Both the position numbers and the translations under genes were made by a program. A stretch of 64,000 nucleotides of DNA from Moorella sp. E308F. Lineage in GTDB: Bacteria > Bacillota > DSM-521 > Neomoorellales > Neomoorellaceae. Shown here piece after piece: positions 1 to 64,000 of the stretch. Every line of letters begins with the position of its first letter. The first letter of the stretch is position 1. The stretch lies in NCBI RefSeq assembly GCF_006538365.1, contig NZ_BJKN01000002.1, positions 1,130,411 through 1,194,410 on the forward strand. Reading direction: 5' to 3'. The notes beneath the pieces are model-generated. The model saw only the letters and a program-made list of their open reading frames with translations. It searched no databases and was not told where the DNA came from.

Positions 1-82
1 CCCTTTTCTCCCGCCAGGAACGCTCCTTTAAAGAACGGGCCAGCTTCACATAACGGTTGGCTGCCGAAGTGATTAACTCCAC
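1..82 (-). CDS. TrmH/SpoU-family RNA methyltransferase, N-terminal part only
   Basis: Only the first 27 codons lie in the window; the gene continues past base 1. The start is a GTG preceded by AGGAAAG at suitable spacing, inside the end of trkA. The translation opens VELITSAANRYVKLARSL, which resembles the opening of TrmH/SpoU rRNA 2'-O-methyltransferases (ITSxxNxxVKxxxxL). Such genes often lie between trkA and pheS in related Clostridia. With so few residues visible the family is a fair guess, and no catalytic motif can be seen. Confidence 0.55.
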   Translation of the reverse strand, partial: MELITSAANRYVKLARSLKERSWREKR

Positions 83-83
83 C

Positions 84-731
84 TTAGCTTTCCTGCAACC
101 TTTCCAGGGCCTTGTTTCGGCCTACCAGTACCATGATGTCGCCTTCTTCCACCACATCGTCGGCTCCGGGAGCAGCCAGTATTTTATCATTGCGTTTGAT
201 AGCCATAACGCTGACACCGTGCTGGGCGCGTAAATTCAGCTGCCCCAGGGTCTTACCCGCCACCCTGGCCGGGGCCACAATCTCCACAATGCTGTACTCC
301 GGCGAAAGGTCGATATGCTCCAGGACGTTGCCGGAAGCAAGGGTATGGGCGACCCTGATTCCCATATCCCGCTCCGGGAAAACGACTTTATCCGCACCAA
401 TTTTAGCCAAGACTTTACCGTGCAGGTCGTTCATGGCCTTGGCTACGACGCACTTAATGCCCATTTCCTTGACGATTAAAGTGACCAGGATATTGGCCTC
501 GACATTTTCCCCAATGGCGACAATGGCTACGTCCACATTGCGAATGCCAGCCGCCTTCAAGGCTTCCTCATCGCGGGCATCAGCCTGGATGGCCGTGGTG
601 ACATCATTCATGAGGGCCTCCACCTTGGCCTCGTCGCTATCAATGGCGATTACCTGGTGGCCCATGCGGGCCAGGGTGCGGGCTACGCTGGACCCGAAAC
701 GTCCCAGGCCAATGACGGCAAACTGTTTCAC
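84..731 (-). CDS. trkA: Trk/Ktr potassium uptake regulatory subunit TrkA
   Basis: Cytoplasmic gating subunit of a Trk/Ktr potassium transporter, 215 aa. Residues 1-120 form a Rossmann RCK-N domain with the nucleotide-binding GLGRFGSSVARTL motif and an acidic residue at the end of strand 2 (AIDSDE). Residues about 135-215 form the RCK-C (TrkA-C) domain, which ends in a typical GDIMVLVG. I chose the GTG at 731 because AAAGGAGG sits 7 nt upstream; an ATG eight codons earlier would place that ribosome site inside the gene. It follows trkH by 13 nt, so the two subunits are very probably co-transcribed. Confidence 0.93.
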   Translation of the reverse strand: MKQFAVIGLGRFGSSVARTLARMGHQVIAIDSDEAKVEALMNDVTTAIQADARDEEALKAAGIRNVDVAIVAIGENVEANILVTLIVKEMGIKCVVAKAMNDLHGKVLAKIGADKVVFPERDMGIRVAHTLASGNVLEHIDLSPEYSIVEIVAPARVAGKTLGQLNLRAQHGVSVMAIKRNDKILAAPGADDVVEEGDIMVLVGRNKALERLQES

Positions 732-744
732 AACCCTGCCTCCT

Positions 745-2079
745 TTAGCCAACAATAATCCTCTCCTCAGGATAATGTTTTATTCCCTGGCGGCCCAGGC
801 GCTGGGCAATGGCAAAGGCCAGGGTCAGGGGGCCTACCCGGCCGGTAAACATGGTAGCGGTAATAAGCAACTTGCCGGCCACTGTCAGCTTTGGCGTCAG
901 TCCCATGGAAAGGCCGACGGTGCCAAAGGCTGAAGTTACTTCAAAGAGTACCATTTGCAAATCTGCCTGTTCGGTAATTAATAAAATGCCAGTTACGGTA
1001 ACTATCAGGAGCAGGGAAACAGCAGCAATGGCCAGGGCCTTTAAGACTGTACCCCGGGGTAACCGCCGGCCGAATACCTCAATATCAACGTTACCCCGGA
1101 TAATGGTCCAGACAGCCACGGCAATGGCCGCAAAGGTAGTTGTCTTGATACCGCCGCCGGTCGACCCCGGCGAAGCACCGATAAACATCAGGATGGTGAT
1201 AAAAAGCAGGGTTACCGGCCTTAAGTCGCCGATTACGAGGGTATTAAACCCGGCCGTCCGCGGCGTCACGGCCTGGAAGTATGAGGCCAGGATCTTTTCT
1301 CCTAGAGGCAAAGGCGCCAGGCTTTTCGTGTTAGTATACTCCAGGAGAAAGATAATTACTGTGGCCGTAACGATTAGCAAAAGGGTGGTACGAATGACGA
1401 TCTTGCTGTGCAGGGAGAGCCGCTGCCAGGAACGTTTGGTATAAATATCAGCTACGACGCTGAAACCCAGACCTCCAAAGATAATTAGCAAGGTAATAAC
1501 CATGTTGACCAGCAAATCGCCCCGGTAATCAACCAGACTCCTGGAGAAAAGATCAAAGCCAGCGTTGCAGAAGGCGGAGACGGCATGGAAGATACCAAAA
1601 TAAATGGCCTGTCCCAGGGGCATCTGGCTGCTGAAACGGATACTTAAAAGCAACGCCCCCAGGCCTTCAGCAAACAGGGTAAAAATGAGGACATACTTGC
1701 TCAGGCGCACGACCCCTTCTACTGTCAGCTGGTTCATGGCTTCCTGCATGACCAGCCTTTCCTTCAGGGTGATACGCTTGCCCAGGAGCAGGGCGACCAG
1801 GGTAGATAGGGTCATAAAACCCAGGCCGCCGGTTTGAATTAAAGTGAGAATAACCAGTTCACCAAATAAAGAGTAAGTAGTCTGGGTATCAACTGTTACC
1901 AGACCGGTCACGGCCGTAGCCGAGGTGGCCGTGAACAGGGCATCAATAACCGCCACCGGTTGCCCGCTCTGGCTGGCAATGGGGAGGCTTAAGAGGAGCG
2001 TACCGGTGGCGATAACCACTGCGAAGCCAAGGGCTAAAACTTGCGGCGGCCGCAGGCGAAAGGGCCACTCTCGTATAAT
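745..2079 (-). CDS. trkH: Trk/Ktr potassium transporter membrane subunit TrkH/KtrB
   Basis: Integral membrane potassium translocating subunit that partners the TrkA protein just downstream. The protein is hydrophobic throughout, with four M1-P-M2 type repeats and selectivity-filter-like segments (for example SATAVTGLVT, and TPRTAGFNT with a Gly near its end). The first conventional start, GTG at 2019, would cut off the first membrane helix. The frame stays open to a stop at 2094, and residues encoded at 2019-2067 (WPFRLRPPQVLALGFAV) clearly belong to the family's N-terminus. No ATG, GTG or TTG lies upstream in frame; ATT at 2079 is possible, 12 nt after GAAGGTGA. A small frameshift near 2070 is the alternative. 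The function is secure, the start is not. Confidence 0.88.
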   Translation of the reverse strand: MIREWPFRLRPPQVLALGFAVVIATGTLLLSLPIASQSGQPVAVIDALFTATSATAVTGLVTVDTQTTYSLFGELVILTLIQTGGLGFMTLSTLVALLLGKRITLKERLVMQEAMNQLTVEGVVRLSKYVLIFTLFAEGLGALLLSIRFSSQMPLGQAIYFGIFHAVSAFCNAGFDLFSRSLVDYRGDLLVNMVITLLIIFGGLGFSVVADIYTKRSWQRLSLHSKIVIRTTLLLIVTATVIIFLLEYTNTKSLAPLPLGEKILASYFQAVTPRTAGFNTLVIGDLRPVTLLFITILMFIGASPGSTGGGIKTTTFAAIAVAVWTIIRGNVDIEVFGRRLPRGTVLKALAIAAVSLLLIVTVTGILLITEQADLQMVLFEVTSAFGTVGLSMGLTPKLTVAGKLLITATMFTGRVGPLTLAFAIAQRLGRQGIKHYPEERIIVG

Positions 2080-2163
2080 ACTCGTACAGATTCACCTTCT
2101 TTTAGCACTAAGTACATCTTACCTCATTTTAAAGCTAGCCATGACTTTGTCAAGCACTAAGTT

Positions 2164-2200
2164 AAAGGCCAATTAGTTTTTAAAAAACTAATTGGCCTTT
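2164..2200 (-). terminator. Hairpin terminator after rplT
   Basis: A perfect 18-bp inverted repeat (arms at 2164-2181 and 2183-2200) has a T-run in its own stem. It sits 11 nt past the rplT stop and before trkH. It can fold on either strand and would end the infC-rpmI-rplT transcript. Confidence 0.75.
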
Positions 2201-2211
2201 GACACCCTATT

Positions 2212-2577
2212 TTATGCTCCCAAACCCAACTTTTCTTTTGCCATATTCACTAGGCGGTTAAAACCTGCTACGTCGTTCACCGCCATGTCAGCCAGCATCT
2301 TGCGGTTAACTTCAACGCCGGCCTTTTTTAAACCGTTAATCAGGCGGCTGTAAGTAATGCCCTGCATCCTGGCGGCGGCATTAATGCGGGCAATCCAAAG
2401 CTTCCTGAAGTCGCCTTTGCGCTCCCGCCGGTGAGCGTAAGCATAGGCCAGGGATTTTAATACTTGTTCATTGGCGGGGCGGAATAATTTGGACTTAGCG
2501 CCAAAGTAGCCTTTGGCCAGCTTCAAGATCTTTTTATGGCGTTGGTGCTTGGTGACACCACGTTTTACACGGGCCAT
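2212..2577 (-). CDS. rplT: 50S ribosomal protein L20
   Basis: Structural protein of the large ribosomal subunit, 121 aa, the usual length. The start [20 protein letters not shown] and the [17 protein letters not shown] segment are diagnostic of L20. It binds 23S rRNA early in 50S assembly. In Firmicutes it also binds the leader of its own operon to repress expression. It is the last gene of infC-rpmI-rplT, 15 nt after rpmI, with its own AGGGAGGTT ribosome site. Confidence 0.98.
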
Positions 2578-2592
2578 TTTTTTAACCTCCCT

Positions 2593-2793
2593 CTAAGCCT
2601 GGTAAGGCAAGAGCCGGGCAATACGCCTGCGATCGGTTCTATCGATTAAGGCGGGCTGGCGCAACCGTCTCTTGCGCTTTGGTGCCTTTCCGGCCAGCAA
2701 GTGACTTTTATAAGCCCTGGCGCGTTTTACTTTTCCCGAGGCTGTGACGCGGAACCTTTTGGCCGCGCCGCGGTGGGTTTTCATCTTGGGCAT
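2593..2793 (-). CDS. rpmI: 50S ribosomal protein L35
   Basis: Small basic protein of the large ribosomal subunit, 66 aa. It has the family's [20 protein letters not shown] opening and the KRKRRLRQ stretch. It lies between infC and rplT, the standard order across Firmicutes, with a GAGGTGAT ribosome site upstream. The intervals to its neighbours are 15 and 25 nt, so it is part of one transcript controlled by the leader upstream of infC. Confidence 0.98.
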
Positions 2794-2818
2794 AATATCA
2801 CCTCGAATAAATTTTCCC

Positions 2819-3331
2819 TTAAGCTTTGGGGGCCAGAATCATAACCATATTGCGCCCCTCTACTTTGGGCGGTTTTTCAATGGAGGCAAGGTCTGCCACC
2901 TGGTCGGCCAGGCGCTGGCACAGCTTCATCCCGAGGTCGGCATGGGCAATCTCCCGCCCCCGGAACATAACGGTCACCTTGACCTTATCACCATCTTCCA
3001 GAAAGCGGATGGCATTGCGCGCTTTGACCTGGAAGTCATGCTCTTCAATGTTGGGCCGCAGCTTTACTTCTTTAATGTTTATTATCCGCTGCTTTTTCCT
3101 CGCCTCGCGCTCCCGCTTGCTCTGCTCATATTTATATTTACCAAAATCCATGATGCGGCAAACTGGCGGTCGCGCATTGGGAGCCACTTCTACCAGGTCC
3201 AGGCCCTGTTCCTGGGCGATACGCAGGGCTTCTCGTGTTGGCATAATCCCTAGCTGCTGTCCATCAATGCCAACCAGGCGCACTTCCCGGGTCCGGATTT
3301 CTCCATTGACCCTCAAATCCTTGCTGATAAT
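2819..3331 (-). CDS. infC: Translation initiation factor IF-3 (ATT start)
   Basis: IF-3 binds the 30S subunit, prevents premature 50S joining and checks the initiator codon. The 170-aa product has the N-domain ([15 protein letters not shown], then [22 protein letters not shown]) and C-domain ([14 protein letters not shown]) signatures. The correct start is an ATT codon at 3331. GGAGGTGA lies 3 nt upstream and the frame reads [13 protein letters not shown], the classical N-terminus; starting at the TTG at 3316 would drop five conserved residues. Use of AUU is the known autoregulatory device of infC, because IF-3 itself discriminates against non-standard starts. First gene of the rpmI-rplT operon. 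Confidence 0.97.
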
Positions 3332-3480
3332 GCGTCACCTCCAGCTAGATTTACCGCCCAGTCAAAGACCTCCTTAAAAAATGAAGCGGGTGGATTCCAC
3401 CCGCCAAAATTAGACCTTTTCCTGGGCAAACCTTACTGGCCCCGGGCCGTAAGGTGAGAAGCGAGTGGCTTCTACTTCCT
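3332..3480 (-). ncRNA. L20-type leader with transcription attenuator
   Basis: A 150-nt untranslated leader precedes infC. Near its 3' end is a strong hairpin (arms GCGGGTGG and CCACCCGC, 3386-3404) followed by TTCATTTTTT, a textbook intrinsic terminator placed before the infC ribosome site. In Firmicutes such leaders (L20_leader family) bind excess L20 and terminate. Assignment to that family is from position and terminator; I did not fold the whole leader. Confidence 0.7.
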
Positions 3481-3485
3481 GGGAA

Positions 3486-3514
3486 AGTATAACACAGAGG
3501 TGTGCCGGCGTCAA
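3486..3514 (-). promoter_or_regulatory. Sigma-A promoter of infC-rpmI-rplT
   Basis: A -35 box TTGACG (3509-3514) and a -10 box TATACT (3486-3491) are separated by exactly 17 nt, immediately upstream of the leader. Confidence 0.8.
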
Positions 3515-3547
3515 TAAGTCCGTAGAGATTTGTGTCACCGTTTATTA

Positions 3548-5272
3548 CTAAGGATTGCGCACCGGCTTGCCCAGGTAATAACCCTGCCCGTAGCGAATGC
3601 CAGCGCGGCGCAAAATTTCAGCCGCTTCACGGCTCTCTACAAACTCGGCCACTACCTCTATCGAAAGCCTTTGCAAAAGTCTTGCCATGTTTTCGACAAT
3701 CAACCTGGTGCGTCCACTCCTGGTTATCTCACGCACCAGGGAACCCTCTATTTTGGCAAAGTAACAGTCAAAGTAACGAAGATAAAGGAATGAAGAAAAA
3801 CCGCTGCCAAAATCGTCGATTGCCAGGCGCACACCAAGTTCGGTCAGCTCCCTGGCAAAAACATGCACAGCATTCATATCCCGCACGGCTTCTCGTTCGG
3901 TTATTTCGGCCACAATTTCTTCTGGACGGATGCCGTAGCGGTTGAACAGGTCAGCCAGGAAAGATGGAGTTTCTTTGTTCTCTACCTCGCGCATAGAAAA
4001 GTTAATAAAAAAAAGCATGTCCTTCGCCCAAGAGTTCGTTTTTTCCCGCATGGCCTGCTCTATAATTATCCTACCAATATCCTTCATAAGGCCAGATTGC
4101 TCAGCCGCCTCTACAAAAAGCCCGGCAGGAAGAAAATTTTCCCCTCTCTTCACGCGAGTAAGCACTTCGTAACCTACAGGCTTGCCAGTCTCTAAATCTA
4201 CAATCGGCTGGTAAAAGGGAACGATCGCCCCTTCCGAGCGCAGGGCTTCTTGCAAGAGAAGAATTCTCTCATGAACTACAGTAGGATTAGTAACTCTATC
4301 GACCATCTCTATGAGCTGCGCCCGGTCCCCACCTTTCCTCTTGGCCGCTACCTGAGCAACCTCGGCGGCACACATAAGGTCGACCAGAGCTTGTCCATGA
4401 TGGGGGAACGAAGCCACGCCAATACTGCTTGTAATGAAAATGCCCTCATCCCCCAAGGGTCGAATTTTTAGCTTAGCAATGCCCTGGCACAGCCCTTGCG
4501 CCTTTGCCAGCGCTTCATCAGGCCCTGTATCCATCAACAAAATTCCAAACTCGTCACCCCCTATGCGGGCAATGACATGATTCCCCGGGAGAGCTTCCAG
4601 CAGGAAGTCAGCCACAGCCCTAAGTACAATATCCCCTATGGTATAACCGTAAACGTCGTTAACCAACTTAAAATTATCAAGGGCTATCCAGCACAAAGAA
4701 AGCTCTCGTTTTGTGCGCCGCGCAAACTCGAGTGTCTCCTCCAACTCTTCTTCGAACTTGCGTCGGCTCAAAAGGCCTGTAAGAACATCTGCTTCCGAAA
4801 GCATCTGTATCTGGCGCACTACCTCCCCCTCGTATCCGAGGAGTAACAGGCCGAGGTCGAAAAGCAACGATGTCCCGCCGTACTTCAATCTTTGCAGTTC
4901 TCGCTCTGCGGATGGAAGAGCCGTGCCCAGTTCGTCATAGCAATGCCCTAAAAGGAGCGCGTAGGTTGTCACCAGTTGCTCCAGCGACACTTCTGTAGTG
5001 TGGAGCTCTCTACCGAGTTCTATCCGCCGCCGCAAGAGTTCCTCGTCATGGTTGCCAGCAAACAACGCCAAAAAGTCGCTCGCTACCTTGTACAGTTCCG
5101 CCTCGTTTGCCTCTTGCCCTACCCGCTCCAACATGGACCGCAGACGTCCGGCGTATGCTTGTGCTACTTTTTTGTTAAATTCTTTTCCCTTCGGGAAAAG
5201 TTGTCCAGCCTGGGATGTTAGTTCTTGCATGATTTCCTGTATTCCCTTGGAAAACCGCACCGCACGTCTCAC
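3548..5272 (-). CDS. GGDEF-EAL protein of the stressosome operon
   Basis: A 574-aa cytoplasmic protein of c-di-GMP metabolism. Residues 1-150 form a helical sensor-like region I cannot name. Residues about 160-320 are a GGDEF domain with intact IGGDEF, but no RxxD inhibitory site five residues before it. Residues about 340-570 are an EAL domain. The EAL motif reads EVL, yet the other catalytic positions appear kept (Asn in NFS, Glu in EITE, DD in DDFGSG, Lys in AKIEG, Glu in AEFVE, Gln in GQGYYLG), so phosphodiesterase activity is plausible. Its ATG overlaps the stop of the upstream cyclase by 4 nt, implying translational coupling. Last gene of the stressosome operon. Confidence 0.88.
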   Translation of the reverse strand: MRRAVRFSKGIQEIMQELTSQAGQLFPKGKEFNKKVAQAYAGRLRSMLERVGQEANEAELYKVASDFLALFAGNHDEELLRRRIELGRELHTTEVSLEQLVTTYALLLGHCYDELGTALPSAERELQRLKYGGTSLLFDLGLLLLGYEGEVVRQIQMLSEADVLTGLLSRRKFEEELEETLEFARRTKRELSLCWIALDNFKLVNDVYGYTIGDIVLRAVADFLLEALPGNHVIARIGGDEFGILLMDTGPDEALAKAQGLCQGIAKLKIRPLGDEGIFITSSIGVASFPHHGQALVDLMCAAEVAQVAAKRKGGDRAQLIEMVDRVTNPTVVHERILLLQEALRSEGAIVPFYQPIVDLETGKPVGYEVLTRVKRGENFLPAGLFVEAAEQSGLMKDIGRIIIEQAMREKTNSWAKDMLFFINFSMREVENKETPSFLADLFNRYGIRPEEIVAEITEREAVRDMNAVHVFARELTELGVRLAIDDFGSGFSSFLYLRYFDCYFAKIEGSLVREITRSGRTRLIVENMARLLQRLSIEVVAEFVESREAAEILRRAGIRYGQGYYLGKPVRNP

Positions 5273-6063
5273 CCCCCGATGTCGCTCTGGGCAAAAACCA
5301 CCCTGTTTTTGCCCAATTCTTTGGCTCTATACATGGCTTCATCTGCTTGCCGGATTAGCTCATTGAGCTCGACAGGCCCCTGGCCGGTATACCCGGCAAC
5401 ACCTATACTTACCGTCAGACCCTCCCCAACCGGCAGCATCCTTTCCGCTACTATTTGGGCCCGAATTCGTTCCAGGGGAATCTTGGCCTTTGTAAAATCC
5501 GTCGCCGGGAGGACAATTACAAACTCTTCACCACCGAAGCGTACGGCCAAGTCATCATTCCGCAAACTTCTTTTGATAACGCCTGCTACGAAACGGAGTA
5601 CTTCGTCGCCTGCCTGGTGGCCGTGCTGGTCATTGATTCGTTTAAAATCATCCAGATCGAGCATGGCCACAACAAGTGGCTTTTCCTGCTCTTGTGCTCT
5701 TTTGAGCATGCGGGGAAGCAAACGATAGAGGGCCAGCCGGTTATAAAGCCCGGTCAGATGATCGCGTTCGGCCCTTTCTTTTAGCTGGAGGAAGAACGTG
5801 TCAATAACTACCAGGATCTGGGCCAAAAATTCCGTTGCCCGCACTATATATATCCACTGCACGTTGTCACTGTCTTGCCTAATTCCCATGACCTCTCGGA
5901 AAGCGCGTGTGTGTACGTCCAAAATGTTAGCTGCCTGCACCTCGCTGTCATCTAGGTAGTGCGGCAACTTCTCATACGCTTCGAGAAGGAGCCCCTCCAT
6001 AGCCCCCTGGAACATATAACGTCCAAGATAATTGCAGTAGGTTGAATAGAATTCTCCAGACAC
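5269..6063 (-). CDS. Stressosome-associated diguanylate cyclase (GGDEF)
   Basis: A 264-aa protein with a C-terminal GGDEF domain (about 95-260). RFGGEEF is the active site and RNDD, five residues earlier, is a product-inhibition I-site. It therefore should make c-di-GMP from two GTP. The N-terminal 90 residues resemble a small helical input domain. The gene follows rsbX directly (GTG start next to the rsbX stop, GGGAGG 10 nt upstream). In Moorella thermoacetica a cyclase in this position has been described as the output partner released by the RsbT-like kinase in place of RsbU; the same wiring is inferred here. Confidence 0.9.
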   Translation of the reverse strand: MSGEFYSTYCNYLGRYMFQGAMEGLLLEAYEKLPHYLDDSEVQAANILDVHTRAFREVMGIRQDSDNVQWIYIVRATEFLAQILVVIDTFFLQLKERAERDHLTGLYNRLALYRLLPRMLKRAQEQEKPLVVAMLDLDDFKRINDQHGHQAGDEVLRFVAGVIKRSLRNDDLAVRFGGEEFVIVLPATDFTKAKIPLERIRAQIVAERMLPVGEGLTVSIGVAGYTGQGPVELNELIRQADEAMYRAKELGKNRVVFAQSDIGG

Positions 6064-6687
6064 CTAAATATGCCTCCCTACCAGCACACTGGCATCGTCT
6101 TCAGCGATGCCATATTTCTCTACCACACGGCGCGCCATGGCTTCGCCTGTTTCCTCCCAGAGCCACGGCGAACCAGCGGGCGAAAAGCTGCGTTTGATCC
6201 CGTCGGTACAGGCCAGAAGAAGGGTGGGCGCTGAAAGCTCCAGCCGGCGGAAGACGGGATCAAACATCTTTTTGCCTACAATGCCTGGCTGCCCAATCAG
6301 GGCCTCCGTATCTTTTCGCGTTAGCACCCATCCTCTGATGTTTCCGATCAAGATATATTCTATCGTTTTCTGGTCAAGCATGGCTAAAAAAAGAGCGCAT
6401 CCCCGTGTCTGTGAAGCTGCTTTATTCAAAACAGCGTATATCTCCTGCAGACTACCCCCGGCTTCTCTGAGTGCCCGTGCCAGGACTACTGCTCCTTGAT
6501 GGGCACCTTCTCCATGGCCCAGTACATCTACTACGGCTACCATCACGTGGACATCCAATTCCTTAGTGTAACAAAGGTCCCCGTTCACTTTCTCCAGCCA
6601 GTGGGGGCGCGAATAAGCTGCTACTTCCCATCCGGAGCCTTCCCGGGCCTGTCGGCCAGTTCCCTGTTTTTCAACTTGTAATTTCAA
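6064..6687 (-). CDS. rsbX: RsbX-like PP2C phosphatase
   Basis: A 207-aa serine/threonine phosphatase of the SpoIIE/RsbX type. Metal-binding signatures are visible: VVDVLGHGEGA near residue 55, ACTDGIKRSF near 160 and DDASVLV near the end. In stressosome systems RsbX removes phosphate from RsbS and RsbR and resets the complex. The start is TTG with AGGAGA 9 nt upstream, inside the end of rsbT, so the genes overlap by 4 nt. The neighbours rsbR-rsbS-rsbT and a cyclase support the assignment. Confidence 0.87.
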   Translation of the reverse strand: MKLQVEKQGTGRQAREGSGWEVAAYSRPHWLEKVNGDLCYTKELDVHVMVAVVDVLGHGEGAHQGAVVLARALREAGGSLQEIYAVLNKAASQTRGCALFLAMLDQKTIEYILIGNIRGWVLTRKDTEALIGQPGIVGKKMFDPVFRRLELSAPTLLLACTDGIKRSFSPAGSPWLWEETGEAMARRVVEKYGIAEDDASVLVGRHI

Positions 6688-7142
6688 AACTTGCGTCTCC
6701 TCTTTTCAAACATTACTGCGGTGCCCTTACCAACTTCAGAGACAATCTCAAAATAATCCACAAGGCGTTTTATTCCTGATAAGCCTATACCCAAGCTGCG
6801 CTCATATGTTGTGTAACCTTTTGTCAGAACGAGTTCTACGTCCTCAATACCCGGACCTTGATCAATCGCCACCGCCTGGATGATAGGCCCGCCGTTCTCC
6901 TCAAGACGTTTGCGGATCATTATTTTGCCAGTTTGCGCATAGCGGTAGATATTGCGCGCAAGTTCGGAAACCGCAGTGGCAATTTTGGTTACATCAGCAA
7001 GGGAAAAACCTGATTCCTGAGCAAGTTGCTTGGCCGTCTGCCTGGCTATGGCTATGTCTTCTTCCCGGGCAATGCGCACCACCACGTCAAAGTCGTCCGC
7101 CGGCATGGCCAGCAACTCTCTCACTTTCCGCGCCAAGACCAC
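6684..7142 (-). CDS. rsbT: RsbT-like serine kinase of the stressosome
   Basis: A 152-aa protein of the GHKL ATPase fold. The N-box is SELARNIYRYA, the G1 box is DQGPGI and the G2 box is SLGIGLSGIKRL. RsbT phosphorylates the STAS domains of RsbS and RsbR under stress, leaves the complex and activates a downstream partner; here that partner is probably the adjacent diguanylate cyclase. The GTG at 7142 is only 3 nt from GGAG, so the TTG two codons later (7136) is an equally good or better start. It lies 11 nt after rsbS. Confidence 0.92.
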   Translation of the reverse strand: MVLARKVRELLAMPADDFDVVVRIAREEDIAIARQTAKQLAQESGFSLADVTKIATAVSELARNIYRYAQTGKIMIRKRLEENGGPIIQAVAIDQGPGIEDVELVLTKGYTTYERSLGIGLSGIKRLVDYFEIVSEVGKGTAVMFEKRRRKF

Positions 7143-7153
7143 CTACTCCTCTC

Positions 7154-7516
7154 CTAAGGAGACCATACCAGAGCTAAAGCGTGCTCGAGGTCGCGGGCAA
7201 CTAAAAAGCCTTGCAGTTCTATCCCCATTTGTGCCAGGGTCAGAGCCACAGGAGGCTGGATACCGCAGATCACCGTGCGGCAACCCATCAGGTGAGCCAT
7301 CGCAGCAGTCTCTGAAAGGGTATAGGATATATAGCTGTCGATCACTTCTACCATCCGTACGTCCAAAATGATCGCCCGGACACGTTGCTCCTGAATTTCC
7401 GCCAGTAGCTGTGCTTGCAGCTTCTCCACAGTCTTATCGTCCAGGTCTATCTGTATGGGCACTAACAGACAGTCGGCAATCCTTATGGTTGGAACCACCT
7501 TTTCTTTAAATGTCAT
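7154..7516 (-). CDS. rsbS: Stressosome scaffold STAS protein RsbS
   Basis: Single STAS-domain protein of about 120 aa, a core scaffold of the stressosome and a substrate of RsbT. The phosphoacceptor region reads VIDSYISYTLSETAA and the LMGCRTVICGIQPPVALTL stretch is typical of RsbS. I place the start at the ATG at 7516 (MTFKEKVVP), because GGTGGAG lies 6 nt upstream; the GTG four codons earlier has no ribosome site. The gene begins inside the end of rsbR, an 11-nt overlap that indicates coupling. Confidence 0.93.
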   Translation of the reverse strand: MTFKEKVVPTIRIADCLLVPIQIDLDDKTVEKLQAQLLAEIQEQRVRAIILDVRMVEVIDSYISYTLSETAAMAHLMGCRTVICGIQPPVALTLAQMGIELQGFLVARDLEHALALVWSP

Positions 7517-8261
7517 CGGGTTCTCCACCTTCGCGCGTCAAACTACTACTATGCCCCAATGCAATTTGTTTGCGTTGCCTTTTCTCCTCTTCGAGCATAG
7601 CTATAGCCTTGCGGAGAGCGTCTTCGAGGTCACGCGCTATCGCCACCATACGGAAATCTACGCCTAACTTAACCAGGGTGTGGGCGATTTCAGGCTTAAT
7701 GCCAGTTAAGATAACCTCTGCTCCCAGTAGCTTCACCGCGCTAAACATTTCAATAAGAAAACCTCCTGCTGCTGTGTCAATCATGGGCACCCCGGTGACG
7801 TCCACAACAACCATTTTGGCCCGCGTGCTACTGGCGCGCTCCAAGAGCCTTTCTGCTATAGCCTGCGCCCGGTCAGTATCTAGACTGCCAATCAGCGGCA
7901 GTAGCAGTACCTCACTCCAAATGCGAATAATCGGCGCTGCCAACTCTGAAAGCATGTCCTCAAGCCTGTGAATCACCTGTTCCCTATCGTGGGTTAGCTT
8001 ACCGCAGAGTTCCAGAACCAGCGGTAAAAGTTCATTTGTTGGGAAAGATGGTACACGCTCAATAACAAGCTTCAGTTTTTCCCCAAGGGTGGTTTCGCCT
8101 AATTCCTGAAGCAGTCCAGATAGGGGTTCTCGCAAAGTTTCGCGCAGATTATTTCCGGTAGCCCCCGAAACAGCTATTAATAAAAATTTGTGCCACAGTT
8201 TCTCTTCCTGCTCATTTCTGCCCAGTTCTTTGGCCAGCATTTCCAATTGCATCTTGTCCAC
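7506..8261 (-). CDS. rsbR: Stressosome sensor RsbR
   Basis: A 251-aa protein with a variable N-terminal helical sensor (about 1-125) and a C-terminal STAS domain (about 130-240). The phosphorylatable threonine region is MIDTAAGGFLIEMFSAVK, and LLGAEVILTGIKPEIAHTL carries the second conserved threonine. RsbR and RsbS together build the stressosome that holds RsbT. The N-terminal domain is not a recognisable heme globin or LOV domain, so the signal is unknown. GTG start with GGAG 10 nt upstream. First gene of the rsbR-S-T-X-GGDEF-GGDEF/EAL run. Confidence 0.9.
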   Translation of the reverse strand: MDKMQLEMLAKELGRNEQEEKLWHKFLLIAVSGATGNNLRETLREPLSGLLQELGETTLGEKLKLVIERVPSFPTNELLPLVLELCGKLTHDREQVIHRLEDMLSELAAPIIRIWSEVLLLPLIGSLDTDRAQAIAERLLERASSTRAKMVVVDVTGVPMIDTAAGGFLIEMFSAVKLLGAEVILTGIKPEIAHTLVKLGVDFRMVAIARDLEDALRKAIAMLEEEKRQRKQIALGHSSSLTREGGEPDDI

Positions 8262-8367
8262 TTTAACATGCTCCTTTCAACTAAGTATAAATTCTGGACC
8301 ATAACCGGCCCGTATTAGCGCAAGTTTTGTGTAAAACATTCTCGAACACTAAACAGGTATGCGTTAT

Positions 8368-9600
8368 TTATTCAAGCGAGCTTAATTTACCGATAAAATC
8401 CAGATATTTTTCTCTGCTCAGCTCTATGGTGTCCTCAGGTTCTCGTTCTAAAACCTTTTGCATTGCTTCTACTACTGCCGGGTCAAACTGTTTCCCGGCA
8501 CAACGTCTTAGTTCCTCAATTATCCACTGCTGAGAAAACGCCTTGCGATAAGGCCTGTCTGATTTCATAGCGTCATAAGCATCCGCCACCCTGATGATCC
8601 GGGCTAGCAGAGGTATCCTTTTACCAGTAAGGCCCTCCGGATAGCCGCCACCGTTATAGTCTTCGTGGTGGTATAGAACCGCTGCCACTACTTCGCGGGG
8701 AAGGTTTGCCGGTTTCAGGATCTTTGCCCCTATTCGCGGATGCGTCATGATTTCTTTTTTTTCTTCTGGTGTAAGACCGCCTTTCTTAAGCAGTATATGT
8801 TCCCTTATCCCTACTTTTCCGATATCATGTAAAAGCCCTCCTATATAAACCATTTCCTGCTCATTTTCCGATAGCTTCATTTCTCTGGCGATAACCCTCG
8901 CCCACCATGCTACCCGGAACGAATGGCCCTGCGTATACTTATCTTTTGCTTCTAACGCTGCGGCCAGCGCCTTTACAACGCTCATATAATATTCTTGCAG
9001 CGTGGCATAAAGCCGGGCGTTCTCCAGCGCTAGGCCCACTTGACTGGCTATGATCGACAGGTAACCCTTCTCATCCTCTTTCCACTGCCGGGGAAACGGC
9101 AAGCATAATATAATCACACCCAGTGTTTTCCCCCTGGCCTGCACGGGGACTATCGCGGCCGCTTTTACATCCCTGTCCAAAAACGACAGTTGTAGAGGCC
9201 CATCATACCTTGCCAGGTCGTCGATGAACAGCGGGCTTGCCGTTTTTACTATCTCCTTTAAGGTCGTGCTTTCCAGCAGCATTCTTCCAGTCTCACCTAG
9301 TAATTCTTCGTCGGCTTCCCGGCTGCCCTTTACCGTTATTGCTCCGGTTTCTTGATCGTATAGCTCCAGCACACACCACTTTGTACCCATTATTTCTTTC
9401 ATACTTTGGAGAGTTTGATTAACGATCGCGTCCATTTCCAAACTGGAAGATATCAACTGCCCAACCTCAATAAGCCGCTTGAGCTTTCCCGCATATTCCT
9501 CCAAACCCCGGTCCATGGCTAAAGCAAGACTTTCGCGCAGGGCGCTCAAGAAACGTATTTCCTCTTCGCCCGACACTACATCTTTAGGCTTGTCATTCAT
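8368..9600 (-). CDS. GAF-HD-GYP domain protein (c-di-GMP phosphodiesterase type)
   Basis: A 410-aa protein with a GAF sensor (about 45-195) and a C-terminal HD-GYP domain (about 205-390). Metal and catalytic motifs are kept: HDIGKVG, HPRIGAKIL, HHEDYNGGGYP and ARIIRVADAYDAM. HD-GYP enzymes hydrolyse c-di-GMP, often to GMP. It lies between the PocR-GGDEF gene (62 nt upstream) and rsbR (106 nt downstream), so it may share a transcript with either. The opposing cyclases next to it suggest a local c-di-GMP control circuit. GAGAGGTG lies just before the ATG. Confidence 0.9.
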   Translation of the reverse strand: MNDKPKDVVSGEEEIRFLSALRESLALAMDRGLEEYAGKLKRLIEVGQLISSSLEMDAIVNQTLQSMKEIMGTKWCVLELYDQETGAITVKGSREADEELLGETGRMLLESTTLKEIVKTASPLFIDDLARYDGPLQLSFLDRDVKAAAIVPVQARGKTLGVIILCLPFPRQWKEDEKGYLSIIASQVGLALENARLYATLQEYYMSVVKALAAALEAKDKYTQGHSFRVAWWARVIAREMKLSENEQEMVYIGGLLHDIGKVGIREHILLKKGGLTPEEKKEIMTHPRIGAKILKPANLPREVVAAVLYHHEDYNGGGYPEGLTGKRIPLLARIIRVADAYDAMKSDRPYRKAFSQQWIIEELRRCAGKQFDPAVVEAMQKVLEREPEDTIELSREKYLDFIGKLSSLE

Positions 9601-9662
9601 TTCGACACCTCTCCATTACCGTCTTCGTGACCACATGGCTATTACCGTCTCTGTACCTGGCC

Positions 9663-11096
9663 TCACTGAAGATCAGAGGATTGATTTTGGTCCCAGCAGA
9701 CGCGGTTTTTTCCTTGCTTCTTCGCCTGATAACAGGCCTGATCCGCCCTTGCAAACAACGAGTCTGCGGTATCATTTTTTTGCGCCACGGCTACCCCAAT
9801 GCTCGCCGTAACCTGGCGGTGCGGAAAGGGGTAAAGCTCTATAGACTTCCGTATTCTTTCCGCCACTGCAACAGCGCCTTCCCCTTTTGTGCCGGGAAGA
9901 ATAATTGCAAACTCCTCGCCTCCATAACGGCCCGCAATATCCACCAGCCTGATGGATTTTTTTATTATCTCTGCCGTCTTCTGCAGCACCACATCCCCGG
10001 CCAGATGGCCAAAGGTATCATTGTAACTCTTGAAGTCATCGATATCTAAGAAAATAACTGCCAGGGGTGTGTTGTATCTTGTTAACTTCTCCAGTTCTTG
10101 AACCAGCATATATCCCAGGGCACGCTTATTAAAGAAACCGGTCATGAAGTCGGTTTCAGCTTCTCTTTCCAGGCGGTATATAAGCTTCGCGTTCGCCAGG
10201 GCTACCGCGGCAAAGTTTGCATATATCTGCAGGTTTCTTCTGCCGTCGTCATCCAGGGGAGCAGGGAATACTATCCCCAACAGCCCGGCAGCACCTAAAG
10301 CAGACCAGAGGGGATAAATCACGATTTCATTCCTGTGAGCAACCTCTAAACCGGTGAGACCTGGTAGGGTCATTAATTCCTCAATACTCAGAGATGACGG
10401 CTCTAGTTTTGAAAAAACCTGCTCAATCAGCGGCTGAGTCATCGACCATTCGTTACCAATCAAAAGGTGCCCGTACTCACCTTTAGCCTGGGCTATCCTG
10501 ATTTTATCGCCCTCGCGAAGGCCGACAAAACTAAGATCGGCCTTATAAATTATGATTAAAGAATTTGTGATAAGATCCAAAACCTTGTCCAGTTCAACGG
10601 TCGACGTCAACAAGCGGCTGATTTCGTAGATGCTATTCAATTCAAGCCTCCGCAACCCTAACAGATTTTTTTCCAGGATGGCCTTAAGAATCTCATTGAT
10701 TGTCTGATAAATACTGTGCGCTTTAGTTAGAAAAACATTTTCTTCCTCACTGCTCATCTGGGCGTTGGGCTTAATAGAAGTAATGACCAGGAAGCCTATC
10801 TTTTGGGCATAGGTGCCCAGGCGGTAGGCATAAAGTCTTATCCCGTTAGGACAGGTAAGCACGTCTTTATCCTCCAATGAATGGAGAGCAGATTTGTAAA
10901 AACGGATGCACTTTTCATTGCAGATCTTACTGCCTTTGTTTATCTGCTGGCATAATTCAACGGGCCGGCTGAAGCGGGAAAAAGAGCCCCCATTTACATC
11001 AAAGATGTAAATATTGGCATCCATTACCTTGGCCAGCGTATCCTGAAAATCCTGCCAGTATTTTACTGAAATGCTAAGGAGAAGGTTTGTTGGCAT
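9663..11096 (-). CDS. PocR-GAF-GGDEF diguanylate cyclase
   Basis: A 477-aa protein. The first 120 residues form a PocR-type ligand-binding domain with several cysteines (CQQINKGSKICNEKC, then LTCPNG). Next comes a GAF domain (about 155-300) and a GGDEF domain (about 315-475) with RYGGEEF and an I-site RLVD. Expected activity is c-di-GMP synthesis controlled by a small ligand or redox state. GAGGTG lies 8 nt before the ATG at 11096; an ATG five codons earlier overlaps the upstream stop but has no ribosome site. Directly downstream of the KaiC-like gene. Confidence 0.88.
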   Translation of the reverse strand: MPTNLLLSISVKYWQDFQDTLAKVMDANIYIFDVNGGSFSRFSRPVELCQQINKGSKICNEKCIRFYKSALHSLEDKDVLTCPNGIRLYAYRLGTYAQKIGFLVITSIKPNAQMSSEEENVFLTKAHSIYQTINEILKAILEKNLLGLRRLELNSIYEISRLLTSTVELDKVLDLITNSLIIIYKADLSFVGLREGDKIRIAQAKGEYGHLLIGNEWSMTQPLIEQVFSKLEPSSLSIEELMTLPGLTGLEVAHRNEIVIYPLWSALGAAGLLGIVFPAPLDDDGRRNLQIYANFAAVALANAKLIYRLEREAETDFMTGFFNKRALGYMLVQELEKLTRYNTPLAVIFLDIDDFKSYNDTFGHLAGDVVLQKTAEIIKKSIRLVDIAGRYGGEEFAIILPGTKGEGAVAVAERIRKSIELYPFPHRQVTASIGVAVAQKNDTADSLFARADQACYQAKKQGKNRVCWDQNQSSDLQ

Positions 11097-11107
11097 CTGC
11101 CGGCACC

Positions 11108-12511
11108 TCATCTCAACATATCTGCTTTATCTAATTTGCCGAGAATATTTATTCCGTTCTTGGTAATCTCATACTCCCTCAAGGCCTTGTCGTGGTCGCT
11201 TCCGCGGACTTTAAGGATGCCAACAACCTTCCTGATGCTTGAATCGGCTTCCACGTACCGCAGAATGATTACATTATCGGCCATTAAGGAAATCTGAGCT
11301 TTCGTTACTACCATTGGTGAAAAGAGTTCTTCGTTAAGTACCGTGAAGATGGTGGTGATGTGCTGCCCCTTGAGCTGGTGTCCCATCGCCCAGAGATAAT
11401 CTCTATACTTTTGTAGATCATAAACGCTCTTTTCAAAAGAAGAGATGCTGTCGATGACAAACCTCTCCACCTTCTTTTCCCTGACTATGTCCAGTATTTC
11501 AAAAGCGTGCTTATCTACGTCCAATTCTATGGGAGAAATAAACTTGATATCGAGTCGACCATCTGCCAGATATCTATCTATCTCCCATCCCAAATGACGG
11601 GCTGTATTCTGAAGTTGAGCCACAGGCTCTTCAAAAGAAAGGAACAGTCCTTTTTCGCCTTTTTCCGCCCCTTCCAGTAAGAACTTAAGGGCAAATGCGG
11701 TTTTGCCCGTACCTGTACTACCGGAAATGAGGGTGATAGTCCCTTCGGTTAACCCACCACATAACATTTCGTCCAACCCTGTGATCCCAAATCCCTTTTT
11801 TTCCAATCGGACCTCATACTGGAGTTCATTATCTTCCGGCTTCATTCTCGGGTACACTTCTATTCCAGCATGGCTAATTTTAAACAGGTGTTCCCCATGC
11901 TCAAAATTAGTCCCCCTCATCTTCAGAATACGCAAATACCTTTTTTGAAATCGCTTTTCTTCCTGCCCATAAAGGTGAAAAATCCCATCGGCAACGGCAA
12001 ATTCACTTAATAACGTTAGTTCTTTTTCTTCGTACTCGCCGATGAGAAATACAGTGACCTCCCATATCGATAGAGCGGCAGCCAGGTCAAAAACAAAAGC
12101 CTTAAAAGCCTTTTCGTCCGGGAAGATGTCTCTTATGGCCTTGAAGCTATCGATTACAACTATGTTGGGTAGATGTTTTTTAATCATATCAGTCAAGTAT
12201 CCAAGAACTTTGTCCGTGCCCTGGTTGCGCAGAACAGCTCCCAGATCCCCGTAAATAACCTTGTCATCCAATAAATCATCGGAGAAAAACTCAAACTCCT
12301 GCAGGTGTCTTACCATCTTGAACTGTGATTCCGATATAGTGGTCAGGTATAGACTTTTGAGGCCGTTCCTCGCGCTGTTAAATATTATGTTTTGGACAAA
12401 TATCGTCTTACCGCTCCCCGGAGAGCCAGAAATAATGTTCAGGGAATATATAGGTATGCCGCCATCAAGAATATGATCGAGATTCTTTATGCCCGTTTTC
12501 AATTTATCCAT
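11108..12511 (-). CDS. Tandem KaiC-like RecA-superfamily ATPase
   Basis: A 467-aa protein made of two KaiC/RadA-type P-loop domains. Domain 1 (about 1-225) has GSPGSGKT and Walker B VVIDSF. Domain 2 (about 235-460) has GSTGTGKT and Walker B FVIDSI. The paired catalytic glutamates are present in domain 2 (SFEEP), but the matching place in domain 1 reads TISES, so the first domain may bind ATP without normal hydrolysis. No kaiB or kaiA gene is nearby. Such stand-alone KaiC homologues act as signalling switches in several bacteria; a role in controlling the adjacent cyclases is inferred from position only. Confidence 0.87.
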   Translation of the reverse strand: MDKLKTGIKNLDHILDGGIPIYSLNIISGSPGSGKTIFVQNIIFNSARNGLKSLYLTTISESQFKMVRHLQEFEFFSDDLLDDKVIYGDLGAVLRNQGTDKVLGYLTDMIKKHLPNIVVIDSFKAIRDIFPDEKAFKAFVFDLAAALSIWEVTVFLIGEYEEKELTLLSEFAVADGIFHLYGQEEKRFQKRYLRILKMRGTNFEHGEHLFKISHAGIEVYPRMKPEDNELQYEVRLEKKGFGITGLDEMLCGGLTEGTITLISGSTGTGKTAFALKFLLEGAEKGEKGLFLSFEEPVAQLQNTARHLGWEIDRYLADGRLDIKFISPIELDVDKHAFEILDIVREKKVERFVIDSISSFEKSVYDLQKYRDYLWAMGHQLKGQHITTIFTVLNEELFSPMVVTKAQISLMADNVIILRYVEADSSIRKVVGILKVRGSDHDKALREYEITKNGINILGKLDKADMLR

Positions 12512-12513
12512 CT

Positions 12514-12882
12514 CTAATTCCCCCTTGCAGTCAAAAGGAATCCTGGAAATTCTTCGTCCAACTTCTTCGCTATTTTCTCCGTTTTTTCATGACCAAGGAG
12601 CCTGGCTAAAATTTCTAAATACCTGAGGATAAACTTTGCAAACATATCATTGGCCGGCAGGTCTGGGTTTTTCTTCAAACTAGCAGATATCCCTGCACAA
12701 GATATTCCCTCCTCGTTGTATTGCAACAACTCCATTTCCCTATACTCCTGCGAAAGCTCCCATTTAACCCTTTCCACTAAAAGGTTCGCAGAAAACGTCC
12801 CAAGGTACTTCGCTGACGCAGTCCACATCTCCCTCAACAAAGTTTCATAGCGCTTGATCTGCTTCTCGATGAGTTCGCCCAT
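12514..12882 (-). CDS. Small helical protein of unknown function, first gene of signalling run
   Basis: A 122-aa, charged, mostly helical protein with no membrane segment. I do not recognise a family. The ATG at 12882 is chosen because GGAGGGA lies 7 nt upstream; the frame is open 14 codons further but without a ribosome site. It ends 2 nt before the KaiC-like gene, so the two are surely co-transcribed and probably work together. Residues such as LLREMWTASAKYLG suggest an amphipathic helix, possibly a docking or sensor partner for the ATPase. Confidence 0.75.
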   Translation of the reverse strand: MGELIEKQIKRYETLLREMWTASAKYLGTFSANLLVERVKWELSQEYREMELLQYNEEGISCAGISASLKKNPDLPANDMFAKFILRYLEILARLLGHEKTEKIAKKLDEEFPGFLLTARGN

Positions 12883-13340
12883 AACAGTCCCTCCAAACCA
12901 TACCTTCCTAGGAAAGCGCGCCATGGTTCTGCCCTTATCAAAGCCTTAGATGCAATGTCTCCGATACGGGTATACCTGTACTCGTTTAAAACCTCACGCC
13001 TTAATTCGGCTTAATATGGTTCAATTCGACATCTTCCGAGCAATCCCCCCTGCAATCTATTTTTAGCACGCCGACGCTGGTTTTGCATCCTGGCTTAAGT
13101 TCTCCAGGTTAGCCGTTTCAGAGTTAACTATTTATATTTAGACCCTTAATCCGGTTATAGAATCTGCGTTAAGAATTGTGCAATCAAGTTGGGGGGTAAT
13201 CACATATGAAACGTTACAATTTCAGTCTCCGTCCGCCTAAGGTGTTGACTAATTGCTTCGCCATAGAGCATAGGAATCCTCTAACATCTTTTACCACTTC
13301 CGAGTTTATACAGGTTAGTCGCACAGGCTGTTAGCTGAAA
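12883..13340. other. Non-coding stretch between the KaiC run and thrS
   Basis: About 460 bp of average composition without a convincing gene. It must hold the promoter of the minus-strand signalling run. A CCTGG...CCAGG hairpin lies near 13085-13105. A 42-codon plus-strand frame from ATG 13206 (MKRYNFSLRPPKV), after GGGGGG, matches nothing I know. I did not find a recognisable c-di-GMP riboswitch core. Confidence 0.4.
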
Positions 13341-13378
13341 GAAAAGCCCGCCTGGCAACTTTCCCTGCCAGGCGGGCT
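13341..13378 (-). terminator. Rho-independent terminator of thrS
   Basis: A perfect 13-bp GC-rich inverted repeat (AGCCCGCCTGGCA, 13345-13357 and 13366-13378) is followed on the minus strand by TTTTCTTTC. It lies 18 nt past the thrS stop. Confidence 0.9.
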
Positions 13379-13395
13379 CACTATTATCCATGGGC

Positions 13396-15297
13396 TTATT
13401 CCCGCCGGCTAATCTCTCCTGTTACTTTGTCGATAAAGGCCTGGAGTGGCACACTGCCCGTATCCCCGGCGCGGCGTTCCCGGACGGCCACAGTACCTTC
13501 GGCTGCTTCCTTATCCCCCACTACCAGCATGTATGGGATTTGCTCCAGCTGGGCGGCGCGGATCTTGTAGCCGATTTTATCGTTGCGGTCGTTGACTTCG
13601 GCGCGGATGCCGGCCCGCACCAGCTCCTCCCTGACCTTGAAGGCATAATCGTTGTGGCGGTCGGTTATGGGCAGCACCCGCACCTGCACCGGGGCCAGCC
13701 ACACGGGAAAGGCACCGCCGTAGTGCTCGATCAGGATACCGATGAACCGCTCTATGCTGCCAAAGACGACACGGTGAATCATGACCGGCCGGTGTTTCTG
13801 GCCGTCCTCCCCGATGTAGTAGAGGTCAAATTTCTCCGGCATGAGGAAATCAAGCTGGATGGTGCCGCACTGCCAGGTCCGGCCCAGGGAATCCTCCAGG
13901 TGGAAATCGATTTTGGGGCCGTAGAAGGCGCCGTCGCCTTCATTAACCACATAAGGCATCCCCCTGGCCTCCAGGGCCTGGCGCAGGGCGACTGTGGCCG
14001 TTTCCCAGATCTCGTCCGAACCCATGGCGTTATCCGGCCGGGTGGAGAGCTCGACGTGGTATTTGAACCCAAACAGGCTGTAAAAGCGGTCTACCAGGTC
14101 GATGACGCCCTGGATCTCTGCTGTTATCTGGGACGGCAACATAAAGATGTGGGCGTCGTCCTGGGTAAAGGCCCGCACCCGCATCAGGCCATGAAGGACG
14201 CCGGACTTCTCATGGCGGTGCACCAGTCCAAGCTCGGCCAGGCGTAAAGGTAAGTCGCGGTAGCTGTGCTGCTCCGATTTATAGACCAGGATGGCTCCCG
14301 GGCAGTTCATGGGTTTGATGGCGTAGTCGGCCTCATCAATTTTGGTAAAGTACATATTTTCCCGGTAATGATCCCAGTGGCCCGACTGCTCCCAGAGGGA
14401 GCGGTTCAATATCACCGGCGTGCGAATCTCCAGATAACCGGCCCTGCGGTGTTCTTCCCGCCAGAACTGTTCTAATTCGTTACGGATGATCATTCCTTTA
14501 GGATGGAAAAAGGGGAAACCCGGTCCTTCTTCCTGGAGGCTGAAAAGGCCAAGCATAGCTCCTAGCCGCCGGTGGTCCCGCTTTTTCGCCTCTTCCAGCC
14601 GGTGGAGGTATTCTTCCAGGTCTTTAGCTTTTGGGAAGGCAGTGCCGTAAATACGTTGCAGCATGGGGTTGGCCTCGCTGCCGCGCCAGTAAGCCCCGGC
14701 CAGGCTGGTGAGCTTAATGGCCTTGAGGTAGCCGGTGCTGGGCAGGTGGGGCCCGGCGCAGAGGTCTATAAAGTCGCCCTGGCGGTAGGTGCTGATGGGT
14801 ACCCCTTCCGGCAGGTCGTTAATAAGCTCGATTTTATAGGGTTCATCGAGTTGCCGAAAAATTTCCAGGGCCTCATCCCGGGTTATTTCCTGCCGCTCCA
14901 GGGGCAGGTCTGCTTTGATGATTTTCTGCATTTCTTCCTCTATGGCGTTTAAATCATCGGGGGTAAATTTATGCTTGCTGTCGAAGTCATAGTAAAACCC
15001 ATCGGCTATGGCCGGGCCGATACCCAGCCTGGTGCCAGGAAACAGGCGCTTGACGGCCTGGGCCAGGACGTGGGCAGCTGTATGGCGGTAGGCCAGGCGC
15101 CCGCCTTCATCGGCAAAGGTCAAGAGCTCCAGCCGGCACTGCTCCGGCAGAGGACGGGTTAGGTCCCATACTTCGCCATTCACCCGCGCTGCCAGGGCCT
15201 CCCGGGCTAGCTTCGGCGAAATGTCCCTGGCCACCTCCAGGGCTGTAGTGACGGTTGCATATTCCCTTACGCTGCCGTCCGGTAAAGTTACCTGCAT
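13396..15297 (-). CDS. thrS: Threonyl-tRNA synthetase
   Basis: Class II synthetase, 633 aa. It has an N-terminal TGS domain (MQVTLPDGSVREY), the editing domain with HTAAHVLAQAVKRLF and CAGPHLPSTG, a catalytic core (motif 2 region RVRAFTQDDAHIF, motif 3 GSIERFIGILIEHY), and a C-terminal anticodon-binding domain (APVQVRVLPI). The start at 15297 follows GGAGGG by about 9 nt. A longer open frame reaching 15564 is the T-box leader read as protein. Expression is governed by that T-box, which senses uncharged tRNA-Thr. Confidence 0.97.
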   Translation of the reverse strand: MQVTLPDGSVREYATVTTALEVARDISPKLAREALAARVNGEVWDLTRPLPEQCRLELLTFADEGGRLAYRHTAAHVLAQAVKRLFPGTRLGIGPAIADGFYYDFDSKHKFTPDDLNAIEEEMQKIIKADLPLERQEITRDEALEIFRQLDEPYKIELINDLPEGVPISTYRQGDFIDLCAGPHLPSTGYLKAIKLTSLAGAYWRGSEANPMLQRIYGTAFPKAKDLEEYLHRLEEAKKRDHRRLGAMLGLFSLQEEGPGFPFFHPKGMIIRNELEQFWREEHRRAGYLEIRTPVILNRSLWEQSGHWDHYRENMYFTKIDEADYAIKPMNCPGAILVYKSEQHSYRDLPLRLAELGLVHRHEKSGVLHGLMRVRAFTQDDAHIFMLPSQITAEIQGVIDLVDRFYSLFGFKYHVELSTRPDNAMGSDEIWETATVALRQALEARGMPYVVNEGDGAFYGPKIDFHLEDSLGRTWQCGTIQLDFLMPEKFDLYYIGEDGQKHRPVMIHRVVFGSIERFIGILIEHYGGAFPVWLAPVQVRVLPITDRHNDYAFKVREELVRAGIRAEVNDRNDKIGYKIRAAQLEQIPYMLVVGDKEAAEGTVAVRERRAGDTGSVPLQAFIDKVTGEISRRE

Positions 15298-15465
15298 AAT
15301 AAAAATCCCTCCTGCAAAAATAACTCTATCACAGGCTGGCATTGTCGCGCTTGCTTCCGACAAATGCCAGCCAGGCATTTTCATACTCTCGCTGGTGGTA
15401 CCGTCGCCATGACAGGCTCCCTTCATGCATACTATACCAGGCCGGGAAATCCCCTTCCTACAAAA

Positions 15466-15704
15466 ATAAAAACCCTCATCCCGCAAGGGACGAGAGTTGC
15501 TCCCGTGGTTCCACCCTTCTTCAGGGGAAACGCTCCCCCCTCCAAAGCTTATAACGGTAGCCAACCGGCCAGGCTTACTTGCTTTTCAGCCTGGCAGCTC
15601 CGGAGCGGTCCGGCTCCCTGCCATCGCCCGGGACGCTTCCAGCCGCGACATCCCTCTCTGGAGAGCCGTTCAGGGGCCTCGTCTCCTTCTTCGCTGTTAG
15701 GTAC
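15466..15704 (-). ncRNA. T-box riboswitch of thrS
   Basis: The conserved T-box AGGGTGGAACCACGG lies at 15503-15517. It is followed by a terminator hairpin (CTCTCGTCCC with GGGATGAGGG, 15473-15496) and TTTTTATTTTT. Upstream is a long GC-rich stem I region containing a candidate ACC threonine specifier. Uncharged tRNA-Thr would stabilise the antiterminator and allow thrS transcription. Confidence 0.92.
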
Positions 15705-15734
15705 ATTATAGCGACATAAATTAATACGTGTCAA
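15705..15734 (-). promoter_or_regulatory. Consensus promoter of the thrS T-box leader
   Basis: -35 TTGACA (15729-15734) and -10 TATAAT (15705-15710) are separated by 18 nt, both matching the consensus exactly. Confidence 0.88.
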
Positions 15735-15755
15735 GATTCCGGCAATATTTCACCC

Positions 15756-16346
15756 CTACCTCCATCCTGCCAGGACAGCCTGGACCAGGCCAATGATAAA
15801 CCCCAATAGCCCGCCCAGCCATTCTATGTAGCGCAGTTCCCGGCCGGCTACTTCAACGACTACTTCCTCTACCTGGTTTAAGTTTAATTTATTAAATTTT
15901 GCCGCTAGAATCTCGCCAATTGAGAAGGTCCCCGGATTGCGGCCCAGTTCATCTATCAACTCCTGCAAGGCCGACGGCATTTCCCGGTAAAGGGTTTCTT
16001 CTATCGCCCTGCCGGCCGCCTCTCTTAAACCCTGGGGAATAAAGGATGGCAGGCGCTCTACCAGGCGCCGCCGGGCCAATTCTGCCACTACGGTCGTGAG
16101 CCTTCCAGCAACGTCGGGAGTATTAATGTGGGCCAGCACTTCGTCGAGGGGAAGTAAATTTTTATCAACAACGCCGGCGATATTGGCAGCTATCTCGGCC
16201 TGCCTCTTGGGAATAAGCCCCTGCAAGGTCCAGCAAAATATTTTTAACGGGCGGCGGGGGCGGAAAAGCATCCTGATGGCCAAAACGTTGGTCAACCAGC
16301 CAATAAAAGCGCCGATGAGAGGGACCAAGATCCACCTGGCAAGCAA
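15756..16346 (-). CDS. DUF445 family membrane protein
   Basis: A 196-aa protein with hydrophobic helices at both ends. The N-terminal LVPLIGAFIGWLTNVLAIRM followed by a basic LFRPRRP motif is the DUF445 hallmark, and the C-terminus has a second membrane helix (GGLLGFIIGLVQAVLAGW). The function is unknown; relatives include B. subtilis YheB-type proteins. I selected the TTG at 16346 because GGGGTGA lies 7 nt upstream; a frame open 43 codons further lacks family similarity and a ribosome site. It lies between ytxC and thrS, and probably forms an operon with ytxC. Confidence 0.78.
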   Translation of the reverse strand: MLARWILVPLIGAFIGWLTNVLAIRMLFRPRRPLKIFCWTLQGLIPKRQAEIAANIAGVVDKNLLPLDEVLAHINTPDVAGRLTTVVAELARRRLVERLPSFIPQGLREAAGRAIEETLYREMPSALQELIDELGRNPGTFSIGEILAAKFNKLNLNQVEEVVVEVAGRELRYIEWLGGLLGFIIGLVQAVLAGWR

Positions 16347-16429
16347 ATTTATTTCACCCCACCGAATGCAATAATAACAAAAGCCCGGCCATAAAACAAC
16401 TGGCCCGGCCATGGTAAAAACTGCAATCG

Positions 16430-17296
16430 TTAGCGCTTTTGCAACGGTTGCAAACACCGGCTGCAACCGCTGCAATGGATGATTCGCTCACCAAAAACGC
16501 TCTTGATGGTGCTAATGGTATTATGGTGTCGCCCTTTATCCGTAGCGTGCAGGACTACCTGGCGGGGAGCAATGGTTATCAGCGCGCTGATTAATAAATC
16601 CTCATAGTTGAGATCACTATCAGCCATATCGACGACAAAGCCTTCCAGATAGTCGCCATTGAGGTTCCGGTTTTCGCCGTCATAGAGCTGGAAGCCGCCA
16701 CCTGGATTTAAGACTACATGGACTTTATCCACCCGTGGTTCCTGGGCGTCCACAAAGTAGCGTAAAAGGCGGATGAATTCATCATATTCCTTTTCCATAA
16801 GGTATTCATCAACGGCTTCTTCCAGGGCCTGCTCCAGTTCCATTAAATAATCCGGCAGGCGAAAGCGAACAAAACCATCGATATTTAACCAGGTGTTTTC
16901 CTGGAAATATTCCCGTATGCGGGCAGCAATGGACTCTTCCCGCTGCTGGAGCTGGAGGCAACTGTCTTCCCCCTGATCCAGGATTACCCTGGCGCGCCGG
17001 CAGATTTCTTCTACGGCTCCCTCATCAAGTCCTTCATACTGGTTTAAAAGCATCCCTTCCAGTAAAGCCACTTCCCACCGTTCGACAATAAAGGCGGCCA
17101 CAATCTCGGCCACCTGCTCTGTAAAGCGTTTAATTTCTTTTTTTGAAGGCCGGCCTGGTCCCGTTTCTAAAAAACAACGAAAGAAATTAAAGCCCCCCGC
17201 CTGCCACAGGTGGAGGCCCACACTATAACCAAATCTATGATTAAACTCGGCCTGTAAAAAATCAATCGGCCTGGCAGTAACTAACGTAATATTCAT
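16430..17296 (-). CDS. ytxC: YtxC-like sporulation protein
   Basis: A 288-aa soluble protein similar to the YtxC family, which is found next to thrS in many endospore formers. Visible features are a long acidic helical middle (about 90-190) containing EQALEEAVDEYLMEKEYDEF, and a C-terminal IHCSGCSRC cysteine cluster that might bind metal. The biochemical role is not known. GGAGGTACGACGCCC precedes the ATG. The conserved neighbourhood (ytxC, membrane protein, thrS) is the best support for the name. Confidence 0.8.
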   Translation of the reverse strand: MNITLVTARPIDFLQAEFNHRFGYSVGLHLWQAGGFNFFRCFLETGPGRPSKKEIKRFTEQVAEIVAAFIVERWEVALLEGMLLNQYEGLDEGAVEEICRRARVILDQGEDSCLQLQQREESIAARIREYFQENTWLNIDGFVRFRLPDYLMELEQALEEAVDEYLMEKEYDEFIRLLRYFVDAQEPRVDKVHVVLNPGGGFQLYDGENRNLNGDYLEGFVVDMADSDLNYEDLLISALITIAPRQVVLHATDKGRHHNTISTIKSVFGERIIHCSGCSRCLQPLQKR

Positions 17297-17437
17297 GGGC
17301 GTCGTACCTCCTTGTGCTGCTATTATATGTGCCGCCCATGTTTTGTATACAGTTGAGCTGCTGCCAGGTTGTCAAAAAATAAAGCTATTGCAAGGCCCGG
17401 TGTGCCGGGTAAAATTGGTATCAAGGTAATTTTCGTC

Positions 17438-17465
17438 AAAAAAACTCCTGCCTTCTTGCAGGAGT
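17438..17465 (-). terminator. Terminator after tRNA-Val
   Basis: Inverted repeat ACTCCTGC / GCAGGAGT (17444-17451, 17458-17465) followed by seven T on the minus strand, 13 nt past the tRNA. Confidence 0.88.
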
Positions 17466-17478
17466 AATTTTTTCTAAA

Positions 17479-17553
17479 TGGTGGGTCCGGCAGGGATTGA
17501 ACCTGCGACCCCCTCCGCGTCAAGGAGGTGCTCTCCCACTGAGCTACGAACCC
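17479..17553 (-). tRNA. tRNA-Val (GAC)
   Basis: A complete 75-nt cloverleaf with encoded CCA. The acceptor arm is GGGTTCG/CGGACCC (one G-T type pair), the D-arm has AGCTCAGTGGGAGAGC, the anticodon loop is TTGACGC with anticodon GAC at 17519-17521, and the T-loop is GGTTCAATCCC. It stands alone, with its own promoter and terminator. Confidence 0.95.
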
Positions 17554-17582
17554 GTTTCTTTTTATCTCCAGTGACGTTATAT

Positions 17583-17611
17583 ATTATGCCAGAAAAAGGC
17601 CCGCATGTCAA
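17583..17611 (-). promoter_or_regulatory. Promoter of tRNA-Val
   Basis: -35 TTGACA (17606-17611) and -10 CATAAT (17583-17588), 17-nt spacing, about 30 nt before the tRNA. Confidence 0.75.
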
Positions 17612-17654
17612 GGGAATCAAGCGAGAGCTTACATCTTGGTCGACAAGTTCATAC

Positions 17655-18563
17655 TCAAACCATGGCCTCTGAAACGCTCTCCTGCTTCTCCCCGGCCACT
17701 TTCTCACTAAACTCGGCAGCATGGTAGGAACTGCGGACAAAGGGAGCAGAGGCTACATATAAGAATCCCATTTCCCGGCCTTTTTCGGAGTACCAGGCAA
17801 AGGTATCCGGGGTGACAAATTCCTTAATTTCCAGGTGTCCCGCCGAAGGCCGCAGGTACTGACCGATAGTTAGAATATCGCAGTCTACCGACCGGAGATC
17901 GGCCATTACCTGTAAAACTTCCGCGGTTGTTTCTCCCAGGCCCACCATCAGGCCGGACTTGGTATAAATGGCCGGGTCAAGCTCTTTTATTTTTTTAAGA
18001 ACCTGAAGGCTGCGGCGGTAATCAGCCTGGGGCCGGACCTTCTCGTAGAGGCGGGGAACTGTCTCCACATTATGGTTAAATATATCCGGTTTCGCCCTGG
18101 CGACAATGGTCAGGGCCTCTTCGTCGCCACGGAAATCCGGGGTGAGGACCTCAATATAAGTCTCCGGTAGGGCTGCTCGCAGGGCGGCAATGGTGGCGGC
18201 AAAATGGCCGGCGCCGCCGTCGGGCAGGTCGTCCCTTGTTACCGAGGTGACAACCACATGCTTTAAGCCCAGGCGCCGCGCCGCTTCGGCCACACGCTCG
18301 GGTTCATCCTGCTCCACTGCCTGCGGCCGGCCGTGCTCGACGGCGCAAAAACGGCAGTTGCGGGTGCAGGTATTGCCCAGGATCATAAAGGTGGCCGTGC
18401 GCCTGGCAAAGCATTCCCCCTGATTAGGACAAAGGGCGCTCTGGCAAACAGTATTGAGATGTAAACCTTTAAGGAGCTTACGAGTGGCTTCGATATCCCC
18501 AGAGGAAGGTATACGTTTGTGCAACCATGGGGGCAGGCGCCGGCGCGCCACCGGTGATGACAC
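17655..18563 (-). CDS. lipA: Lipoyl synthase
   Basis: Radical SAM enzyme that inserts two sulfurs into octanoyl groups of lipoyl-dependent proteins. The 302-aa product carries the auxiliary cluster motif [12 protein letters not shown], the radical SAM motif CTRNCRFC and the C-terminal RSSY motif, all intact. The GTG at 18563 is the best start, with GGAGGA 9 nt before it. Directly downstream of lpdA and glnA on the same strand, 30 nt after lpdA. Lipoate made here would serve the glycine cleavage or 2-oxoacid complexes that use the adjacent dihydrolipoyl dehydrogenase. Confidence 0.96.
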
Positions 18564-18593
18564 GGCCACACTTCCTCCCACTTTTGCTTTCGT

Positions 18594-19973
18594 TTATGAA
18601 TGTATGCTTTTGCCGTGTACCGCCTCGGCGGCTTCCATGACGGCTTCGGCCAGGGTGGGATGGGCATGGATGGTCGCTGCCAATTCGGTGGCAGTTATAC
18701 CCTTGTTTACCGCCAGGGCACCTTCAGCGATGAGCTCGGTGGCATGGGGGCCCATGATAAAGACCCCCAGGATCCGGTCGCTTTCTGCCTCGGCAATTAT
18801 CTTGACCATGCCTTCTGTTTCCCCGCTGCACAGGGCCTTGCCGCTGGCCTGGAAGGGGAATTTACCGACCTTGACCTTTATACCCCGTTCTTCGGCGGCT
18901 TCTTTGGTCAGGCCAACGCCGGCAATCTCCGGCAGGGTATAGATACAGCTAGGTACGGCGTCGTAGTCGACCTTTGTGGGCCGGCCCATGATGGTGGCTA
19001 CCGCCGCCAGGCCCTGGGCCGAGGCCACATGGGCGAGCTGTATTTTATTGGTAACGTCGCCAATGGCGTAGATGCCGGGAACGTTCGTCCGCATATATTC
19101 GTCGACGATTATTTCACCTTTGGGGCCCATAGCGACGCCGGCTTCTTCCAGCCCTAAGTCCCGGGTGTTGAACTGGCGGCCGATGGAGATCAAAACTTTA
19201 TCGGCCTCTATGGTCTGGCCATCAGCCAGGGTGGCCCGAACGCGATTGCCTTCTTCTTTAACTGCCGTTATCTGGGCCTTCGTCTTGATCTCCACCCCGG
19301 CTTTTTTGAGCATCATACTGAAGCGCCGGGAAATCTCACTGTCAATCATGGGGAGGATAGTGGGCATCATTTCTACAATGGTAACTTTGCTCCCCAGGGT
19401 GGCGAACAGGCTGGCAAATTCGCACCCAATGACCCCGCCGCCGACGATGAGGAGCTCCGCCGGTACATCCTTCCAGGCCAGGGCCTCGTTGCTGGTCACA
19501 ACAGTGCTGCCGTTATAGCCCAGGGCGGTAATCAATGCCGGTTCCGACCCGGTGGCCAGGATGATGTTTTCGGCTTCGATATTTTCTACGGTACCTTCGG
19601 CGGTGACCACCTCCACCCGGCCGGGACCTTTGAGAAAGCCGCGCCCTTTGATATGGTCGACTTTATTTTTCTTGAACAAATAGGCAATACCCTGGGTCAG
19701 CTGCTTGACCACGGCGTCCTTGCGCGCTGCCAGGCGGGCATAGTCCACCCGGTAATCCTTAACGTCAATACCAAAGGCCGCCGCTCCCTGGATACCCTTA
19801 ACCAGGGCCGCCCCGGCCAGCAGCGCCTTGGTGGGGATGCAGCCGCGATTGAGGCAGGTACCGCCCAAAGCGTCCTGCTCGACTACTACCACCCTGGCTC
19901 CCAGCTGGGCCGCCCGGATGGCCGCCACATAGCCTCCCGGCCCGCCGCCGATGATGGCAATTTTATAGCTCAA
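18594..19973 (-). CDS. lpdA: Dihydrolipoyl dehydrogenase
   Basis: FAD-dependent disulfide oxidoreductase of 459 aa, the E3/L-protein that reoxidises dihydrolipoyl groups with NAD. Motifs: GGGPGGYVAAIRAAQLG (FAD), redox pair GGTCLNRGCIPTKA, GGGVIGCEFASLF (NAD), YAIGDVTNK, and the C-terminal HAHPTLAEAVMEA supplying the catalytic His-Glu. It lies 17 nt after glnA and before lipA. The lipA pairing fits a role in glycine cleavage or the Wood-Ljungdahl-linked glycine pathway, but the partner complex is not in this window. Confidence 0.96.
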   Translation of the reverse strand: MSYKIAIIGGGPGGYVAAIRAAQLGARVVVVEQDALGGTCLNRGCIPTKALLAGAALVKGIQGAAAFGIDVKDYRVDYARLAARKDAVVKQLTQGIAYLFKKNKVDHIKGRGFLKGPGRVEVVTAEGTVENIEAENIILATGSEPALITALGYNGSTVVTSNEALAWKDVPAELLIVGGGVIGCEFASLFATLGSKVTIVEMMPTILPMIDSEISRRFSMMLKKAGVEIKTKAQITAVKEEGNRVRATLADGQTIEADKVLISIGRQFNTRDLGLEEAGVAMGPKGEIIVDEYMRTNVPGIYAIGDVTNKIQLAHVASAQGLAAVATIMGRPTKVDYDAVPSCIYTLPEIAGVGLTKEAAEERGIKVKVGKFPFQASGKALCSGETEGMVKIIAEAESDRILGVFIMGPHATELIAEGALAVNKGITATELAATIHAHPTLAEAVMEAAEAVHGKSIHS

Positions 19974-19989
19974 TGTAAAACCCTCCCGC

Positions 19990-21318
19990 CTAAAACTTGG
20001 TCAGGTACTGATCAATTTCCCACTGGTGCACCCTGGTGCGGTATTCCTCGCACTCAATCCGTTTGGCTTCCAGGAAACGCTGGTAGATATGGGGACCCAG
20101 GGCCTCACGAATAACCTGATCCTTCTCTAATTCATCCAGGGCTTCATCCAGGGTGCCCGGCAGAAGTTCAATACCATGGGCCTTCAGGCTGGCTTTATCC
20201 ATGTCATAAATGTTACCGTTTACAGGAAGCGGTGGCTGGATACGCTTCTTTATTCCATCCAGGCCGGCTTTCAGCATGACGGCAATGGCCAGGTAGGGAT
20301 TGGCCGAGGGATCGGGATGGCGTACCTCCAGCCGCGTGGACAGGCCCCGTTTGGCCGGGATACGGATTAAGGGGCTGCGGTTCTGCGGTGACCAGGCAAT
20401 ATAGACAGGCGCTTCATACCCCGATACCAGGCGTTTATAGGAGTTAACCGTAGGGTTAGTAATGGCCGTCATACCCCGGGCATGGGTTATCAAACCACCG
20501 ATAAAGTAGTAGGCAATTTCACTTAACTGCAGTTTATCTTCCGGGTCATAAAAGGCATTTTTACCGTCGCGGAAAAGGGAGATGTTACAGTGCATACCCG
20601 ACCCCGCTATGCCGTAAATGGGTTTAGGCATAAAAGTAGCATGGAGGCCGTGGCGCTGGGCAATGGTCCGCACCACGAACTTGAAGGTGGCGATATTGTC
20701 GGCCGTCCGCAGGGCGTCGGCATACTTAAAGTCGATTTCATGCTGGCCCGGGGCCACTTCATGGTGGGAAGCCTCAATTTCAAAGCCCATCTGCTGCAGG
20801 GTCAGGACCATATCCCGCCGGGCGTCTTCGCCAAGGTCAACCGGGGTCAGGTCAAAGTAACCGGCGCGGTCGTGGGTCTCCAGGGTCGGGCGACCATTGG
20901 CGTCAGTGTGGAAAAGAAAAAACTCCGCTTCCGGCCCAACATTCATCGTAAAGCCCATGGCTTCCGCTTCGGCGATAACCCTTTTCAGCGTTCCCCGCGG
21001 GCAGCCGATAAAGGGCGTGCCGTCAGCGTTGTAAACATCGCAGATGAGCCGCGCTACAGCATCGCCGTTGGGTCGCCAGGGAAAGATAGTAAAGGTGGAG
21101 GGGTCCGGTCGCAGGTACATGTCGGATTCCTCAATGCGGACAAAACCTTCAATGGAGGAACCATCAAACATGAGTTCATTATTGAGGGCCTTTGGTAGCT
21201 GCTCGATTGTAATCGCTACATTTTTTAAAACACCAAAGATATCAGTAAACTGAAGGCGTATAAACTTGACTCCCAGATCAGCCGCTTGTTGTAAAATCAA
21301 CTCCCGGCCTTCGGCCAT
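19990..21318 (-). CDS. glnA: Glutamine synthetase type I
   Basis: ATP-dependent ligase forming glutamine from glutamate and ammonia. At 442 aa it matches the GSI-alpha length of Firmicutes. Signatures: [19 protein letters not shown] (beta-grasp end), EAEFFLF and [12 protein letters not shown] metal ligands, [11 protein letters not shown], and RSPLIRIPA. It lacks the insertion seen in adenylylated GSI-beta enzymes, so feedback rather than adenylylation is expected. First gene of the glnA-lpdA-lipA run, with its own promoter upstream; no glnR lies beside it. Confidence 0.97.
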
Positions 21319-21388
21319 AAACTAGCTTCCCCTCTCTAAAGCTGAAAGCGCCCCGGTAAAATGACGCCTCTTTACTTATACAAATTTG

Positions 21389-21417
21389 ATTATATCATCC
21401 GCCCCTGCAGGATTCAA
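21389..21417 (-). promoter_or_regulatory. Promoter of glnA
   Basis: -35 TTGAAT (21412-21417) and -10 TATAAT (21389-21394) with 17-nt spacing, about 70 nt before the glnA start. Confidence 0.72.
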
Positions 21418-21438
21418 CAATTTTTACACCTACCACCG

Positions 21439-22572
21439 CTATACCTGGCCCAACATTTCGGCCGCATAACCCAGGATGCGCTGGAGGATTTCTTCCCGTT
21501 TGGCATTAATGGCTGCAAAATCCATGGCCGGGGTGTAATAACTTTCCATGCGGTCATGGGTAAGTTTCGCCTCACGGATATGGGCAATAGCCCGGTCCAG
21601 GGCCGCCTGGTAACGCACAACGGCGCTGGCAATCTCATTGCCGTAGAGGTTTAAATGCTCCCGGTCAATAAAGCGGTTTAAATCTAAAGCCATAGCCACC
21701 TGGAGTCCGGGGATGGCCTGGACGTCAATATCATGGGGTGGCTGCCAGTTCATCACCGCCACCTGAATTTCCGGGATAATAACCATATCAATATTGTTGG
21801 GGTCAAAGGGGCAGTGGTAAACTTCGGTATCAAGGCCTTTCTCGTGGGCCATTCGCGCTACCGCAGCCAGGATCCCCGAAACACCGGTACCCGGGTCCCC
21901 GGCAATGGTAAAAAGACGCCGGATATCCTGGAGCAGGGTTTCCACGTTGCCGGTCACCAGCCCCTGGGGTGTCAGGGCGGTGGCAAAGAGATGGCGTTCC
22001 CGGGCCTTCCTGTTATAACGGGGCCGTACCCCGGCAAAAATAGCTTCGAGGAGTTCCGCCTTGGCCTGGTAGACCCGGGGGATAATCATGCTTTCGGCTA
22101 CATAACTCTCCCACTCATCCCGGATCACCCTGGCCTCCTTTAGAGCACTATAGGCTATGCGGTACAGGCGGCTGATACGGGCATTATCCTGCAGGACCTG
22201 CTCCTTGCTGGCCCGCATTTTATCCTCATCCCAGTAGTCGCCCAGGTGGATAATTTCATCCACCGCCCCCGGGTTCTTGGGGTCAAAGATGTGGGGAGCG
22301 GTGCCGTCGATTATGGCTACCCTGATCTTAGGGATAACCACCCCATCGAGGGAGTTGTTATCCGAAGAACAGCAATGGAATTCCACGTCAAAACCCCGCT
22401 CCAGCATGGCTTCGCCAATCTTATGCATGAAAGTGGACTTGCCCACTCCGGGCCCACCTTTGACAACAAAGATGCGCGTGGCATCGGGTTCAATAATAAA
22501 ATCGTAAAAGGAATAAAAACCCATGCAGGTATTGCCGCCGGGAAACACTTTCTTTAATTTACCTTTCGGCAT
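21439..22572 (-). CDS. Duplicated P-loop ATPase of the PRK06851 type
   Basis: A 377-aa cytoplasmic protein with two homologous P-loop halves. The first has a good Walker A, KGGPGVGKST, near residue 40. The second half repeats the layout near residue 220 but reads AGDPGTGVSG, so the Lys is lost and that site is probably dead. Paired segments recur too: FHCCSSDNNSLDGVVIPKI in the first half and YHCPFDPNNIDMVIIPEI in the second. The family is conserved in anaerobic Firmicutes, without a known role. GGGAGGGG precedes the ATG. Divergent from the gene at 22707. Confidence 0.82.
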   Translation of the reverse strand: MPKGKLKKVFPGGNTCMGFYSFYDFIIEPDATRIFVVKGGPGVGKSTFMHKIGEAMLERGFDVEFHCCSSDNNSLDGVVIPKIRVAIIDGTAPHIFDPKNPGAVDEIIHLGDYWDEDKMRASKEQVLQDNARISRLYRIAYSALKEARVIRDEWESYVAESMIIPRVYQAKAELLEAIFAGVRPRYNRKARERHLFATALTPQGLVTGNVETLLQDIRRLFTIAGDPGTGVSGILAAVARMAHEKGLDTEVYHCPFDPNNIDMVIIPEIQVAVMNWQPPHDIDVQAIPGLQVAMALDLNRFIDREHLNLYGNEIASAVVRYQAALDRAIAHIREAKLTHDRMESYYTPAMDFAAINAKREEILQRILGYAAEMLGQV

Positions 22573-22706
22573 GGCTGTCCCCTCCCTTGCTGGTCCGCAT
22601 ACTCAGCTCGAGCCATTCCAATACATGTTATGCAGCCGGCCGCGGGAATTTCTCCTGCGGCATGAGGAAATGAGTGGAACCAGAGTTTTAAGGAGGGCCT
22701 TATAGC

Positions 22707-23195
22707 TTGGACATTGGCGAAAGCCTGGTCGGCTCCTATTTTAAATACGTCCTGGGCAGCAAGATCGTCGTCTACAACTGCCACCTGGAGGGCGGCGGCG
22801 AGATAGACGTGATCGCCCTGGCGCCGGATGGCAGCAGGGTCTACCTGTGTGAAGTAGCCACCCACCTGCGGGGTCTCCTCTACGGTGACAGCAACGCTGC
22901 CACGTGCACGCGCATAGCGCATAAAATAAAAAGGGCGGCTGCCTTTGCCGCCGCCAATTTTCCCGGGTGGGAACCGGTTTTTATGCTCTGGGCTCCGGTC
23001 GTGTCCCGGGGCCTAGTACGGGATCTGGTTGCCATAAAAGAAAACTGCCCCGCCCAGGGCATCACGGTAGAGCTGGTCCTCAACCGCGACTATACCGCCT
23101 GCATCCGCCGCTTACGGGAAGCGGCGCGGCAAAATATTAAAACTACCGACGAACCTGCCTTCCGTTTGCTCCAAATTCTGGAACACCTGCGTTAA
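22707..23195 (+). CDS. Uncharacterised protein with nuclease-like core
   Basis: A 162-aa protein, one of the few plus-strand genes here. The TTG start follows AAGGAGG by about 10 nt. I do not recognise a named family. Residues 27-50 (GGGEIDVIALAPDG, then VYLCEV) have the spacing of a PD-(D/E)XK nuclease core (Glu-Asp ... Glu), though the final Lys is not evident. The rest is alpha/beta with no membrane segment. Its last 53 nt overlap the end of ubiX, which is convergent. Confidence 0.7.
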   Translation: MDIGESLVGSYFKYVLGSKIVVYNCHLEGGGEIDVIALAPDGSRVYLCEVATHLRGLLYGDSNAATCTRIAHKIKRAAAFAAANFPGWEPVFMLWAPVVSRGLVRDLVAIKENCPAQGITVELVLNRDYTACIRRLREAARQNIKTTDEPAFRLLQILEHLR

Positions 23196-23763
23196 GATTT
23201 GTCTTCTCACCGCCGCACCAGCGTGTTGCCAGCTCGAACTCAAGTCCAAGTTGGTCCAGAATGCGCCCCACCAGGTGGTTGACCAGGTCGTCAATATTCC
23301 GCGGGTGATAATAAAAAGCAGGCATGGGAGGCATAATAACAGCCCCCAGTCGCGCCAGGGTCAACATATTCTCCAGGTGAATTGCATGCAAAGGCGTTTC
23401 CCGGGGGACAAGGATAAGTTTCCGGCCTTCCTTTAAAGTAACATCGGCAGCCCGAATAATTAAGTTTGCCGCGTATCCGTGAGCAATCCCGGCCAGGGTT
23501 TTCATACTGCAAGGTACGATTACCATGCCCTGATGCTGGAAAGAACCGCTTGCCAATGGCGCCGTCAAATCGTTTTCCGGATAGTAGTGAGCGGCCAATT
23601 GGCGGAGATTTTCTTCGTCGAGGCCTGTTTCAAGACGCATAGTTTCCCTGGCCCAGTGGCTTAAAACTAAATGCACCTCGACCTCCTTAGTTTTTAAAGC
23701 TTCTAGCAGCCTGACGGCATAGATGGCGCCGGTAGCTCCGGTAACCGCCACGACTAATTTCAT
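23143..23763 (-). CDS. ubiX: UbiX-type flavin prenyltransferase
   Basis: Makes prenylated FMN, the cofactor of UbiD-type decarboxylases, from FMN and dimethylallyl phosphate. The 206-aa protein starts with MKLVVAVTGATGAIYAVRL (FMN-binding) and contains VIVPCSMKTLAGIAHGYA and LVPRETPLHAIHLENM, all typical. No ubiD is in the window. The C-terminal tail after residue 180 is unlike the family and overlaps the convergent gene. Its stop may therefore be later than in relatives. Confidence 0.92.
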   Translation of the reverse strand: MKLVVAVTGATGAIYAVRLLEALKTKEVEVHLVLSHWARETMRLETGLDEENLRQLAAHYYPENDLTAPLASGSFQHQGMVIVPCSMKTLAGIAHGYAANLIIRAADVTLKEGRKLILVPRETPLHAIHLENMLTLARLGAVIMPPMPAFYYHPRNIDDLVNHLVGRILDQLGLEFELATRWCGGEKTNLNAGVPEFGANGRQVRR

Positions 23764-23866
23764 GTATTATTTTCCCCTTCCCGCACTTTGCCAGTTCCTC
23801 CGTGTTAACCATAATTTAATCCCCCAGTACTGTCAAGCATCAATTGAAATGTCAACTGCCTTCCGT

Positions 23867-23894
23867 AAAAAACGCTCCAGGATAAACCTGGAGC
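23867..23894 (-). terminator. Terminator of the catabolic operon
   Basis: Inverted repeat GCTCCAGG / CCTGGAGC (23874-23881, 23887-23894) followed by GTTTTTT on the minus strand, just past the M24 gene stop. Confidence 0.87.
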
Positions 23895-23900
23895 TCTTGA

Positions 23901-25004
23901 TTATATCTGTACTAATTCCCGCGGGTAATCCGTCAGGATCTCATTCTTATTCTCGCCAACGTAAATAACATCTGTCACCCTGGGTCCGCCAATGCCGGGA
24001 CGGTAAATAGTAGGTAGCAAAAGATCCACTACCATGCCGGCCTCGATAACCTCCGTGCGGCCTTTACCGATGATCGGGTAAAACTCCGACTGGCGCAGGC
24101 CTACCCCGTAGCCGACCAGATCCAGGTAGTTGTTGCCATAACCGGCGGTCTCAACCACCTCCCGGGCGGCGGCATCCACCTCCCCTGCTGTAGCCCCCGG
24201 CCTTAAGGCGGCTATGGCCCGGTCCTGGGCCTCCAGCAGGAGATAGTAGATATTTTCTTGCTCCGGAGGGATCCGGCCTACAGCCACGGTCCGACACATC
24301 TTAGCACAGTAACCCTCGTAAGTCGCGCCCAGGTGGATGACCACCGCCTCCCCCGGCGCAATCTTTTTATTGCTGGCGCAGGGGTGGGTCAGGAGGGCCC
24401 GTTCCCCAGAGACCACTTGAGGTCGGAAGGAAGACCCACCTGAGCCGGCTTTCAACATGGCATATTCCGCTTCGGCCAGGATATCCAGTTCTGTTACCCC
24501 CGGCCGGACGCTTTTGATGGCCGCTTCCATGCCGCGACAGGCGGCCGCCGCCGCCTGCCGCATAAATTCAATTTCTTGAGCTTCCTTCACTGACCGGATC
24601 CGGTAGAAAAGATCTGCAGCCCCGATAAAATTTTTCTCTGGGAAAGCCTGGCGCAGGCCATCGTAAAGGGCGAAGTCGACAAAATAGCGTTCAAACCCAA
24701 TACGTGGCTCCTTCAGGCCATAAGCTCTAATCCGTTCTACAACCTTGCTGGCCAGGGTCTCACGAGGGAAGTAATAGCCATAGGTGGTAAGCCCCGACTC
24801 CCGTTCCACGTAACCAGCATCCAGCCACAGTGTAACGGCGCAGGGTTCCCCTTCCCGGGGGATCAGGACCGCCAGGCACTCGATCTGGGTCAGGCCGGTG
24901 AAATAAATCAGATTTTCCCGGTTGACCACCAGCAGGAGGTCCAGATTTTTTTCCGCCATTAATCTCCGGGCTTTTTCAAATCGATCGACAAAACGCGCCC
25001 CCAA
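23901..25004 (-). CDS. Creatinase-like M24 family protein lacking metal ligands
   Basis: A 367-aa protein with the two-domain layout of Xaa-Pro peptidases and creatinase: N-terminal creatinase_N (about 5-130) and a C-terminal pita-bread fold (about 140-360). All five metal-ligand places appear changed: IHLGATYEGYCAK in place of D-x11-D, GYGVG in place of GHGIG, and two missing glutamates near the end. This argues for a metal-free creatinase-like C-N hydrolase rather than a peptidase. The start is the TTG at 25004, with GGAG 9 nt before it. It lies 19 nt downstream of the BenE-type permease and is the last gene of the catabolic operon. Confidence 0.82.
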   Translation of the reverse strand: MGARFVDRFEKARRLMAEKNLDLLLVVNRENLIYFTGLTQIECLAVLIPREGEPCAVTLWLDAGYVERESGLTTYGYYFPRETLASKVVERIRAYGLKEPRIGFERYFVDFALYDGLRQAFPEKNFIGAADLFYRIRSVKEAQEIEFMRQAAAAACRGMEAAIKSVRPGVTELDILAEAEYAMLKAGSGGSSFRPQVVSGERALLTHPCASNKKIAPGEAVVIHLGATYEGYCAKMCRTVAVGRIPPEQENIYYLLLEAQDRAIAALRPGATAGEVDAAAREVVETAGYGNNYLDLVGYGVGLRQSEFYPIIGKGRTEVIEAGMVVDLLLPTIYRPGIGGPRVTDVIYVGENKNEILTDYPRELVQI

Positions 25005-25023
25005 GGTTAACAACTCCTATCTA

Positions 25024-26274
25024 TCAGTTAAAATCCTTAGGTTCCACCAGTAGGGAAACTACGATCCCGCCTACCAGTGACCAGAAGGGGGAACTGATCT
25101 TCAAGATGGTAATCCCCGACATGGCAATTACCAGGGCAAAGAAGGCGCCGTAGCGGAATTTTTTGGAGGAAAAGGCCAGCTCAAAGGCGCTCAAAAGCAC
25201 TCCGATCATGGCCAGACCAGCCAGGAGGCTTACCAGTTGCACTGGCAGGGCTTTGACGAAGGGTACTGCCACGCTGGCAAAGAGGCCAAAGGCGCCAAAG
25301 GTGAGGCCGTTAACTATAGTCGCAGCGTAGCGACCCGATTTGTCCGGTCCTGCCTCATCCGAGCTGCAGATAGCCGTCATGGGGCCGGCAATATTGGCGT
25401 TGTGACCGCCAAAGAAAGAAGTTATTATGCCGCCAATGCCGCTGATGATAGTCATAGCGTTAATGGGAGCCTTATATCCCTGGGCTGTCAGGACACCATA
25501 GGCCTGAGCATTTTCAGCGCCAATTACCAGCACCGCCAGGGGTATGGCAATGGCAAAGAAGGCTCCTGCGGAAAAATCGGGGGCGAAGAACCGCGGTAGT
25601 AGCCAGGTTATTTTGACATCAGCAAACTTGAAGCCACCTACTAATAAAGCTACAACTACGCCAACGACCAGGGACCAGAGAATAGGTGACACCTTTTTCG
25701 TCAGCCTCTGACCCAGGAAATAGCCTGCCAGGGCGGCGCCGGCTATAATCGGTGCTTGCTGGGTAGAGGTAACAATGCCCGTACCAAATCTGATCATAGC
25801 TCCGGCGATCATGGCCATCACTATCGGCAATGGGACCCAGCGCATGGCTTTTCCTATCATGCCGGATACCCCTAGAAACAGGACAAGGATGCCCGCAATC
25901 AGGTAGGCACCTACCGCTTCGTTAAAAGAGAACAGAGGCAAAGCTGAAGCGAGCATGACGGCGGCGGGGATGGAATAGGCTCCATTAATGGGCATTTTGT
26001 AGTATAGACCTAAAATAATACTAATGAGACCGCCAAAGAAATAAATTGAAAATAACCAGGATATGGTTTGAACATCCGTAAGTTTTGCATTCTGGGCAGC
26101 ATTCATAACAATCAGGGCAGGACCAGAACATCCGAAAATGGTGGCCACTATCCCGGTGGTGATGGTGTTGGCATTTAGTTTACCCCAAAGATTGCGCCAA
26201 CCTTCACCAAATCCTGGGCCCCTCTCCCATATGGCTTCTTTGGTCTTTGATGGTATCTCGGTAGCTACGGACAT
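25024..26274 (-). CDS. BenE-type benzoate/proton symporter family permease
   Basis: A 416-aa integral membrane protein with about 11-12 hydrophobic helices. The family signatures are TITTGIVATIFGCSGPALIV near the start, the GAYSIPAAVMLASALPLF segment and FFGGHNANIAGPMTAICSS. BenE transporters import aromatic acids such as benzoate with protons, but the substrate here is unknown. GGAGGTAAACCTGCA precedes the ATG. It is the transporter of the operon that runs from the IclR regulator to the creatinase-like gene, so it probably imports the substrate that the operon degrades. Confidence 0.87.
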   Translation of the reverse strand: MSVATEIPSKTKEAIWERGPGFGEGWRNLWGKLNANTITTGIVATIFGCSGPALIVMNAAQNAKLTDVQTISWLFSIYFFGGLISIILGLYYKMPINGAYSIPAAVMLASALPLFSFNEAVGAYLIAGILVLFLGVSGMIGKAMRWVPLPIVMAMIAGAMIRFGTGIVTSTQQAPIIAGAALAGYFLGQRLTKKVSPILWSLVVGVVVALLVGGFKFADVKITWLLPRFFAPDFSAGAFFAIAIPLAVLVIGAENAQAYGVLTAQGYKAPINAMTIISGIGGIITSFFGGHNANIAGPMTAICSSDEAGPDKSGRYAATIVNGLTFGAFGLFASVAVPFVKALPVQLVSLLAGLAMIGVLLSAFELAFSSKKFRYGAFFALVIAMSGITILKISSPFWSLVGGIVVSLLVEPKDFN

Positions 26275-26303
26275 TGCAGGTTTACCTCCTTCAAGTAATT
26301 TAG

Positions 26304-26337
26304 CACCTCTCCGGCTGGCCAGCCAGCCGGAGAGGTG
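26304..26337. other. Perfect 15-bp stem-loop between LarA-like gene and permease
   Basis: CACCTCTCCGGCTGG and its exact complement are separated by CCAG. A T-run follows on the plus strand only, so on the transcribed minus strand it is more likely an mRNA processing or stability element than a terminator. Confidence 0.7.
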
Positions 26338-26362
26338 TTTTTCTTTTACCTTTTTTGCTTTT

Positions 26363-27808
26363 TTAGCTTACGGCTTTTCTGAGCACGCTCATGTCTACGC
26401 CCCGCTGGCGCAGCCATTTAGGCAAGAGCTCATTCTCTACCCTTTCGCTGACAGCCGGCGCTTTCTTGAGCAGCAGCTCAGCCATGGGCTCGCTGACGTT
26501 GATACCGCCCATGGCGCCGTCAAAGATGATGACCTTGCGGGTACCGGTAGTCTTATAGGCAAACTCCATGGCCGCTTCCGTTGTTTCGGCCACTACTGCA
26601 TGCTTCATATAGGTCAGGTTCTGGGGATCGCGGTTGAAGAGGTCCGCCTGCTCCTGGCCCACTACCACCGTGGGGATGTGCTCACTGAAGAAGGCACTGG
26701 GATAACCCGTCCAGGCGTAGTTGTGGACGCACATCTTGATGGCCGGGTTCACCGGTGGTATATCCTCCAAAAGCGGCCTCCCCGCCTTGCCGTAGAAAGC
26801 CTCCGTGTACCAGGTATAGGCCGGCAGGGGCATATCAAGGTCATACAGGTCGGTGTTGGCTCCCGCAAAGTTGGCGTATATCACCCCCGCTGAGAAGACA
26901 TACACCACCGGGCAGGGGAAGTCCAGCGCGGCGATGCACTCGTCGATCTCGCCGAAGAGGGTCATCATCTTGCCGTAGTAACGGCAGCCGATCTGGGTCA
27001 CCCGGTCGTTCAGGGCATAGAGGTCGCTGTCGGCGTCGACGCCGATGATGCCGTTGGGCGCCACCGTCAGGAAGGAAGCAAAGGCAAATTTCTTCTGGAC
27101 AAAGGGCGAGTCAAAGATGGCCCTGGCCGTAAAGTTGGCCGCCCGCGGCCCCAGGTTCTGGTGATAGGTGGACCGGGTTTCAATGCGGGCGTAGGACATG
27201 CCGAAGGGCTTTACGGCCCGGTCTACCTGGCGGTGGAAGTGGACCTCGCGGACATCGCTGTTATGGGCATGGACAATCCAGTCAGCGTCGTAAATCTTGC
27301 GGATGCCATACAACGTGCCGATTTCGGTTTCAATGGGTATCCCCTGGTCTATGGGAGCCACGCCGATGGCCTTGCCGTCAAAGTGTTTATCCAGGCCGTA
27401 GCGCTTGATATACTCTTCCGTCTCCCGGAAGCGCAGGCCCACTCCGGCCCTAAGGCGGATATTCTTACACCCCGTCCGGGCTTCGATGACGTCTTTTATT
27501 GTCTTTAACATTTCTGCATAGGGTTCGCCGCCTAAAAGGGTAAAGCCGTGGTGGGAAGCCAGGATATTAACCGAGTGTTCCGGCTTGATCTTGCTCATAT
27601 CGATTTTTTGTAAGGCTTCCTCCGTAGCTTTACGGACGGCAGCGACCCCCCCTTCACCTGGATAAATTACTTCCGGCAGGTCGGGGAAAAGCTCTTTGAG
27701 CAGTACAGAGGTCATTCCCGGTAATTCGCAGACCCTGGTTTTAACTAACGCTGGGTCAATACCATACTGGGACTGCCTGGGTGGTATAGGTTTAATGGGA
27801 GGTCGCAT
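26363..27808 (-). CDS. LarA-superfamily-like protein (DUF2088-type), substrate unknown
   Basis: A 481-aa soluble protein. I recognise no close family, but the layout resembles nickel-pincer lactate racemase LarA. ILASHHGFT stands where LarA has its SSDHTRP motif, and IRLRAGVGLRFRETEEYIKR parallels the LarA GFHR...HEELVNKYG region. A His-rich stretch (VHAHNSDVREVHFHRQVDR) lies near the place of the second histidine cluster, and the end MEFAYKTTGTRKVIIFDGAM parallels the LarA C-terminus. These are comparisons from memory; a racemase or epimerase role is an inference. It overlaps the ferredoxin gene by one base, so the two proteins probably act together. Confidence 0.6.
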   Translation of the reverse strand: MRPPIKPIPPRQSQYGIDPALVKTRVCELPGMTSVLLKELFPDLPEVIYPGEGGVAAVRKATEEALQKIDMSKIKPEHSVNILASHHGFTLLGGEPYAEMLKTIKDVIEARTGCKNIRLRAGVGLRFRETEEYIKRYGLDKHFDGKAIGVAPIDQGIPIETEIGTLYGIRKIYDADWIVHAHNSDVREVHFHRQVDRAVKPFGMSYARIETRSTYHQNLGPRAANFTARAIFDSPFVQKKFAFASFLTVAPNGIIGVDADSDLYALNDRVTQIGCRYYGKMMTLFGEIDECIAALDFPCPVVYVFSAGVIYANFAGANTDLYDLDMPLPAYTWYTEAFYGKAGRPLLEDIPPVNPAIKMCVHNYAWTGYPSAFFSEHIPTVVVGQEQADLFNRDPQNLTYMKHAVVAETTEAAMEFAYKTTGTRKVIIFDGAMGGINVSEPMAELLLKKAPAVSERVENELLPKWLRQRGVDMSVLRKAVS

Positions 27809-28428
27809 CAGGAATCCCTCCTTATCTGTACAGGCGCTGCCGCTACCCGGTCCAAGAGTTTGATGTCTTCGTCAAAGTAAAAACCGCGGGTAGCGTATTT
27901 GCGCTTGACTTCCTCTGGTATCTCCCACACTGTTACCGTCCGGCCGTACCACTGCCACCCGTCTTTGGGCGGCTCAGGTTTGATGCCAGCCGCTTCCAGG
28001 AGACGCAGGATGGGCTGGATACATTCTACCTTGCAGCCGGTACGGGCTCCCGTGAGGAAGGAAACCTCTTCCGGGGACCTCGCCCCTTGCAGGATAGCGG
28101 CGGCTACTTCTTCCGCCCGGGTGGCGGTGCAGTAGCAGATGATCTGCTCCGGGTTCAGTTTGGCGCGCCGGCAGAGTTCTTCTATCCGGCCGTAGTCGAC
28201 AGCACTGACGTCGACTTTGACCACTATCGGCTGCTCCCGTTTCACCATGGTAATGGCATAGTCCGGGCAGCGCTGCTCGCAGGCGGCACAGCCCCGGCAA
28301 CGCTCTGTATCTACCACAGCTTTCTTGTTTTCTACTTTGATGGCCAGTACGGGGCAGACCTTCTCGCAGGTTTTACAGCCCCGGCACTTGCCGGCATCCA
28401 CTTCAGCCAGCAAATTGACTACCTTCAA
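27808..28428 (-). CDS. Ferredoxin with two 4Fe-4S clusters and a BFD-like 2Fe-2S domain
   Basis: A 206-aa electron-transfer protein. Residues 10-60 hold two CxxCxxCxxxCP motifs (CRGCKTCEKVCP and CRGCAACEQRCP). Residues about 95-145 look like a bacterioferredoxin-associated (BFD) 2Fe-2S domain, with CYC and later GCKVEC. The C-terminal 60 residues are unassigned. It sits between the aldolase and the LarA-like gene in the same operon (3 nt after the aldolase). This suggests that one step of the pathway is a redox reaction, or that a pathway enzyme must be kept reduced. Confidence 0.85.
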   Translation of the reverse strand: MKVVNLLAEVDAGKCRGCKTCEKVCPVLAIKVENKKAVVDTERCRGCAACEQRCPDYAITMVKREQPIVVKVDVSAVDYGRIEELCRRAKLNPEQIICYCTATRAEEVAAAILQGARSPEEVSFLTGARTGCKVECIQPILRLLEAAGIKPEPPKDGWQWYGRTVTVWEIPEEVKRKYATRGFYFDEDIKLLDRVAAAPVQIRRDS

Positions 28429-28431
28429 AGC

Positions 28432-29451
28432 TTAAGCCCCTCCTCTCTTTTGTGCCAACTGGTACGCTACATCAACAATCATATCTTCCTGCCCGCCGAC
28501 CATCCGCCTCCTTCCCAGTTCTACAAGGATGTCCCGGGGATCGAGGTTAAATTTCTCGGCCGCCCGGTAGGTGTGCAAGAGGAAACTGGAGTAAACACCG
28601 GCATAGCCCAGCATCAGAGGTGCGTTACGCACCACCTGGGGCCGGTGCATGATGGGCTCAACGATATCTTCAGCTACATCCATAATCTTGTAGAAATCAA
28701 TACCCGTCTGGTAACCGGCCTTATCCAGGACGCCCACCAGGGCTTCCGTCTGGGCATTGCCTGCCCCTGCGCCTAAGCCCCGGCAAGTACCATCCAGGAA
28801 AGTGGCTCCAGCTTCCACAGCAGCTAAGGCATTGGCCGTAGCCAACGTAAGGTTGTTGTGAGCATGGAAACCCACAGGCACCTTTACTGCTTCCACCACC
28901 GCGCCGACACGGGCTTTAACATCCTCCGGCAGCATGGCCCCGGCCGAGTCGGCGATATTAATATAGTCGGCCCCGTAAGATTCAAAGAGTTTGGCCTGCT
29001 CGACCACCTTTTCCGGGGGCACCATGTGGGCCATCATCAAAAAGCCTACGGCCATCATGCCCATTTTTTTGGCGATGCTAATATGCTGTTCGCCGATATC
29101 GGCTTCCGTAACATGGGTGGCTACCCGTACAACTTTAGCACCGCAATCAGCCGCCATCTTCAGGTCCTCGACGGTGCCGATACCGGGCAGCAAAAGGACG
29201 GTTAATTTCCCTTTCTTGATAGCCCCGCTGGCGGCTTTGAGCAGTTCTTCTTCACTTACTGCCGACCAGCCGTAGTTAAAGGAGGAACCGGCCAGGCCGT
29301 CACCATGGGAAACTTCAATATATTCCACGCCGGCCGCGTCCAAACCCGCGGCAATGGCGGCTACCTGTTCGGCCGTGAACTGGTGGCTGACGGCATGGCT
29401 ACCGTCCCGCAAGGTTGTATCGACCAGGTGGATGAATTTGGAGTTTTTCAT
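28432..29451 (-). CDS. mhpE: 4-hydroxy-2-oxovalerate aldolase
   Basis: Splits 4-hydroxy-2-oxovalerate into pyruvate and acetaldehyde and hands the aldehyde to its partner dehydrogenase through a channel. The 339-aa product has the DmpG/MhpE signatures [31 protein letters not shown] and the metal-binding FHAHNN, and the C-terminal communication domain. Its ATG overlaps the stop of the acetaldehyde dehydrogenase by 4 nt, as in known aldolase-dehydrogenase pairs. Confidence 0.95.
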
Positions 29452-30323
29452 GCTGCCACCTCCCCTGCCAGAATCTTTTGGGCGAGTTTTTCAGCTACTG
29501 CTACTGCAGCCGAGGTGATGATGTCCAGGTTCCCGGAATACTTGGGCAAGAAATCGCCGGCCCCTTCCACCTGGACAATGGCCGTTACTTTATTTCCATC
29601 TAACAAAGGTGGCACCCGAAGCTGATAGCCTGGTACGTAGCTCTGAATTTCCTTCACCATGGCTTCTACCGAGGCCCGGATGGCCTGCTCGTCTGGTTTT
29701 TCTACCTCTACGTAAATGGTGTTGGTCATCATAATGGGTGGTTCGGCGGGGTTCAGGATGATAATGGCTTTGCTTTTTTGAGCTCCACCGACAACCCTCA
29801 GGGCTCTTGCTGTCGTTTGGGTAAATTCGTCGATATTCTGGCGCGTGCCCGGTCCAGCGCTTTTGGAGGAAATGCAGGCCACAATTTCGGCGTACCTGGC
29901 ACCAGCCACCCGGTTGATGGCATAGACGATGGGCACCGTGGCCTGGCCGCCGCAGGTTACCATGTTAAGATTGGGTTCGGCCTTGACCTGGTCCAGGTTG
30001 ACACAGGGCACGACATAAGGGCCGACGGCGGCCGGCGTCAGATCGATGGCGATTTTACCGGCCTCTTTTAAAAGCGGGGCGTGCTGCAGGTGGGGTTTGG
30101 CCCCGGTGGCGTCGAAGACGATTTTGATGTCCTCTTCAGCCAGGACGGCATTGATACCTTCGATAGAGGTTTTGATACCCATGTTCCTGGCCCTTTTGAT
30201 GCCTTCCGACTCGACAATGCCAGCCATGAGAGCCATCTCTAAATGCTGGCTGCGCAGGATCTTGTACATCAGGTCGGAACCGATATTCCCCGGGCCGATG
30301 ACGGCCACTTTTACCTTTTTCAC
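29448..30323 (-). CDS. mhpF: Acetaldehyde dehydrogenase, acylating
   Basis: Converts acetaldehyde, NAD and CoA to acetyl-CoA, 291 aa. The N-terminal Rossmann motif is [14 protein letters not shown], the catalytic cysteine lies in [13 protein letters not shown], and [17 protein letters not shown] is a family hallmark. The GTG at 30323 follows AAGGGG by 8 nt and gives the standard N-terminus; an ATG 14 codons upstream does not. It forms a channelled complex with the adjacent aldolase. In an acetogen its acetyl-CoA feeds straight into central metabolism. Confidence 0.95.
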
Positions 30324-30391
30324 ACTCACATCCCCTTTAATTTGAATTGGTTTTCGTTCGCTCACTCCAAACCAAAGTCATTTGATTTTTG

Positions 30392-31165
30392 TTAAATAAA
30401 CTTCAGGCTCAGGCTGCCCAGGCCGTGGAAGGACACGGTGAAAACATCGCCGGCGCTGGCGTTTTCGGCTGCCGTGACGGCGCCGGAAAGGATGATTTCG
30501 CCGGCCTCCAGGGCGATGTCAAAGGCGGCCAGTTTATTGGCCAGCCAGGCCACGGCTGCCGCCGGGTGTCCCCAGACAGCGGCACCGGCGCCGCTGCTGA
30601 CCACTTCGCCGTTCTTCTCCAGCACCATGCCGATGAGGCGCAGGTCCAGGTCTTTGATGGGCACCATGCGGCTGCCCAGGACCAGGCGGGCGCTGGAAGC
30701 GTTGTCGGCAATGGTATCCGGCAGCTTGATCTTCCAGTCGCGGATGCGGCTGTCGACAATCTCAAAGGCAGGCATGATGCCTTCCGTGGCCCGGAAGACG
30801 TCGGCAATGGTTACCCCCGGGCCTTTGAGGGTGTCCTTTAAGATAAAGGCCAGTTCACCCTCCACCCGTGGTAAAAGGAGTTCATCTCGCCGGCAGGGTT
30901 CGCCCTCGAGTAGCAGCATGTTGTCCAGCAGGTGGCCATAATCGGGTTCGTTTACCCCCAGGAGCTGTTGCATGGCCCTGCTCGTCAGGCCGATCTTTTT
31001 ACCAATGACCTTGTTTCCCCGGGCTTTCTTTATCCCTATGCCGGCCAGCTGGATGCGGTAGGCATCTTCTACCGTTAAATCGGGATAAGTGCTGGTCAAG
31101 GGTTCGATTGGGTTACAGCTGGCTTCTGCTGCCAGGAGTTCAGCAGCAATGGCCTGGTAATCCAT
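30392..31165 (-). CDS. mhpD: 2-oxopent-4-enoate hydratase (MhpD/DmpE family)
   Basis: A 257-aa enzyme of the fumarylacetoacetase-like hydratase/decarboxylase family. Motifs: KVIGKKIGLTSRAMQ, PRVEGELAFIL (metal-binding glutamates) and EIILSGAVTAA. With mhpF and mhpE downstream it would hydrate 2-oxopent-4-enoate to 4-hydroxy-2-oxovalerate. The related 4-oxalocrotonate decarboxylase looks similar, so that activity cannot be excluded. The start overlaps the end of the molybdopterin-binding gene by 26 nt. Confidence 0.9.
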   Translation of the reverse strand: MDYQAIAAELLAAEASCNPIEPLTSTYPDLTVEDAYRIQLAGIGIKKARGNKVIGKKIGLTSRAMQQLLGVNEPDYGHLLDNMLLLEGEPCRRDELLLPRVEGELAFILKDTLKGPGVTIADVFRATEGIMPAFEIVDSRIRDWKIKLPDTIADNASSARLVLGSRMVPIKDLDLRLIGMVLEKNGEVVSSGAGAAVWGHPAAAVAWLANKLAAFDIALEAGEIILSGAVTAAENASAGDVFTVSFHGLGSLSLKFI

Positions 31166-32060
31166 GTTCGTGGCCTCCTTCTTTCATTACACTGCGCCAG
31201 CGTTCCCGCAATGCGCTGGCTATATATTCTGCCAGGTCGTCTTTTCCCAGCCCCTGCTCCAGTCCGGCAAGCAGCCGGTCACAGCCCAGCCTGGCTTCTT
31301 CGTGGGGACCGGGCAGGGCTGCCAGGTAGGCCAGGCCTACCCTGCCTACGGCAATGCGTACACCTTCTTTATGGTGACGGTGGTAATCAGGCTTAAACTT
31401 CAGGATCCAGGGGGTACAGGCCTCCGGGTCCAGGCGTAAGATGGCTTCAATGCTGAAATCCTTGTCCTCGGCCCCGACGCCTCCGGTGGTGATTAGCAAT
31501 CCATAACCTTCTTCCAGGGCCCCTTCCAGGCGGTTGGCCGCCGCTATGGCGTCATCCTCCAGGATGCCGCCGAACTTTGCCTGGTAGCCTGCTTTTTCCA
31601 GGGCCGTTATAATATAAGGTGAATTGGTGTCTTTGATCTTCCCCGCTATAACTTCGGCTCCCGAAGCAAAAACCATGGCCCGCCGGGCGACAGCCTGGCT
31701 GATATCCCGGGCCAGGGTGACCGTTTCTTTCAATACCCGGGCGGCTTCTCCCGGCTCCAGGGCAATTAAGCCTAAGACTCCTTCCGAGTGGACAGCGGCT
31801 TCCGGTCTTAAAGTTACCCCCGGTAATTCCGCCAGGCGCTGTAAGATTTCCTTCTCCTTGCCGGCTACTGCTTCCGCCCGTACCCTGCGCCGCAGGATAT
31901 CAAAGGCCACCAGGCCCGGCCGCACGTCCACCACCATCACGTCTTGCGCGGCCAGTTCCAGAGCGGCGGCTGCTGCCGCGGCAACCTGGCCCAGGTCGGC
32001 GTCGGTTAGTTCAATGTTATCGATCCAGAAGGTCGTTTTCTCCAGCAGGTCCCATTCCAC
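31140..32060 (-). CDS. Molybdopterin-binding (MoCF) domain protein
   Basis: A 306-aa protein. The central part (about 110-230) is a MoaB/MogA/CinA-type molybdopterin-binding fold: FASGAEVIAGKIKDTNSPYI, GGILEDD and LLITTGGVGAEDKD. The usual GPT after TGG is altered, so catalysis of molybdenum insertion is uncertain. The N-terminal 100 residues are Ala-rich and unassigned. GGGGGG lies a few bases before the start. Position between a NadC-like gene and the hydratase suggests that it serves the operon, perhaps cofactor insertion into a molybdenum enzyme encoded elsewhere. Confidence 0.75.
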   Translation of the reverse strand: MEWDLLEKTTFWIDNIELTDADLGQVAAAAAAALELAAQDVMVVDVRPGLVAFDILRRRVRAEAVAGKEKEILQRLAELPGVTLRPEAAVHSEGVLGLIALEPGEAARVLKETVTLARDISQAVARRAMVFASGAEVIAGKIKDTNSPYIITALEKAGYQAKFGGILEDDAIAAANRLEGALEEGYGLLITTGGVGAEDKDFSIEAILRLDPEACTPWILKFKPDYHRHHKEGVRIAVGRVGLAYLAALPGPHEEARLGCDRLLAGLEQGLGKDDLAEYIASALRERWRSVMKEGGHEHGLPGHCC

Positions 32061-32174
32061 GGGTTATCCCCCCTTTCTTTTGATATCTGATCCGGCCCTC
32101 TTGCCATATGATAGAAACAGTCTGGTGTATAATTTGCTTGAGTTGGAATGTACAGGAAAATGTAATCCTTCCGT

Positions 32175-32990
32175 TTATAGCGAAATCCCTTCCACATCCA
32201 GGCTTAAATCTAGCAGGGGTGCGTCGATAATGGCCCGGCCGACATCGACGATGTCCGCCCCTGCGTCTATTACCTCCTCAAGGCCTGCCGGCGTAACGCC
32301 GCCGGCGAAGGCGAGTTTTACTTTTTCCCGCCAGCCTCCTTGCTGCGCTGCCGTTACCACGTTTGCCAGGTCCTTCAAATGGCCGGTGTCTACCATGATA
32401 ATTCCTGCCCCGGCCTTTACCGCCGCCTCCGCTTCAGCGGCTATGGGCCGGCCTTCCCCGCGGATTTGTACGACGATCACCCGCTCCGGGTCATAGGCTC
32501 GCGCCCGGTCCACCGCCGGCTCGACGCCTCCCAGGAGGCGGACGTAATTTTTATCCAGGTAGATAAAGGGGCGTTCGGTAATGCGGATACCGGCACCTCC
32601 GGTGGCGATGGCCTGGCGCAGCTCGCCCCTTATTTCCGGAGCTACCTTTTTCCAGGCACCGCAAACGACTTTTATCCGCTCCCCGGCCTGCCGGACAAAA
32701 CCGGCCGCCGCCGTGGCCACCCCGGAAGGCTTACCAACAACTCCCAGGAGCATTTCTTCCGCCCGGATAATGGCCGTGGCCTCGCCCCTACCCCGGAAAA
32801 GGCAACTGCCAGGCTCCAAAGCATACCCTTCGGGGGCCGACCAGGTTACTTCCAGCCCCAGCTCACCTGCCAGTTGTTTTAACCTGGCCGCCCCGGAGAA
32901 TATTCCCCTTTCCCGGGCGGTGATGGCAAAGGTCAGGGTATGCCCTGCCAGGGGGGCAAAGAGAAACTCCCTAAGTTCCACTAATATCAC
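32175..32990 (-). CDS. NadC/ModD-like phosphoribosyltransferase paralogue
   Basis: A 271-aa protein with the NadC two-domain fold: an N-terminal half with LLGVVGKPSGVATAAAGFV and a C-terminal barrel ending VTPAGLEEVIDAGADIVDVG. The active-site block that normally reads TRKTxPGxR reads AWKKVAPEIRG, and the HR pair is replaced by IRITER. It is therefore a divergent paralogue, perhaps ModD-like, and not a safe nadC. The NaMN-forming chemistry of true NadC is also a precursor step for the LarA nickel-pincer cofactor, a tempting but untested link with the LarA-like gene. It overlaps the IclR gene by 20 nt. Confidence 0.75.
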   Translation of the reverse strand: MILVELREFLFAPLAGHTLTFAITARERGIFSGAARLKQLAGELGLEVTWSAPEGYALEPGSCLFRGRGEATAIIRAEEMLLGVVGKPSGVATAAAGFVRQAGERIKVVCGAWKKVAPEIRGELRQAIATGGAGIRITERPFIYLDKNYVRLLGGVEPAVDRARAYDPERVIVVQIRGEGRPIAAEAEAAVKAGAGIIMVDTGHLKDLANVVTAAQQGGWREKVKLAFAGGVTPAGLEEVIDAGADIVDVGRAIIDAPLLDLSLDVEGISL

Positions 32991-33795
32991 TTCCTAAAGC
33001 AGGCCGGTATCCCAGCCCGGCCGATATCTCTGCTGCCGTCCGGGTGATCAGTTCTACGGCCAGCTGGAACTTCTCTCCCTCCAGCCTCGCTACCGGGCCG
33101 GCAACACTAATGGCAGCACATACTTTGCCGTTATGGTCCCTTATTGGCGCTGCAACGCAGCGCAGGCTGTCCATAATTTCCTCATTGTCTACGGCATACC
33201 CTCTTGCCCGTATCTTTTCCAGTTCCGCCTCCAGCCGGCGCGGGTCGGTGATGGTTTGACGGGTATAGCGGGGTAGGCCTTTTGTGGCAATGATGCGCTT
33301 CACTTCACTAGGTTGCAGGTAGGCCAGCAGTACTTTGCCCACGCCGGTGCAGTGGGCCGGCAGGCGCATCCCCACCTGGGAAACAATCCGCAGGGACTGC
33401 TGGCTTTCCCGCTTATCAATGTACAAGACTTCCCCCTTATCGAGGATCACCAGGTGGACTGTCTCCCCCAGTTCGTCTACCAGTTTCTGTATATAGGGGC
33501 CGGCTACTTTGCGGACGTCCCAGTTATTGGCCACAATATTGCCGATTTCAAAAAGGTGCACTCCCAGACGGTAACGGCCGTCAAAGGGCGACTGCTCCAG
33601 ATAACCGAAATCCCGCAAGGTAGCCAGCAACCCATGCAGGGTGCTTTTCGGCAAATCCATGGCGCGGGCTATCTCTGCCAGGGACATATCCCGCTGGTTG
33701 GCGGCCAGCAGGTCAAGGATCATTAATGCCTTGGCTACCGAGCGAATCCGCGATGGATTATTTTGGTCCTTTATTGCCATTTTGCCAGCCCCCAT
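32971..33795 (-). CDS. IclR-family transcriptional regulator
   Basis: A 274-aa regulator with an N-terminal winged helix-turn-helix (RSVAKALMILDLLAANQR, then LAEIARAMDLPKSTLHGLLA) and a C-terminal IclR effector domain (about 90-260). PAHCTGVGKVLLAYL, the effector-pocket motif, is present. First gene of the putative catabolic operon that runs to 23901, so it very likely controls that operon in response to the substrate or an intermediate. An ATG five codons in (MAIKDQ) is a possible alternative start. Confidence 0.92.
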   Translation of the reverse strand: MGAGKMAIKDQNNPSRIRSVAKALMILDLLAANQRDMSLAEIARAMDLPKSTLHGLLATLRDFGYLEQSPFDGRYRLGVHLFEIGNIVANNWDVRKVAGPYIQKLVDELGETVHLVILDKGEVLYIDKRESQQSLRIVSQVGMRLPAHCTGVGKVLLAYLQPSEVKRIIATKGLPRYTRQTITDPRRLEAELEKIRARGYAVDNEEIMDSLRCVAAPIRDHNGKVCAAISVAGPVARLEGEKFQLAVELITRTAAEISAGLGYRPALGSDISGT

Positions 33796-33820
33796 TCTAT
33801 ATAGCTGAACTAGATTTGAT

Positions 33821-33838
33821 GTATTTAGTATACAATAC
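33821..33838. promoter_or_regulatory. Candidate IclR operator palindrome
   Basis: GTATT-N8-AATAC inverted repeat, 25 nt before the iclR-type gene and overlapping a TATACT sequence. Proposed as an autoregulatory site from position and symmetry only. Confidence 0.3.
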
Positions 33839-34091
33839 TTTTCCGTCAGATACTACCCTTCTCAGGCTGGCAATGTTCGGCAATATCAAACCCCATTCTG
33901 TATCTTACGTTAAAACAAATTCGCCATTAATTTTGGTATTCCTGCCGTACCATAGCCTCATTCATTCGGGATTATCGCAAATTTATTTACCATAGCGAAA
34001 AAATCACGGTACATTCATACCGGGACTGGCATATCCTGGTGGTAATAAAGGGATAATATTTAGAGGACCGGCAAAAGGAGGTGCCCCGGCC

Positions 34092-34922
34092 GTGGATTTC
34101 CTGAGTATCATCTGGATCATCTTTTTGATATCGGCCTTTTTACCCATGTTGCACCAGCGGCGGATCGAAGCCGCCCGCCTGCATCTTATCCGGGCTTTTG
34201 AAAGAAAGAGGAATTCGCGCCTCATTACCCTCATTCATCGCCAGGAAGCCTTGAGTTTCCTGGGTATTCCCCTTACTCGCTACATCAATATCGAAGATTC
34301 GGAGCAGCTCCTGCGGGCCATTCGTCTAACCCCCGAGGATATGCCCATTGACCTGGTCCTCCATACTCCCGGCGGCCTCGTCCTGGCAGCTGAGCAGATA
34401 GCCCACGCCATTTTAAAACACCCGGCCAGGGTAACCGTCTACGTTCCCCACTACGCCATGTCCGGCGGCACCCTCATCGCCCTGGCAGCCGATGAAATCG
34501 TCATGGACGAAAACGCCGTCCTGGGCCCCGTTGACCCCCAGCTGGGCGAGTACCCGGCGGCCTCAATTCTCAAGGTTATCGAGGAAAAAGATAAAAACGA
34601 GATTGACGACCGCACCCTTATCCTGGGCGACATCGCCAGAAAAGCCATGGAGCAGGTGCGGGAAAGCCTGGTAGAACTCCTGGCTGAAAAAATGGAACGC
34701 CAGAAGGCCGAGGAACTGGCCACCATTTTAAGTGAAGGCCGCTGGACCCATGACTATCCCATCAGTGTTGAGCAGTTAATAAAAATGGGGCTGCCGGTGA
34801 AAACCGGTTTGCCCCGGGAAATATACCAGCTTATGGAACTCTATCCCCAGCCGGCCGGACGCCGGCCTTCGGTCCAGTACGTGCCCCTGCCCTACAGCCG
34901 CCGCGACGGGGGGCGGCGTTAA
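34092..34922 (+). CDS. SDH-family Clp-fold serine protease (SppA-like), membrane-anchored
   Basis: A 276-aa protein with an N-terminal membrane helix (LSIIWIIFLISAFLPM) and a ClpP/crotonase-fold domain of the SDH_sah (DUF114) type. The segment DLVLHTPGG is the oxyanion region and HYAMSGGTLIAL contains the probable catalytic Ser. Related proteins of thermophiles are called serine dehydrogenase proteinases; membrane-bound signal-peptide or membrane-protein degradation is likely. The GTG start follows AAAAGGAGGTG. Convergent with nadE, 20 nt apart. Confidence 0.87.
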   Translation: MDFLSIIWIIFLISAFLPMLHQRRIEAARLHLIRAFERKRNSRLITLIHRQEALSFLGIPLTRYINIEDSEQLLRAIRLTPEDMPIDLVLHTPGGLVLAAEQIAHAILKHPARVTVYVPHYAMSGGTLIALAADEIVMDENAVLGPVDPQLGEYPAASILKVIEEKDKNEIDDRTLILGDIARKAMEQVRESLVELLAEKMERQKAEELATILSEGRWTHDYPISVEQLIKMGLPVKTGLPREIYQLMELYPQPAGRRPSVQYVPLPYSRRDGGRR

Positions 34923-34942
34923 TATCCGGGAGCACCGGCACC

Positions 34943-35674
34943 TTAAAAGGGCGGTACCAGGGGCAGCCGCCTTTTGTGGGCACTGCAGGCGGCCATGGCC
35001 TCTATTTTCTCTTTCGCCGCCGGCGGCGCTTCTCCCGTCAGGAGATAATGATCCAGGACGGCATAGCTGAGGCCCATCTCGCCCTCATCTGTCTGGCCGG
35101 CCCACAGGCCTGCTGAAGGGGCTTTGGCAATAATCCTTTCCGGCAGTCTTAAATGACGGGCCAGTTCCCGTACCTGGGTCTTCACCAGGTTGGCCAGGGG
35201 CAGCAAATCCACACCGCCGTCACCATACTTGGTAAAGTACCCCACTGCCAGCTCACTTCTATTACCCGTACCAATGACCAGGTAATTGCGCTCGTTGGCA
35301 TAGAAATAAAGGGTTAACATCCTGAGGCGCGGCTTTAAGTTAGCCAGGGCTAGGCTCCGCCGCTCAGCTGCGTAAGGTTTTCCCGTCAGCAGCAGTACCA
35401 GCTGGTCGTAGACGTCATCCAGCACCACCTCTACCACCGGTAGATCCAGGTGCCGGGCCACCAGCCGGGCGTCCTCTGCATCGCCCGGGTCGCTGTGGCA
35501 GGGCATGATCACACCCAGGCAATTATCCGGGAAGGCCTGTCGGCAGAGGGCCGCCACTACGGCGGAATCAATCCCGCCACTCAGGCCGACCACCGCACCC
35601 TGGGCTCCGGCCCTTTGCACCTCCTCCTGCAACCAGGCTACCAGATCGGCTGCCATTTTCGTTGTATCCACCAT
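34943..35674 (-). CDS. nadE: NAD(+) synthase
   Basis: A 243-aa ammonia-dependent NAD synthetase that amidates nicotinate adenine dinucleotide. The PP-loop reads VGLSGGIDSAVVAALC, and TGNRSELAVGYFTKYGDGGVDLLPLANLVKTQV (positions roughly 135-170 of the protein) is diagnostic. There is no glutaminase domain. The ATG at 35674 follows GGGGGG; the frame stays open 87 codons upstream, but that part has no similarity to any N-terminal domain and looks like a GC-rich leader. Confidence 0.93.
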   Translation of the reverse strand: MVDTTKMAADLVAWLQEEVQRAGAQGAVVGLSGGIDSAVVAALCRQAFPDNCLGVIMPCHSDPGDAEDARLVARHLDLPVVEVVLDDVYDQLVLLLTGKPYAAERRSLALANLKPRLRMLTLYFYANERNYLVIGTGNRSELAVGYFTKYGDGGVDLLPLANLVKTQVRELARHLRLPERIIAKAPSAGLWAGQTDEGEMGLSYAVLDHYLLTGEAPPAAKEKIEAMAACSAHKRRLPLVPPF

Positions 35675-35941
35675 TGTTACCCCCCGGGCCGCTAAACCGG
35701 CTCCAACCACAGGCCGGTAGCAGCAGATTTTAGCCGCCGGCTGAGGGCCTCTCCCCGCTGCTACGCACCTTTGCCGCTTATGGCAGCACCCCCCTGCACT
35801 GCCGGGAACACCGGGTGACCACACCGGGCGACCGGCTTGAGCAAAAAGCCCAAGCTTTTTATCACTATTTTCGACGTAAAGACGCCAATTCCTGCCGCCA
35901 GTTCCCGGGAACTGGCAATCGCTAAGGACCGGCATAAAGAT
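35675..35941. other. GC-rich stretch upstream of nadE
   Basis: About 270 bp with many self-complementary runs (for example GCAGCAG and CTGCTGC about 50 nt apart near 35720-35765, and several CCGG runs). It may be a structured nadE leader, but I could not match it to a known riboswitch. Confidence 0.3.
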
Positions 35942-35968
35942 AGCCTCCGAAGTTATTCCCCCGGAGGC
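35942..35968 (-). terminator. Probable terminator of the coat genes
   Basis: GCCTCCG / CGGAGGC arms with a 12-nt loop, followed by TATCTTT on the minus strand, 20 nt past the CotF-like stop. Confidence 0.55.
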
Positions 35969-35987
35969 ACTCTTACGGTTCAGTTAC

Positions 35988-36329
35988 CTACACCCGGTAC
36001 TGGGGTATTCCGCCACCTATCTGGGGCGCCATCCCCATCTGGGCACCCATCATACCACCCTGCTGGAGCTGCATTTGTTCCTGCTGCAGGCGCTGTTGCA
36101 GCTGGGTGATTTCCTGCTGGCTGGCCATGTTGAGCTGGTACCACCCTTTTGCGTGCATAACATCCCACACAGCCTTCAGGCAGTTCTGCTCATCCTGGTA
36201 AACGGCCATAAAATCCCGCCGCAGCTGATCGTTGGCGCACTCGGTAATCGCCATATTATAGGAGCTGGTTAAAAGCTTTTCGCTGGCCAAGCAATCGCTG
36301 AACATGGTCTTGTCGTCAAAAAGTTGCAT
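35988..36329 (-). CDS. CotF-like spore coat protein
   Basis: A 113-aa protein. Residues 1-65 form the ferritin-like helical CotF module (MFSDCLASEKLLTSSYN, ECANDQLRRDFMAVYQDEQ). The C-terminal half is Gln- and Met-rich (QQRLQQEQMQLQQGGMMGAQ), common in coat proteins that are cross-linked or packed. Expected in the outer layers of the spore. The neighbour upstream is a shorter protein of the same type, 17 nt away. Confidence 0.88.
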   Translation of the reverse strand: MQLFDDKTMFSDCLASEKLLTSSYNMAITECANDQLRRDFMAVYQDEQNCLKAVWDVMHAKGWYQLNMASQQEITQLQQRLQQEQMQLQQGGMMGAQMGMAPQIGGGIPQYRV

Positions 36330-36346
36330 GGGCTTGCCTTCCCCCT

Positions 36347-36547
36347 TTACATCATATGCTGCCCGCCCAGGTGGCGGATCAGGGTATTATAGTGGCGCTG
36401 GTGGGCCTGCTGCACAGAACTCAGGACCTGCTTCAACTGGGGATCGCTGCACTGGGCTGCATAAGCCCCGAATTTCCGGATCATCAACAATTCGTTACTT
36501 AAATTTTCCCGGAGCTGCATTAATTCGGCCTGGGTTAAACCAGCCAT
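36347..36547 (-). CDS. Small coat-associated protein, CotF-like partner
   Basis: A 66-aa helical protein (MAGLTQAELMQLRENLSNEL, then RHYNTLIRHLGG). It resembles the short companion found beside CotF-like genes in Clostridia, with the His-rich QAHQRHYNTLIRHL helix. The ATG at 36547 follows AAGGAGG by 8 nt; an in-frame ATG 14 codons earlier has no ribosome site. Co-transcribed with the CotF-like gene downstream and probably made in the mother cell during sporulation. Confidence 0.82.
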   Translation of the reverse strand: MAGLTQAELMQLRENLSNELLMIRKFGAYAAQCSDPQLKQVLSSVQQAHQRHYNTLIRHLGGQHMM

Positions 36548-36633
36548 CGTATGGCCTCCTTCCGTATATTTAATTTTACCAGGGATCATTTTTCCCTACC
36601 GTCTGGCGCCTATACATAAAAATGGCAACCAAT

Positions 36634-36662
36634 AAAAACCAGGCCGGGGTACTTACCCCGGC
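36634..36662 (-). terminator. Terminator of the glutaredoxin-like gene
   Basis: GCCGGGGTA / TACCCCGGC (36643-36651, 36654-36662), then CTGGTTTTT on the minus strand, abutting the stop codon. Confidence 0.88.
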
Positions 36663-36663
36663 G

Positions 36664-36900
36664 TTAATGAAATATTTTATTCAAGCGATTTTCATCAAAG
36701 CCGACAATTACCTGGCCGTCAACGATCAGGGTGGGCACGGCGGCCAGGCCGCCATTACGCCGGCATAATTCCTCCCTGGCCCGGCCATCAACGCTAATAT
36801 CCTTTTCTTCATAGTTAACGCCATGTTGGGAAAGATACTCTTTCACCGTCTTGCAGGTGGGTCAGGTCGGAGTAGTGTAGACGATTACATTATCTGGCAT
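36664..36900 (-). CDS. Glutaredoxin-like protein, probable selenoprotein (in-frame UGA)
   Basis: A 78-codon gene reading MPDNVIVYTTPT, then TGA at 36862-36864, then PTCKTVKEYLSQHG. In this thioredoxin-fold family the TGA falls on the first Cys of the CPTC redox motif, giving U-P-T-C. The rest is intact, with VPTLIVDGQVIVGF as the cis-Pro region. The ATG at 36900 has GGGAGG 8 nt upstream, and nothing else in the frame is damaged. A bacterial SECIS-like hairpin lies just after the UGA. Selenocysteine is therefore more likely than a nonsense mutation, although the Sec insertion genes are not in this window. Starting after the UGA (36846) would give an inactive fragment. Confidence 0.8.
36828..36847 (-). 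promoter_or_regulatory. SECIS-like hairpin downstream of the UGA
   Basis: GG, a bulged U, a 5-bp stem GAAAG/CUUUC, loop AGUAU and CC. The loop G lies 24 nt after the UGA. The GG-bulged U-stem-GU loop-CC pattern mirrors the upper part of the E. coli fdhF SECIS. Confidence 0.65.
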
Positions 36901-36974
36901 CAGGCTTACCTCCCGGAAGACTTTTTTCTTAGTCTGCCGGGAAGCCACCAGCTTTATGCCTTCTGAATAACCTT

Positions 36975-38375
36975 CTATTTGCGTTTCAACAGGGAACCCA
37001 GGACTGTTTTGGCGCTGCTTAAAGTTACACCGATAAAGCCATATCCGTGCAGGATAGTTTCCAGGGCCGCCAGCACCTGCTGAATCTCTTCTTCGGTGAC
37101 AATCAAAGGCGGTTCCAGGCGGATAACATTGGGGTTATTTAACGTATAGGCCGTAATCACCTGATGTTTATTCAACAGTTCCCCGGCCACCAGGGACCCG
37201 AAATATTCCCCGGCCAGCTCATTAACCTTGCCCCGGGTAAGCTTGTCGAGCCACCCGCCAACGGGTTGGTTAAACTCCAGGCCGATGAGAAGGCCCCGGC
37301 CGCGGACGTCTTTAATGAGGCTATATTTCTCTTTAAGCTGCCGCAGCCGTTCCAGGAAGAAGCGACCTCTGGCTGCCGCCTGACCCGCCAGGTCTTTATC
37401 CAGGATGCTCTGCAGGGCCGCCAGGCCGGCAGCCGCCGCCAGGCTATTACCGCCAAAGGTGGAAGTGTGGAGCAAAGCTTTATCCATACTACCGTAGGCT
37501 TTATCCCAGACATCCGGACGGGCAATGTAAGCGCCGATTGGTATGACGCCGCCGCCCAGGGATTTGGCCAGGCACATGATATCCGGTACCACACCCTCAT
37601 GCTCACAGGCAAAGAGATAGCCCGTCCGACCAAAGCCCGTCTGGATCTCATCGATGATTAACAGGCTCCCGTAGCGGTCGCAGAGGTCCCGCGCCCCCTT
37701 AAGATAGCCGTCGTGGGGGACGATCACACCCCCCTCACCCTGGATGGGTTCAACGATAAAGGCGGCCACATCACCACCGGCAAGTTTGGCCTCCAGGGCC
37801 TCCAGGTCATCATAGGGCACCGCCTCGCACCCAGGCAGTAAAGGAGCAAAGGGACGCTGGTATTTCTCCCGCCCGGTGACCGACAGGGAACCAAAGCTTT
37901 TACCGTGGAAGGAATTGCGGCAGTAGACGATCTTTTCCCGGCCGGTGGCGGCGCGGGCCAGCTTCAGGGCGCCCTCCACGGCCTCGGTACCGCTGTTGCA
38001 GAAAAAGACCCGCTCCAGGTCCCCGGGCGTCACCCGCGCCAGGTTGTGGGCCAGGGCCGCAGCCAGGGGATTTAAAGAGGCCTGGAGGATATTGGGCCGT
38101 CCCAGGACTCTTTTAACGGCGGCCAGCACCTCCGGCGGGTTGTGACCTAGATTGAGGGCGCCATAGCCACCCAGGAAGTCCAGGTAGCGCTTGCCCTCCC
38201 TGTCCCAGACGGCAACTCCTTGCGCCCGGACAAAGGACTTGTCAAAATCCAGCAGGGCCAGCATCCCCGCCAGGCCGGGATTGACATAGCGGCGATATAC
38301 TTCCCGCGTCTCCTGACGGGAAAATTCCATGGCCTCTTCCAGGCTGTATAACTTATCCTCAGCCAATCTCTTCAC
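36975..38375 (-). CDS. Class III PLP aminotransferase (putrescine/ornithine type)
   Basis: A 466-aa aminotransferase of subgroup III. Motifs: FLGGYGALNLGHNPP, NSGTEAVEGALKLAR (PLP phosphate), SFHGKSFGSLS, IIDEIQTGFGRTG, and the PLP lysine in MCLAKSLGGGVIP. Length and the N-terminal helical extension match putrescine or acetylornithine-like transaminases. The exact amino donor cannot be told from sequence. It stands alone between the selenoprotein-like gene and a radical SAM gene, separated from the latter by a terminator hairpin. Confidence 0.87.
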   Translation of the reverse strand: MKRLAEDKLYSLEEAMEFSRQETREVYRRYVNPGLAGMLALLDFDKSFVRAQGVAVWDREGKRYLDFLGGYGALNLGHNPPEVLAAVKRVLGRPNILQASLNPLAAALAHNLARVTPGDLERVFFCNSGTEAVEGALKLARAATGREKIVYCRNSFHGKSFGSLSVTGREKYQRPFAPLLPGCEAVPYDDLEALEAKLAGGDVAAFIVEPIQGEGGVIVPHDGYLKGARDLCDRYGSLLIIDEIQTGFGRTGYLFACEHEGVVPDIMCLAKSLGGGVIPIGAYIARPDVWDKAYGSMDKALLHTSTFGGNSLAAAAGLAALQSILDKDLAGQAAARGRFFLERLRQLKEKYSLIKDVRGRGLLIGLEFNQPVGGWLDKLTRGKVNELAGEYFGSLVAGELLNKHQVITAYTLNNPNVIRLEPPLIVTEEEIQQVLAALETILHGYGFIGVTLSSAKTVLGSLLKRK

Positions 38376-38387
38376 ATGCCTTTCAAT

Positions 38388-38422
38388 AAAATGACCTCAA
38401 GAGCCTCTCTCAAGGTCATTTT
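38388..38422 (-). terminator. Hairpin between radical SAM gene and aminotransferase
   Basis: AAAATGACCT / AGGTCATTTT arms (38388-38397, 38413-38422) 22 nt past the radical SAM stop, with a U-rich descending arm on either strand. Confidence 0.65.
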
Positions 38423-38444
38423 ACCATCTCTATCCGCTTTTTGT

Positions 38445-39833
38445 CTAATGTGTCCGGCAACAATTTTCCCCCTCCACTGTTACAGCTCCAGCTTTTCCTT
38501 CCTCTTCCCAGATGCGGTCGGCCACCTCTCCCCAGGCCCGGGCATAGGGGGCCAGTTTGGCGGCAAACTCCGCTGCCGTCTCGTCACTATGCAGCTGGGT
38601 CGAGCGGGCACCGGACTCGGCCACTATGTCCCGCAGCATTTCCGGGTTATCAATAAGGGGGCAGGGACGGCGCAGGTTCTGGTTAAAGGGCTGGCGCTTC
38701 TGGTAGGCGCGGAAAAGAGGGTTCTGCAGGGCTTCCACCAGGCTGACGTCCTTAATATTGCAAGTGCTGTAGTGGACAAAGGCACAGGGCTCCACTTCCC
38801 CGGCCGCGTTAATGTGGAAATAACGCCGCCCGCCGGCGATACAGCCGTTACTGGCCTCGCCGTCGTTCCAGAAGTCCACCAGGAAGATGGGTTTGGTCCG
38901 GCGGAAATACTGGATACGCTCAAACATCCAGGCCCGCTGGGACGGGGTGGCCATCATTTCCAGGTCCACGTCCTTGCCAATGGGGATATAGGTAAAATAC
39001 CAGCCAAAGGCAACCCCTTTGTCTACCAGCATATCAACAAAGGCGTCGCTACCCAGTTCCTCGGTATTATTGCGGCTGTAAGTTACTGAGACCCCATAGA
39101 CGGCCCCGGCGGCCCGCATGAGGTCCATGGCCTGCATTACCTTGGCGAAAACGCCTTTGCCGCGGCGGCTATCGGTTCTTTCCTCAAAACCTTCCAGGCT
39201 CAAGGCTACCGTGATATTACCCAGGCGGACCATATCGTCGACAAATTTTTGATCAATTAAAGTACCGTTAGTAAAGAGGTGGAAAACCTGGTCGGGGTGC
39301 TTCTCGGCCAGCCTGATAATATCGTCCCGTCGCAGCAGGGGTTCGCCGCCGGATAGAACGATAAAATTAATGCCCAGCTTCTCGCCTTCGGTAACTATGC
39401 GGTCCATGGTAGCAAAATCCAGTTCTTGCGCCCGCTGGTAGTCGCCGGCCCAGCAACCCAGACAATTTAAATTACACTTTTCCGTTGGGTCCATAAGGAT
39501 GGCCCACGGTACGGCGACACCGAGTTTCGCCGCCCATTCCTTCTGCCGCGGCACACCGATAAAAGTCGAATTAACAAAGAAGTCCATAGCCAGGCGCTGC
39601 CTGATATTAGGATGGGTCTGAGTCAGCAACCTCTGGGCGAACTGGTACCAGTTGCTATTTCTGTCCTCCAAGACCCTCTTAACATTGGCCACCATTTCCC
39701 GGTGATAGGGATCCCGGGCCAGCTTTTCCGCCACGGCAATCAGGCGGGGAATATTCTTTTCCGGGTTATTGAGAATTAATTTAACCCCCTGCTCAAGCAA
39801 CTTTTCCCCTACATAAGTTGCCGCCAGGTTCAC
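38445..39833 (-). CDS. Radical SAM protein with SPASM-like C-terminus
   Basis: A 462-aa protein. Residues 1-110 are an unassigned helical region. The radical SAM cluster motif is CNLNCLGCW near residue 150, followed by LSGGEPLLRRDD. The C-terminal part has GCIAGGRRYFHINAAGEVEPC and further cysteines (STC, RPC), consistent with an auxiliary Fe-S cluster. Widespread in anaerobic Firmicutes, with no proven role. The start is the GTG at 39833, with AAGGAGG 8 nt upstream. It has a strong promoter overlapped by a palindrome, so it is probably repressed by a specific factor. Confidence 0.85.
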   Translation of the reverse strand: MNLAATYVGEKLLEQGVKLILNNPEKNIPRLIAVAEKLARDPYHREMVANVKRVLEDRNSNWYQFAQRLLTQTHPNIRQRLAMDFFVNSTFIGVPRQKEWAAKLGVAVPWAILMDPTEKCNLNCLGCWAGDYQRAQELDFATMDRIVTEGEKLGINFIVLSGGEPLLRRDDIIRLAEKHPDQVFHLFTNGTLIDQKFVDDMVRLGNITVALSLEGFEERTDSRRGKGVFAKVMQAMDLMRAAGAVYGVSVTYSRNNTEELGSDAFVDMLVDKGVAFGWYFTYIPIGKDVDLEMMATPSQRAWMFERIQYFRRTKPIFLVDFWNDGEASNGCIAGGRRYFHINAAGEVEPCAFVHYSTCNIKDVSLVEALQNPLFRAYQKRQPFNQNLRRPCPLIDNPEMLRDIVAESGARSTQLHSDETAAEFAAKLAPYARAWGEVADRIWEEEGKAGAVTVEGENCCRTH

Positions 39834-39940
39834 GCACAAGACCTCCTTTCCAGCTTTATAAGCACAAAATGGTAGCCTTTACGTGCTGTCAACGCCGGCT
39901 ACCACCTCCCAAAACACCCAAAAGACCAATTTTTGTTTTT

Positions 39941-39969
39941 ATTATACGCTTATGACCATATCTGGTCAA
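39941..39969 (-). promoter_or_regulatory. Promoter with overlapping operator for the radical SAM gene
   Basis: -35 TTGACC (39964-39969) and -10 TATAAT (39941-39946) with 17-nt spacing. A perfect inverted repeat TGACCA-N4-TGGTCA (39953-39968) covers the -35 box and half the spacer, the place for a repressor. Confidence 0.75.
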
Positions 39970-40071
39970 GGGTTCCCTTCTGTGCAGAAACTACTTCTTA
40001 TATTATTCTCTTTAAGGATCCAAACTAGCAACTGGACAGGGACCAATACTGCAAAGGAGGGCTTTTAAAAA

Positions 40072-40302
40072 TTGACTGTTGGTACCAAAATGCACCAGAC
40101 CCTCACCAGCCTGGAAGGCGCCATTGCCGATCTGAAGACCTATGCCCTGGAAACCCAGGATAAAAACGCCAAGAAGCAGTTTACCGATTATGCCAACCAA
40201 ATCGAAAATATCGCCCAGGGCTTAAAGGGTCGAGTCAACTACCTGGAAACCCAGGAACCCCAGTACAAGGTTTTCCAGCAGGCGCAGGGCAAGATGCAGT
40301 AG
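40072..40302 (+). CDS. DUF1657 family protein
   Basis: A 76-aa helical protein (MTVGTKMHQTLTSLEGAIAD, then FTDYANQIENIAQGLKGRV) of the DUF1657 family, which is common in endospore formers and often near spoVA or coat genes. Its function is unknown. The TTG start follows AAAGGAGG by 11 nt. It is monocistronic on the plus strand with its own terminator. Confidence 0.87.
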   Translation: MTVGTKMHQTLTSLEGAIADLKTYALETQDKNAKKQFTDYANQIENIAQGLKGRVNYLETQEPQYKVFQQAQGKMQ

Positions 40303-40316
40303 CGTCCCTTTAGCAT

Positions 40317-40346
40317 AGCCCCCGTAAAAACGGGGGCTTATATTTA
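40317..40346 (+). terminator. Terminator of the DUF1657 gene
   Basis: AGCCCCCGT / ACGGGGGCT arms with an AAAA loop, followed by TATATTTATA. Confidence 0.8.
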
Positions 40347-40385
40347 TAGCATATGCCGAGATGGAAAAGAATACAACGCTATTTT

Positions 40386-41402
40386 TTACCCTATCAGTTC
40401 AAGCTGCCCCCTCTGGTAATGGTATTTCTGCGGAAGAAAACCAGGGCGTATCAAATCTTCGACAAGCTTTACGATGGCAGCTACGGAGCTGGCAAACATC
40501 TTTTTTTGTTCTTCTTCATTCAGGGTGATTTCGATAATCTTTTCTACCCCGTCTTTACCAAGGATAACCAGGACGCCGACATAATAGCCTTCAACGCCAT
40601 ATTCGCCCTGCAGGTAAGCACAAACCGGCAGGAGGCGTTTTTTCATCGCGGAGAACGCCTTCCATCATCTGGATGGTAGATGCTGCCGGGGAATAAAAGG
40701 CCGAACCTTTTTGCAGCAGGATTACAATTTCTGTACCGGTATTGCGGATGCGTTCAATGATACCGCCAATTATTTCCCTGGCCCTGGCGCTGCTGTCATA
40801 TTGAGAAGCTCCATTACCGGGATACCGTTAACGTTGGCATAACGGATGAGCGGTACCATTCTATCACCGTGGCCACCAAGAACAAGGGCATTGATGTCTT
40901 TATCAGAAACACCCAGTTCCCAGGTTAAGAAGGTAGCAAAGCGTGAGGAGTCAAGAACACCTGCCTGGCCATAGACCAGGTTCTTCGGAAAACCGGTTAC
41001 ATATTGCATAAGGGTAACCATGGCGTCCAGCGGGTTGGAGATAACAATGACATGGGAATCGGGAGCAAATTTTTTAATGTTTTCACCGACCGTCTTAATG
41101 ATGTTGGCATTGATGGTGAGCAGGTCGTCGCGGCTCATGCTGGGTTTGCGCGGGACACCTGCCGTCACGATGCACAGGTCCGCTCCTTCGATATCCTCAT
41201 AGGTATTCGTCCCGAAAAGCTTGATGTCAAACTGGTTAATGCGGGCAACCTCGGCTATGTCGAGGGCCTTGCCCTGGGGCATGTTTTCAACGATGTCGAT
41301 CATGACAACATCGCCGAGCTGACGAAAAGCGCACAGCTGTGCCAGAACGCCGCCGATCTGACCTCCGCCGATCAGGGCAATTTTTGGACGTTTAAAAGCC
41401 AC
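40386..41402 (-). pseudogene. mdh: Malate dehydrogenase broken by two frameshifts
   Basis: LDH/MDH-type NAD-dependent malate dehydrogenase. The first frame covers the Rossmann domain ([17 protein letters not shown]), the substrate loop and [10 protein letters not shown], then ends after MELLNM. One base appears lost near 40798-40804; the next frame continues [18 protein letters not shown] and GSAFYSPAAS. A second shift at a run of six A near 40640 restores [17 protein letters not shown] to the end. Every domain is otherwise well kept, so decay is recent or the lesions are sequencing errors. GTG at 41402 with AGGGGTG upstream is the natural start. Confidence 0.85.
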
Positions 41403-41520
41403 GGTGAACACCCCTGTTTAATTTTGTTTGTCACCCCTCTGCCGTATCCTGTTGCCAGGGTTCAGGAACGCACGAGGACGGTGCTTAGAAATTATAATGA
41501 ATACAGCCTTTAATATAATG

Positions 41521-41540
41521 TATACATCCATTCATGTATA
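41521..41540. promoter_or_regulatory. Palindrome upstream of mdh
   Basis: TATACAT-N6-ATGTATA, a perfect 7-bp inverted repeat about 120 nt before the mdh start, near a TATAAT box on the minus strand. A candidate operator. Confidence 0.4.
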
Positions 41541-41824
41541 AATTAGCTATTTTTTTGTTTCTCCTTCTTAAGATATGAAAAAGTTTTCCACAAAAATTTA
41601 AAACCGTGGGGGAGGCTCCCCTGAAACCGCTAGTTCATTCCGGGACATTAATCTGCAATTTCCCATCTGTTAGCGATGTTGCCGGGCGCCAGCTTGAGGA
41701 AATATATACCCCGGGAGGATATACCCGAAAACCGGTTTCATTTTTACTCAATAAACAAACCCTGCAGCAGCGAGCTACAGGGTTTCGCGAGTTGTGACTA
41801 CCAGTCACGACCTATGGTACGTGG
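41541..41824. other. Non-coding stretch before the IS66 element
   Basis: Nothing convincing is coded here. An ACCCTG...CAGGGT hairpin lies near 41758-41785 and a GTGACT-ACC-AGTCAC palindrome near 41794-41808. The last 8 bases are the left target duplication of the IS. Confidence 0.4.
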
Positions 41825-41876
41825 GTAAGCGTAAAATAACCCCCACCTTGCATCTAAGGCGGGGGCTAAAACAAGC

Positions 41877-43526
41877 TTAACTATTCATCCGGCAGACAGG
41901 AGGCAAAGTTTCCGACCACGGCAGGAGTTGATCCAGGGCATTTTTATCCTTGAGGTCCAAGTTGGGAAGTTTTTCAAAGAGGTAAATGAGATAGTGGAAG
42001 GGATTTAACCCGTTTTCTTTTGCCGTTTCTATGATACTGTAGGTAATGGCACTGGCTTTAGCACCCCGCGGGGTGTTGGCAAACAACCAGTTCTTGCGGC
42101 CAATGACGAAGGGCTTGATGGAGCGCTCGCTGCGGTTGTTGTCGAGTTCCAGACGCCCGTCTTGCAAGAAGGCTACGAGTTTATCCCACTGGCCCAGGCA
42201 ATAGTAAATCGCCTGCCCAAAAGTGCTTTTGGGCAGTACCCGGGATTTCTGGGTTTTTAGCCATGCCAAAAAGGCGTCCAGCACTGGTTTGCTGCGCACC
42301 TGGCGGATTTGATATCGTTCTTCCGGCGTTTTATCTTTCAACTCGCCCTCTATGGCAAAGAGCCGGTTGCAGTACTCCAGCCCCTCCCGGGCGGCTACCG
42401 CTGCATTGCGTTTATCTTCCGGCAGGGCCTTTAAGGCTTCGTCGAACTTGCGCCGGGCATGGGCCCAGCAGCCGACCAGGGTGACATCCGGCAGTTCGTT
42501 GTAGCCGGCGTAGCCGTCGACGTGTAGATAACCCTTAAAACCTGCCAGGAAGCGGCGGGGGTGTTTGCCGGCCCGGGTGGTCTGGTAGTCGTAAAGGATG
42601 ATGGGAGGACCGTCCCGCCCGGTACGATAAAGCCAGAGGAATGACTTGGTGGCAGCTTCCCTTCCAGGTTCCTGAAGCACCTGTAAGGTCGTCTCGTCGG
42701 CATGGAGGATATCTCTTTTAAGCAGGTATTCATGGAGGCGGTCGTAAATAAGGGCTAACCAGGTGTTGGCTCCATGGAGCACCCAGTTGGCCATTGTCTG
42801 CCGGGAAAGGTCTATCCCTAAACCTTTAAACTGCTGCTCCTGGCGGTAGAGGGGTAACCCCGCCCCGTATTTCTGGGTCATGATGTAGGCCAGGAGGGAA
42901 GGAGATACAGGGCTGCCGGGAAGTACGGGCGCCGGAATAGGTGCCGTGACAACGGGAGTGGTTATCTCTTCCCGCTCGCAGCGGCGGCAGGAATAGACGT
43001 AGCGCACATGTTTAACCACTTTCACCTGGGCCGGGATGACCTTAAGTTCCTGCCGCACCTCGGTGCTCATCTCATGCAGGGGACCGCCGCAGCACGGGCA
43101 GACCCGCTCTTCTTCCGGCAGGCGGTGCTCTACTACTTCTACCGGCAGTTCTTCCAGGTTCATCTCCCGGCGGCTGTGTTTTTTGCGGCGCTGGTAGGTG
43201 ATGGTTTCCAAATCGGGTTCAGGCGCCTCCGGCCGGGCTTCCGCTTCCGCCTCATTAAAAAGCAAAAGCTGCTCTTCTTCTAAAGGCCTGGTCCGTTCGC
43301 TGGAAACACCGAATTGCCGTTTCTTGCTTAAACGAAACTGCTCCATAAACCAATTCAGTTTAGCAGTCAGCTCGGCATTCTGTTGTTCCAGCCATCTACA
43401 CTGCTCTTCCAGCTGTAGACAGCGGCTTTGCAGCTCTTCTATATTCATGGCAGCGATAGATTGCGAAGTAGTGTTCATGAATAAAAGATTCGACGAAACC
43501 CGTCGAATCCCTCTAGAATCAACCAC
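41877..43526 (-). CDS. tnpC: IS66 transposase TnpC
   Basis: DDE transposase of about 549 aa. It has an N-terminal coiled-coil ([19 protein letters not shown]), a zinc-finger block (CPCCGGPL and CRRCER), the catalytic domain with [23 protein letters not shown], then [20 protein letters not shown], the IS66 signature. The GTG at 43526 begins before a hairpin; ATG at 43478 (MNTTSQ) or 43448 (MNIEELQ) may be the real start. Last gene of the IS. Confidence 0.94.
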
Positions 43527-43558
43527 AAAGTGAAAATATTTCTTTCTGGTGTTTTATA

Positions 43559-43915
43559 TTACACGATGGTGCGCGCTTTTACCTCGGGATGGGCCTGAGG
43601 TTGTTTTAAGGGGAGGCCGTCGAGTAGCCAGCGCAGCTCCCGGCGGCTTATGGTGATGGTTGCCGAAGTGGTTTCTTTAGGCCATACGAATTTGCCCTTC
43701 TCCAGCCGGCGGTAATAAAGCCAGAAACCGTTGTGCTCCCAGTGGAGGATCTTTAGTTTATCGTGCTTGCGGTTACAGAAAACGAAAAGGCAAGAAGAGA
43801 AGGGGTCTAATTCAAACCCTTCCTTGACCAGCACCGCCAGGCCGTCAATGGACTTGCGTAAGTCAGTGGCACCGCAGGCGAGATAAACCCGGTCGATACC
43901 TAATTCGTTTAGCAT
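43559..43915 (-). CDS. tnpB: IS66 accessory protein TnpB
   Basis: A 118-aa IS66 Orf2 protein with the signature VYLACGATDLRKSIDGL, then CLFVFCNRKHDKLKIL and YYRRLEKGKFVWP. Required with TnpA and TnpC for transposition of this family. Its start overlaps the tnpA stop by 7 nt, as usual. Confidence 0.94.
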   Translation of the reverse strand: MLNELGIDRVYLACGATDLRKSIDGLAVLVKEGFELDPFSSCLFVFCNRKHDKLKILHWEHNGFWLYYRRLEKGKFVWPKETTSATITISRRELRWLLDGLPLKQPQAHPEVKARTIV

Positions 43916-44235
43916 AATGCTACCAGCACCTTAACCACCTGAGAAAGCAGGGCGGGATCAAAGCCGGGTTTTACTTCGATGCAGGTCTTGCCTATCCTGA
44001 CCAACAAGGAGTTGCCCTGAACACCAGAAGATGGCTCCCTTATTTCTACCGGCAGCCACCGATTTGAGTTTCCCGGGGAAACTACGTCCTGGTTCTTATA
44101 CTTCCGCAGCCAGTACCATAATTGTTTAGGGTTAACGTCTTCATGGGTAGCGCACCATTCTCTGACGCTTTGCCCGCTCTTCTTGTATTCGGCTATCCGG
44201 GTTTCCCATAGTGCTTGCCGTTCAGCTTTGGTCAT
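43909..44235 (-). CDS. tnpA: IS66 accessory protein TnpA
   Basis: A 108-aa IS66 Orf1 protein with an N-terminal helix-turn-helix (RIAEYKKSGQSVREWCATH, then WYWLRKYK) that probably binds the IS ends. GGAGGATTTTTTGTT precedes the start. First gene of the element. Confidence 0.9.
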   Translation of the reverse strand: MTKAERQALWETRIAEYKKSGQSVREWCATHEDVNPKQLWYWLRKYKNQDVVSPGNSNRWLPVEIREPSSGVQGNSLLVRIGKTCIEVKPGFDPALLSQVVKVLVALC

Positions 44236-44332
44236 AACAAAAAATCCTCCTCAGCTTGTGTTCTGAAGAGGATTATCCCCTATACTTGCGATTGGTGCCA
44301 AGGTGGGCTGTATTTGACGCTTACGTACGTGG

Positions 44333-44763
44333 CGGGTCCTGGCCGGCGGCTGACGGCCGGAAGGCCGGAAAAAGCGCCCGCAGCCAAAAAAACGGCGTCA
44401 TGCCCTACCACAACTAACGAGATATGGGGAGCTCACCAGCGCCCTCTCTAAGAGCGCCCTGCAAGGCAGCGGAGGAAGTGGGCGCTTGCTTTTCCGCCCT
44501 AGAGCCGGCGCGGAGCATAGCCGTGCCGGAGCAGGGGCCGGGCCACAGGCCAGGCCGGGCGGAGGCCGGCGGAGCCGTGCGCGGGCCGGGGGCCAGGGCG
44601 CCACAGGCACCCGCCGGTAGAAGTAACCTTATCCGCCACTCTAACAAAGTGAGGTAGCCGTAGATCCCTACGCGCCCCCTCTTCCGGAACGTTTTTCGAT
44701 CACGCTTTGGGATGAATGCCAACGTTTCATAAGCCAGCTTTACAAGAAAAATTCAAGAATAAA
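44333..44763. other. GC-rich stretch without a recognisable gene
   Basis: About 430 bp, strongly GC-rich between 44335 and 44620, with repeated GGCCGG/CCGGCC runs. Short frames exist on both strands but give low-complexity Pro/Ala/Arg peptides. Composition is unlike the AT-rich restriction genes next to it, which suggests a separate origin. Confidence 0.4.
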
Positions 44764-47559
44764 CTAAGGGTTGAGAGCGCTATATTTAGCAATGATATCT
44801 TTTATATCACTAATATTGTAAGAGACATCAGCAAACCATTTCCCAAAACCGCCGTGGGTGTTAACTGCCATAACCCATTCTTTGAGCGCCTCCCTCTTGG
44901 CCCGGCTCTGCTCGTTATCCTGCCCCTTAACTTCCAGCGCCAGCATATTACCATTCTTAAACCGGATAAGATAATCGGGGCGGTACTTACGGACCACACC
45001 CTTATAGATATAAAGGATTTCAAAACCGAGATGATCATTTTTGACCCAGGCATCAATCTTGTCATCATTTTCAGGCCGATCAAATTCAAAGGCCTCGCTG
45101 GCTTCCCAGGTGCTGTCAAAGACGGCATGGCTAATGTGGGATTTCCTTGTTACCTCACAAGGTTTGCTGGTATACCAGGTAATCATGTCCCCTGTAGAGC
45201 GGATAGGTTTTTCGGTATCAAACACCAACTCCAGGGATACAGTATTTTCATATTTGATGGCATCAAATATGTGCTGGATAATCTTATTCATATTAAGGGT
45301 GATCAAAATCCGCCGACGCAGCTCATGCTGGTGGTAAAGAGTGGGGATCGAAATCTTGTCGGAGTTAATAAACTGCTCCACCAGCTTTATGAGCTGAATT
45401 AAGAGAAATTCCTTATTGCCATGCCAACCGGGTTTCATCTGGTCATAGATGTCCCTGGCCGTCTCAAAAATTATTTTCTGCAGGCGAAATTTTTTGCCCA
45501 GTTCTTCAAGGTCAATCTGGGTTATTTTACTCACATCGGGTTTACCATCAATTATTGGTGCCATTTCCGCCAGAGTAGGAGTTTCTTCAGGTTTAAGTTC
45601 TAATACTTGCAGCTTACTCCAGTCCAGGCTAAGTACAGGACGAAAGACACGTTCGATACGGATTATGTTGGGCCATTTAATTTCATACTGCCTTTTTTCT
45701 GGTACCGGTTCTATGCATGTTCGCGGTTTAGGAGGTGGCGGCGGCGTGCCGTCCCCACCTTCATGGGGCATAAAGGTAAAGGGGACCCCAAAAATGTTAA
45801 CGTATTCTGGTTCAAATAGTCCCGTCTTAGGGTCAACTTCGTAGGAAGTACGTCTTAAACCTCTGCCTACTACCTGCTCACACAGGAGCTGGCTAGAAAA
45901 GGCTCTAAGACCCATAATATGGGTTACAGTTTTGGCATCTCATCCCTCCGACAACATGGCAACAGCAATTACATTCTGGATTTTCTCACCCGGCTTCCCT
46001 ACCTTGCCTACCGTATCCACCATTTGCCTTAAAAGTTCAGCCTGGTCTTTCTTAGAAACCTTTTTTTGTTTTCCTTCATTTTCTTCTTCATCAAATAACA
46101 GTGATGCTGTATCCTCCAAATCAACTCTGCTCTCGGCTTCCTCTAATATCTTCGAATCAATACGCAGAGTCTTATCTGGGGCTTTCAATTCATCAATTTT
46201 GATTTTCCCCTGGTTAAAAGTATATTCAATACGCGCGGCAGTTTCCGTCCGATTACAAACGGTTATCATTACCGGTGGCGTTTTTATACCCGCCTGCTGC
46301 CACAGTTTATATGTCTCCAGCCAATCCAAACCAAGAAAATAATAAGCATTGGTGACCAGATCCGGGAGGGGTTCCTCCGGATTTGCTTTGCGATTTAAAT
46401 CATCCTTGACCTCATCGTCCATATAGATATGGTAAAAGCGAGATCTCAAATCTTTGGTTAACGTCCCATCATCCCTTATTACCACCCGGGGTGTCTTTAC
46501 TAACCCTGATTCGATTGCATCATTAAGGCCAAAATCAGAGACAATCCAACTAAAGAGTGCTTCTTCATAGTTCTTTTTCCCTGAAGGAGAGAAGGGAGTA
46601 GCGGAAAAGTCAAAGCAATAGAGGATGCCCCTTTTCCTGTGGATACGATCTAACCCTTCGACCCAGAGGGTAGCACGTTCTAGTTCATCTTTACTAACTC
46701 CTTTTATTTTTGATTCTGCCGGCACGCGCCAGGCATGATGGGCTTCATCATTAATAACGATAATATTCCTGGCGGTGGCCATATCGCCCAGAACCCGGCG
46801 GGTAAAGGCTTCATCGCTCTCCGGTCCTTTTTTTATTACTTTGGGACCAGCGTTCTCATCTATCGGCTTCATCATATGCCAGTTGATTATCATTATTTTC
46901 CCCTGGCGCAGTTTATCAAAAAGCGAAGATGGAACTATGTTAAATTCCTGGTAATAATTATGTGGATCTGCCGGATTGAGGACCTGGAGCCTGCTTTTTA
47001 CCGTCAGGCCAGGTGCAACTATCAAGACATTCTTTGAAAAACGTGTATCCTGGGGATAGGTTACTTTATTCAATACCTGCCAGGCGATCAGCATGGCCAT
47101 GACGATAGTTTTTCCTGAGCCCGTAGCCATCTTGGAACATAACCGGCGGAATTCCCCGCCATCGCCTGGTATCTCGATGCCCTGTTTACTGGCTGCAGGG
47201 GCTTCAATTAGCCAGATCAATGTTTCAATGGCCTCTAGCTGGCAGAAGAAAAATCGTTGGTGTTGTCGTTCTTCGGGATCGTGCCAGTGTTCTAAAAGCT
47301 TCCTGGTGATACCCGTTACCCCGGGATACCCTTGTTCCCGCCATTCATCTACCCTGGGACGGATTTTATTTACCAGAGGTAGTTCAATAAAGATACCCGG
47401 GTCATCAAAGGATTTAGAGGCGCGAGAAGCTACGATATAGCCTGCCGGCCGCCGTCCTTCTTTAAGGATAAATTCTCTTTTTTCGCGGTTGTAACTCCAA
47501 TGTCGGGTTGGTTTTTCATAAGGGCTGTTGATAATTAATTTGTCTATTGTAGCAGCCAT
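44764..47559 (-). pseudogene. res: Type III restriction enzyme Res subunit, interrupted by a nonsense codon
   Basis: A superfamily 2 helicase-endonuclease of about 930 codons. Motif I is MATGSGKTIVMAMLIAW, motif II INDEAHHAW, motif III DFSATPFS. The reading stops at TGA (45937-45939) in AMLSEG-stop-DAKTVTHIMGLRAF, exactly where relatives have Trp (SEGWDAKT); TGG to TGA is one base change. Motif VI (VVGRGLRR) and the C-terminal nuclease region (LALEVKGQDN) continue in the same frame downstream. Two separate products would be a helicase without motif VI and a nuclease fragment from 45915, so restriction is probably lost. Paired with mod upstream, with a one-base overlap. Confidence 0.9.
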
Positions 47560-49919
47560 TATTTCACCTCCAGGACCTTTAAGGATTCAATGCCCCGGTC
47601 ATCGATGATCTTGACTGCTACCCGCCGGTGTTTTCCTGGAGTAAAAGGAAGGGACACAGTACCGTGGTACTGTTCAATTAAATCTTCATCAATCTGGGCC
47701 TTCAAGTTCTTGGCCAACTTATTCCAACCATCCTTTTCGCCAGCCATTGGAAAAAATACTTGTTTAGGATAGAGGCTTCTCCCATCATAGTCAGTATCAA
47801 GCATCCACATAGCAATTTTTGAGGTGTCACCGGATTCAATTTGTCCAGTTTTAGGATTGTAATAGTCGAATCCGTGAACTTCTACAATATATTTTCCTTT
47901 TGTTTTACGTATTGAAATATCTGGTTGGCCAATTAACCAGAATGACTGATTGCTTGCGCGTTTCTTTTTTAAATCTGCTGTCAAAAGATCGGCATTCATC
48001 TGTACTTTAAGGAGCGTAACTCCAGGCCAGTTTAATTCGTCAATATCTTTGGCTGCTTCGGGGTCAAACTGGAAGGCTGCAAATACAATTAATTTCGGCC
48101 TGGGTACCAGCCTCTGTGCTTCTTCGATAGCCAGCTCCACCTGGCGCTGTTCCAGGGGCGCGTATTCAGGGCCAAAAGACACCACTACCCGTTTGGGTTC
48201 ATCTTCTTTAGTTTCCCCGTCGGCATGAAGCCACCTAGTGCCTGGCAGGGGTTCGAGCCTGGCAAATTCAATACACTGACCTCCTTTACCACGGATACCT
48301 GTTTTTAAAAGCTCAGCCCGCCATTCTGCCTGCCGCAGGGTCTCGCCAGAACGAGAAATGGAGGCGTCGACGATCCCTGCTTCGCGTTCGACATCTTCCA
48401 GGGATTTAACCACAGGCGCCGGCACCGCCTCGACAGTAAAGGGGCCGGTGATCCGTTTCTTCTTACGGTCTATGTAAGGTTGGTCATAAAGAATCTCCTC
48501 AGCCGGGGGTTCGTTATTGGCGATTGATTTCAAGGTGATATGGGGGACGGTCTTGTACTTAAACCCGCCGCTCACTCCCTCTTCCGAGTGAGCCAGCTCA
48601 TAGTAGTCAAAAACGGCAGTCATCAGGCGCTGTTTGGCCAGGGCAATAGCTACCCGAGAAGTGTCACAGGTGATCCAGCGCCTGCCCCATTGCTCAGCGA
48701 CATAAGCAGTAGTACCGCTACCGCAGGTAGGGTCAAATACCAAGTCGCCTGGATCGGTTGTCATGAGGAGGCAGCGTTCTATAACCTTTTTGTTTGTTTG
48801 AACTACAAAGACTATTTCGGATTCCCCCATAAGATCCTGCCATATATTAGATAAAGTAGAGTATGGAAAATCATCAAAAAAATGAATATAGCGCAAAGAA
48901 TTTTTTGTAGGAAGTAATCTTCCAGCCTTAGCCAACAACTTTAATCCTTCTAAATTTGTCCTCCAACCCGCATTTGGTCGTGGCAACCATTTTTTGCCAT
49001 TATACTCAAATGGTTGAGTTGTACTAATTGAACCGCTGCGAGAATGAAGGTCTGTACTTTTAAAAACCTTGGCACCTTCTGGTAAAGGTAAAATTCCAAG
49101 CAATTCTTCCTTCTTTAAAGTTCGATAGCTACCATCAGGTAGTAAAATTTGCCTAAACTCTGTTTCATCCAAGCCAATTCTTTTAGGAATAAAAAGCGGA
49201 TTGAATTTTATTTTAGTAATATCTTTAGCATACCATAAGATAAAATCACAAATTGTAGGTACAGTTGAACTCGTCTGGCTTCCAGATTTCCTAAAAATAA
49301 TAGTTGTGCAATAATTCCCTCTTCCAAACACCTCATCCATTAAACACCGAACCAAATGCACATTCTCGTCACCAATCTGCACAAAGCAGCTCCCGCTCTC
49401 TGTTAGTAATTCTTTGGCTAATAGTAATCGGTCGCGTAAGTAAGTCAGGTAAGAATGGATGCCTAATTCCCAGGTATCGCGGAAAGCACGGATCATTTCT
49501 GGTTCGGACGTTAAATCCTCGTCTTTTCCGTCTTTTACATCCCGTTTATTAATAAAAGGCTGGAAATTAGAACTATACTTGACCCCATAGGGCGGGTCAA
49601 TATATATCATCTGCACCTTGCCGGCCATGCCTTCTTTTTCTAATAGGGAATTCATTACTAAAAGAGAATCGCCGGCAATGAGACGGTTGCTCCAGTTCTG
49701 GTCGTGTTTATAAAAGTCTATCGCCTCTCGTAAAGGTAAAACATTCTCCGGTTTTTCAAATAAGCTAATCTGATGATATTCTTCTTTTTGATAGGTATCC
49801 TTACAAACATGGCGAATAATAGTCATAGGGTCAATTCGTTCGTGAACATGAAGGGAGACGGTATCTACCTCGAAACTTGTTCTTTCTGCTTTACCACTCC
49901 ATTGTAATTGGGGATCCAT
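47559..49919 (-). CDS. mod: Type III DNA methyltransferase Mod (downstream in-frame part)
   Basis: Adenine-specific beta-class methyltransferase of a type III system, 786 aa from the ATG at 49919. Motif IV is IYIDPPYGVKYSS near residue 105, and motif I is VFDPTCGSGTTAYVAEQWG near 395. The target recognition region lies between them and the C-terminal Res-interaction part follows. The true gene starts at 50065, with a frameshift in between. Reinitiation at 49919 would give a protein lacking about 45 residues but with all catalytic motifs, so some methylation could survive. Confidence 0.9.
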   Translation of the reverse strand: MDPQLQWSGKAERTSFEVDTVSLHVHERIDPMTIIRHVCKDTYQKEEYHQISLFEKPENVLPLREAIDFYKHDQNWSNRLIAGDSLLVMNSLLEKEGMAGKVQMIYIDPPYGVKYSSNFQPFINKRDVKDGKDEDLTSEPEMIRAFRDTWELGIHSYLTYLRDRLLLAKELLTESGSCFVQIGDENVHLVRCLMDEVFGRGNYCTTIIFRKSGSQTSSTVPTICDFILWYAKDITKIKFNPLFIPKRIGLDETEFRQILLPDGSYRTLKKEELLGILPLPEGAKVFKSTDLHSRSGSISTTQPFEYNGKKWLPRPNAGWRTNLEGLKLLAKAGRLLPTKNSLRYIHFFDDFPYSTLSNIWQDLMGESEIVFVVQTNKKVIERCLLMTTDPGDLVFDPTCGSGTTAYVAEQWGRRWITCDTSRVAIALAKQRLMTAVFDYYELAHSEEGVSGGFKYKTVPHITLKSIANNEPPAEEILYDQPYIDRKKKRITGPFTVEAVPAPVVKSLEDVEREAGIVDASISRSGETLRQAEWRAELLKTGIRGKGGQCIEFARLEPLPGTRWLHADGETKEDEPKRVVVSFGPEYAPLEQRQVELAIEEAQRLVPRPKLIVFAAFQFDPEAAKDIDELNWPGVTLLKVQMNADLLTADLKKKRASNQSFWLIGQPDISIRKTKGKYIVEVHGFDYYNPKTGQIESGDTSKIAMWMLDTDYDGRSLYPKQVFFPMAGEKDGWNKLAKNLKAQIDEDLIEQYHGTVSLPFTPGKHRRVAVKIIDDRGIESLKVLEVK

Positions 49920-49996
49920 ATAAGGATCATACTGATATTCTTTTTTTGGAGCATCTTTATCTGTCTCAGGCGTAACTAAACCTACCGGGGGATTGT

Positions 49997-50065
49997 TTAG
50001 TCTTTTTTCTCTGGATAAAGATATTGCTCAAGAATTTCTTTTTCTTTACTTTTTTTCTTAGCCAT
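49997..50065 (-). pseudogene. Frameshifted 5' end of mod
   Basis: ATG at 50065 reads MAKKKSKEKEILEQYLYP then EKKD and stops. One more A in the six-A run (50003-50008) would continue KRLNNPPVGLVTPETD and join the mod frame at YQYDPYMDPQ. GGGGTGATTCTAT lies upstream. The lesion is a one-base loss in a homopolymer. Confidence 0.85.
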
Positions 50066-50333
50066 ATAGAATCACCCCAGTCAAATTATCGCCAAGTATA
50101 CTTTTTTAACCTTGCCAAAAACCTGGTACCCTATTAAACAACGGTTAGAGAAATAGTCGGTAAAAAATTATAGGATTTGATTCCAGTTAGTTATTCTTTA
50201 CATTCTTTCTTCCTGGCTCAAATTCACCTTTACACCATCTTATAAAATTCCAGGGATGTAAAAGATAAGTATGTGCTGTTTTATTGCTTAAAAGCCCTTA
50301 ATCTATTTTTTATCTTTAGCTTAAACTGAAAAA
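50066..50333. other. AT-rich spacer upstream of mod
   Basis: About 270 bp of AT-rich sequence without a gene, between the HNH gene and mod. It presumably contains the mod promoter; I cannot point to a clear box. Confidence 0.4.
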
Positions 50334-51167
50334 TTACATATTTACTTCATCGCTTATCTCCCTTCTCAACTTCTCCCTATCAGCTGCCAGATCCAAAACA
50401 TGCATCTTACGGTGGCAGTTGGGACAAAGGGCGACGGTGTTATTTATGGTATCTTCCCCGCCGCGGGAAAGCCAGACAATATGGTGAACTTCTAAAAAGG
50501 GTTCTCCGTCTGGGTTTAAAAAAGGCGCGGGTTGATGGCAGAGTTGACATCTCCCATTTGCCCGTCGCCGGGCGTATTCAGCTACATAGGGGTTGCGTTC
50601 ATAGGTGGTTGTGGTTACTTTTCTTGAGGCTGCTTCGGGACGGGAGAACTGGATGCGGCGCTGAAGTTCTTTCTCATCCAGTTTTCTGGCCTGTTTTGCT
50701 TTTTCTTCCTGTGTTTTGTATATAATTTCTGCAGGGATAGCTACGGTAGCTGCCGCATCTACTAGCCTTAAAGGGAAAATCCATACGTTACGCAGGTTAC
50801 CATCAGCATCTGTTTGACGTTCCTGATAGGGTTCTCCAGCTAATTCTACCTGACCGATGTATGTATATTGTCCTGGTACAAATACCTCAAAAAGGTGGAC
50901 TTCTACTCCACTATAACGTGATTCGGCCAGGGTTTTATTCTGCATAAAATTTAGATCTTGATCACCCCGCTTACCCATGCCTGTATAGTGGAATATATCC
51001 CCTATCCAGCGGTCTTCATAGATGGAGCGGGTATGATCGGATACAATGACTAAAGTATTGGTTTGGTGGGAGCGCCGCATGCCACCCTGACGACTGCAGC
51101 GAAATATTTCTGTTAGGCGCTGGTTATCGATGGTGTCACCGGGTTTTAGGCCCGGGTTAAAACTCAT
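50334..51167 (-). CDS. SRA-like/HNH endonuclease (type IV restriction candidate)
   Basis: A 277-aa protein. Residues 1-140 look like the ScoMcrA-type SRA/PUA-like domain (GDTIDNQRLTEIFRCSRQGG, DRWIGDIFHYTGMG). Residues about 195-265 are an HNH nuclease with CQLC, EVHHIVWLSRGGED and LCPNCHRKMH, so both zinc knuckle and catalytic His are intact. Such enzymes cut DNA carrying modified bases or phosphorothioates. Position between mod and mutT in a defence region fits a modification-dependent restriction role; the recognised modification is unknown. Confidence 0.85.
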   Translation of the reverse strand: MSFNPGLKPGDTIDNQRLTEIFRCSRQGGMRRSHQTNTLVIVSDHTRSIYEDRWIGDIFHYTGMGKRGDQDLNFMQNKTLAESRYSGVEVHLFEVFVPGQYTYIGQVELAGEPYQERQTDADGNLRNVWIFPLRLVDAAATVAIPAEIIYKTQEEKAKQARKLDEKELQRRIQFSRPEAASRKVTTTTYERNPYVAEYARRRANGRCQLCHQPAPFLNPDGEPFLEVHHIVWLSRGGEDTINNTVALCPNCHRKMHVLDLAADREKLRREISDEVNM

Positions 51168-51292
51168 CTTCCCTCACCTTGCTTTACTATTCCAATTTCT
51201 CCAATTCGCCCTCTTTCTAAATTTTCCTGCTTATTGCTGCATCCTCGCCCAATATAAAAACCGCCAGACGATTTACCTGGTGATTTTTATAT

Positions 51293-51727
51293 TTAGTGTA
51301 TGGCAATCAGTTTTAACAGCCTGCCCACTATCTCTAAATCCGCCGGGACAAAGTCATACTCCGGTAAATCTTTGATTGGCACCCAGCGGTAGTCCTCGCA
51401 TTCTATGGCTTCCGGTTCTCTAGAGGCAGGGGTCAGCCTGGCCAAATAGGCTATAAGCTGCATTTTACCCCAGGGATACTGATAAGTGAGGGCGTGAAAA
51501 ATATCTATTACCTCTACTTCTATCCCCAGCTCTTCTTTAAGCTCGCGGATCAGGCAGTCTTTAGGTTTTTCCTTTGGCTCTACTTTACCCCCGGGGAATT
51601 CCCATTTGCCTTCAAAGCGATCGCCTTTTTTCCTCTGGGTAATCAGGACCATACCCTCGTTAAAAATTACGCCTGCTGTTACTAAGGTTGGGAGGGTTGG
51701 GTGGTCGGATTCTGGTGATATGCTCAT
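51293..51727 (-). CDS. Nudix hydrolase, MutT-like
   Basis: A 144-aa protein with a complete Nudix box, GGKVEPKEKPKDCLIRELKE followed by ELGIEV, and the MutT-like N-terminus VTAGVIFNEGMVLITQR. It probably hydrolyses 8-oxo-dGTP or another modified nucleotide. It lies 21 nt downstream of the DUF4268 gene and upstream of the HNH nuclease; within a defence region it may serve the nuclease or be a passenger. Confidence 0.9.
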   Translation of the reverse strand: MSISPESDHPTLPTLVTAGVIFNEGMVLITQRKKGDRFEGKWEFPGGKVEPKEKPKDCLIRELKEELGIEVEVIDIFHALTYQYPWGKMQLIAYLARLTPASREPEAIECEDYRWVPIKDLPEYDFVPADLEIVGRLLKLIAIH

Positions 51728-51748
51728 GATGATACCCCTGTAATAAAG

Positions 51749-52684
51749 TTAAAGCACTTTAATCCGTTTACCAAATACATCTCTAAATTTAATCAGGTTT
51801 GTTATGGCCCAATCTTGAAGTTCTTTTAATTCTTCTTCGTCGGCATCAATGTTCCCATCCCGTATAATTGCAATCCTGCAGGCCCGGGCATTTTCTAACC
51901 TTTCCCAGCTCAAGGTCATACCTAATTCCCTTTCGATATCATCCTTCTGGGCATAAAGCAGGTCAAAAAATTGCTCGTTTTTATCTTTATCGCCAGTGTC
52001 TATATATAGCTCTATGCCAAACCGTTTCTTTGACTTAAAAGATGCCGAATACGCGAAGCCGCTCCTCCCGGCGCTAATATTGAACCAGTTCTGGGGTAGT
52101 CCTTTTTTGGCGTTAGTCAAACCCGGCGCCTGTTTTTTTATTTTTTCCAAGAAGGCTGTCCAAAAGGTCTGGTAGGCTTCGCCCCTGGGGCTGGTGGCTC
52201 TGGAACTGGCGACGCTTTTTTGCCATTCGTTAGGCTGGGATACTAACCTGAACAGGGGAGCGGGTCGGGAATTGTCTATACGTACCAGCTTTATCTCTAT
52301 GCCAAAAAAGGCCTGATCTTCACCAGTGTTTTCGTTTAACCAGTCCAGGGCCTGGCGGTGTTCTTCGCGAAACTGTGGTGATATCCATATTACTATCTTG
52401 GCCTCACGGCCGGCAGTGTAGGTAAGCAATTGGCCTAAATGGGTGTGATCGGTGGGTTCGAGCTGGTTTTCGATAATTACCGTGTGCCCTGAACTCAGGT
52501 CCTTTCCTACCAGGTCGACGGCAAAGGGTCCTACCGCGCCTTCGCGCTCCGTTATTTCGATATCGAGCCCCAGCACTTGATTTAGTTGGTCGATATTATC
52601 TTTTAGCCAGGGGGTGAATTCCTTTGCTTCCTTAGTCCAAACCTGGCGAAGATCCACTTCAGTAAGGGTGCCGAGTTCCGCCAT
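51749..52684 (-). CDS. DUF4268 protein with nuclease-like N-terminus
   Basis: A 311-aa protein. The N-terminal half has a PD-(D/E)XK-like core (GPFAVDLVGKDLSSG, then VIIENQLEPTDHTHLGQLL), in which Asp and Glu-Asn-Gln are the likely active residues. The C-terminal half (about 170-310) is DUF4268. Members occur in defence islands and are thought to bind or cut DNA. GGAGGGAAAGTATAT precedes the ATG. First gene of a run with mutT and the HNH nuclease. Confidence 0.85.
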   Translation of the reverse strand: MAELGTLTEVDLRQVWTKEAKEFTPWLKDNIDQLNQVLGLDIEITEREGAVGPFAVDLVGKDLSSGHTVIIENQLEPTDHTHLGQLLTYTAGREAKIVIWISPQFREEHRQALDWLNENTGEDQAFFGIEIKLVRIDNSRPAPLFRLVSQPNEWQKSVASSRATSPRGEAYQTFWTAFLEKIKKQAPGLTNAKKGLPQNWFNISAGRSGFAYSASFKSKKRFGIELYIDTGDKDKNEQFFDLLYAQKDDIERELGMTLSWERLENARACRIAIIRDGNIDADEEELKELQDWAITNLIKFRDVFGKRIKVL

Positions 52685-52731
52685 ATATACTTTCCCTCCG
52701 TGATAATCTTTCTTACCCTGGAATTATACCT

Positions 52732-53609
52732 TCACGGCCGACATACCTTGCACGGCTGGTAGCCGGCGTTTATGGCCTCTTCTCTGCTGTTAAACTCTAC
52801 GCGGGCTTATCTCCTTGGCCCACTGGCAGTCGGGGTGGTGGAATTTTTTTAAGTTGGAGTTGCCTATATACTTCGTTGCGCTTCCGGTGTCACCCCCGGT
52901 AGTCGGTGCGAGAGCGGGCGCAGTCACGGCCGCACCCCCATATACCCTTGCCCGCCTGTCGGGCCTCCCTTTGGAGCTTGACGAAAAGGTCGGCGTATTT
53001 GACGTTGAGCGGGACGGTCATCACTTTGGCGTAGCCGTTCAGAAGTAGCTTGGCATTATACATCTTGGCCCGGACTTCATCTTCGCTGTCGTTTGCCAGC
53101 TTTTCCAGCTACACGTAAGCCAGAAGCCGGCCGTACTTGTCCCGCTCGCCTACGTCCAGCTCCAGGTAGACCTGCCTGCCGGCCAGCCGCTTCTGGGTGT
53201 AGGCTAGGGCCTCCTCCCCGTAAGGCTCCTCTTTAATTCCCAGGTCCGGGTGGGCGCTCTCGGGCGTGTTGACGTCGATCAACCTCACTTTTTCTTTCTT
53301 GCCATTGATTTGGACATGCAGGGTGTCACCGTCGACCACTTCTGTAACCGTAGCTGGGATTAACTTTATTTGCCCGGTGTCCTGGTTATTGGTTTTTGGC
53401 TGTTGCTCTGAATCTTGTTGGCTGTTAGTGGAATTTTGGGTGTCAGTAATTTTATTACTATTCACCGTGCCCTGCTGGGCAGGGAAAACGCTCGGACTGC
53501 TGCTGCACGCGGTTAGAATGGCTGCTAAAAAAAGAAGCAGTAAAAGCCAGAATAATAAGGCCGGCACACGGCGCCTTAATCCTGGCTTTATCTTTAAACT
53601 CAGATTCAA
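52732..53609 (-). pseudogene. Secreted thermonuclease-like lipoprotein, degraded
   Basis: Staphylococcal nuclease-like gene with a lipoprotein signal (LLLLFLAAILTAC) and a Ser/Thr/Gln-rich linker. The SNase core includes VVDGDTLHVQI, VRLIDVNTPE and ERDKYGRLLAYV. At AYV the Trp codon of the family's YVWLE is TAG. The frame then continues LEKLANDSEDEVRAKMYNAK to GIWGCG, shifts, reads KFHHPDCQWAKEISP (an Ada-type Cys metal-binding domain) and shifts again before VEFNSREEAINAGYQPCKVC. Three lesions mean the gene is dead, but a truncated lipoprotein could still be made. Confidence 0.85.
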
Positions 53610-53775
53610 AATCTCTTTCCCCTCATTCGGCCAGGAGCTATCCCTGGTAAACCACGGTAAACGCGGCCAATTTTTATTTTTAGTGCAGGATGTCCAGGGT
53701 TTTATTCAACCTTACTGCTTTATAGCTTTCGCACCAAACAAGGGGCCATTGCTGAAGGTTTTTAGTGAGACCTGT

Positions 53776-53868
53776 TTAGACACGGCCGGCCATTGTAAGG
53801 TTTACTGCTTTCTCTTTTTTTGATAATAATTCTACGGTTTCCTGGAATATCCTGCTGCCGGGATCCAT
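53776..53868 (-). CDS. Possible 30-aa peptide after herA
   Basis: ATG at 53868, 17 nt past the HerA-like stop, encodes MDPGSRIFQETVELLSKKEK and ten more residues. The codon pattern looks protein-like, but no ribosome site is clear and I know no homologue. It may be the end of a decayed gene, since the frame continues after its stop with plausible coding. Confidence 0.25.
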   Translation of the reverse strand: MDPGSRIFQETVELLSKKEKAVNLTMAGRV

Positions 53869-53884
53869 TTCTTGTTTAAGGTCA

Positions 53885-55903
53885 TTACGCGGGTATCCAG
53901 AAGTATTCCTTTTCCATACCTTCTACTGTTGCCCTCTTGAATAAGACATTTCCCTCACCGTACAATCCATTTAAAAGCAATTCCATCAGCCGATCTTCGG
54001 GAACAAATGCATATGCATTGCCAGGGAACTTATCTTTTATCTCTTTAATAATGAAGAAAAGCTGTCCTTTGTAGATACCTTTTTTACCTTTGAGTTTTTC
54101 CGCCTTAACATATTTGATATTGTATCGCTGGGGATTATCAAGCCTTTCCTTTAGTTCGTCTTTCATTTTTTTGAAATCTGCATCCAGTTCTTCCGCCAAT
54201 ATCCCTGCTTTGGTGATAATACCACCTTCACTGGCATCTGGCTTGACATAGGCCCTGTATAATTCTTCAAAATCCCTTACCCGCACTGGTAGAACAAAAG
54301 GTTGGTTAGGAGCACTCCACATATAACAGTTACCTCGTATAGGCTCGGCTACCAAATGTGCCAGGATGTCATCGGAAAAATGGGAGTTGTACTTTCCTAA
54401 CGTGCCCGCATCTCCTTCAGAAAGCAGGTGAAAGCTGAACCAGTTGTCGGCCTGGCTTAGTATCTCAGGGGCAATTGAGCCAGGTTGCTGGGTAATGAGT
54501 ATTGCTCCTAAATCGTATTTGCGGCCCTCCTTAACCCACTCGACAAAGGGGCTGCTCTCATCAAGATATTTCCCCAGCACACTCTGGGCTTCTTCAATGA
54601 TAGCTATGGTTGGGATTATGGGATTTCCACCTGTAAAGTTTTCCTGATTATGCGAAAAGATATCTCCTAGAATTAATCCCGTAAGCATCTTGCCCACTGC
54701 TGAGCTTAAGAGACTGATATCAACAACAACTATCATTCCTTCCTTCAGGCCTTTCTTTATGCCTTCCAGAAGCTTGCTGTTGGGATCGTGCAAGGTGCGT
54801 ACCACGTTATACATATTACTGCGGGCAGCTGCTACTTCCGCTATATTGCTTGCACCCGAGGAATCATACCCTAAAATCCCTGCTATTTCATTGTCAGGAG
54901 CCTTCAATCCACTTTTATATATTAAATCAACCATTCTCGCCCATTCTATTTCATTCAAACCTTTCAGTTTGAGAACATTCTGGTTTTCCTGTTTTTCTGA
55001 GGGTAGGGCTATTCCAAGCACATCACGGGGTTTCAGCTGTCTAATATCAAGCTTTATTCCCCCTACCTTCCAGCTACCATAATAAGAATTCGGGGGCTTC
55101 CTGCTGGTATATACGATTATCTTATCTTTAAGGTGGGGGACATCGCAAAGACCCGGTCTGCCGTCTACAGTGTCCGGCCAAAAATATTCACCGTCAGCAT
55201 CAAATATCAAAGTTCCTACTTTTAACCCGGCTTTGGTCATGGGTTCTTCCTTGTAAAGCTCAGAAATTAAGTATTTTATCAGGTTGGACTTGCCATAGCC
55301 CGCCCGCGCAAATACCACCGTCCGCCTAGAAACAAGATTTCGGACATTGAATGTTACCGGAAGCTTCGGGTCGAGAGACCTGAACGCTGGATCCTTGTGA
55401 GTTTTTCCGGCCCCGCAGTAGACAAATTCTCCCAAAACATAGTCGCCAAGTTCTGTTTTTCCGCCACTCAGCTGGCATATTCTCCTCAATACTGATTCGC
55501 TGGGGTACGCTACCTTGGCTCCAAGGTGCGGAAGTCTACGCATGGACGGTACATATATTATGTTGTTATTTTCAATCCTTACTGCTCCCAGGAGCTTCAA
55601 CTGCACGCGGTACTTCAAGCGATGTACCATAAGGTCTTCGGGTATACTGTGCCCTCTCTGCTGGAGGGTATTGAAATAGTCCTCACCCTGCGGGGACACC
55701 AGGATTCCAGTAGGTACCAGGCGGGTAATCCTTCCTAAAGCCGCTTCCTCTTCCGTAGCCAGCTCTATAAGGACAAACTGGCCCAGTTGCGGGCGGTCAA
55801 GCATGCTGGCATCGTAAGGAGCCACTATCTCTGCATTGAACTCCATCCCTTTCTCGGTGAACCCCTTGAACGTCCCCATTATCTGCGAGCTGGCGAATAA
55901 CAC
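53885..55903 (-). CDS. HerA-like DNA-translocating ATPase of the DruA-NurA-HerA operon
   Basis: A 672-aa FtsK/HerA-type ATPase. Residues 1-150 include a HAS-barrel. The Walker A is FARAGYGKSNLIKYL, Walker B is IPTIAIIEEAQSVLG with the two acidic residues, and ILITQQPGSIAPEILSQ is the sensor segment typical of HerA. HerA hexamers pump DNA to the NurA nuclease. The GTG at 55903 is chosen because GGAGG lies 7 nt before it; it begins 2 nt past the NurA-like stop. Last gene of a three-gene operon with NurA-like and DruA-like genes. Confidence 0.88.
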   Translation of the reverse strand: MLFASSQIMGTFKGFTEKGMEFNAEIVAPYDASMLDRPQLGQFVLIELATEEEAALGRITRLVPTGILVSPQGEDYFNTLQQRGHSIPEDLMVHRLKYRVQLKLLGAVRIENNNIIYVPSMRRLPHLGAKVAYPSESVLRRICQLSGGKTELGDYVLGEFVYCGAGKTHKDPAFRSLDPKLPVTFNVRNLVSRRTVVFARAGYGKSNLIKYLISELYKEEPMTKAGLKVGTLIFDADGEYFWPDTVDGRPGLCDVPHLKDKIIVYTSRKPPNSYYGSWKVGGIKLDIRQLKPRDVLGIALPSEKQENQNVLKLKGLNEIEWARMVDLIYKSGLKAPDNEIAGILGYDSSGASNIAEVAAARSNMYNVVRTLHDPNSKLLEGIKKGLKEGMIVVVDISLLSSAVGKMLTGLILGDIFSHNQENFTGGNPIIPTIAIIEEAQSVLGKYLDESSPFVEWVKEGRKYDLGAILITQQPGSIAPEILSQADNWFSFHLLSEGDAGTLGKYNSHFSDDILAHLVAEPIRGNCYMWSAPNQPFVLPVRVRDFEELYRAYVKPDASEGGIITKAGILAEELDADFKKMKDELKERLDNPQRYNIKYVKAEKLKGKKGIYKGQLFFIIKEIKDKFPGNAYAFVPEDRLMELLLNGLYGEGNVLFKRATVEGMEKEYFWIPA

Positions 55904-55905
55904 TA

Positions 55906-57063
55906 TCATCCCTCCATATACCGCCACTTTTTGAGATCCTGGCTTAAATACCTGAAGCGGAGGAGCCTGTTATACTCGTCCGCATTCAAATTCTGGGTTA
56001 GTCCCTTGAAAACCATATCCTGAAGAATCTCTATTTCTATGTGACCAATCCTTGACCTATCATGGGCCTTCTGAATGCACATTGGGTAATCGGGAATAGG
56101 AAACCCGTACTGAGCATCGTATATTAATTGTCCCAGGATTTTAGGAGCCTGGTCACGCTGCCAGTCCGCTATATCGACAGGCCAAACTGGGTCCCCGGGT
56201 TTATCACCGAACTTTACCAAGTGCAGGCATCCCATGCTCTGGAATCGCGCGCGTTCCTCTTCAGTCTCAGCCGTATCGTAATTCAACAGCCAGGTCCTGT
56301 CGTAGTTGTAACAATCCCTTTCGATGTCCAGGGGAACTTCAACATAACAGGGGTATTTCCTGTGAAATACCCCTTCGAGTTCCAATGCTACCGCCAGCTT
56401 GCTCAAGACTGCGCTCTGCTTGGCTACCCCGACTAAGGAGACAGTCACGTTCCGTCTGGCGTGAACTTCTATCCCGGCTTTTATCTTTTCCCTTATCTTG
56501 GGAAAGATGTCTCGCCTGAAGGTCTTGGTCCGCAGCAGGCCATCCCTGACAAGTATCGTGTCCCCGCCCCACTGAAGGTGCGGGTTGCAGACCATTTCAT
56601 AGAGCACTGCCCACTCGACTATGTCACGGTAGGCTCGCAGGGCACTGGTGCTGTTCCCCCCTTGCCCCATGTTTTTAAGCAGGTATGAGAGCTCGCCTAA
56701 TTTCAATCCCAGATCAGAGCAGAGCCTCCTTAATGGCTCAATGCACTGCGGCCCTGGCTGAATTCTTTTTTCCAGCTCGTCCAGGGTCGAACTGCTAGCT
56801 ACCACATCAAGCACATACTCCTTTCCGCGCGAATCCACAACCCTTACAAGCTCGATCAATGCCGGGTCAAACATGATGCGGTTGTCTCCACCGTCTGCCG
56901 AGACGAAAGATACCGCGTTCACCGAATATGCCTTGAGCGGGCGCACGTTGTCTTTTAGCCGCCTAGCGTATTCCCTAAATTTCTCCAAAAGGTGACTGTC
57001 GGCCTGGTAAGCCTCGATTATCTTTTTCTGCAGGGCTTCCATGTCCAGGTTCGCTATTGTCAT
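55906..57063 (-). CDS. NurA-like nuclease of the DruA-NurA-HerA operon
   Basis: A 385-aa protein with the NurA layout: FVSADGGDNRIMFDP (first catalytic Asp), then DTILVRDGLLRTK (second acidic motif) and SLVGVAKQSAVLSKLA (the VGxxK segment). NurA is a Mn-dependent exonuclease that works with HerA in archaea and in bacterial defence systems. The start ATG overlaps the stop of the DruA-like gene by 4 nt, and AGGAG lies 10 nt upstream. It is upstream of HerA, the order expected for an interacting pair. Confidence 0.83.
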   Translation of the reverse strand: MTIANLDMEALQKKIIEAYQADSHLLEKFREYARRLKDNVRPLKAYSVNAVSFVSADGGDNRIMFDPALIELVRVVDSRGKEYVLDVVASSSTLDELEKRIQPGPQCIEPLRRLCSDLGLKLGELSYLLKNMGQGGNSTSALRAYRDIVEWAVLYEMVCNPHLQWGGDTILVRDGLLRTKTFRRDIFPKIREKIKAGIEVHARRNVTVSLVGVAKQSAVLSKLAVALELEGVFHRKYPCYVEVPLDIERDCYNYDRTWLLNYDTAETEEERARFQSMGCLHLVKFGDKPGDPVWPVDIADWQRDQAPKILGQLIYDAQYGFPIPDYPMCIQKAHDRSRIGHIEIEILQDMVFKGLTQNLNADEYNRLLRFRYLSQDLKKWRYMEG

Positions 57064-58241
57064 ACGCCCAACGCTCCTTTAAGAGACTGGTACTCTGCTC
57101 CCAGGAGGCTTAAAAATTGTTCCCGGTTCCACATAAGGTATTCAGGTTTTCTCTTGGACCTGGGGACGAGCCATCTATCCCTTGCAAGCTCGCCAACTTC
57201 TGTAGTTGACAGCAGGGTATCATACCGGGGAGAACTATATTTCCCTGACAGGAAATCATAGGCATTGTCCGCCACCCTGCAGGCGAATATCTGCCTCTTG
57301 ACACCATGTTTGAGGATATCACTATTAAACCCTATTTTCTCAATACACCTGCGGATAACACGGAACCTCCAGTTTGGCCCTTTCCCGAACGAATAACTCT
57401 TCACGTAGTCATCCCCAGTGCTTTCCAGATACTTACACATCAAATCGAATATGCTATCTGGAATGTGAAAATGGCCCCATCCTTCGGTGTACCCGATAGG
57501 TTCGAAGTATACTTGATTATTAAGTTTTAGCCTATTATAGATCGATGACCTGCCGAGTGCTGAAGTGGTCGTGACCAGTACTAACTGAGCATTTTTGTTC
57601 TGCTTTGAAATAATCCCTGAGCGCTCACTGTAACGGCGCGAGAAAATCTCTACTACTTCTCGCGTTCTTACTAGGCAGGCAACTAATTTACCGCCAAGTA
57701 TGTAACTGTAAGGCGGGACGGCTCCTAGCACATAGGCATCCATCACGTTGACTAGGCGCTCTTTTCTATCCTGAGCGGTCCAGCCAATCAGGTTATCTCT
57801 CGCTTTAAGGTTAAATACTGGGTCACCCAAAGCAATAATCCCCATGAGCTTCCCGTTGTGCTCATCCCATACTAGAAAGCGCATCCTGCGCCCGTAGCCA
57901 TTTGAAACCGGGACGCTCCACGAAAGGGTAGCTAATTTGAAAAGATCCCTTCGCCACCCTTCTCCCTCGACCAGTTCTAGGCTAGGCGATATCTTTTCCG
58001 GTTCGACCTTGCGCCCGTCAGCAAAATATTTAGACAACCTAACCCATGCCCTAGCAACAAAATCGCTCTGTTTTTTTAATACTTCCTCTCTCTGCGCATA
58101 GTGCAAACCCCGCAGGGCTTCCTTGCTCTGTCCTGGCGGGATCAGGTTCCCATTCTTATCTGTGGAAAAACCCAGTTTTTGTAAGTGAGAATGGAGTTCG
58201 GAAAGAATACGAAATTCCAACAAAGAAACCGTCCTGGCCAT
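57060..58241 (-). CDS. DUF4338 (Druantia DruA-like) protein
   Basis: A 393-aa protein of the DUF4338 family, of which DruA of the Druantia antiphage system is the best-known member. Family-like segments: IALGDPVFNLKARDNLIGW, NVMDAYVLGAVPPYSYILGG and KLVACLVRTREV. The middle part VTTTSALGRSSIYNRLKL is also typical. No other Druantia gene (the large helicase DruE) is present; its partners here are NurA- and HerA-like. GGTGAGGTAGGA precedes the ATG. First gene of the operon. Confidence 0.87.
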   Translation of the reverse strand: MARTVSLLEFRILSELHSHLQKLGFSTDKNGNLIPPGQSKEALRGLHYAQREEVLKKQSDFVARAWVRLSKYFADGRKVEPEKISPSLELVEGEGWRRDLFKLATLSWSVPVSNGYGRRMRFLVWDEHNGKLMGIIALGDPVFNLKARDNLIGWTAQDRKERLVNVMDAYVLGAVPPYSYILGGKLVACLVRTREVVEIFSRRYSERSGIISKQNKNAQLVLVTTTSALGRSSIYNRLKLNNQVYFEPIGYTEGWGHFHIPDSIFDLMCKYLESTGDDYVKSYSFGKGPNWRFRVIRRCIEKIGFNSDILKHGVKRQIFACRVADNAYDFLSGKYSSPRYDTLLSTTEVGELARDRWLVPRSKRKPEYLMWNREQFLSLLGAEYQSLKGALGV

Positions 58242-58295
58242 TCCTACCTCACCTTTTCTACTGCTCCCTGCAAGTCCTTTATTGAAAGTGCCGTA

Positions 58296-58487
58296 TTAAT
58301 AATTTCCACCTTGTAGTGCCCTGTTCGCCACCAGATCGAAAGGCATACCGACATCTATGAGATTCTTACAGGACGTGCACCGCAGCGTATAGGGGCAAAC
58401 GTCTTTCAGTTTCGCTCTGAAAGCGTACTCAGTAACTATCTTGTAAACAGACCAGGTCGATAAAGGTTTGCCGTACCTGATACACAA
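58296..58487 (-). pseudogene. Tyrosine integrase remnant
   Basis: A 63-codon fragment resembling the catalytic domain of phage-type integrases. PLSTWSVYKIVTEYAFRA and VCPYTLRCTSCKNLIDVG correspond to the PLS...V...AG and TPHxLRHTF segments, but the essential RHxF reads RCTS and the rest is missing. It lies 54 bp from the DruA-like gene start and marks an old mobile element border. Confidence 0.6.
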
Positions 58488-58562
58488 GGACCCAACTGAA
58501 AACCCAAAAAATCCTTTTCATGAGGACATATTCTCCAGAAAATGATAATTTCCTTTTTGTAA

Positions 58563-58754
58563 GGGATATTTATCCAGGGTGATGACGCTCCCCAAGACTA
58601 CCGCAAGCGGCTACGCACTGCCATCGGTGTCGAGAGGCTCAATCAGGAAATTCGCCGGTGTGTGGGTAGTAATCCGCTTTTTCCCAACGAAGAGTCAGCA
58701 TTCCAGTTGATCGGGGCGCTATACATCGCTATTTCGATATGGCGGCAAACTTAG
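58563..58754 (+). pseudogene. IS256-family transposase, 3' remnant
   Basis: About 60 codons on the plus strand read RKRLRTAIGVERLNQEIRR, NPLFPNEESAFQLIGAL and end IWRQT. The xxIERLNxEIRRR...FPNExSAxRLIGAL block is the C-terminus of IS256/Mutator transposases. No start or catalytic domain is present. Confidence 0.75.
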
Positions 58755-59253
58755 AGTGAAAGGCTATACATTTTCCTTCATTAATCTGCATTATCGCTTT
58801 CCGCCCCTTCAAGGGTTTCGCCTTTTCAGACAGGCAGGTTTCTGATGCCCCGCCGCCTTCTCCTCCGCTTTTTCCCGGCGCTGCGGCTTCTTTTCTGCTG
58901 TCGTCCTCACCTGCTGAGGCTATCTCTTCTCTCAACCGCGCCATATCCATATGCCGCCCCGGGCAATCAGTCGCCGCGCCCGGCACCTCGCTGTGGCCCA
59001 GGACCCGCCCCGGCGGGACGCTGTAGCGCCGGCACAGCTCCCGCACCAGCCCGATAAGTAATTTCCACTGTTCCGGGGTGGGCGGGCGGTCCATGAGGTT
59101 GCCGATGACGGCCACGCCGGCGGACTTGAAGTTCATCCCCGCGTCCCGGCAGTGGGCGCCGGGTATGTCGAGGTCCGCGGCCGCAGGTTTCACCCGGCTG
59201 TAGGAACGCTTCCGGTAAACGGGCTGGCCGTTTGTATCGGTCCCCATCTGCAC
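58729..59253 (-). CDS. N-acetylmuramoyl-L-alanine amidase, N-terminally truncated
   Basis: A 174-aa fragment of an Amidase_2/PGRP-type cell-wall hydrolase. Visible: GAHCRDAGMNFKSAGVAVIG, the MDRPPTPEQWKLLIGLVREL block and GHSEVPGAATDCPGRHMDM with the second zinc His and the Cys. The N-terminal His ligand should be about 50 residues upstream; the frame is open only to about 59350 and no start or such motif is seen. The C-terminal 60 residues are an unrelated Ser/Gly/Lys-rich tail. It overlaps the convergent IS256 remnant. Probably not functional. Confidence 0.6.
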   Translation of the reverse strand: MQMGTDTNGQPVYRKRSYSRVKPAAADLDIPGAHCRDAGMNFKSAGVAVIGNLMDRPPTPEQWKLLIGLVRELCRRYSVPPGRVLGHSEVPGAATDCPGRHMDMARLREEIASAGEDDSRKEAAAPGKSGGEGGGASETCLSEKAKPLKGRKAIMQINEGKCIAFHSKFAAISK

Positions 59254-59332
59254 CTGGATGCGGAAGGACGTGGCCAGGGGCGTGCTGATAAGGGCCGGAC
59301 CGGCTGAAGGACGGCCCCGCCGAAAAATGTAA

Positions 59333-59367
59333 AAGACCGGCCAGGTTAATCAACCTCAGCCGGTCTT
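59333..59367 (-). terminator. Hairpin terminator upstream of the amidase fragment
   Basis: AAGACCGGC / GCCGGTCTT outer stem and AGGTT/AACCT inner stem, then TTACATTTTT on the minus strand. Confidence 0.6.
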
Positions 59368-59451
59368 GGGTTCCAGCGTAACCATAAAAAGAGAACATGT
59401 CAAGGGGCGATTATATAATTTTTTGCATGTTTTGCATTTCCGGACCGCCAC

Positions 59452-59561
59452 TTTTCCGTCCCTCGAAGGGGTGAGGGTATTCGTAACCTCGATGACGGGT
59501 TTGATTTTAGCTGGCGTCTGGAAGAGTTTCCGTCCCCCGAAGGGGTGAGGGTGTTCGTAAC
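59452..59561 (-). CRISPR. Two-repeat CRISPR relic
   Basis: Two 36-bp repeats (59526-59561 and 59452-59487), three mismatches apart, flank one 38-bp unique spacer (59488-59525). On the minus strand the repeat begins GTTACGAA, has a CCCCTTCGGGG internal hairpin and ends GGACGGAAAC, features of type I/III repeats. The second copy is degenerate at its last base, as terminal repeats often are. No cas gene is nearby. Confidence 0.65.
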
Positions 59562-59999
59562 TCCGTGCCCACGAAACCTTGGGGCCCAAAAGCTGATTCG
59601 CTACTTCGCGGGGCTCGGGCAATTTTTGCCTAAAATTTGACCGTTTTTTGCCTGCGCACCGCAAAAACATCGGCACAAAATTTTCTTGCCGGATGTGTCA
59701 GTCTTGCAGCCCATCATTTACCTTTTTGTCCAGTCTATTCTACAAAAACCTGCAAATATCCTGCCTGCATTATAATAAAAATTTTATTTTAATTAAGCTG
59801 AAAGTAGGCCCGCCGCCGGTAGTATCTATCCTCTATCAAACTGTTGCAATTATTTCTTCCGGCACTGTCATCTTTAAAAATTCCACTCCTTTACAACCTC
59901 TGCCCACCAGCGGTGCTAGCGTTTCGTGTAATTTTGGATACACGAGATTTTGGCCCAACTACCCGATACTCCTCTCTTTAGCTACTCGATACTATACAA
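59562..59999. other. Non-coding stretch between CRISPR relic and tRNA-Leu terminator
   Basis: About 440 bp without a credible gene; frames are short and lack ribosome sites. AT-rich around 59760-59800. The part next to the repeats (59562-59660) could be a former CRISPR leader. Confidence 0.35.
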
Positions 60000-60043
60000 T
60001 AAAAAACGGTTTATAGGCCGATTTGTTAAGCCCATAAACCGTT
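60000..60043 (-). terminator. Terminator of tRNA-Leu
   Basis: AACGGTTTATAGGC / GCCCATAAACCGTT arms (one mismatch) followed by TTTT on the minus strand, 12 nt past the tRNA. Confidence 0.85.
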
Positions 60044-60054
60044 GATTCTCAAGG

Positions 60055-60144
60055 TGGTGCGAGAGGCGGGACTTGAACCCGCACGGACCTAAAGGGTCCA
60101 CGAGATTTTAAGTCTCGGGCGTCTGCCGGTTCCGCCACTCTCGC
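60055..60144 (-). tRNA. tRNA-Leu (TAA)
   Basis: A 90-nt class II tRNA with encoded CCA. Acceptor GCGAGAG, anticodon loop CTTAAAA with anticodon TAA at 60108-60110, a long variable arm (TGGACCC...GGTCC) and T-loop GGTTCAAGTCC. Confidence 0.95.
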
Positions 60145-60155
60145 AAGCATAGAAT

Positions 60156-60185
60156 ATTATAGCATATAACGATGGGAATATTCAA
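60156..60185 (-). promoter_or_regulatory. Promoter of tRNA-Leu
   Basis: -35 TTGAAT (60180-60185) and -10 TATAAT (60156-60161) with 18-nt spacing, just upstream of the tRNA. Confidence 0.7.
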
Positions 60186-60284
60186 TACTGAGTTTTAAAC
60201 TTCCTCGCCACCCACCGGATGCACTGCGGTATTTTTTTGTCGCCACGGAGTAGATGTCGCCAGTATCTCCCGGTGAAAACCGGA

Positions 60285-60707
60285 TTATTTCACATAAAAT
60301 ATTCCCCCCGCTGTTGCTATCGTTTGGCCGGCAGAAGTCAATCTTGCCTCTGTTACTACTATCCGCTCGCCGTTGTGGATTATCATTCCCCGGCACTCCA
60401 CCACCTGACCGGCTTCAATCGGCTTTAAATAACCAACCTGGAGGTTCAAGGTTACAGCCTCCTTACCGGTAGAGCGCACGGCAATTCCCATGGCCCGGTC
60501 GGCCAGAGCGGCATAAACGCCACCGTGGAGGGTGTGCCAGGAGTTGAGATGTTTAGGAAGCACTTTCAGGCGCACCAAGCTGCGCCCCGGCCCTACTTCG
60601 ACTACTTCTATTCCCAGTAACTTGGCAAAGGGATTGTCCGGTTGAACGATGGCCTGCCATTTTTCTGCATCAATTTCGCCCGCCGGCCAAGCAAAATCCC
60701 CTCCCAT
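60285..60707 (-). CDS. PaaI-type hotdog-fold thioesterase
   Basis: A 140-aa single-domain thioesterase. The motif HTLHGGVYAALADRAMGIAV is the PaaI HGGxxxxLxD signature, containing the catalytic Asp. It should hydrolyse an acyl-CoA of unknown chain or aryl type. The ATG at 60707 follows GAAGGGGTGG; an in-frame ATG 18 codons earlier lacks a ribosome site. Stands alone between two tRNA loci. Confidence 0.9.
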   Translation of the reverse strand: MGGDFAWPAGEIDAEKWQAIVQPDNPFAKLLGIEVVEVGPGRSLVRLKVLPKHLNSWHTLHGGVYAALADRAMGIAVRSTGKEAVTLNLQVGYLKPIEAGQVVECRGMIIHNGERIVVTEARLTSAGQTIATAGGIFYVK

Positions 60708-60801
60708 AATGCCACCCCTTCTGATATAATTAATCGCAAACGTTTTGCCCCAAAAAATCACTATGCCTTCCTATGCTATAAAGGATAGAGGTGGGATTAA
60801 T

Positions 60802-60956
60802 GTGGCAATTTTACAAGAACGCATCAACCAGTTGCAGGTGGAAATTGCCGATTTGAAGCGTTGTTTCCCTGCCCACTCCTTAAAGCATGCTGTGTTCCAC
60901 AGCTGGAAAAGTTACTCCAGCAACAAAAGGAGGAACAATTACATCCTAACAGTTAA
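60802..60956 (+). pseudogene. Small conserved coiled-coil protein, frameshifted
   Basis: GTG at 60802 after GAGGTGGG encodes MAILQERINQLQVEIADLKR then CFPAHSLKHAV. A different frame from about 60895 continues PQLEKLLQQQKEEQLHPNS to TAA at 60956. Together they look like one small protein of the type LxxxIxxLxxEIAxLKxxxPAHSxxxxxxxELExLxxx seen in Firmicutes. Read without a shift, the first frame ends at 60963 with an unlikely tail. Confidence 0.4.
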
Positions 60957-61028
60957 CTGCTGATATGTCAACTTTTGGGAAGTAAGATGCTTCATACAAA
61001 CGTAAATTGCAAGCAGCGCCTTAACAAT

Positions 61029-61065
61029 ACAAAAAGACCATTTTGCCGTTGTGCAAAATGGTCTT
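61029..61065 (-). terminator. Terminator of the tRNA-Gly/tRNA-Cys transcript
   Basis: AAGACCATTTTGC / GCAAAATGGTCTT arms with a 6-nt loop followed by TTTTTG on the minus strand, 14 nt past tRNA-Cys. Confidence 0.9.
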
Positions 61066-61078
61066 CTAGTAACCAACC

Positions 61079-61154
61079 TGGAGGCGCGGGCCGGATTTGA
61101 ACCGGCGAATAGCGGTTTTGCAGACCGCGGCGTTAGCCACTTCGCCACCGCGCC
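61079..61154 (-). tRNA. tRNA-Cys (GCA)
   Basis: A 76-nt cloverleaf with encoded CCA. Acceptor GGCGCGG, anticodon loop CTGCAAA with GCA at 61119-61121, T-loop GGTTCAAATCC. It follows tRNA-Gly by 12 nt on the same transcript. Confidence 0.95.
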
Positions 61155-61166
61155 ACGGTAAAAAAA

Positions 61167-61241
61167 TGGAGCGGAAAACGGGATTTGAACCCGCGACCCT
61201 CGCCTTGGCAAGGCGATGCTCTACCGCTGAGCTATTTCCGC
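61167..61241 (-). tRNA. tRNA-Gly (GCC)
   Basis: A 75-nt cloverleaf with encoded CCA. Acceptor GCGGAAA, D-arm AGCTCAGCGGTAGAGC, anticodon loop TTGCCAA with GCC at 61207-61209, T-loop GGTTCAAATCC. Confidence 0.95.
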
Positions 61242-61259
61242 TCGCTCACTGCATGTTAG

Positions 61260-61288
61260 ATTATAGCACGGGCACAAAGTCCTGTCAA
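61260..61288 (-). promoter_or_regulatory. Consensus promoter of tRNA-Gly/tRNA-Cys
   Basis: -35 TTGACA (61283-61288), 17 nt, -10 TATAAT (61260-61265). The ISL3 target duplication begins at the very next base upstream of the -35 box. Confidence 0.9.
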
Positions 61289-61297
61289 GCATTTGCA

Positions 61298-62694
61298 GGC
61301 TCTATAATAAAAAGTGTGGGAAGGGATAGGTAGATATGGAAGGACAGAGGAGAAGAGATTTTAGAAGTTAAAGGAGGAAAAAGAGGGGGGCACATCCAAA
61401 TCAAATGTTAGCAAACAAAAACCCCATTAGGAAAGGAGTGCCCCCATGAATAAGAATAGCACGATCACCCTCAAGGGACAAGAGAATTTTGATAAAATAC
61501 TCCAGTCCATTTTAGGAGAACGGCAGGAACGTAAAGATATTGTGTTAAGGGTGACGCTAGAGCCGCCAGCATTATGCCCTGCATGTAACAAAGGCAAATT
61601 ACATAAGCACGGCATTTTAAAGAAGAACCGGAAGCCCCAAGAAAGGAAAATTCGTCACGCTTTTTTATACGGGAGATGGATTTTTTTATCCTGGGTTCCT
61701 GTACGGTATAAGTGTTACCATTGTCATAAGACTTTTACCCTTCGTCCTCCGGATACCATCCCCTGGGCCAGATTTACAAAACTAGGAGTGCAGACAGTAG
61801 TGTATTATGCCCAGAGGATGAGCTTTACCTATGCAGCCCGAATATTACACCTTACTCCTAATAGGGTTATAAGATTACTAGACAAGTATATCCAGTCCGG
61901 TCTTCCAGCAGATGATACTCAAGAGCCCATAGTCTTAACCTTAGATGAGCTGTCCTTTAGCGGGAATGATTTTGTATGCGTAGTAGGGCGCTTGGAACCG
62001 GATAAGAGGCCTTTGACGATTTTGGGTGATGACAGGAAAGCAACTATAAAGGCTTACCTGGAGGGCCTCAAAAAAGCCGGGGTTAAAGTAGAAGCAGTAG
62101 TAATTGATATGAAAGACGCTTGGCGCAAGTTAATAAAAACAATCTTTCCTTCAGCCAGGATAATAGTAGACCCTTTCCATGTAATCCAGGACGCTAACCG
62201 TCGCTTAAATGAAGCACGCAAGATAGAGCAAGAAGCAAGCAAGGAGAATATACCCCGACTGCCCTTGCTTAAGGCCAAGGAAAAACTTACTTCCAGACAA
62301 CAACAGCAGCTAGAAGAAATTAAGAATAAATACCCGTCCCTCTATGAACTATACCAGCTAAAAGAAGATTTAAGACAAATCATAAAGATGGACCGGGTTG
62401 AAGAGGCAGAAATTGCCTTAAGCCGTTGGCTTATAAATGCAGAATGCGCTGAAAATGTAGAGGGACGGGTATGGGCTCGTACTATTAAGTCCTGGAGGTC
62501 AGAAATATTAAACCTGGTTAGATACACCCAGCAAGGCCGCCGGTACACCAATGGTTATATAGAAGGCAAGAATACTTTAAGTAAAATGCTCAAACGCTTA
62601 AGTTTTGGTTTTAGGAATCGTAATCATTTCATCAAAAAAATTTTCCTGGGATGTTGCCCCCAAAATTTAATCCCACAACTATTGACATAGAGCC
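61298..62694 (+). mobile_element. ISL3-family insertion sequence, complete
   Basis: A 1397-bp element with imperfect terminal inverted repeats of about 24 bp beginning GGCTCTAT and containing GTGTGGGA/TTGTGGGA. It is flanked by an exact direct repeat GCATTTGCA (61289-61297 and 62695-62703), read as an 8- or 9-bp target duplication. One transposase gene inside. Confidence 0.92.
61446..62690 (+). CDS. ISL3 family transposase
   Basis: A 414-aa transposase. An N-terminal zinc finger (CPACNKGKLHKHG, then YKCYHCHKTF) is followed by a helix-turn-helix and the DDE domain (LDELSFSGNDFVCVV, VIDMKDAWRKLIKTIFPSAR, VDPFHVIQDANRRLNEAR). The C-terminal YTNGYIEGKNTLSKMLKRLS supplies the last Glu. It looks intact. 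The ATG follows AAAGGAGTGCCCCC. Its stop lies in the right inverted repeat. Confidence 0.95.
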   Translation: MNKNSTITLKGQENFDKILQSILGERQERKDIVLRVTLEPPALCPACNKGKLHKHGILKKNRKPQERKIRHAFLYGRWIFLSWVPVRYKCYHCHKTFTLRPPDTIPWARFTKLGVQTVVYYAQRMSFTYAARILHLTPNRVIRLLDKYIQSGLPADDTQEPIVLTLDELSFSGNDFVCVVGRLEPDKRPLTILGDDRKATIKAYLEGLKKAGVKVEAVVIDMKDAWRKLIKTIFPSARIIVDPFHVIQDANRRLNEARKIEQEASKENIPRLPLLKAKEKLTSRQQQQLEEIKNKYPSLYELYQLKEDLRQIIKMDRVEEAEIALSRWLINAECAENVEGRVWARTIKSWRSEILNLVRYTQQGRRYTNGYIEGKNTLSKMLKRLSFGFRNRNHFIKKIFLGCCPQNLIPQLLT

Positions 62695-62743
62695 GCATTT
62701 GCAGGCTCAAAGCAAAAGTATTATTACGGGATAAGCCAGGCTA

Positions 62744-63421
62744 TCACCCTTCCCCATTTTCGACCTTGCCCATCAGGATATACTCCACCTCCGCCTGGAC
62801 AGCCGGATTAGTGAGAGCAAAGACCAGGTCCCCTGCTTCCAGGACCGTATTGCCACAAGGGACAATGGCCGTATCACCGCGGACAATGGTTACCAGGATA
62901 CATTCGTTGGGAAAGGGTATCTCCTTTATTTTCCGCTCCAGGACAGGGGCATCAGGACCAAGTTTAAACTGGATCATTTTTAAATCTTTAATGCCCTGCA
63001 TCCACAGAGCCGTAGTCGCATCCATATCCACCCTTTCCTGGATTAATCCCAGGATAAGGGATGCCGGGCCAATTACCTGGTTGACCCCTAGCCAGCGGAA
63101 GAGCTTCTCATTACCAGGATTATTTACCAGGGCCAGGGTACGTTTGGCTTTAAACTGGCGCTCTGCCAGCTGGCAGATTACCAGGTTATCCTGGTCGTCA
63201 TCCGTAATAGCAATAACTATATCAGCATTTTCAGCTCCGGCCTTTTTGAGTACCTGCGAACTGGTGCCGTCACCAATTACTACCGGTAGGCCGAGTTCCT
63301 GCTTAATTTTCTCACCCTTTTCCTGGTCATGTTCCACCATCACTACTTTACAGCCCCAGGCGGCACACTGTTTGGCTACCTGGTAGCCAACCTTACCACC
63401 ACCGACTACAACAATCCTCAT
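62744..63421 (-). CDS. Second TrkA-type potassium channel/transport regulator
   Basis: A 225-aa protein with an RCK-N Rossmann domain (MRIVVVGGGKVGYQVAKQCA, acidic residue in MVEHDQE) and an RCK-C domain (about 140-220, ending VLEAGDLVFALT). It differs clearly from the TrkA at the other end of the window, so it is a separate subunit. Its membrane partner is not visible here and may lie upstream beyond the window or elsewhere. GAGAGGGG precedes the ATG. The ISL3 element sits just downstream. Confidence 0.9.
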   Translation of the reverse strand: MRIVVVGGGKVGYQVAKQCAAWGCKVVMVEHDQEKGEKIKQELGLPVVIGDGTSSQVLKKAGAENADIVIAITDDDQDNLVICQLAERQFKAKRTLALVNNPGNEKLFRWLGVNQVIGPASLILGLIQERVDMDATTALWMQGIKDLKMIQFKLGPDAPVLERKIKEIPFPNECILVTIVRGDTAIVPCGNTVLEAGDLVFALTNPAVQAEVEYILMGKVENGEG

Positions 63422-63628
63422 GACTCAACCCCTCTCTGCAATAACTATTCGCCACCACATCCCCGCTTCCTGCCGTTGGTAAATTTTATTCTTTCCAGGC
63501 TAGTTTCGGCAGAACTGGCTATCTCTGCTAGGCGGAACTTTTATCGCCGCGATGCGCAATGAAGGTGATACGGGTTATATAACGGGCCAGCGGCCATGAC
63601 CACTACTATACGTGGTCCGGTAAAGCTT

Positions 63629-63656
63629 TTGACGCCGCCCCTCCGGGCGGCGTCAA
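63629..63656 (-). terminator. Hairpin after the partial gene at the right end
   Basis: TTGACGCCGCCC / GGGCGGCGTCAA perfect 12-bp arms with a 4-nt loop, 18 nt past the stop; only a short AAGCTTT follows, so termination strength is uncertain. Confidence 0.65.
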
Positions 63657-63673
63657 GGTAACAAGGTTAATAT

Positions 63674-64000
63674 TTAACTTATCCCGAGAACTTGCCGGGC
63701 CTCTCCTAGCAGCTCGGCCCGCGTGGGAGGAGGTATAGGTTCAGGTCGCCCGGCGCTTCGGGCAATCCGGCTTAAAGCCTGCCATCGCTGCTGCATACGG
63801 CTATAAAGGTGGGTGATATAATCCGCTAGCTCGCCATCAAGCCAGGCTTGCAGGTAATTGCGGACGTAATCGCCGGCAGAGGCATCTCCGAGTTTGTAAT
63901 AGGCAGCCCGGGTACCCCGGGCACGACCACTGGTAGTATAGGGCAACCACCAGGGCCGGTAGGGATCGTCCCCATTATCGCTGTGTAAATAACGGATGTA
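63674..64000 (-). CDS. Uncharacterised protein, C-terminal part
   Basis: The frame is open to the right edge, so the start lies outside the window. At least 108 codons are visible, including YIRYLHSDNGDDPYRPWW, then RGTRAAYYKLGDASAGDYV and a helical end (YSRMQQRWQALSRIARSA). I do not recognise the family. Codon usage matches the host, and a hairpin follows the stop. Confidence 0.6.
   Translation of the reverse strand, partial: YIRYLHSDNGDDPYRPWWLPYTTSGRARGTRAAYYKLGDASAGDYVRNYLQAWLDGELADYITHLYSRMQQRWQALSRIARSAGRPEPIPPPTRAELLGEARQVLGIS

Follow-up and report, generated by a model that had tools for sequence, protein, structure and literature searches.

In the 64,000-nucleotide stretch of Moorella sp. 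E308F DNA analysed here (hereafter the window), three coupled genes on the minus strand encode a DruA protein (DUF4338), a NurA-like nuclease and a HerA ATPase (Table 1). Computational analysis showed that the trio recurs in other genomes, that DruA has conserved motifs and a predicted GNAT fold, and that the partner of HerA-NurA can be swapped. We propose, with a confidence just short of even, that DruA marks host DNA as self with an acyl-type group and that HerA-NurA degrades unmarked DNA, the whole amounting to a defence of the restriction-modification (R-M) kind.

Table 1. The trio and its immediate flanks in the window.
Feature	Positions	Strand	Evidence
DruA (DUF4338, PF14236), 393 aa	57060..58241	-	PF14236 E 1e-92; PADLOC DruA1 573 bits
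NurA-like nuclease, 385 aa	55906..57063	-	TdpB (8wet_G) profile match E 1.2e-11; invariant residues
HerA-like hexameric-type ATPase/translocase, 680 aa as listed	53885..55927	-	PF01935 E 1.3e-23
Tyrosine-recombinase (integrase) C-terminal remnant, just upstream of DruA	58296..58487	-	PF00589 E 0.0027
IS256-type transposase remnant (QDYRKRLRTAIGVERLNQEIRRCVGSNPLFPNEES)	about 58560..58740	+	motif recognised by eye

The initial annotation of this DNA described three same-strand genes joined by a 4-nt overlap and a 2-nt gap, flanked by an integrase remnant and an IS256 remnant and set among restriction genes, and our analysis bears this out. The NurA and DruA reading frames share 4 nt. HerA may start at a GTG at 55903, for which the 2-nt gap to NurA holds, or at an ATG at 55909, which would give a 4-nt overlap instead. 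Both flanking remnants are present, and the defence-type genes near the trio comprise a type III methyltransferase with a Res subunit, a gene for an HNH protein that resembles type IV restriction endonucleases, and PDC-S11. The type III restriction-modification genes occupy 44764-49919 of the window; past the methyltransferase lie two ORFs, one with a ResIII match (45940-47559) and one with no Pfam match (44764-45915), which are possibly the halves of a broken Res gene.

Recurrence was examined in a sample of 398 genomes of the host phylum. Eleven full-length DruA genes were counted, a figure that leaves out the truncated DUF4338 matches (model positions mostly ~40-226, many of L039-L058). DruA adjoins NurA, or NurA and HerA, in 7 of the 11 (G000, G130, G360, G226, G264, G115 and G295, the contig of the last ending just inside NurA), one lies with DruE (G330, L080), and three lie with neither NurA-HerA nor DruE. 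The observed adjacency is far above that expected by chance, about 9×10−5 per gene, a rough, order-of-magnitude figure which includes the window itself and the NurA families found beside DruA. Five more trios were found beyond the sample, at L012, L013 and L086 (G398) and on two IMG/VR viral contigs (L061 and L063). The co-occurrence proposed as a check by the initial annotation was thus found, in the same order, DruA-NurA-HerA, and also as NurA-HerA-DruA (L079 and L022). Because the pairing recurs across genomes, we regard the trio as a system. In the G226 trio (L084, 6296-7445), NurA is read in two overlapping frames, the frameshift denoting either a pseudogene or an assembly error. Among 338 genomes of the phylum of G405, DruA was matched in G405 alone at a threshold of E 1e-30.

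The truncated DUF4338 matches are mostly proteins of about 300 aa, several of them adjoining transposase genes. Such proteins are encoded directly upstream of assorted transposase-like genes at L040, L043, L044, L047, L049, L050 and L053, which suggests an accessory role in transposons for the short forms.

The PADLOC DruA1 model covers nearly the full length of the window DruA. A PDB sequence search with DruA returned nothing notable, and no DNA-recognition domain was found in the protein. Two AlphaFold2 models were built, of the window DruA and of a phage-context DruA (L060), each with a pLDDT of 82.7; they share alignment rows and are not fully independent. With VIA-align, phage Mu Mom (8bv8) came first for both, at Z 9.1, 4.4 Å over 184 residues for the window protein (next GNATs 8.3) and at Z 10.1, 4.3 Å over 181 residues for the L060 protein (next GNATs 9.4). 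Mom is favoured but formally tied with other GNATs, since its lead in Z is below 1. All 50 rows listed in both runs are GNAT-type acyltransferases or appear to contain one. Foldseek also matched the DruA model to GNATs, weakly, and TacT-type tRNA-acetylating toxins were among these matches. Giant-virus proteins from BFVD (Faunusvirus, Yasminevirus and Dasosvirus) match the DruA fold strongly, with Foldseek E-values down to 2e-18. DruA is therefore predicted to be a GNAT-fold acyltransferase, whose GNAT domain spans about residues 80-334, and DUF4338 has independently been termed a GNAT-like domain in DndF fusions (PMC10853773).

Two conserved segments fall at suggestive places in this predicted domain. 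Residues 166-190, a predicted strand-loop-helix (beta4-loop-alpha3), carry the motif GA[VIL]PPYxxLLxGKLVA at the position of the GNAT CoA loop. After the strand at 222-225 (beta5-alpha4) comes SALGRSS[IVL]YNR, in which Y235-N236 is invariant. We read both segments as putative GNAT motifs, which would serve acyl-CoA binding and acyl transfer. Both are kept in DruA proteins whether the partner is HerA-NurA, DruE or neither of these.

Evidence on what DruA may act upon came in part from the genes found in its stead beside sister HerA-NurA pairs, and from DruA genes that occur without such a pair. Four sister NurA-HerA operons (L018-L021) have an adjoining DNA methyltransferase, checked directly in L018-L020 and assigned in L021 by similarity to L019; it lies upstream of NurA in L018 and L020 and downstream of HerA in L019 and L021. 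The partner gene beside HerA-NurA is thus exchangeable between DruA and a methyltransferase. In L018 (7124-17584) the HerA-NurA-methyltransferase set directly adjoins DISARM-type DrmA and DrmB. At L016 (6341-14036), HerA-NurA lies beside a 203-aa gene and a gene for a DpdF-like helicase of 1216 aa that carries a zinc ribbon of the topoisomerase type. Conversely, phage-context DruA genes were found with no NurA-HerA nearby in L060, L062, L064 and L072, as is expected for a protective modifier. The L060 gene adjoins one for a dATP/dGTP diphosphohydrolase, the L064 gene is near a Zot gene on a locus cut by the contig end, and in Pelagibacter phage Mosig DruA/DUF4338 lies near 2OG-Fe(II) oxygenase genes.

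The predicted GNAT fold, the sister methyltransferases and the lone phage DruA genes together suggest an enzymatic role for DruA, of which the marking of self DNA would be the simplest form. Modification of DNA as a self-mark is favoured by the same methyltransferases and phage genes, and by the finding that, among solved structures, TdpA and TdpB of a phosphorothioate-based system are nearest to HerA and NurA. In the mechanism that we propose, DruA would transfer an acyl-type group to bases of host DNA, HerA would assemble into a hexameric motor with NurA, and the two would thread and degrade double-stranded DNA lacking the mark, as TdpAB do with non-phosphorothioated DNA. The modifier would be swappable, a DNA methyltransferase taking the place of DruA in related HerA-NurA operons. 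DruA would thus act on DNA, its mark would protect self and the trio would have an anti-phage role. More tentatively still, DruA may represent a new, widespread class of DNA-base acyltransferases with Mom-type chemistry, and the trio an R-M system that marks self with an acylated base. Against the self-mark stand the lack of sequence likeness between DruA and Mom, the tie in Mom Z scores, the search for a DNA-recognition domain that found none, and HerA-NurA pairs with no adjoining DruA (L014 and L015). The reading of the DndF-fused GNAT domain in PMC10853773, as a self-targeting effector, also counts against it. The proposal gives a concrete, testable role to DruA/DUF4338, a family named after Druantia to which the papers searched assign no function.

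In the initial annotation DUF4338 was a sensor or DNA modifier by which HerA-NurA would be loaded onto the DNA of an invader. The modifier part of this suggestion gains from the predicted GNAT fold, the sister methyltransferases and the lone phage DruA, while the sensor part does not; the same three observations point to a self-marking enzyme rather than to loading on the invader. We consider it unlikely that DruA modifies or binds invading DNA and so tags it, or loads it, for HerA-NurA, which would be the loading model in enzymatic form. Tight translational coupling of the trio genes would suit such a scheme, and a step that tags DNA for a helicase would fit the presence of DruA with the DruE helicase in Druantia. 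However, a lone DruA on phage-context contigs would then mean self-harm, and the methyltransferases of the sister operons are usually self-marking enzymes.

Somewhat less probable is a catalytically idle DruA, serving as a GNAT-fold sensor or scaffold of the HerA-NurA complex. Large regulated complexes are formed by Sir2-HerA and HerA-DUF4297, as cited in PMC12977600, but conservation of the segments around the predicted CoA loop and Y235 whatever the partner of DruA fits catalysis better than partner binding. About as probable is an abortive-infection role, in which DruA would be a GNAT effector or toxin that, upon infection, acylates proteins or tRNA of host or phage, and HerA-NurA its sensor or co-effector. 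A role of this class has been proposed in PMC10853773 for the DndF-fused GNAT domain, which is annotated DUF4338, and the TacT-type toxins among the Foldseek matches agree with it. HerA-NurA, however, already supplies a nuclease effector, the DNA inspected around DruA in L060 and L062 has no NurA-HerA and no obvious partner that would neutralise DruA, and sister HerA-NurA pairs adjoin methyltransferases, not toxins.

The NurA-like and HerA proteins keep the acidic motifs and intact Walker boxes that the initial annotation had noted, and profiles and alignment agree with its naming of all three proteins. Among 12 aligned NurA relatives D57, D174, K215, E230 and H334 do not vary, and 11 of the 12 have E150; the catalytic Asp/Glu/Asp/His motifs of NurA correspond to D57, E150, D174 and H334. 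The window NurA has no Pfam match, PF09376 included, at a threshold of E 0.05; its relatives in L026, L022, L029 and L079 exceed the PF09376 NurA cut-off. In the PDB it matches TdpB and, weakly, NURA 2ygk, and no others. In HerA both Walker boxes are intact, A as RAGYGKSN and B as IIEEAQS, and the HerA profile is closest, among solved structures, to TdpA. It scores 52.6 bits against the NCBIfam antiphage-HerA cut-off of 800 bits. Plasmid records gave no match to NurA or HerA, nor did phage GenBank records to NurA; a search of viral contigs with the NurA alignment found nothing, and the viral trios L061 and L063 came from scans anchored on DruA. The HerA-NurA of T. kodakarensis degrades both DNA strands exonucleolytically (PMC12977600), which fits the effector step proposed here.

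NurA of the window type is present in 11 of the 398 genomes and absent from the seven congeners in the sample. In that sample DruA lies alongside all five NurA genes of the L026 type with more than 35% identity; a NurA relative of 32% identity in G082 belongs to a NurA-HerA pair with no DruA. Pairs of the same clade have no adjoining DruA in L015, and none within 517 bp upstream in L014. These distributions bear on the idea that HerA-NurA is a DNA-repair machine for end resection, with DruA an incidental neighbour. HerA-NurA has long been studied as an end-resection complex (PMC12977600) and the G082 pair would be in keeping with this; against it are the patchy spread of NurA, its two copies on viral contigs, the methyltransferase or DruA found beside most pairs, and TdpAB as the closest solved relatives. 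We consider the repair explanation very unlikely.

In the DruA tree, well-supported branches force the trio label to change five times or more. The HerA proteins are spread over widely separated lineages; the branches are long, which leaves the details of the topology uncertain. The pairing has involved three or more HerA-NurA lineages that are very divergent. DruA and HerA-NurA have therefore paired repeatedly. The window DruA itself clusters with the Druantia type I DruA (support 95/94) at about 50% identity. This would suit a decayed Druantia type I locus, the DruA of which had been captured beside a HerA-NurA defence that works independently of it; such a locus is the least probable of the explanations, given the recurrence of the pairing in distant HerA-NurA lineages and in both gene orders, and the absence of DruE from the genome and of DruB and DruC matches from the window.

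The acyl self-mark reading is best set against the systems that the trio resembles. The closest is TdpABC, a phosphorothioate-based antiphage system of Thermus (TdpA/TdpB structures 8wet, 8wfd and 8y1k). TdpA and TdpB are the closest solved relatives of HerA (E 4.3e-46) and NurA (E 1.2e-11), and here too the pair is adjacent. TdpABC combines a translocase-nuclease pair with one modification gene, a parallel that the initial annotation did not draw; TdpAB degrade DNA lacking phosphorothioate, and TdpC makes phosphorothioate via an adenylated intermediate. The third gene here, in contrast, is DruA/DUF4338 with a predicted GNAT fold, from which TdpC is set apart by its description. The annotated neighbours of the window trio include no sulfur-transfer gene and no PAPS-reductase-type domain, the family to which TdpC presumably belongs. 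Plasmid records searched with a TdpB fragment gave no match.

The initial annotation had also called for comparison with Druantia and with HerA system models, and had put the trio forward as a candidate undescribed system. Beside the DruA1 match, HerA falls far below the antiphage-HerA cut-off, and the resemblance to Druantia type I (DruABCDE) lies in a DruA of the same clade. Two DruE queries found no match in the host genome, G000 (positive control G330, E 3.5e-242), and Nitrosococcus DruB and DruC queries gave no tblastn match in the window at E 0.1. Druantia was rejected for the window trio on these grounds; the effector of the trio is HerA-NurA. If the acyl self-mark is real, DruA would also be what modifies DNA in Druantia type I, whose DruA is given no biochemical role in the papers searched. 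Papers on Druantia III and on YprA say nothing of what DruA does. PADLOC 2.0 has no model of the trio and none that matches the window NurA, and in the open-access literature searched no paper joins DUF4338 or DruA with NurA-HerA, so that the claim of an undescribed system holds for these sources.

Phage Mu Mom is the top solved fold for DruA in both models, tied with other GNATs. Kinship by sequence was rejected (hhalign probability 0.1%, with a shallow Mom alignment), and DruA has no match to PF25680, the Mom family. Mom shields the DNA of the phage and, in Mu, is not known to work with a nuclease. Mom-family GNATs acylate adenine N6 and are fused to restriction-endonuclease domains in jumbo phages (PMC7824862). 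If DruA does acylate DNA, a base modification best known from phage self-protection would serve as a bacterial self-mark as well.

In DndFGH with a DUF4338-fused DndF (PMC10853773), too, a DUF4338/GNAT domain and a HerA/FtsK-type motor occur together; unlike in the window trio, DndF is a large ATPase fusion, DndH bears a restriction endonuclease and there is no NurA. A DndFGH-like locus occurs in the genus of the window host (L087, 318-9526), with DUF4338 in a 1237-aa protein and an FtsK tail on a 1345-aa protein. HerA-Sir2, HerA-DUF4297 and NurA-HerA likewise unite a HerA ATPase with a nuclease or effector, but as described they have no modification-type gene, unlike the window trio. We conclude that the trio is possibly a new variant of HerA-nuclease system, with a modification-type partner and possibly new chemistry. 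HerA-NurA systems would thereby gain a DruA-bearing branch, beside the methyltransferase-bearing ones and the phosphorothioate-based TdpABC.
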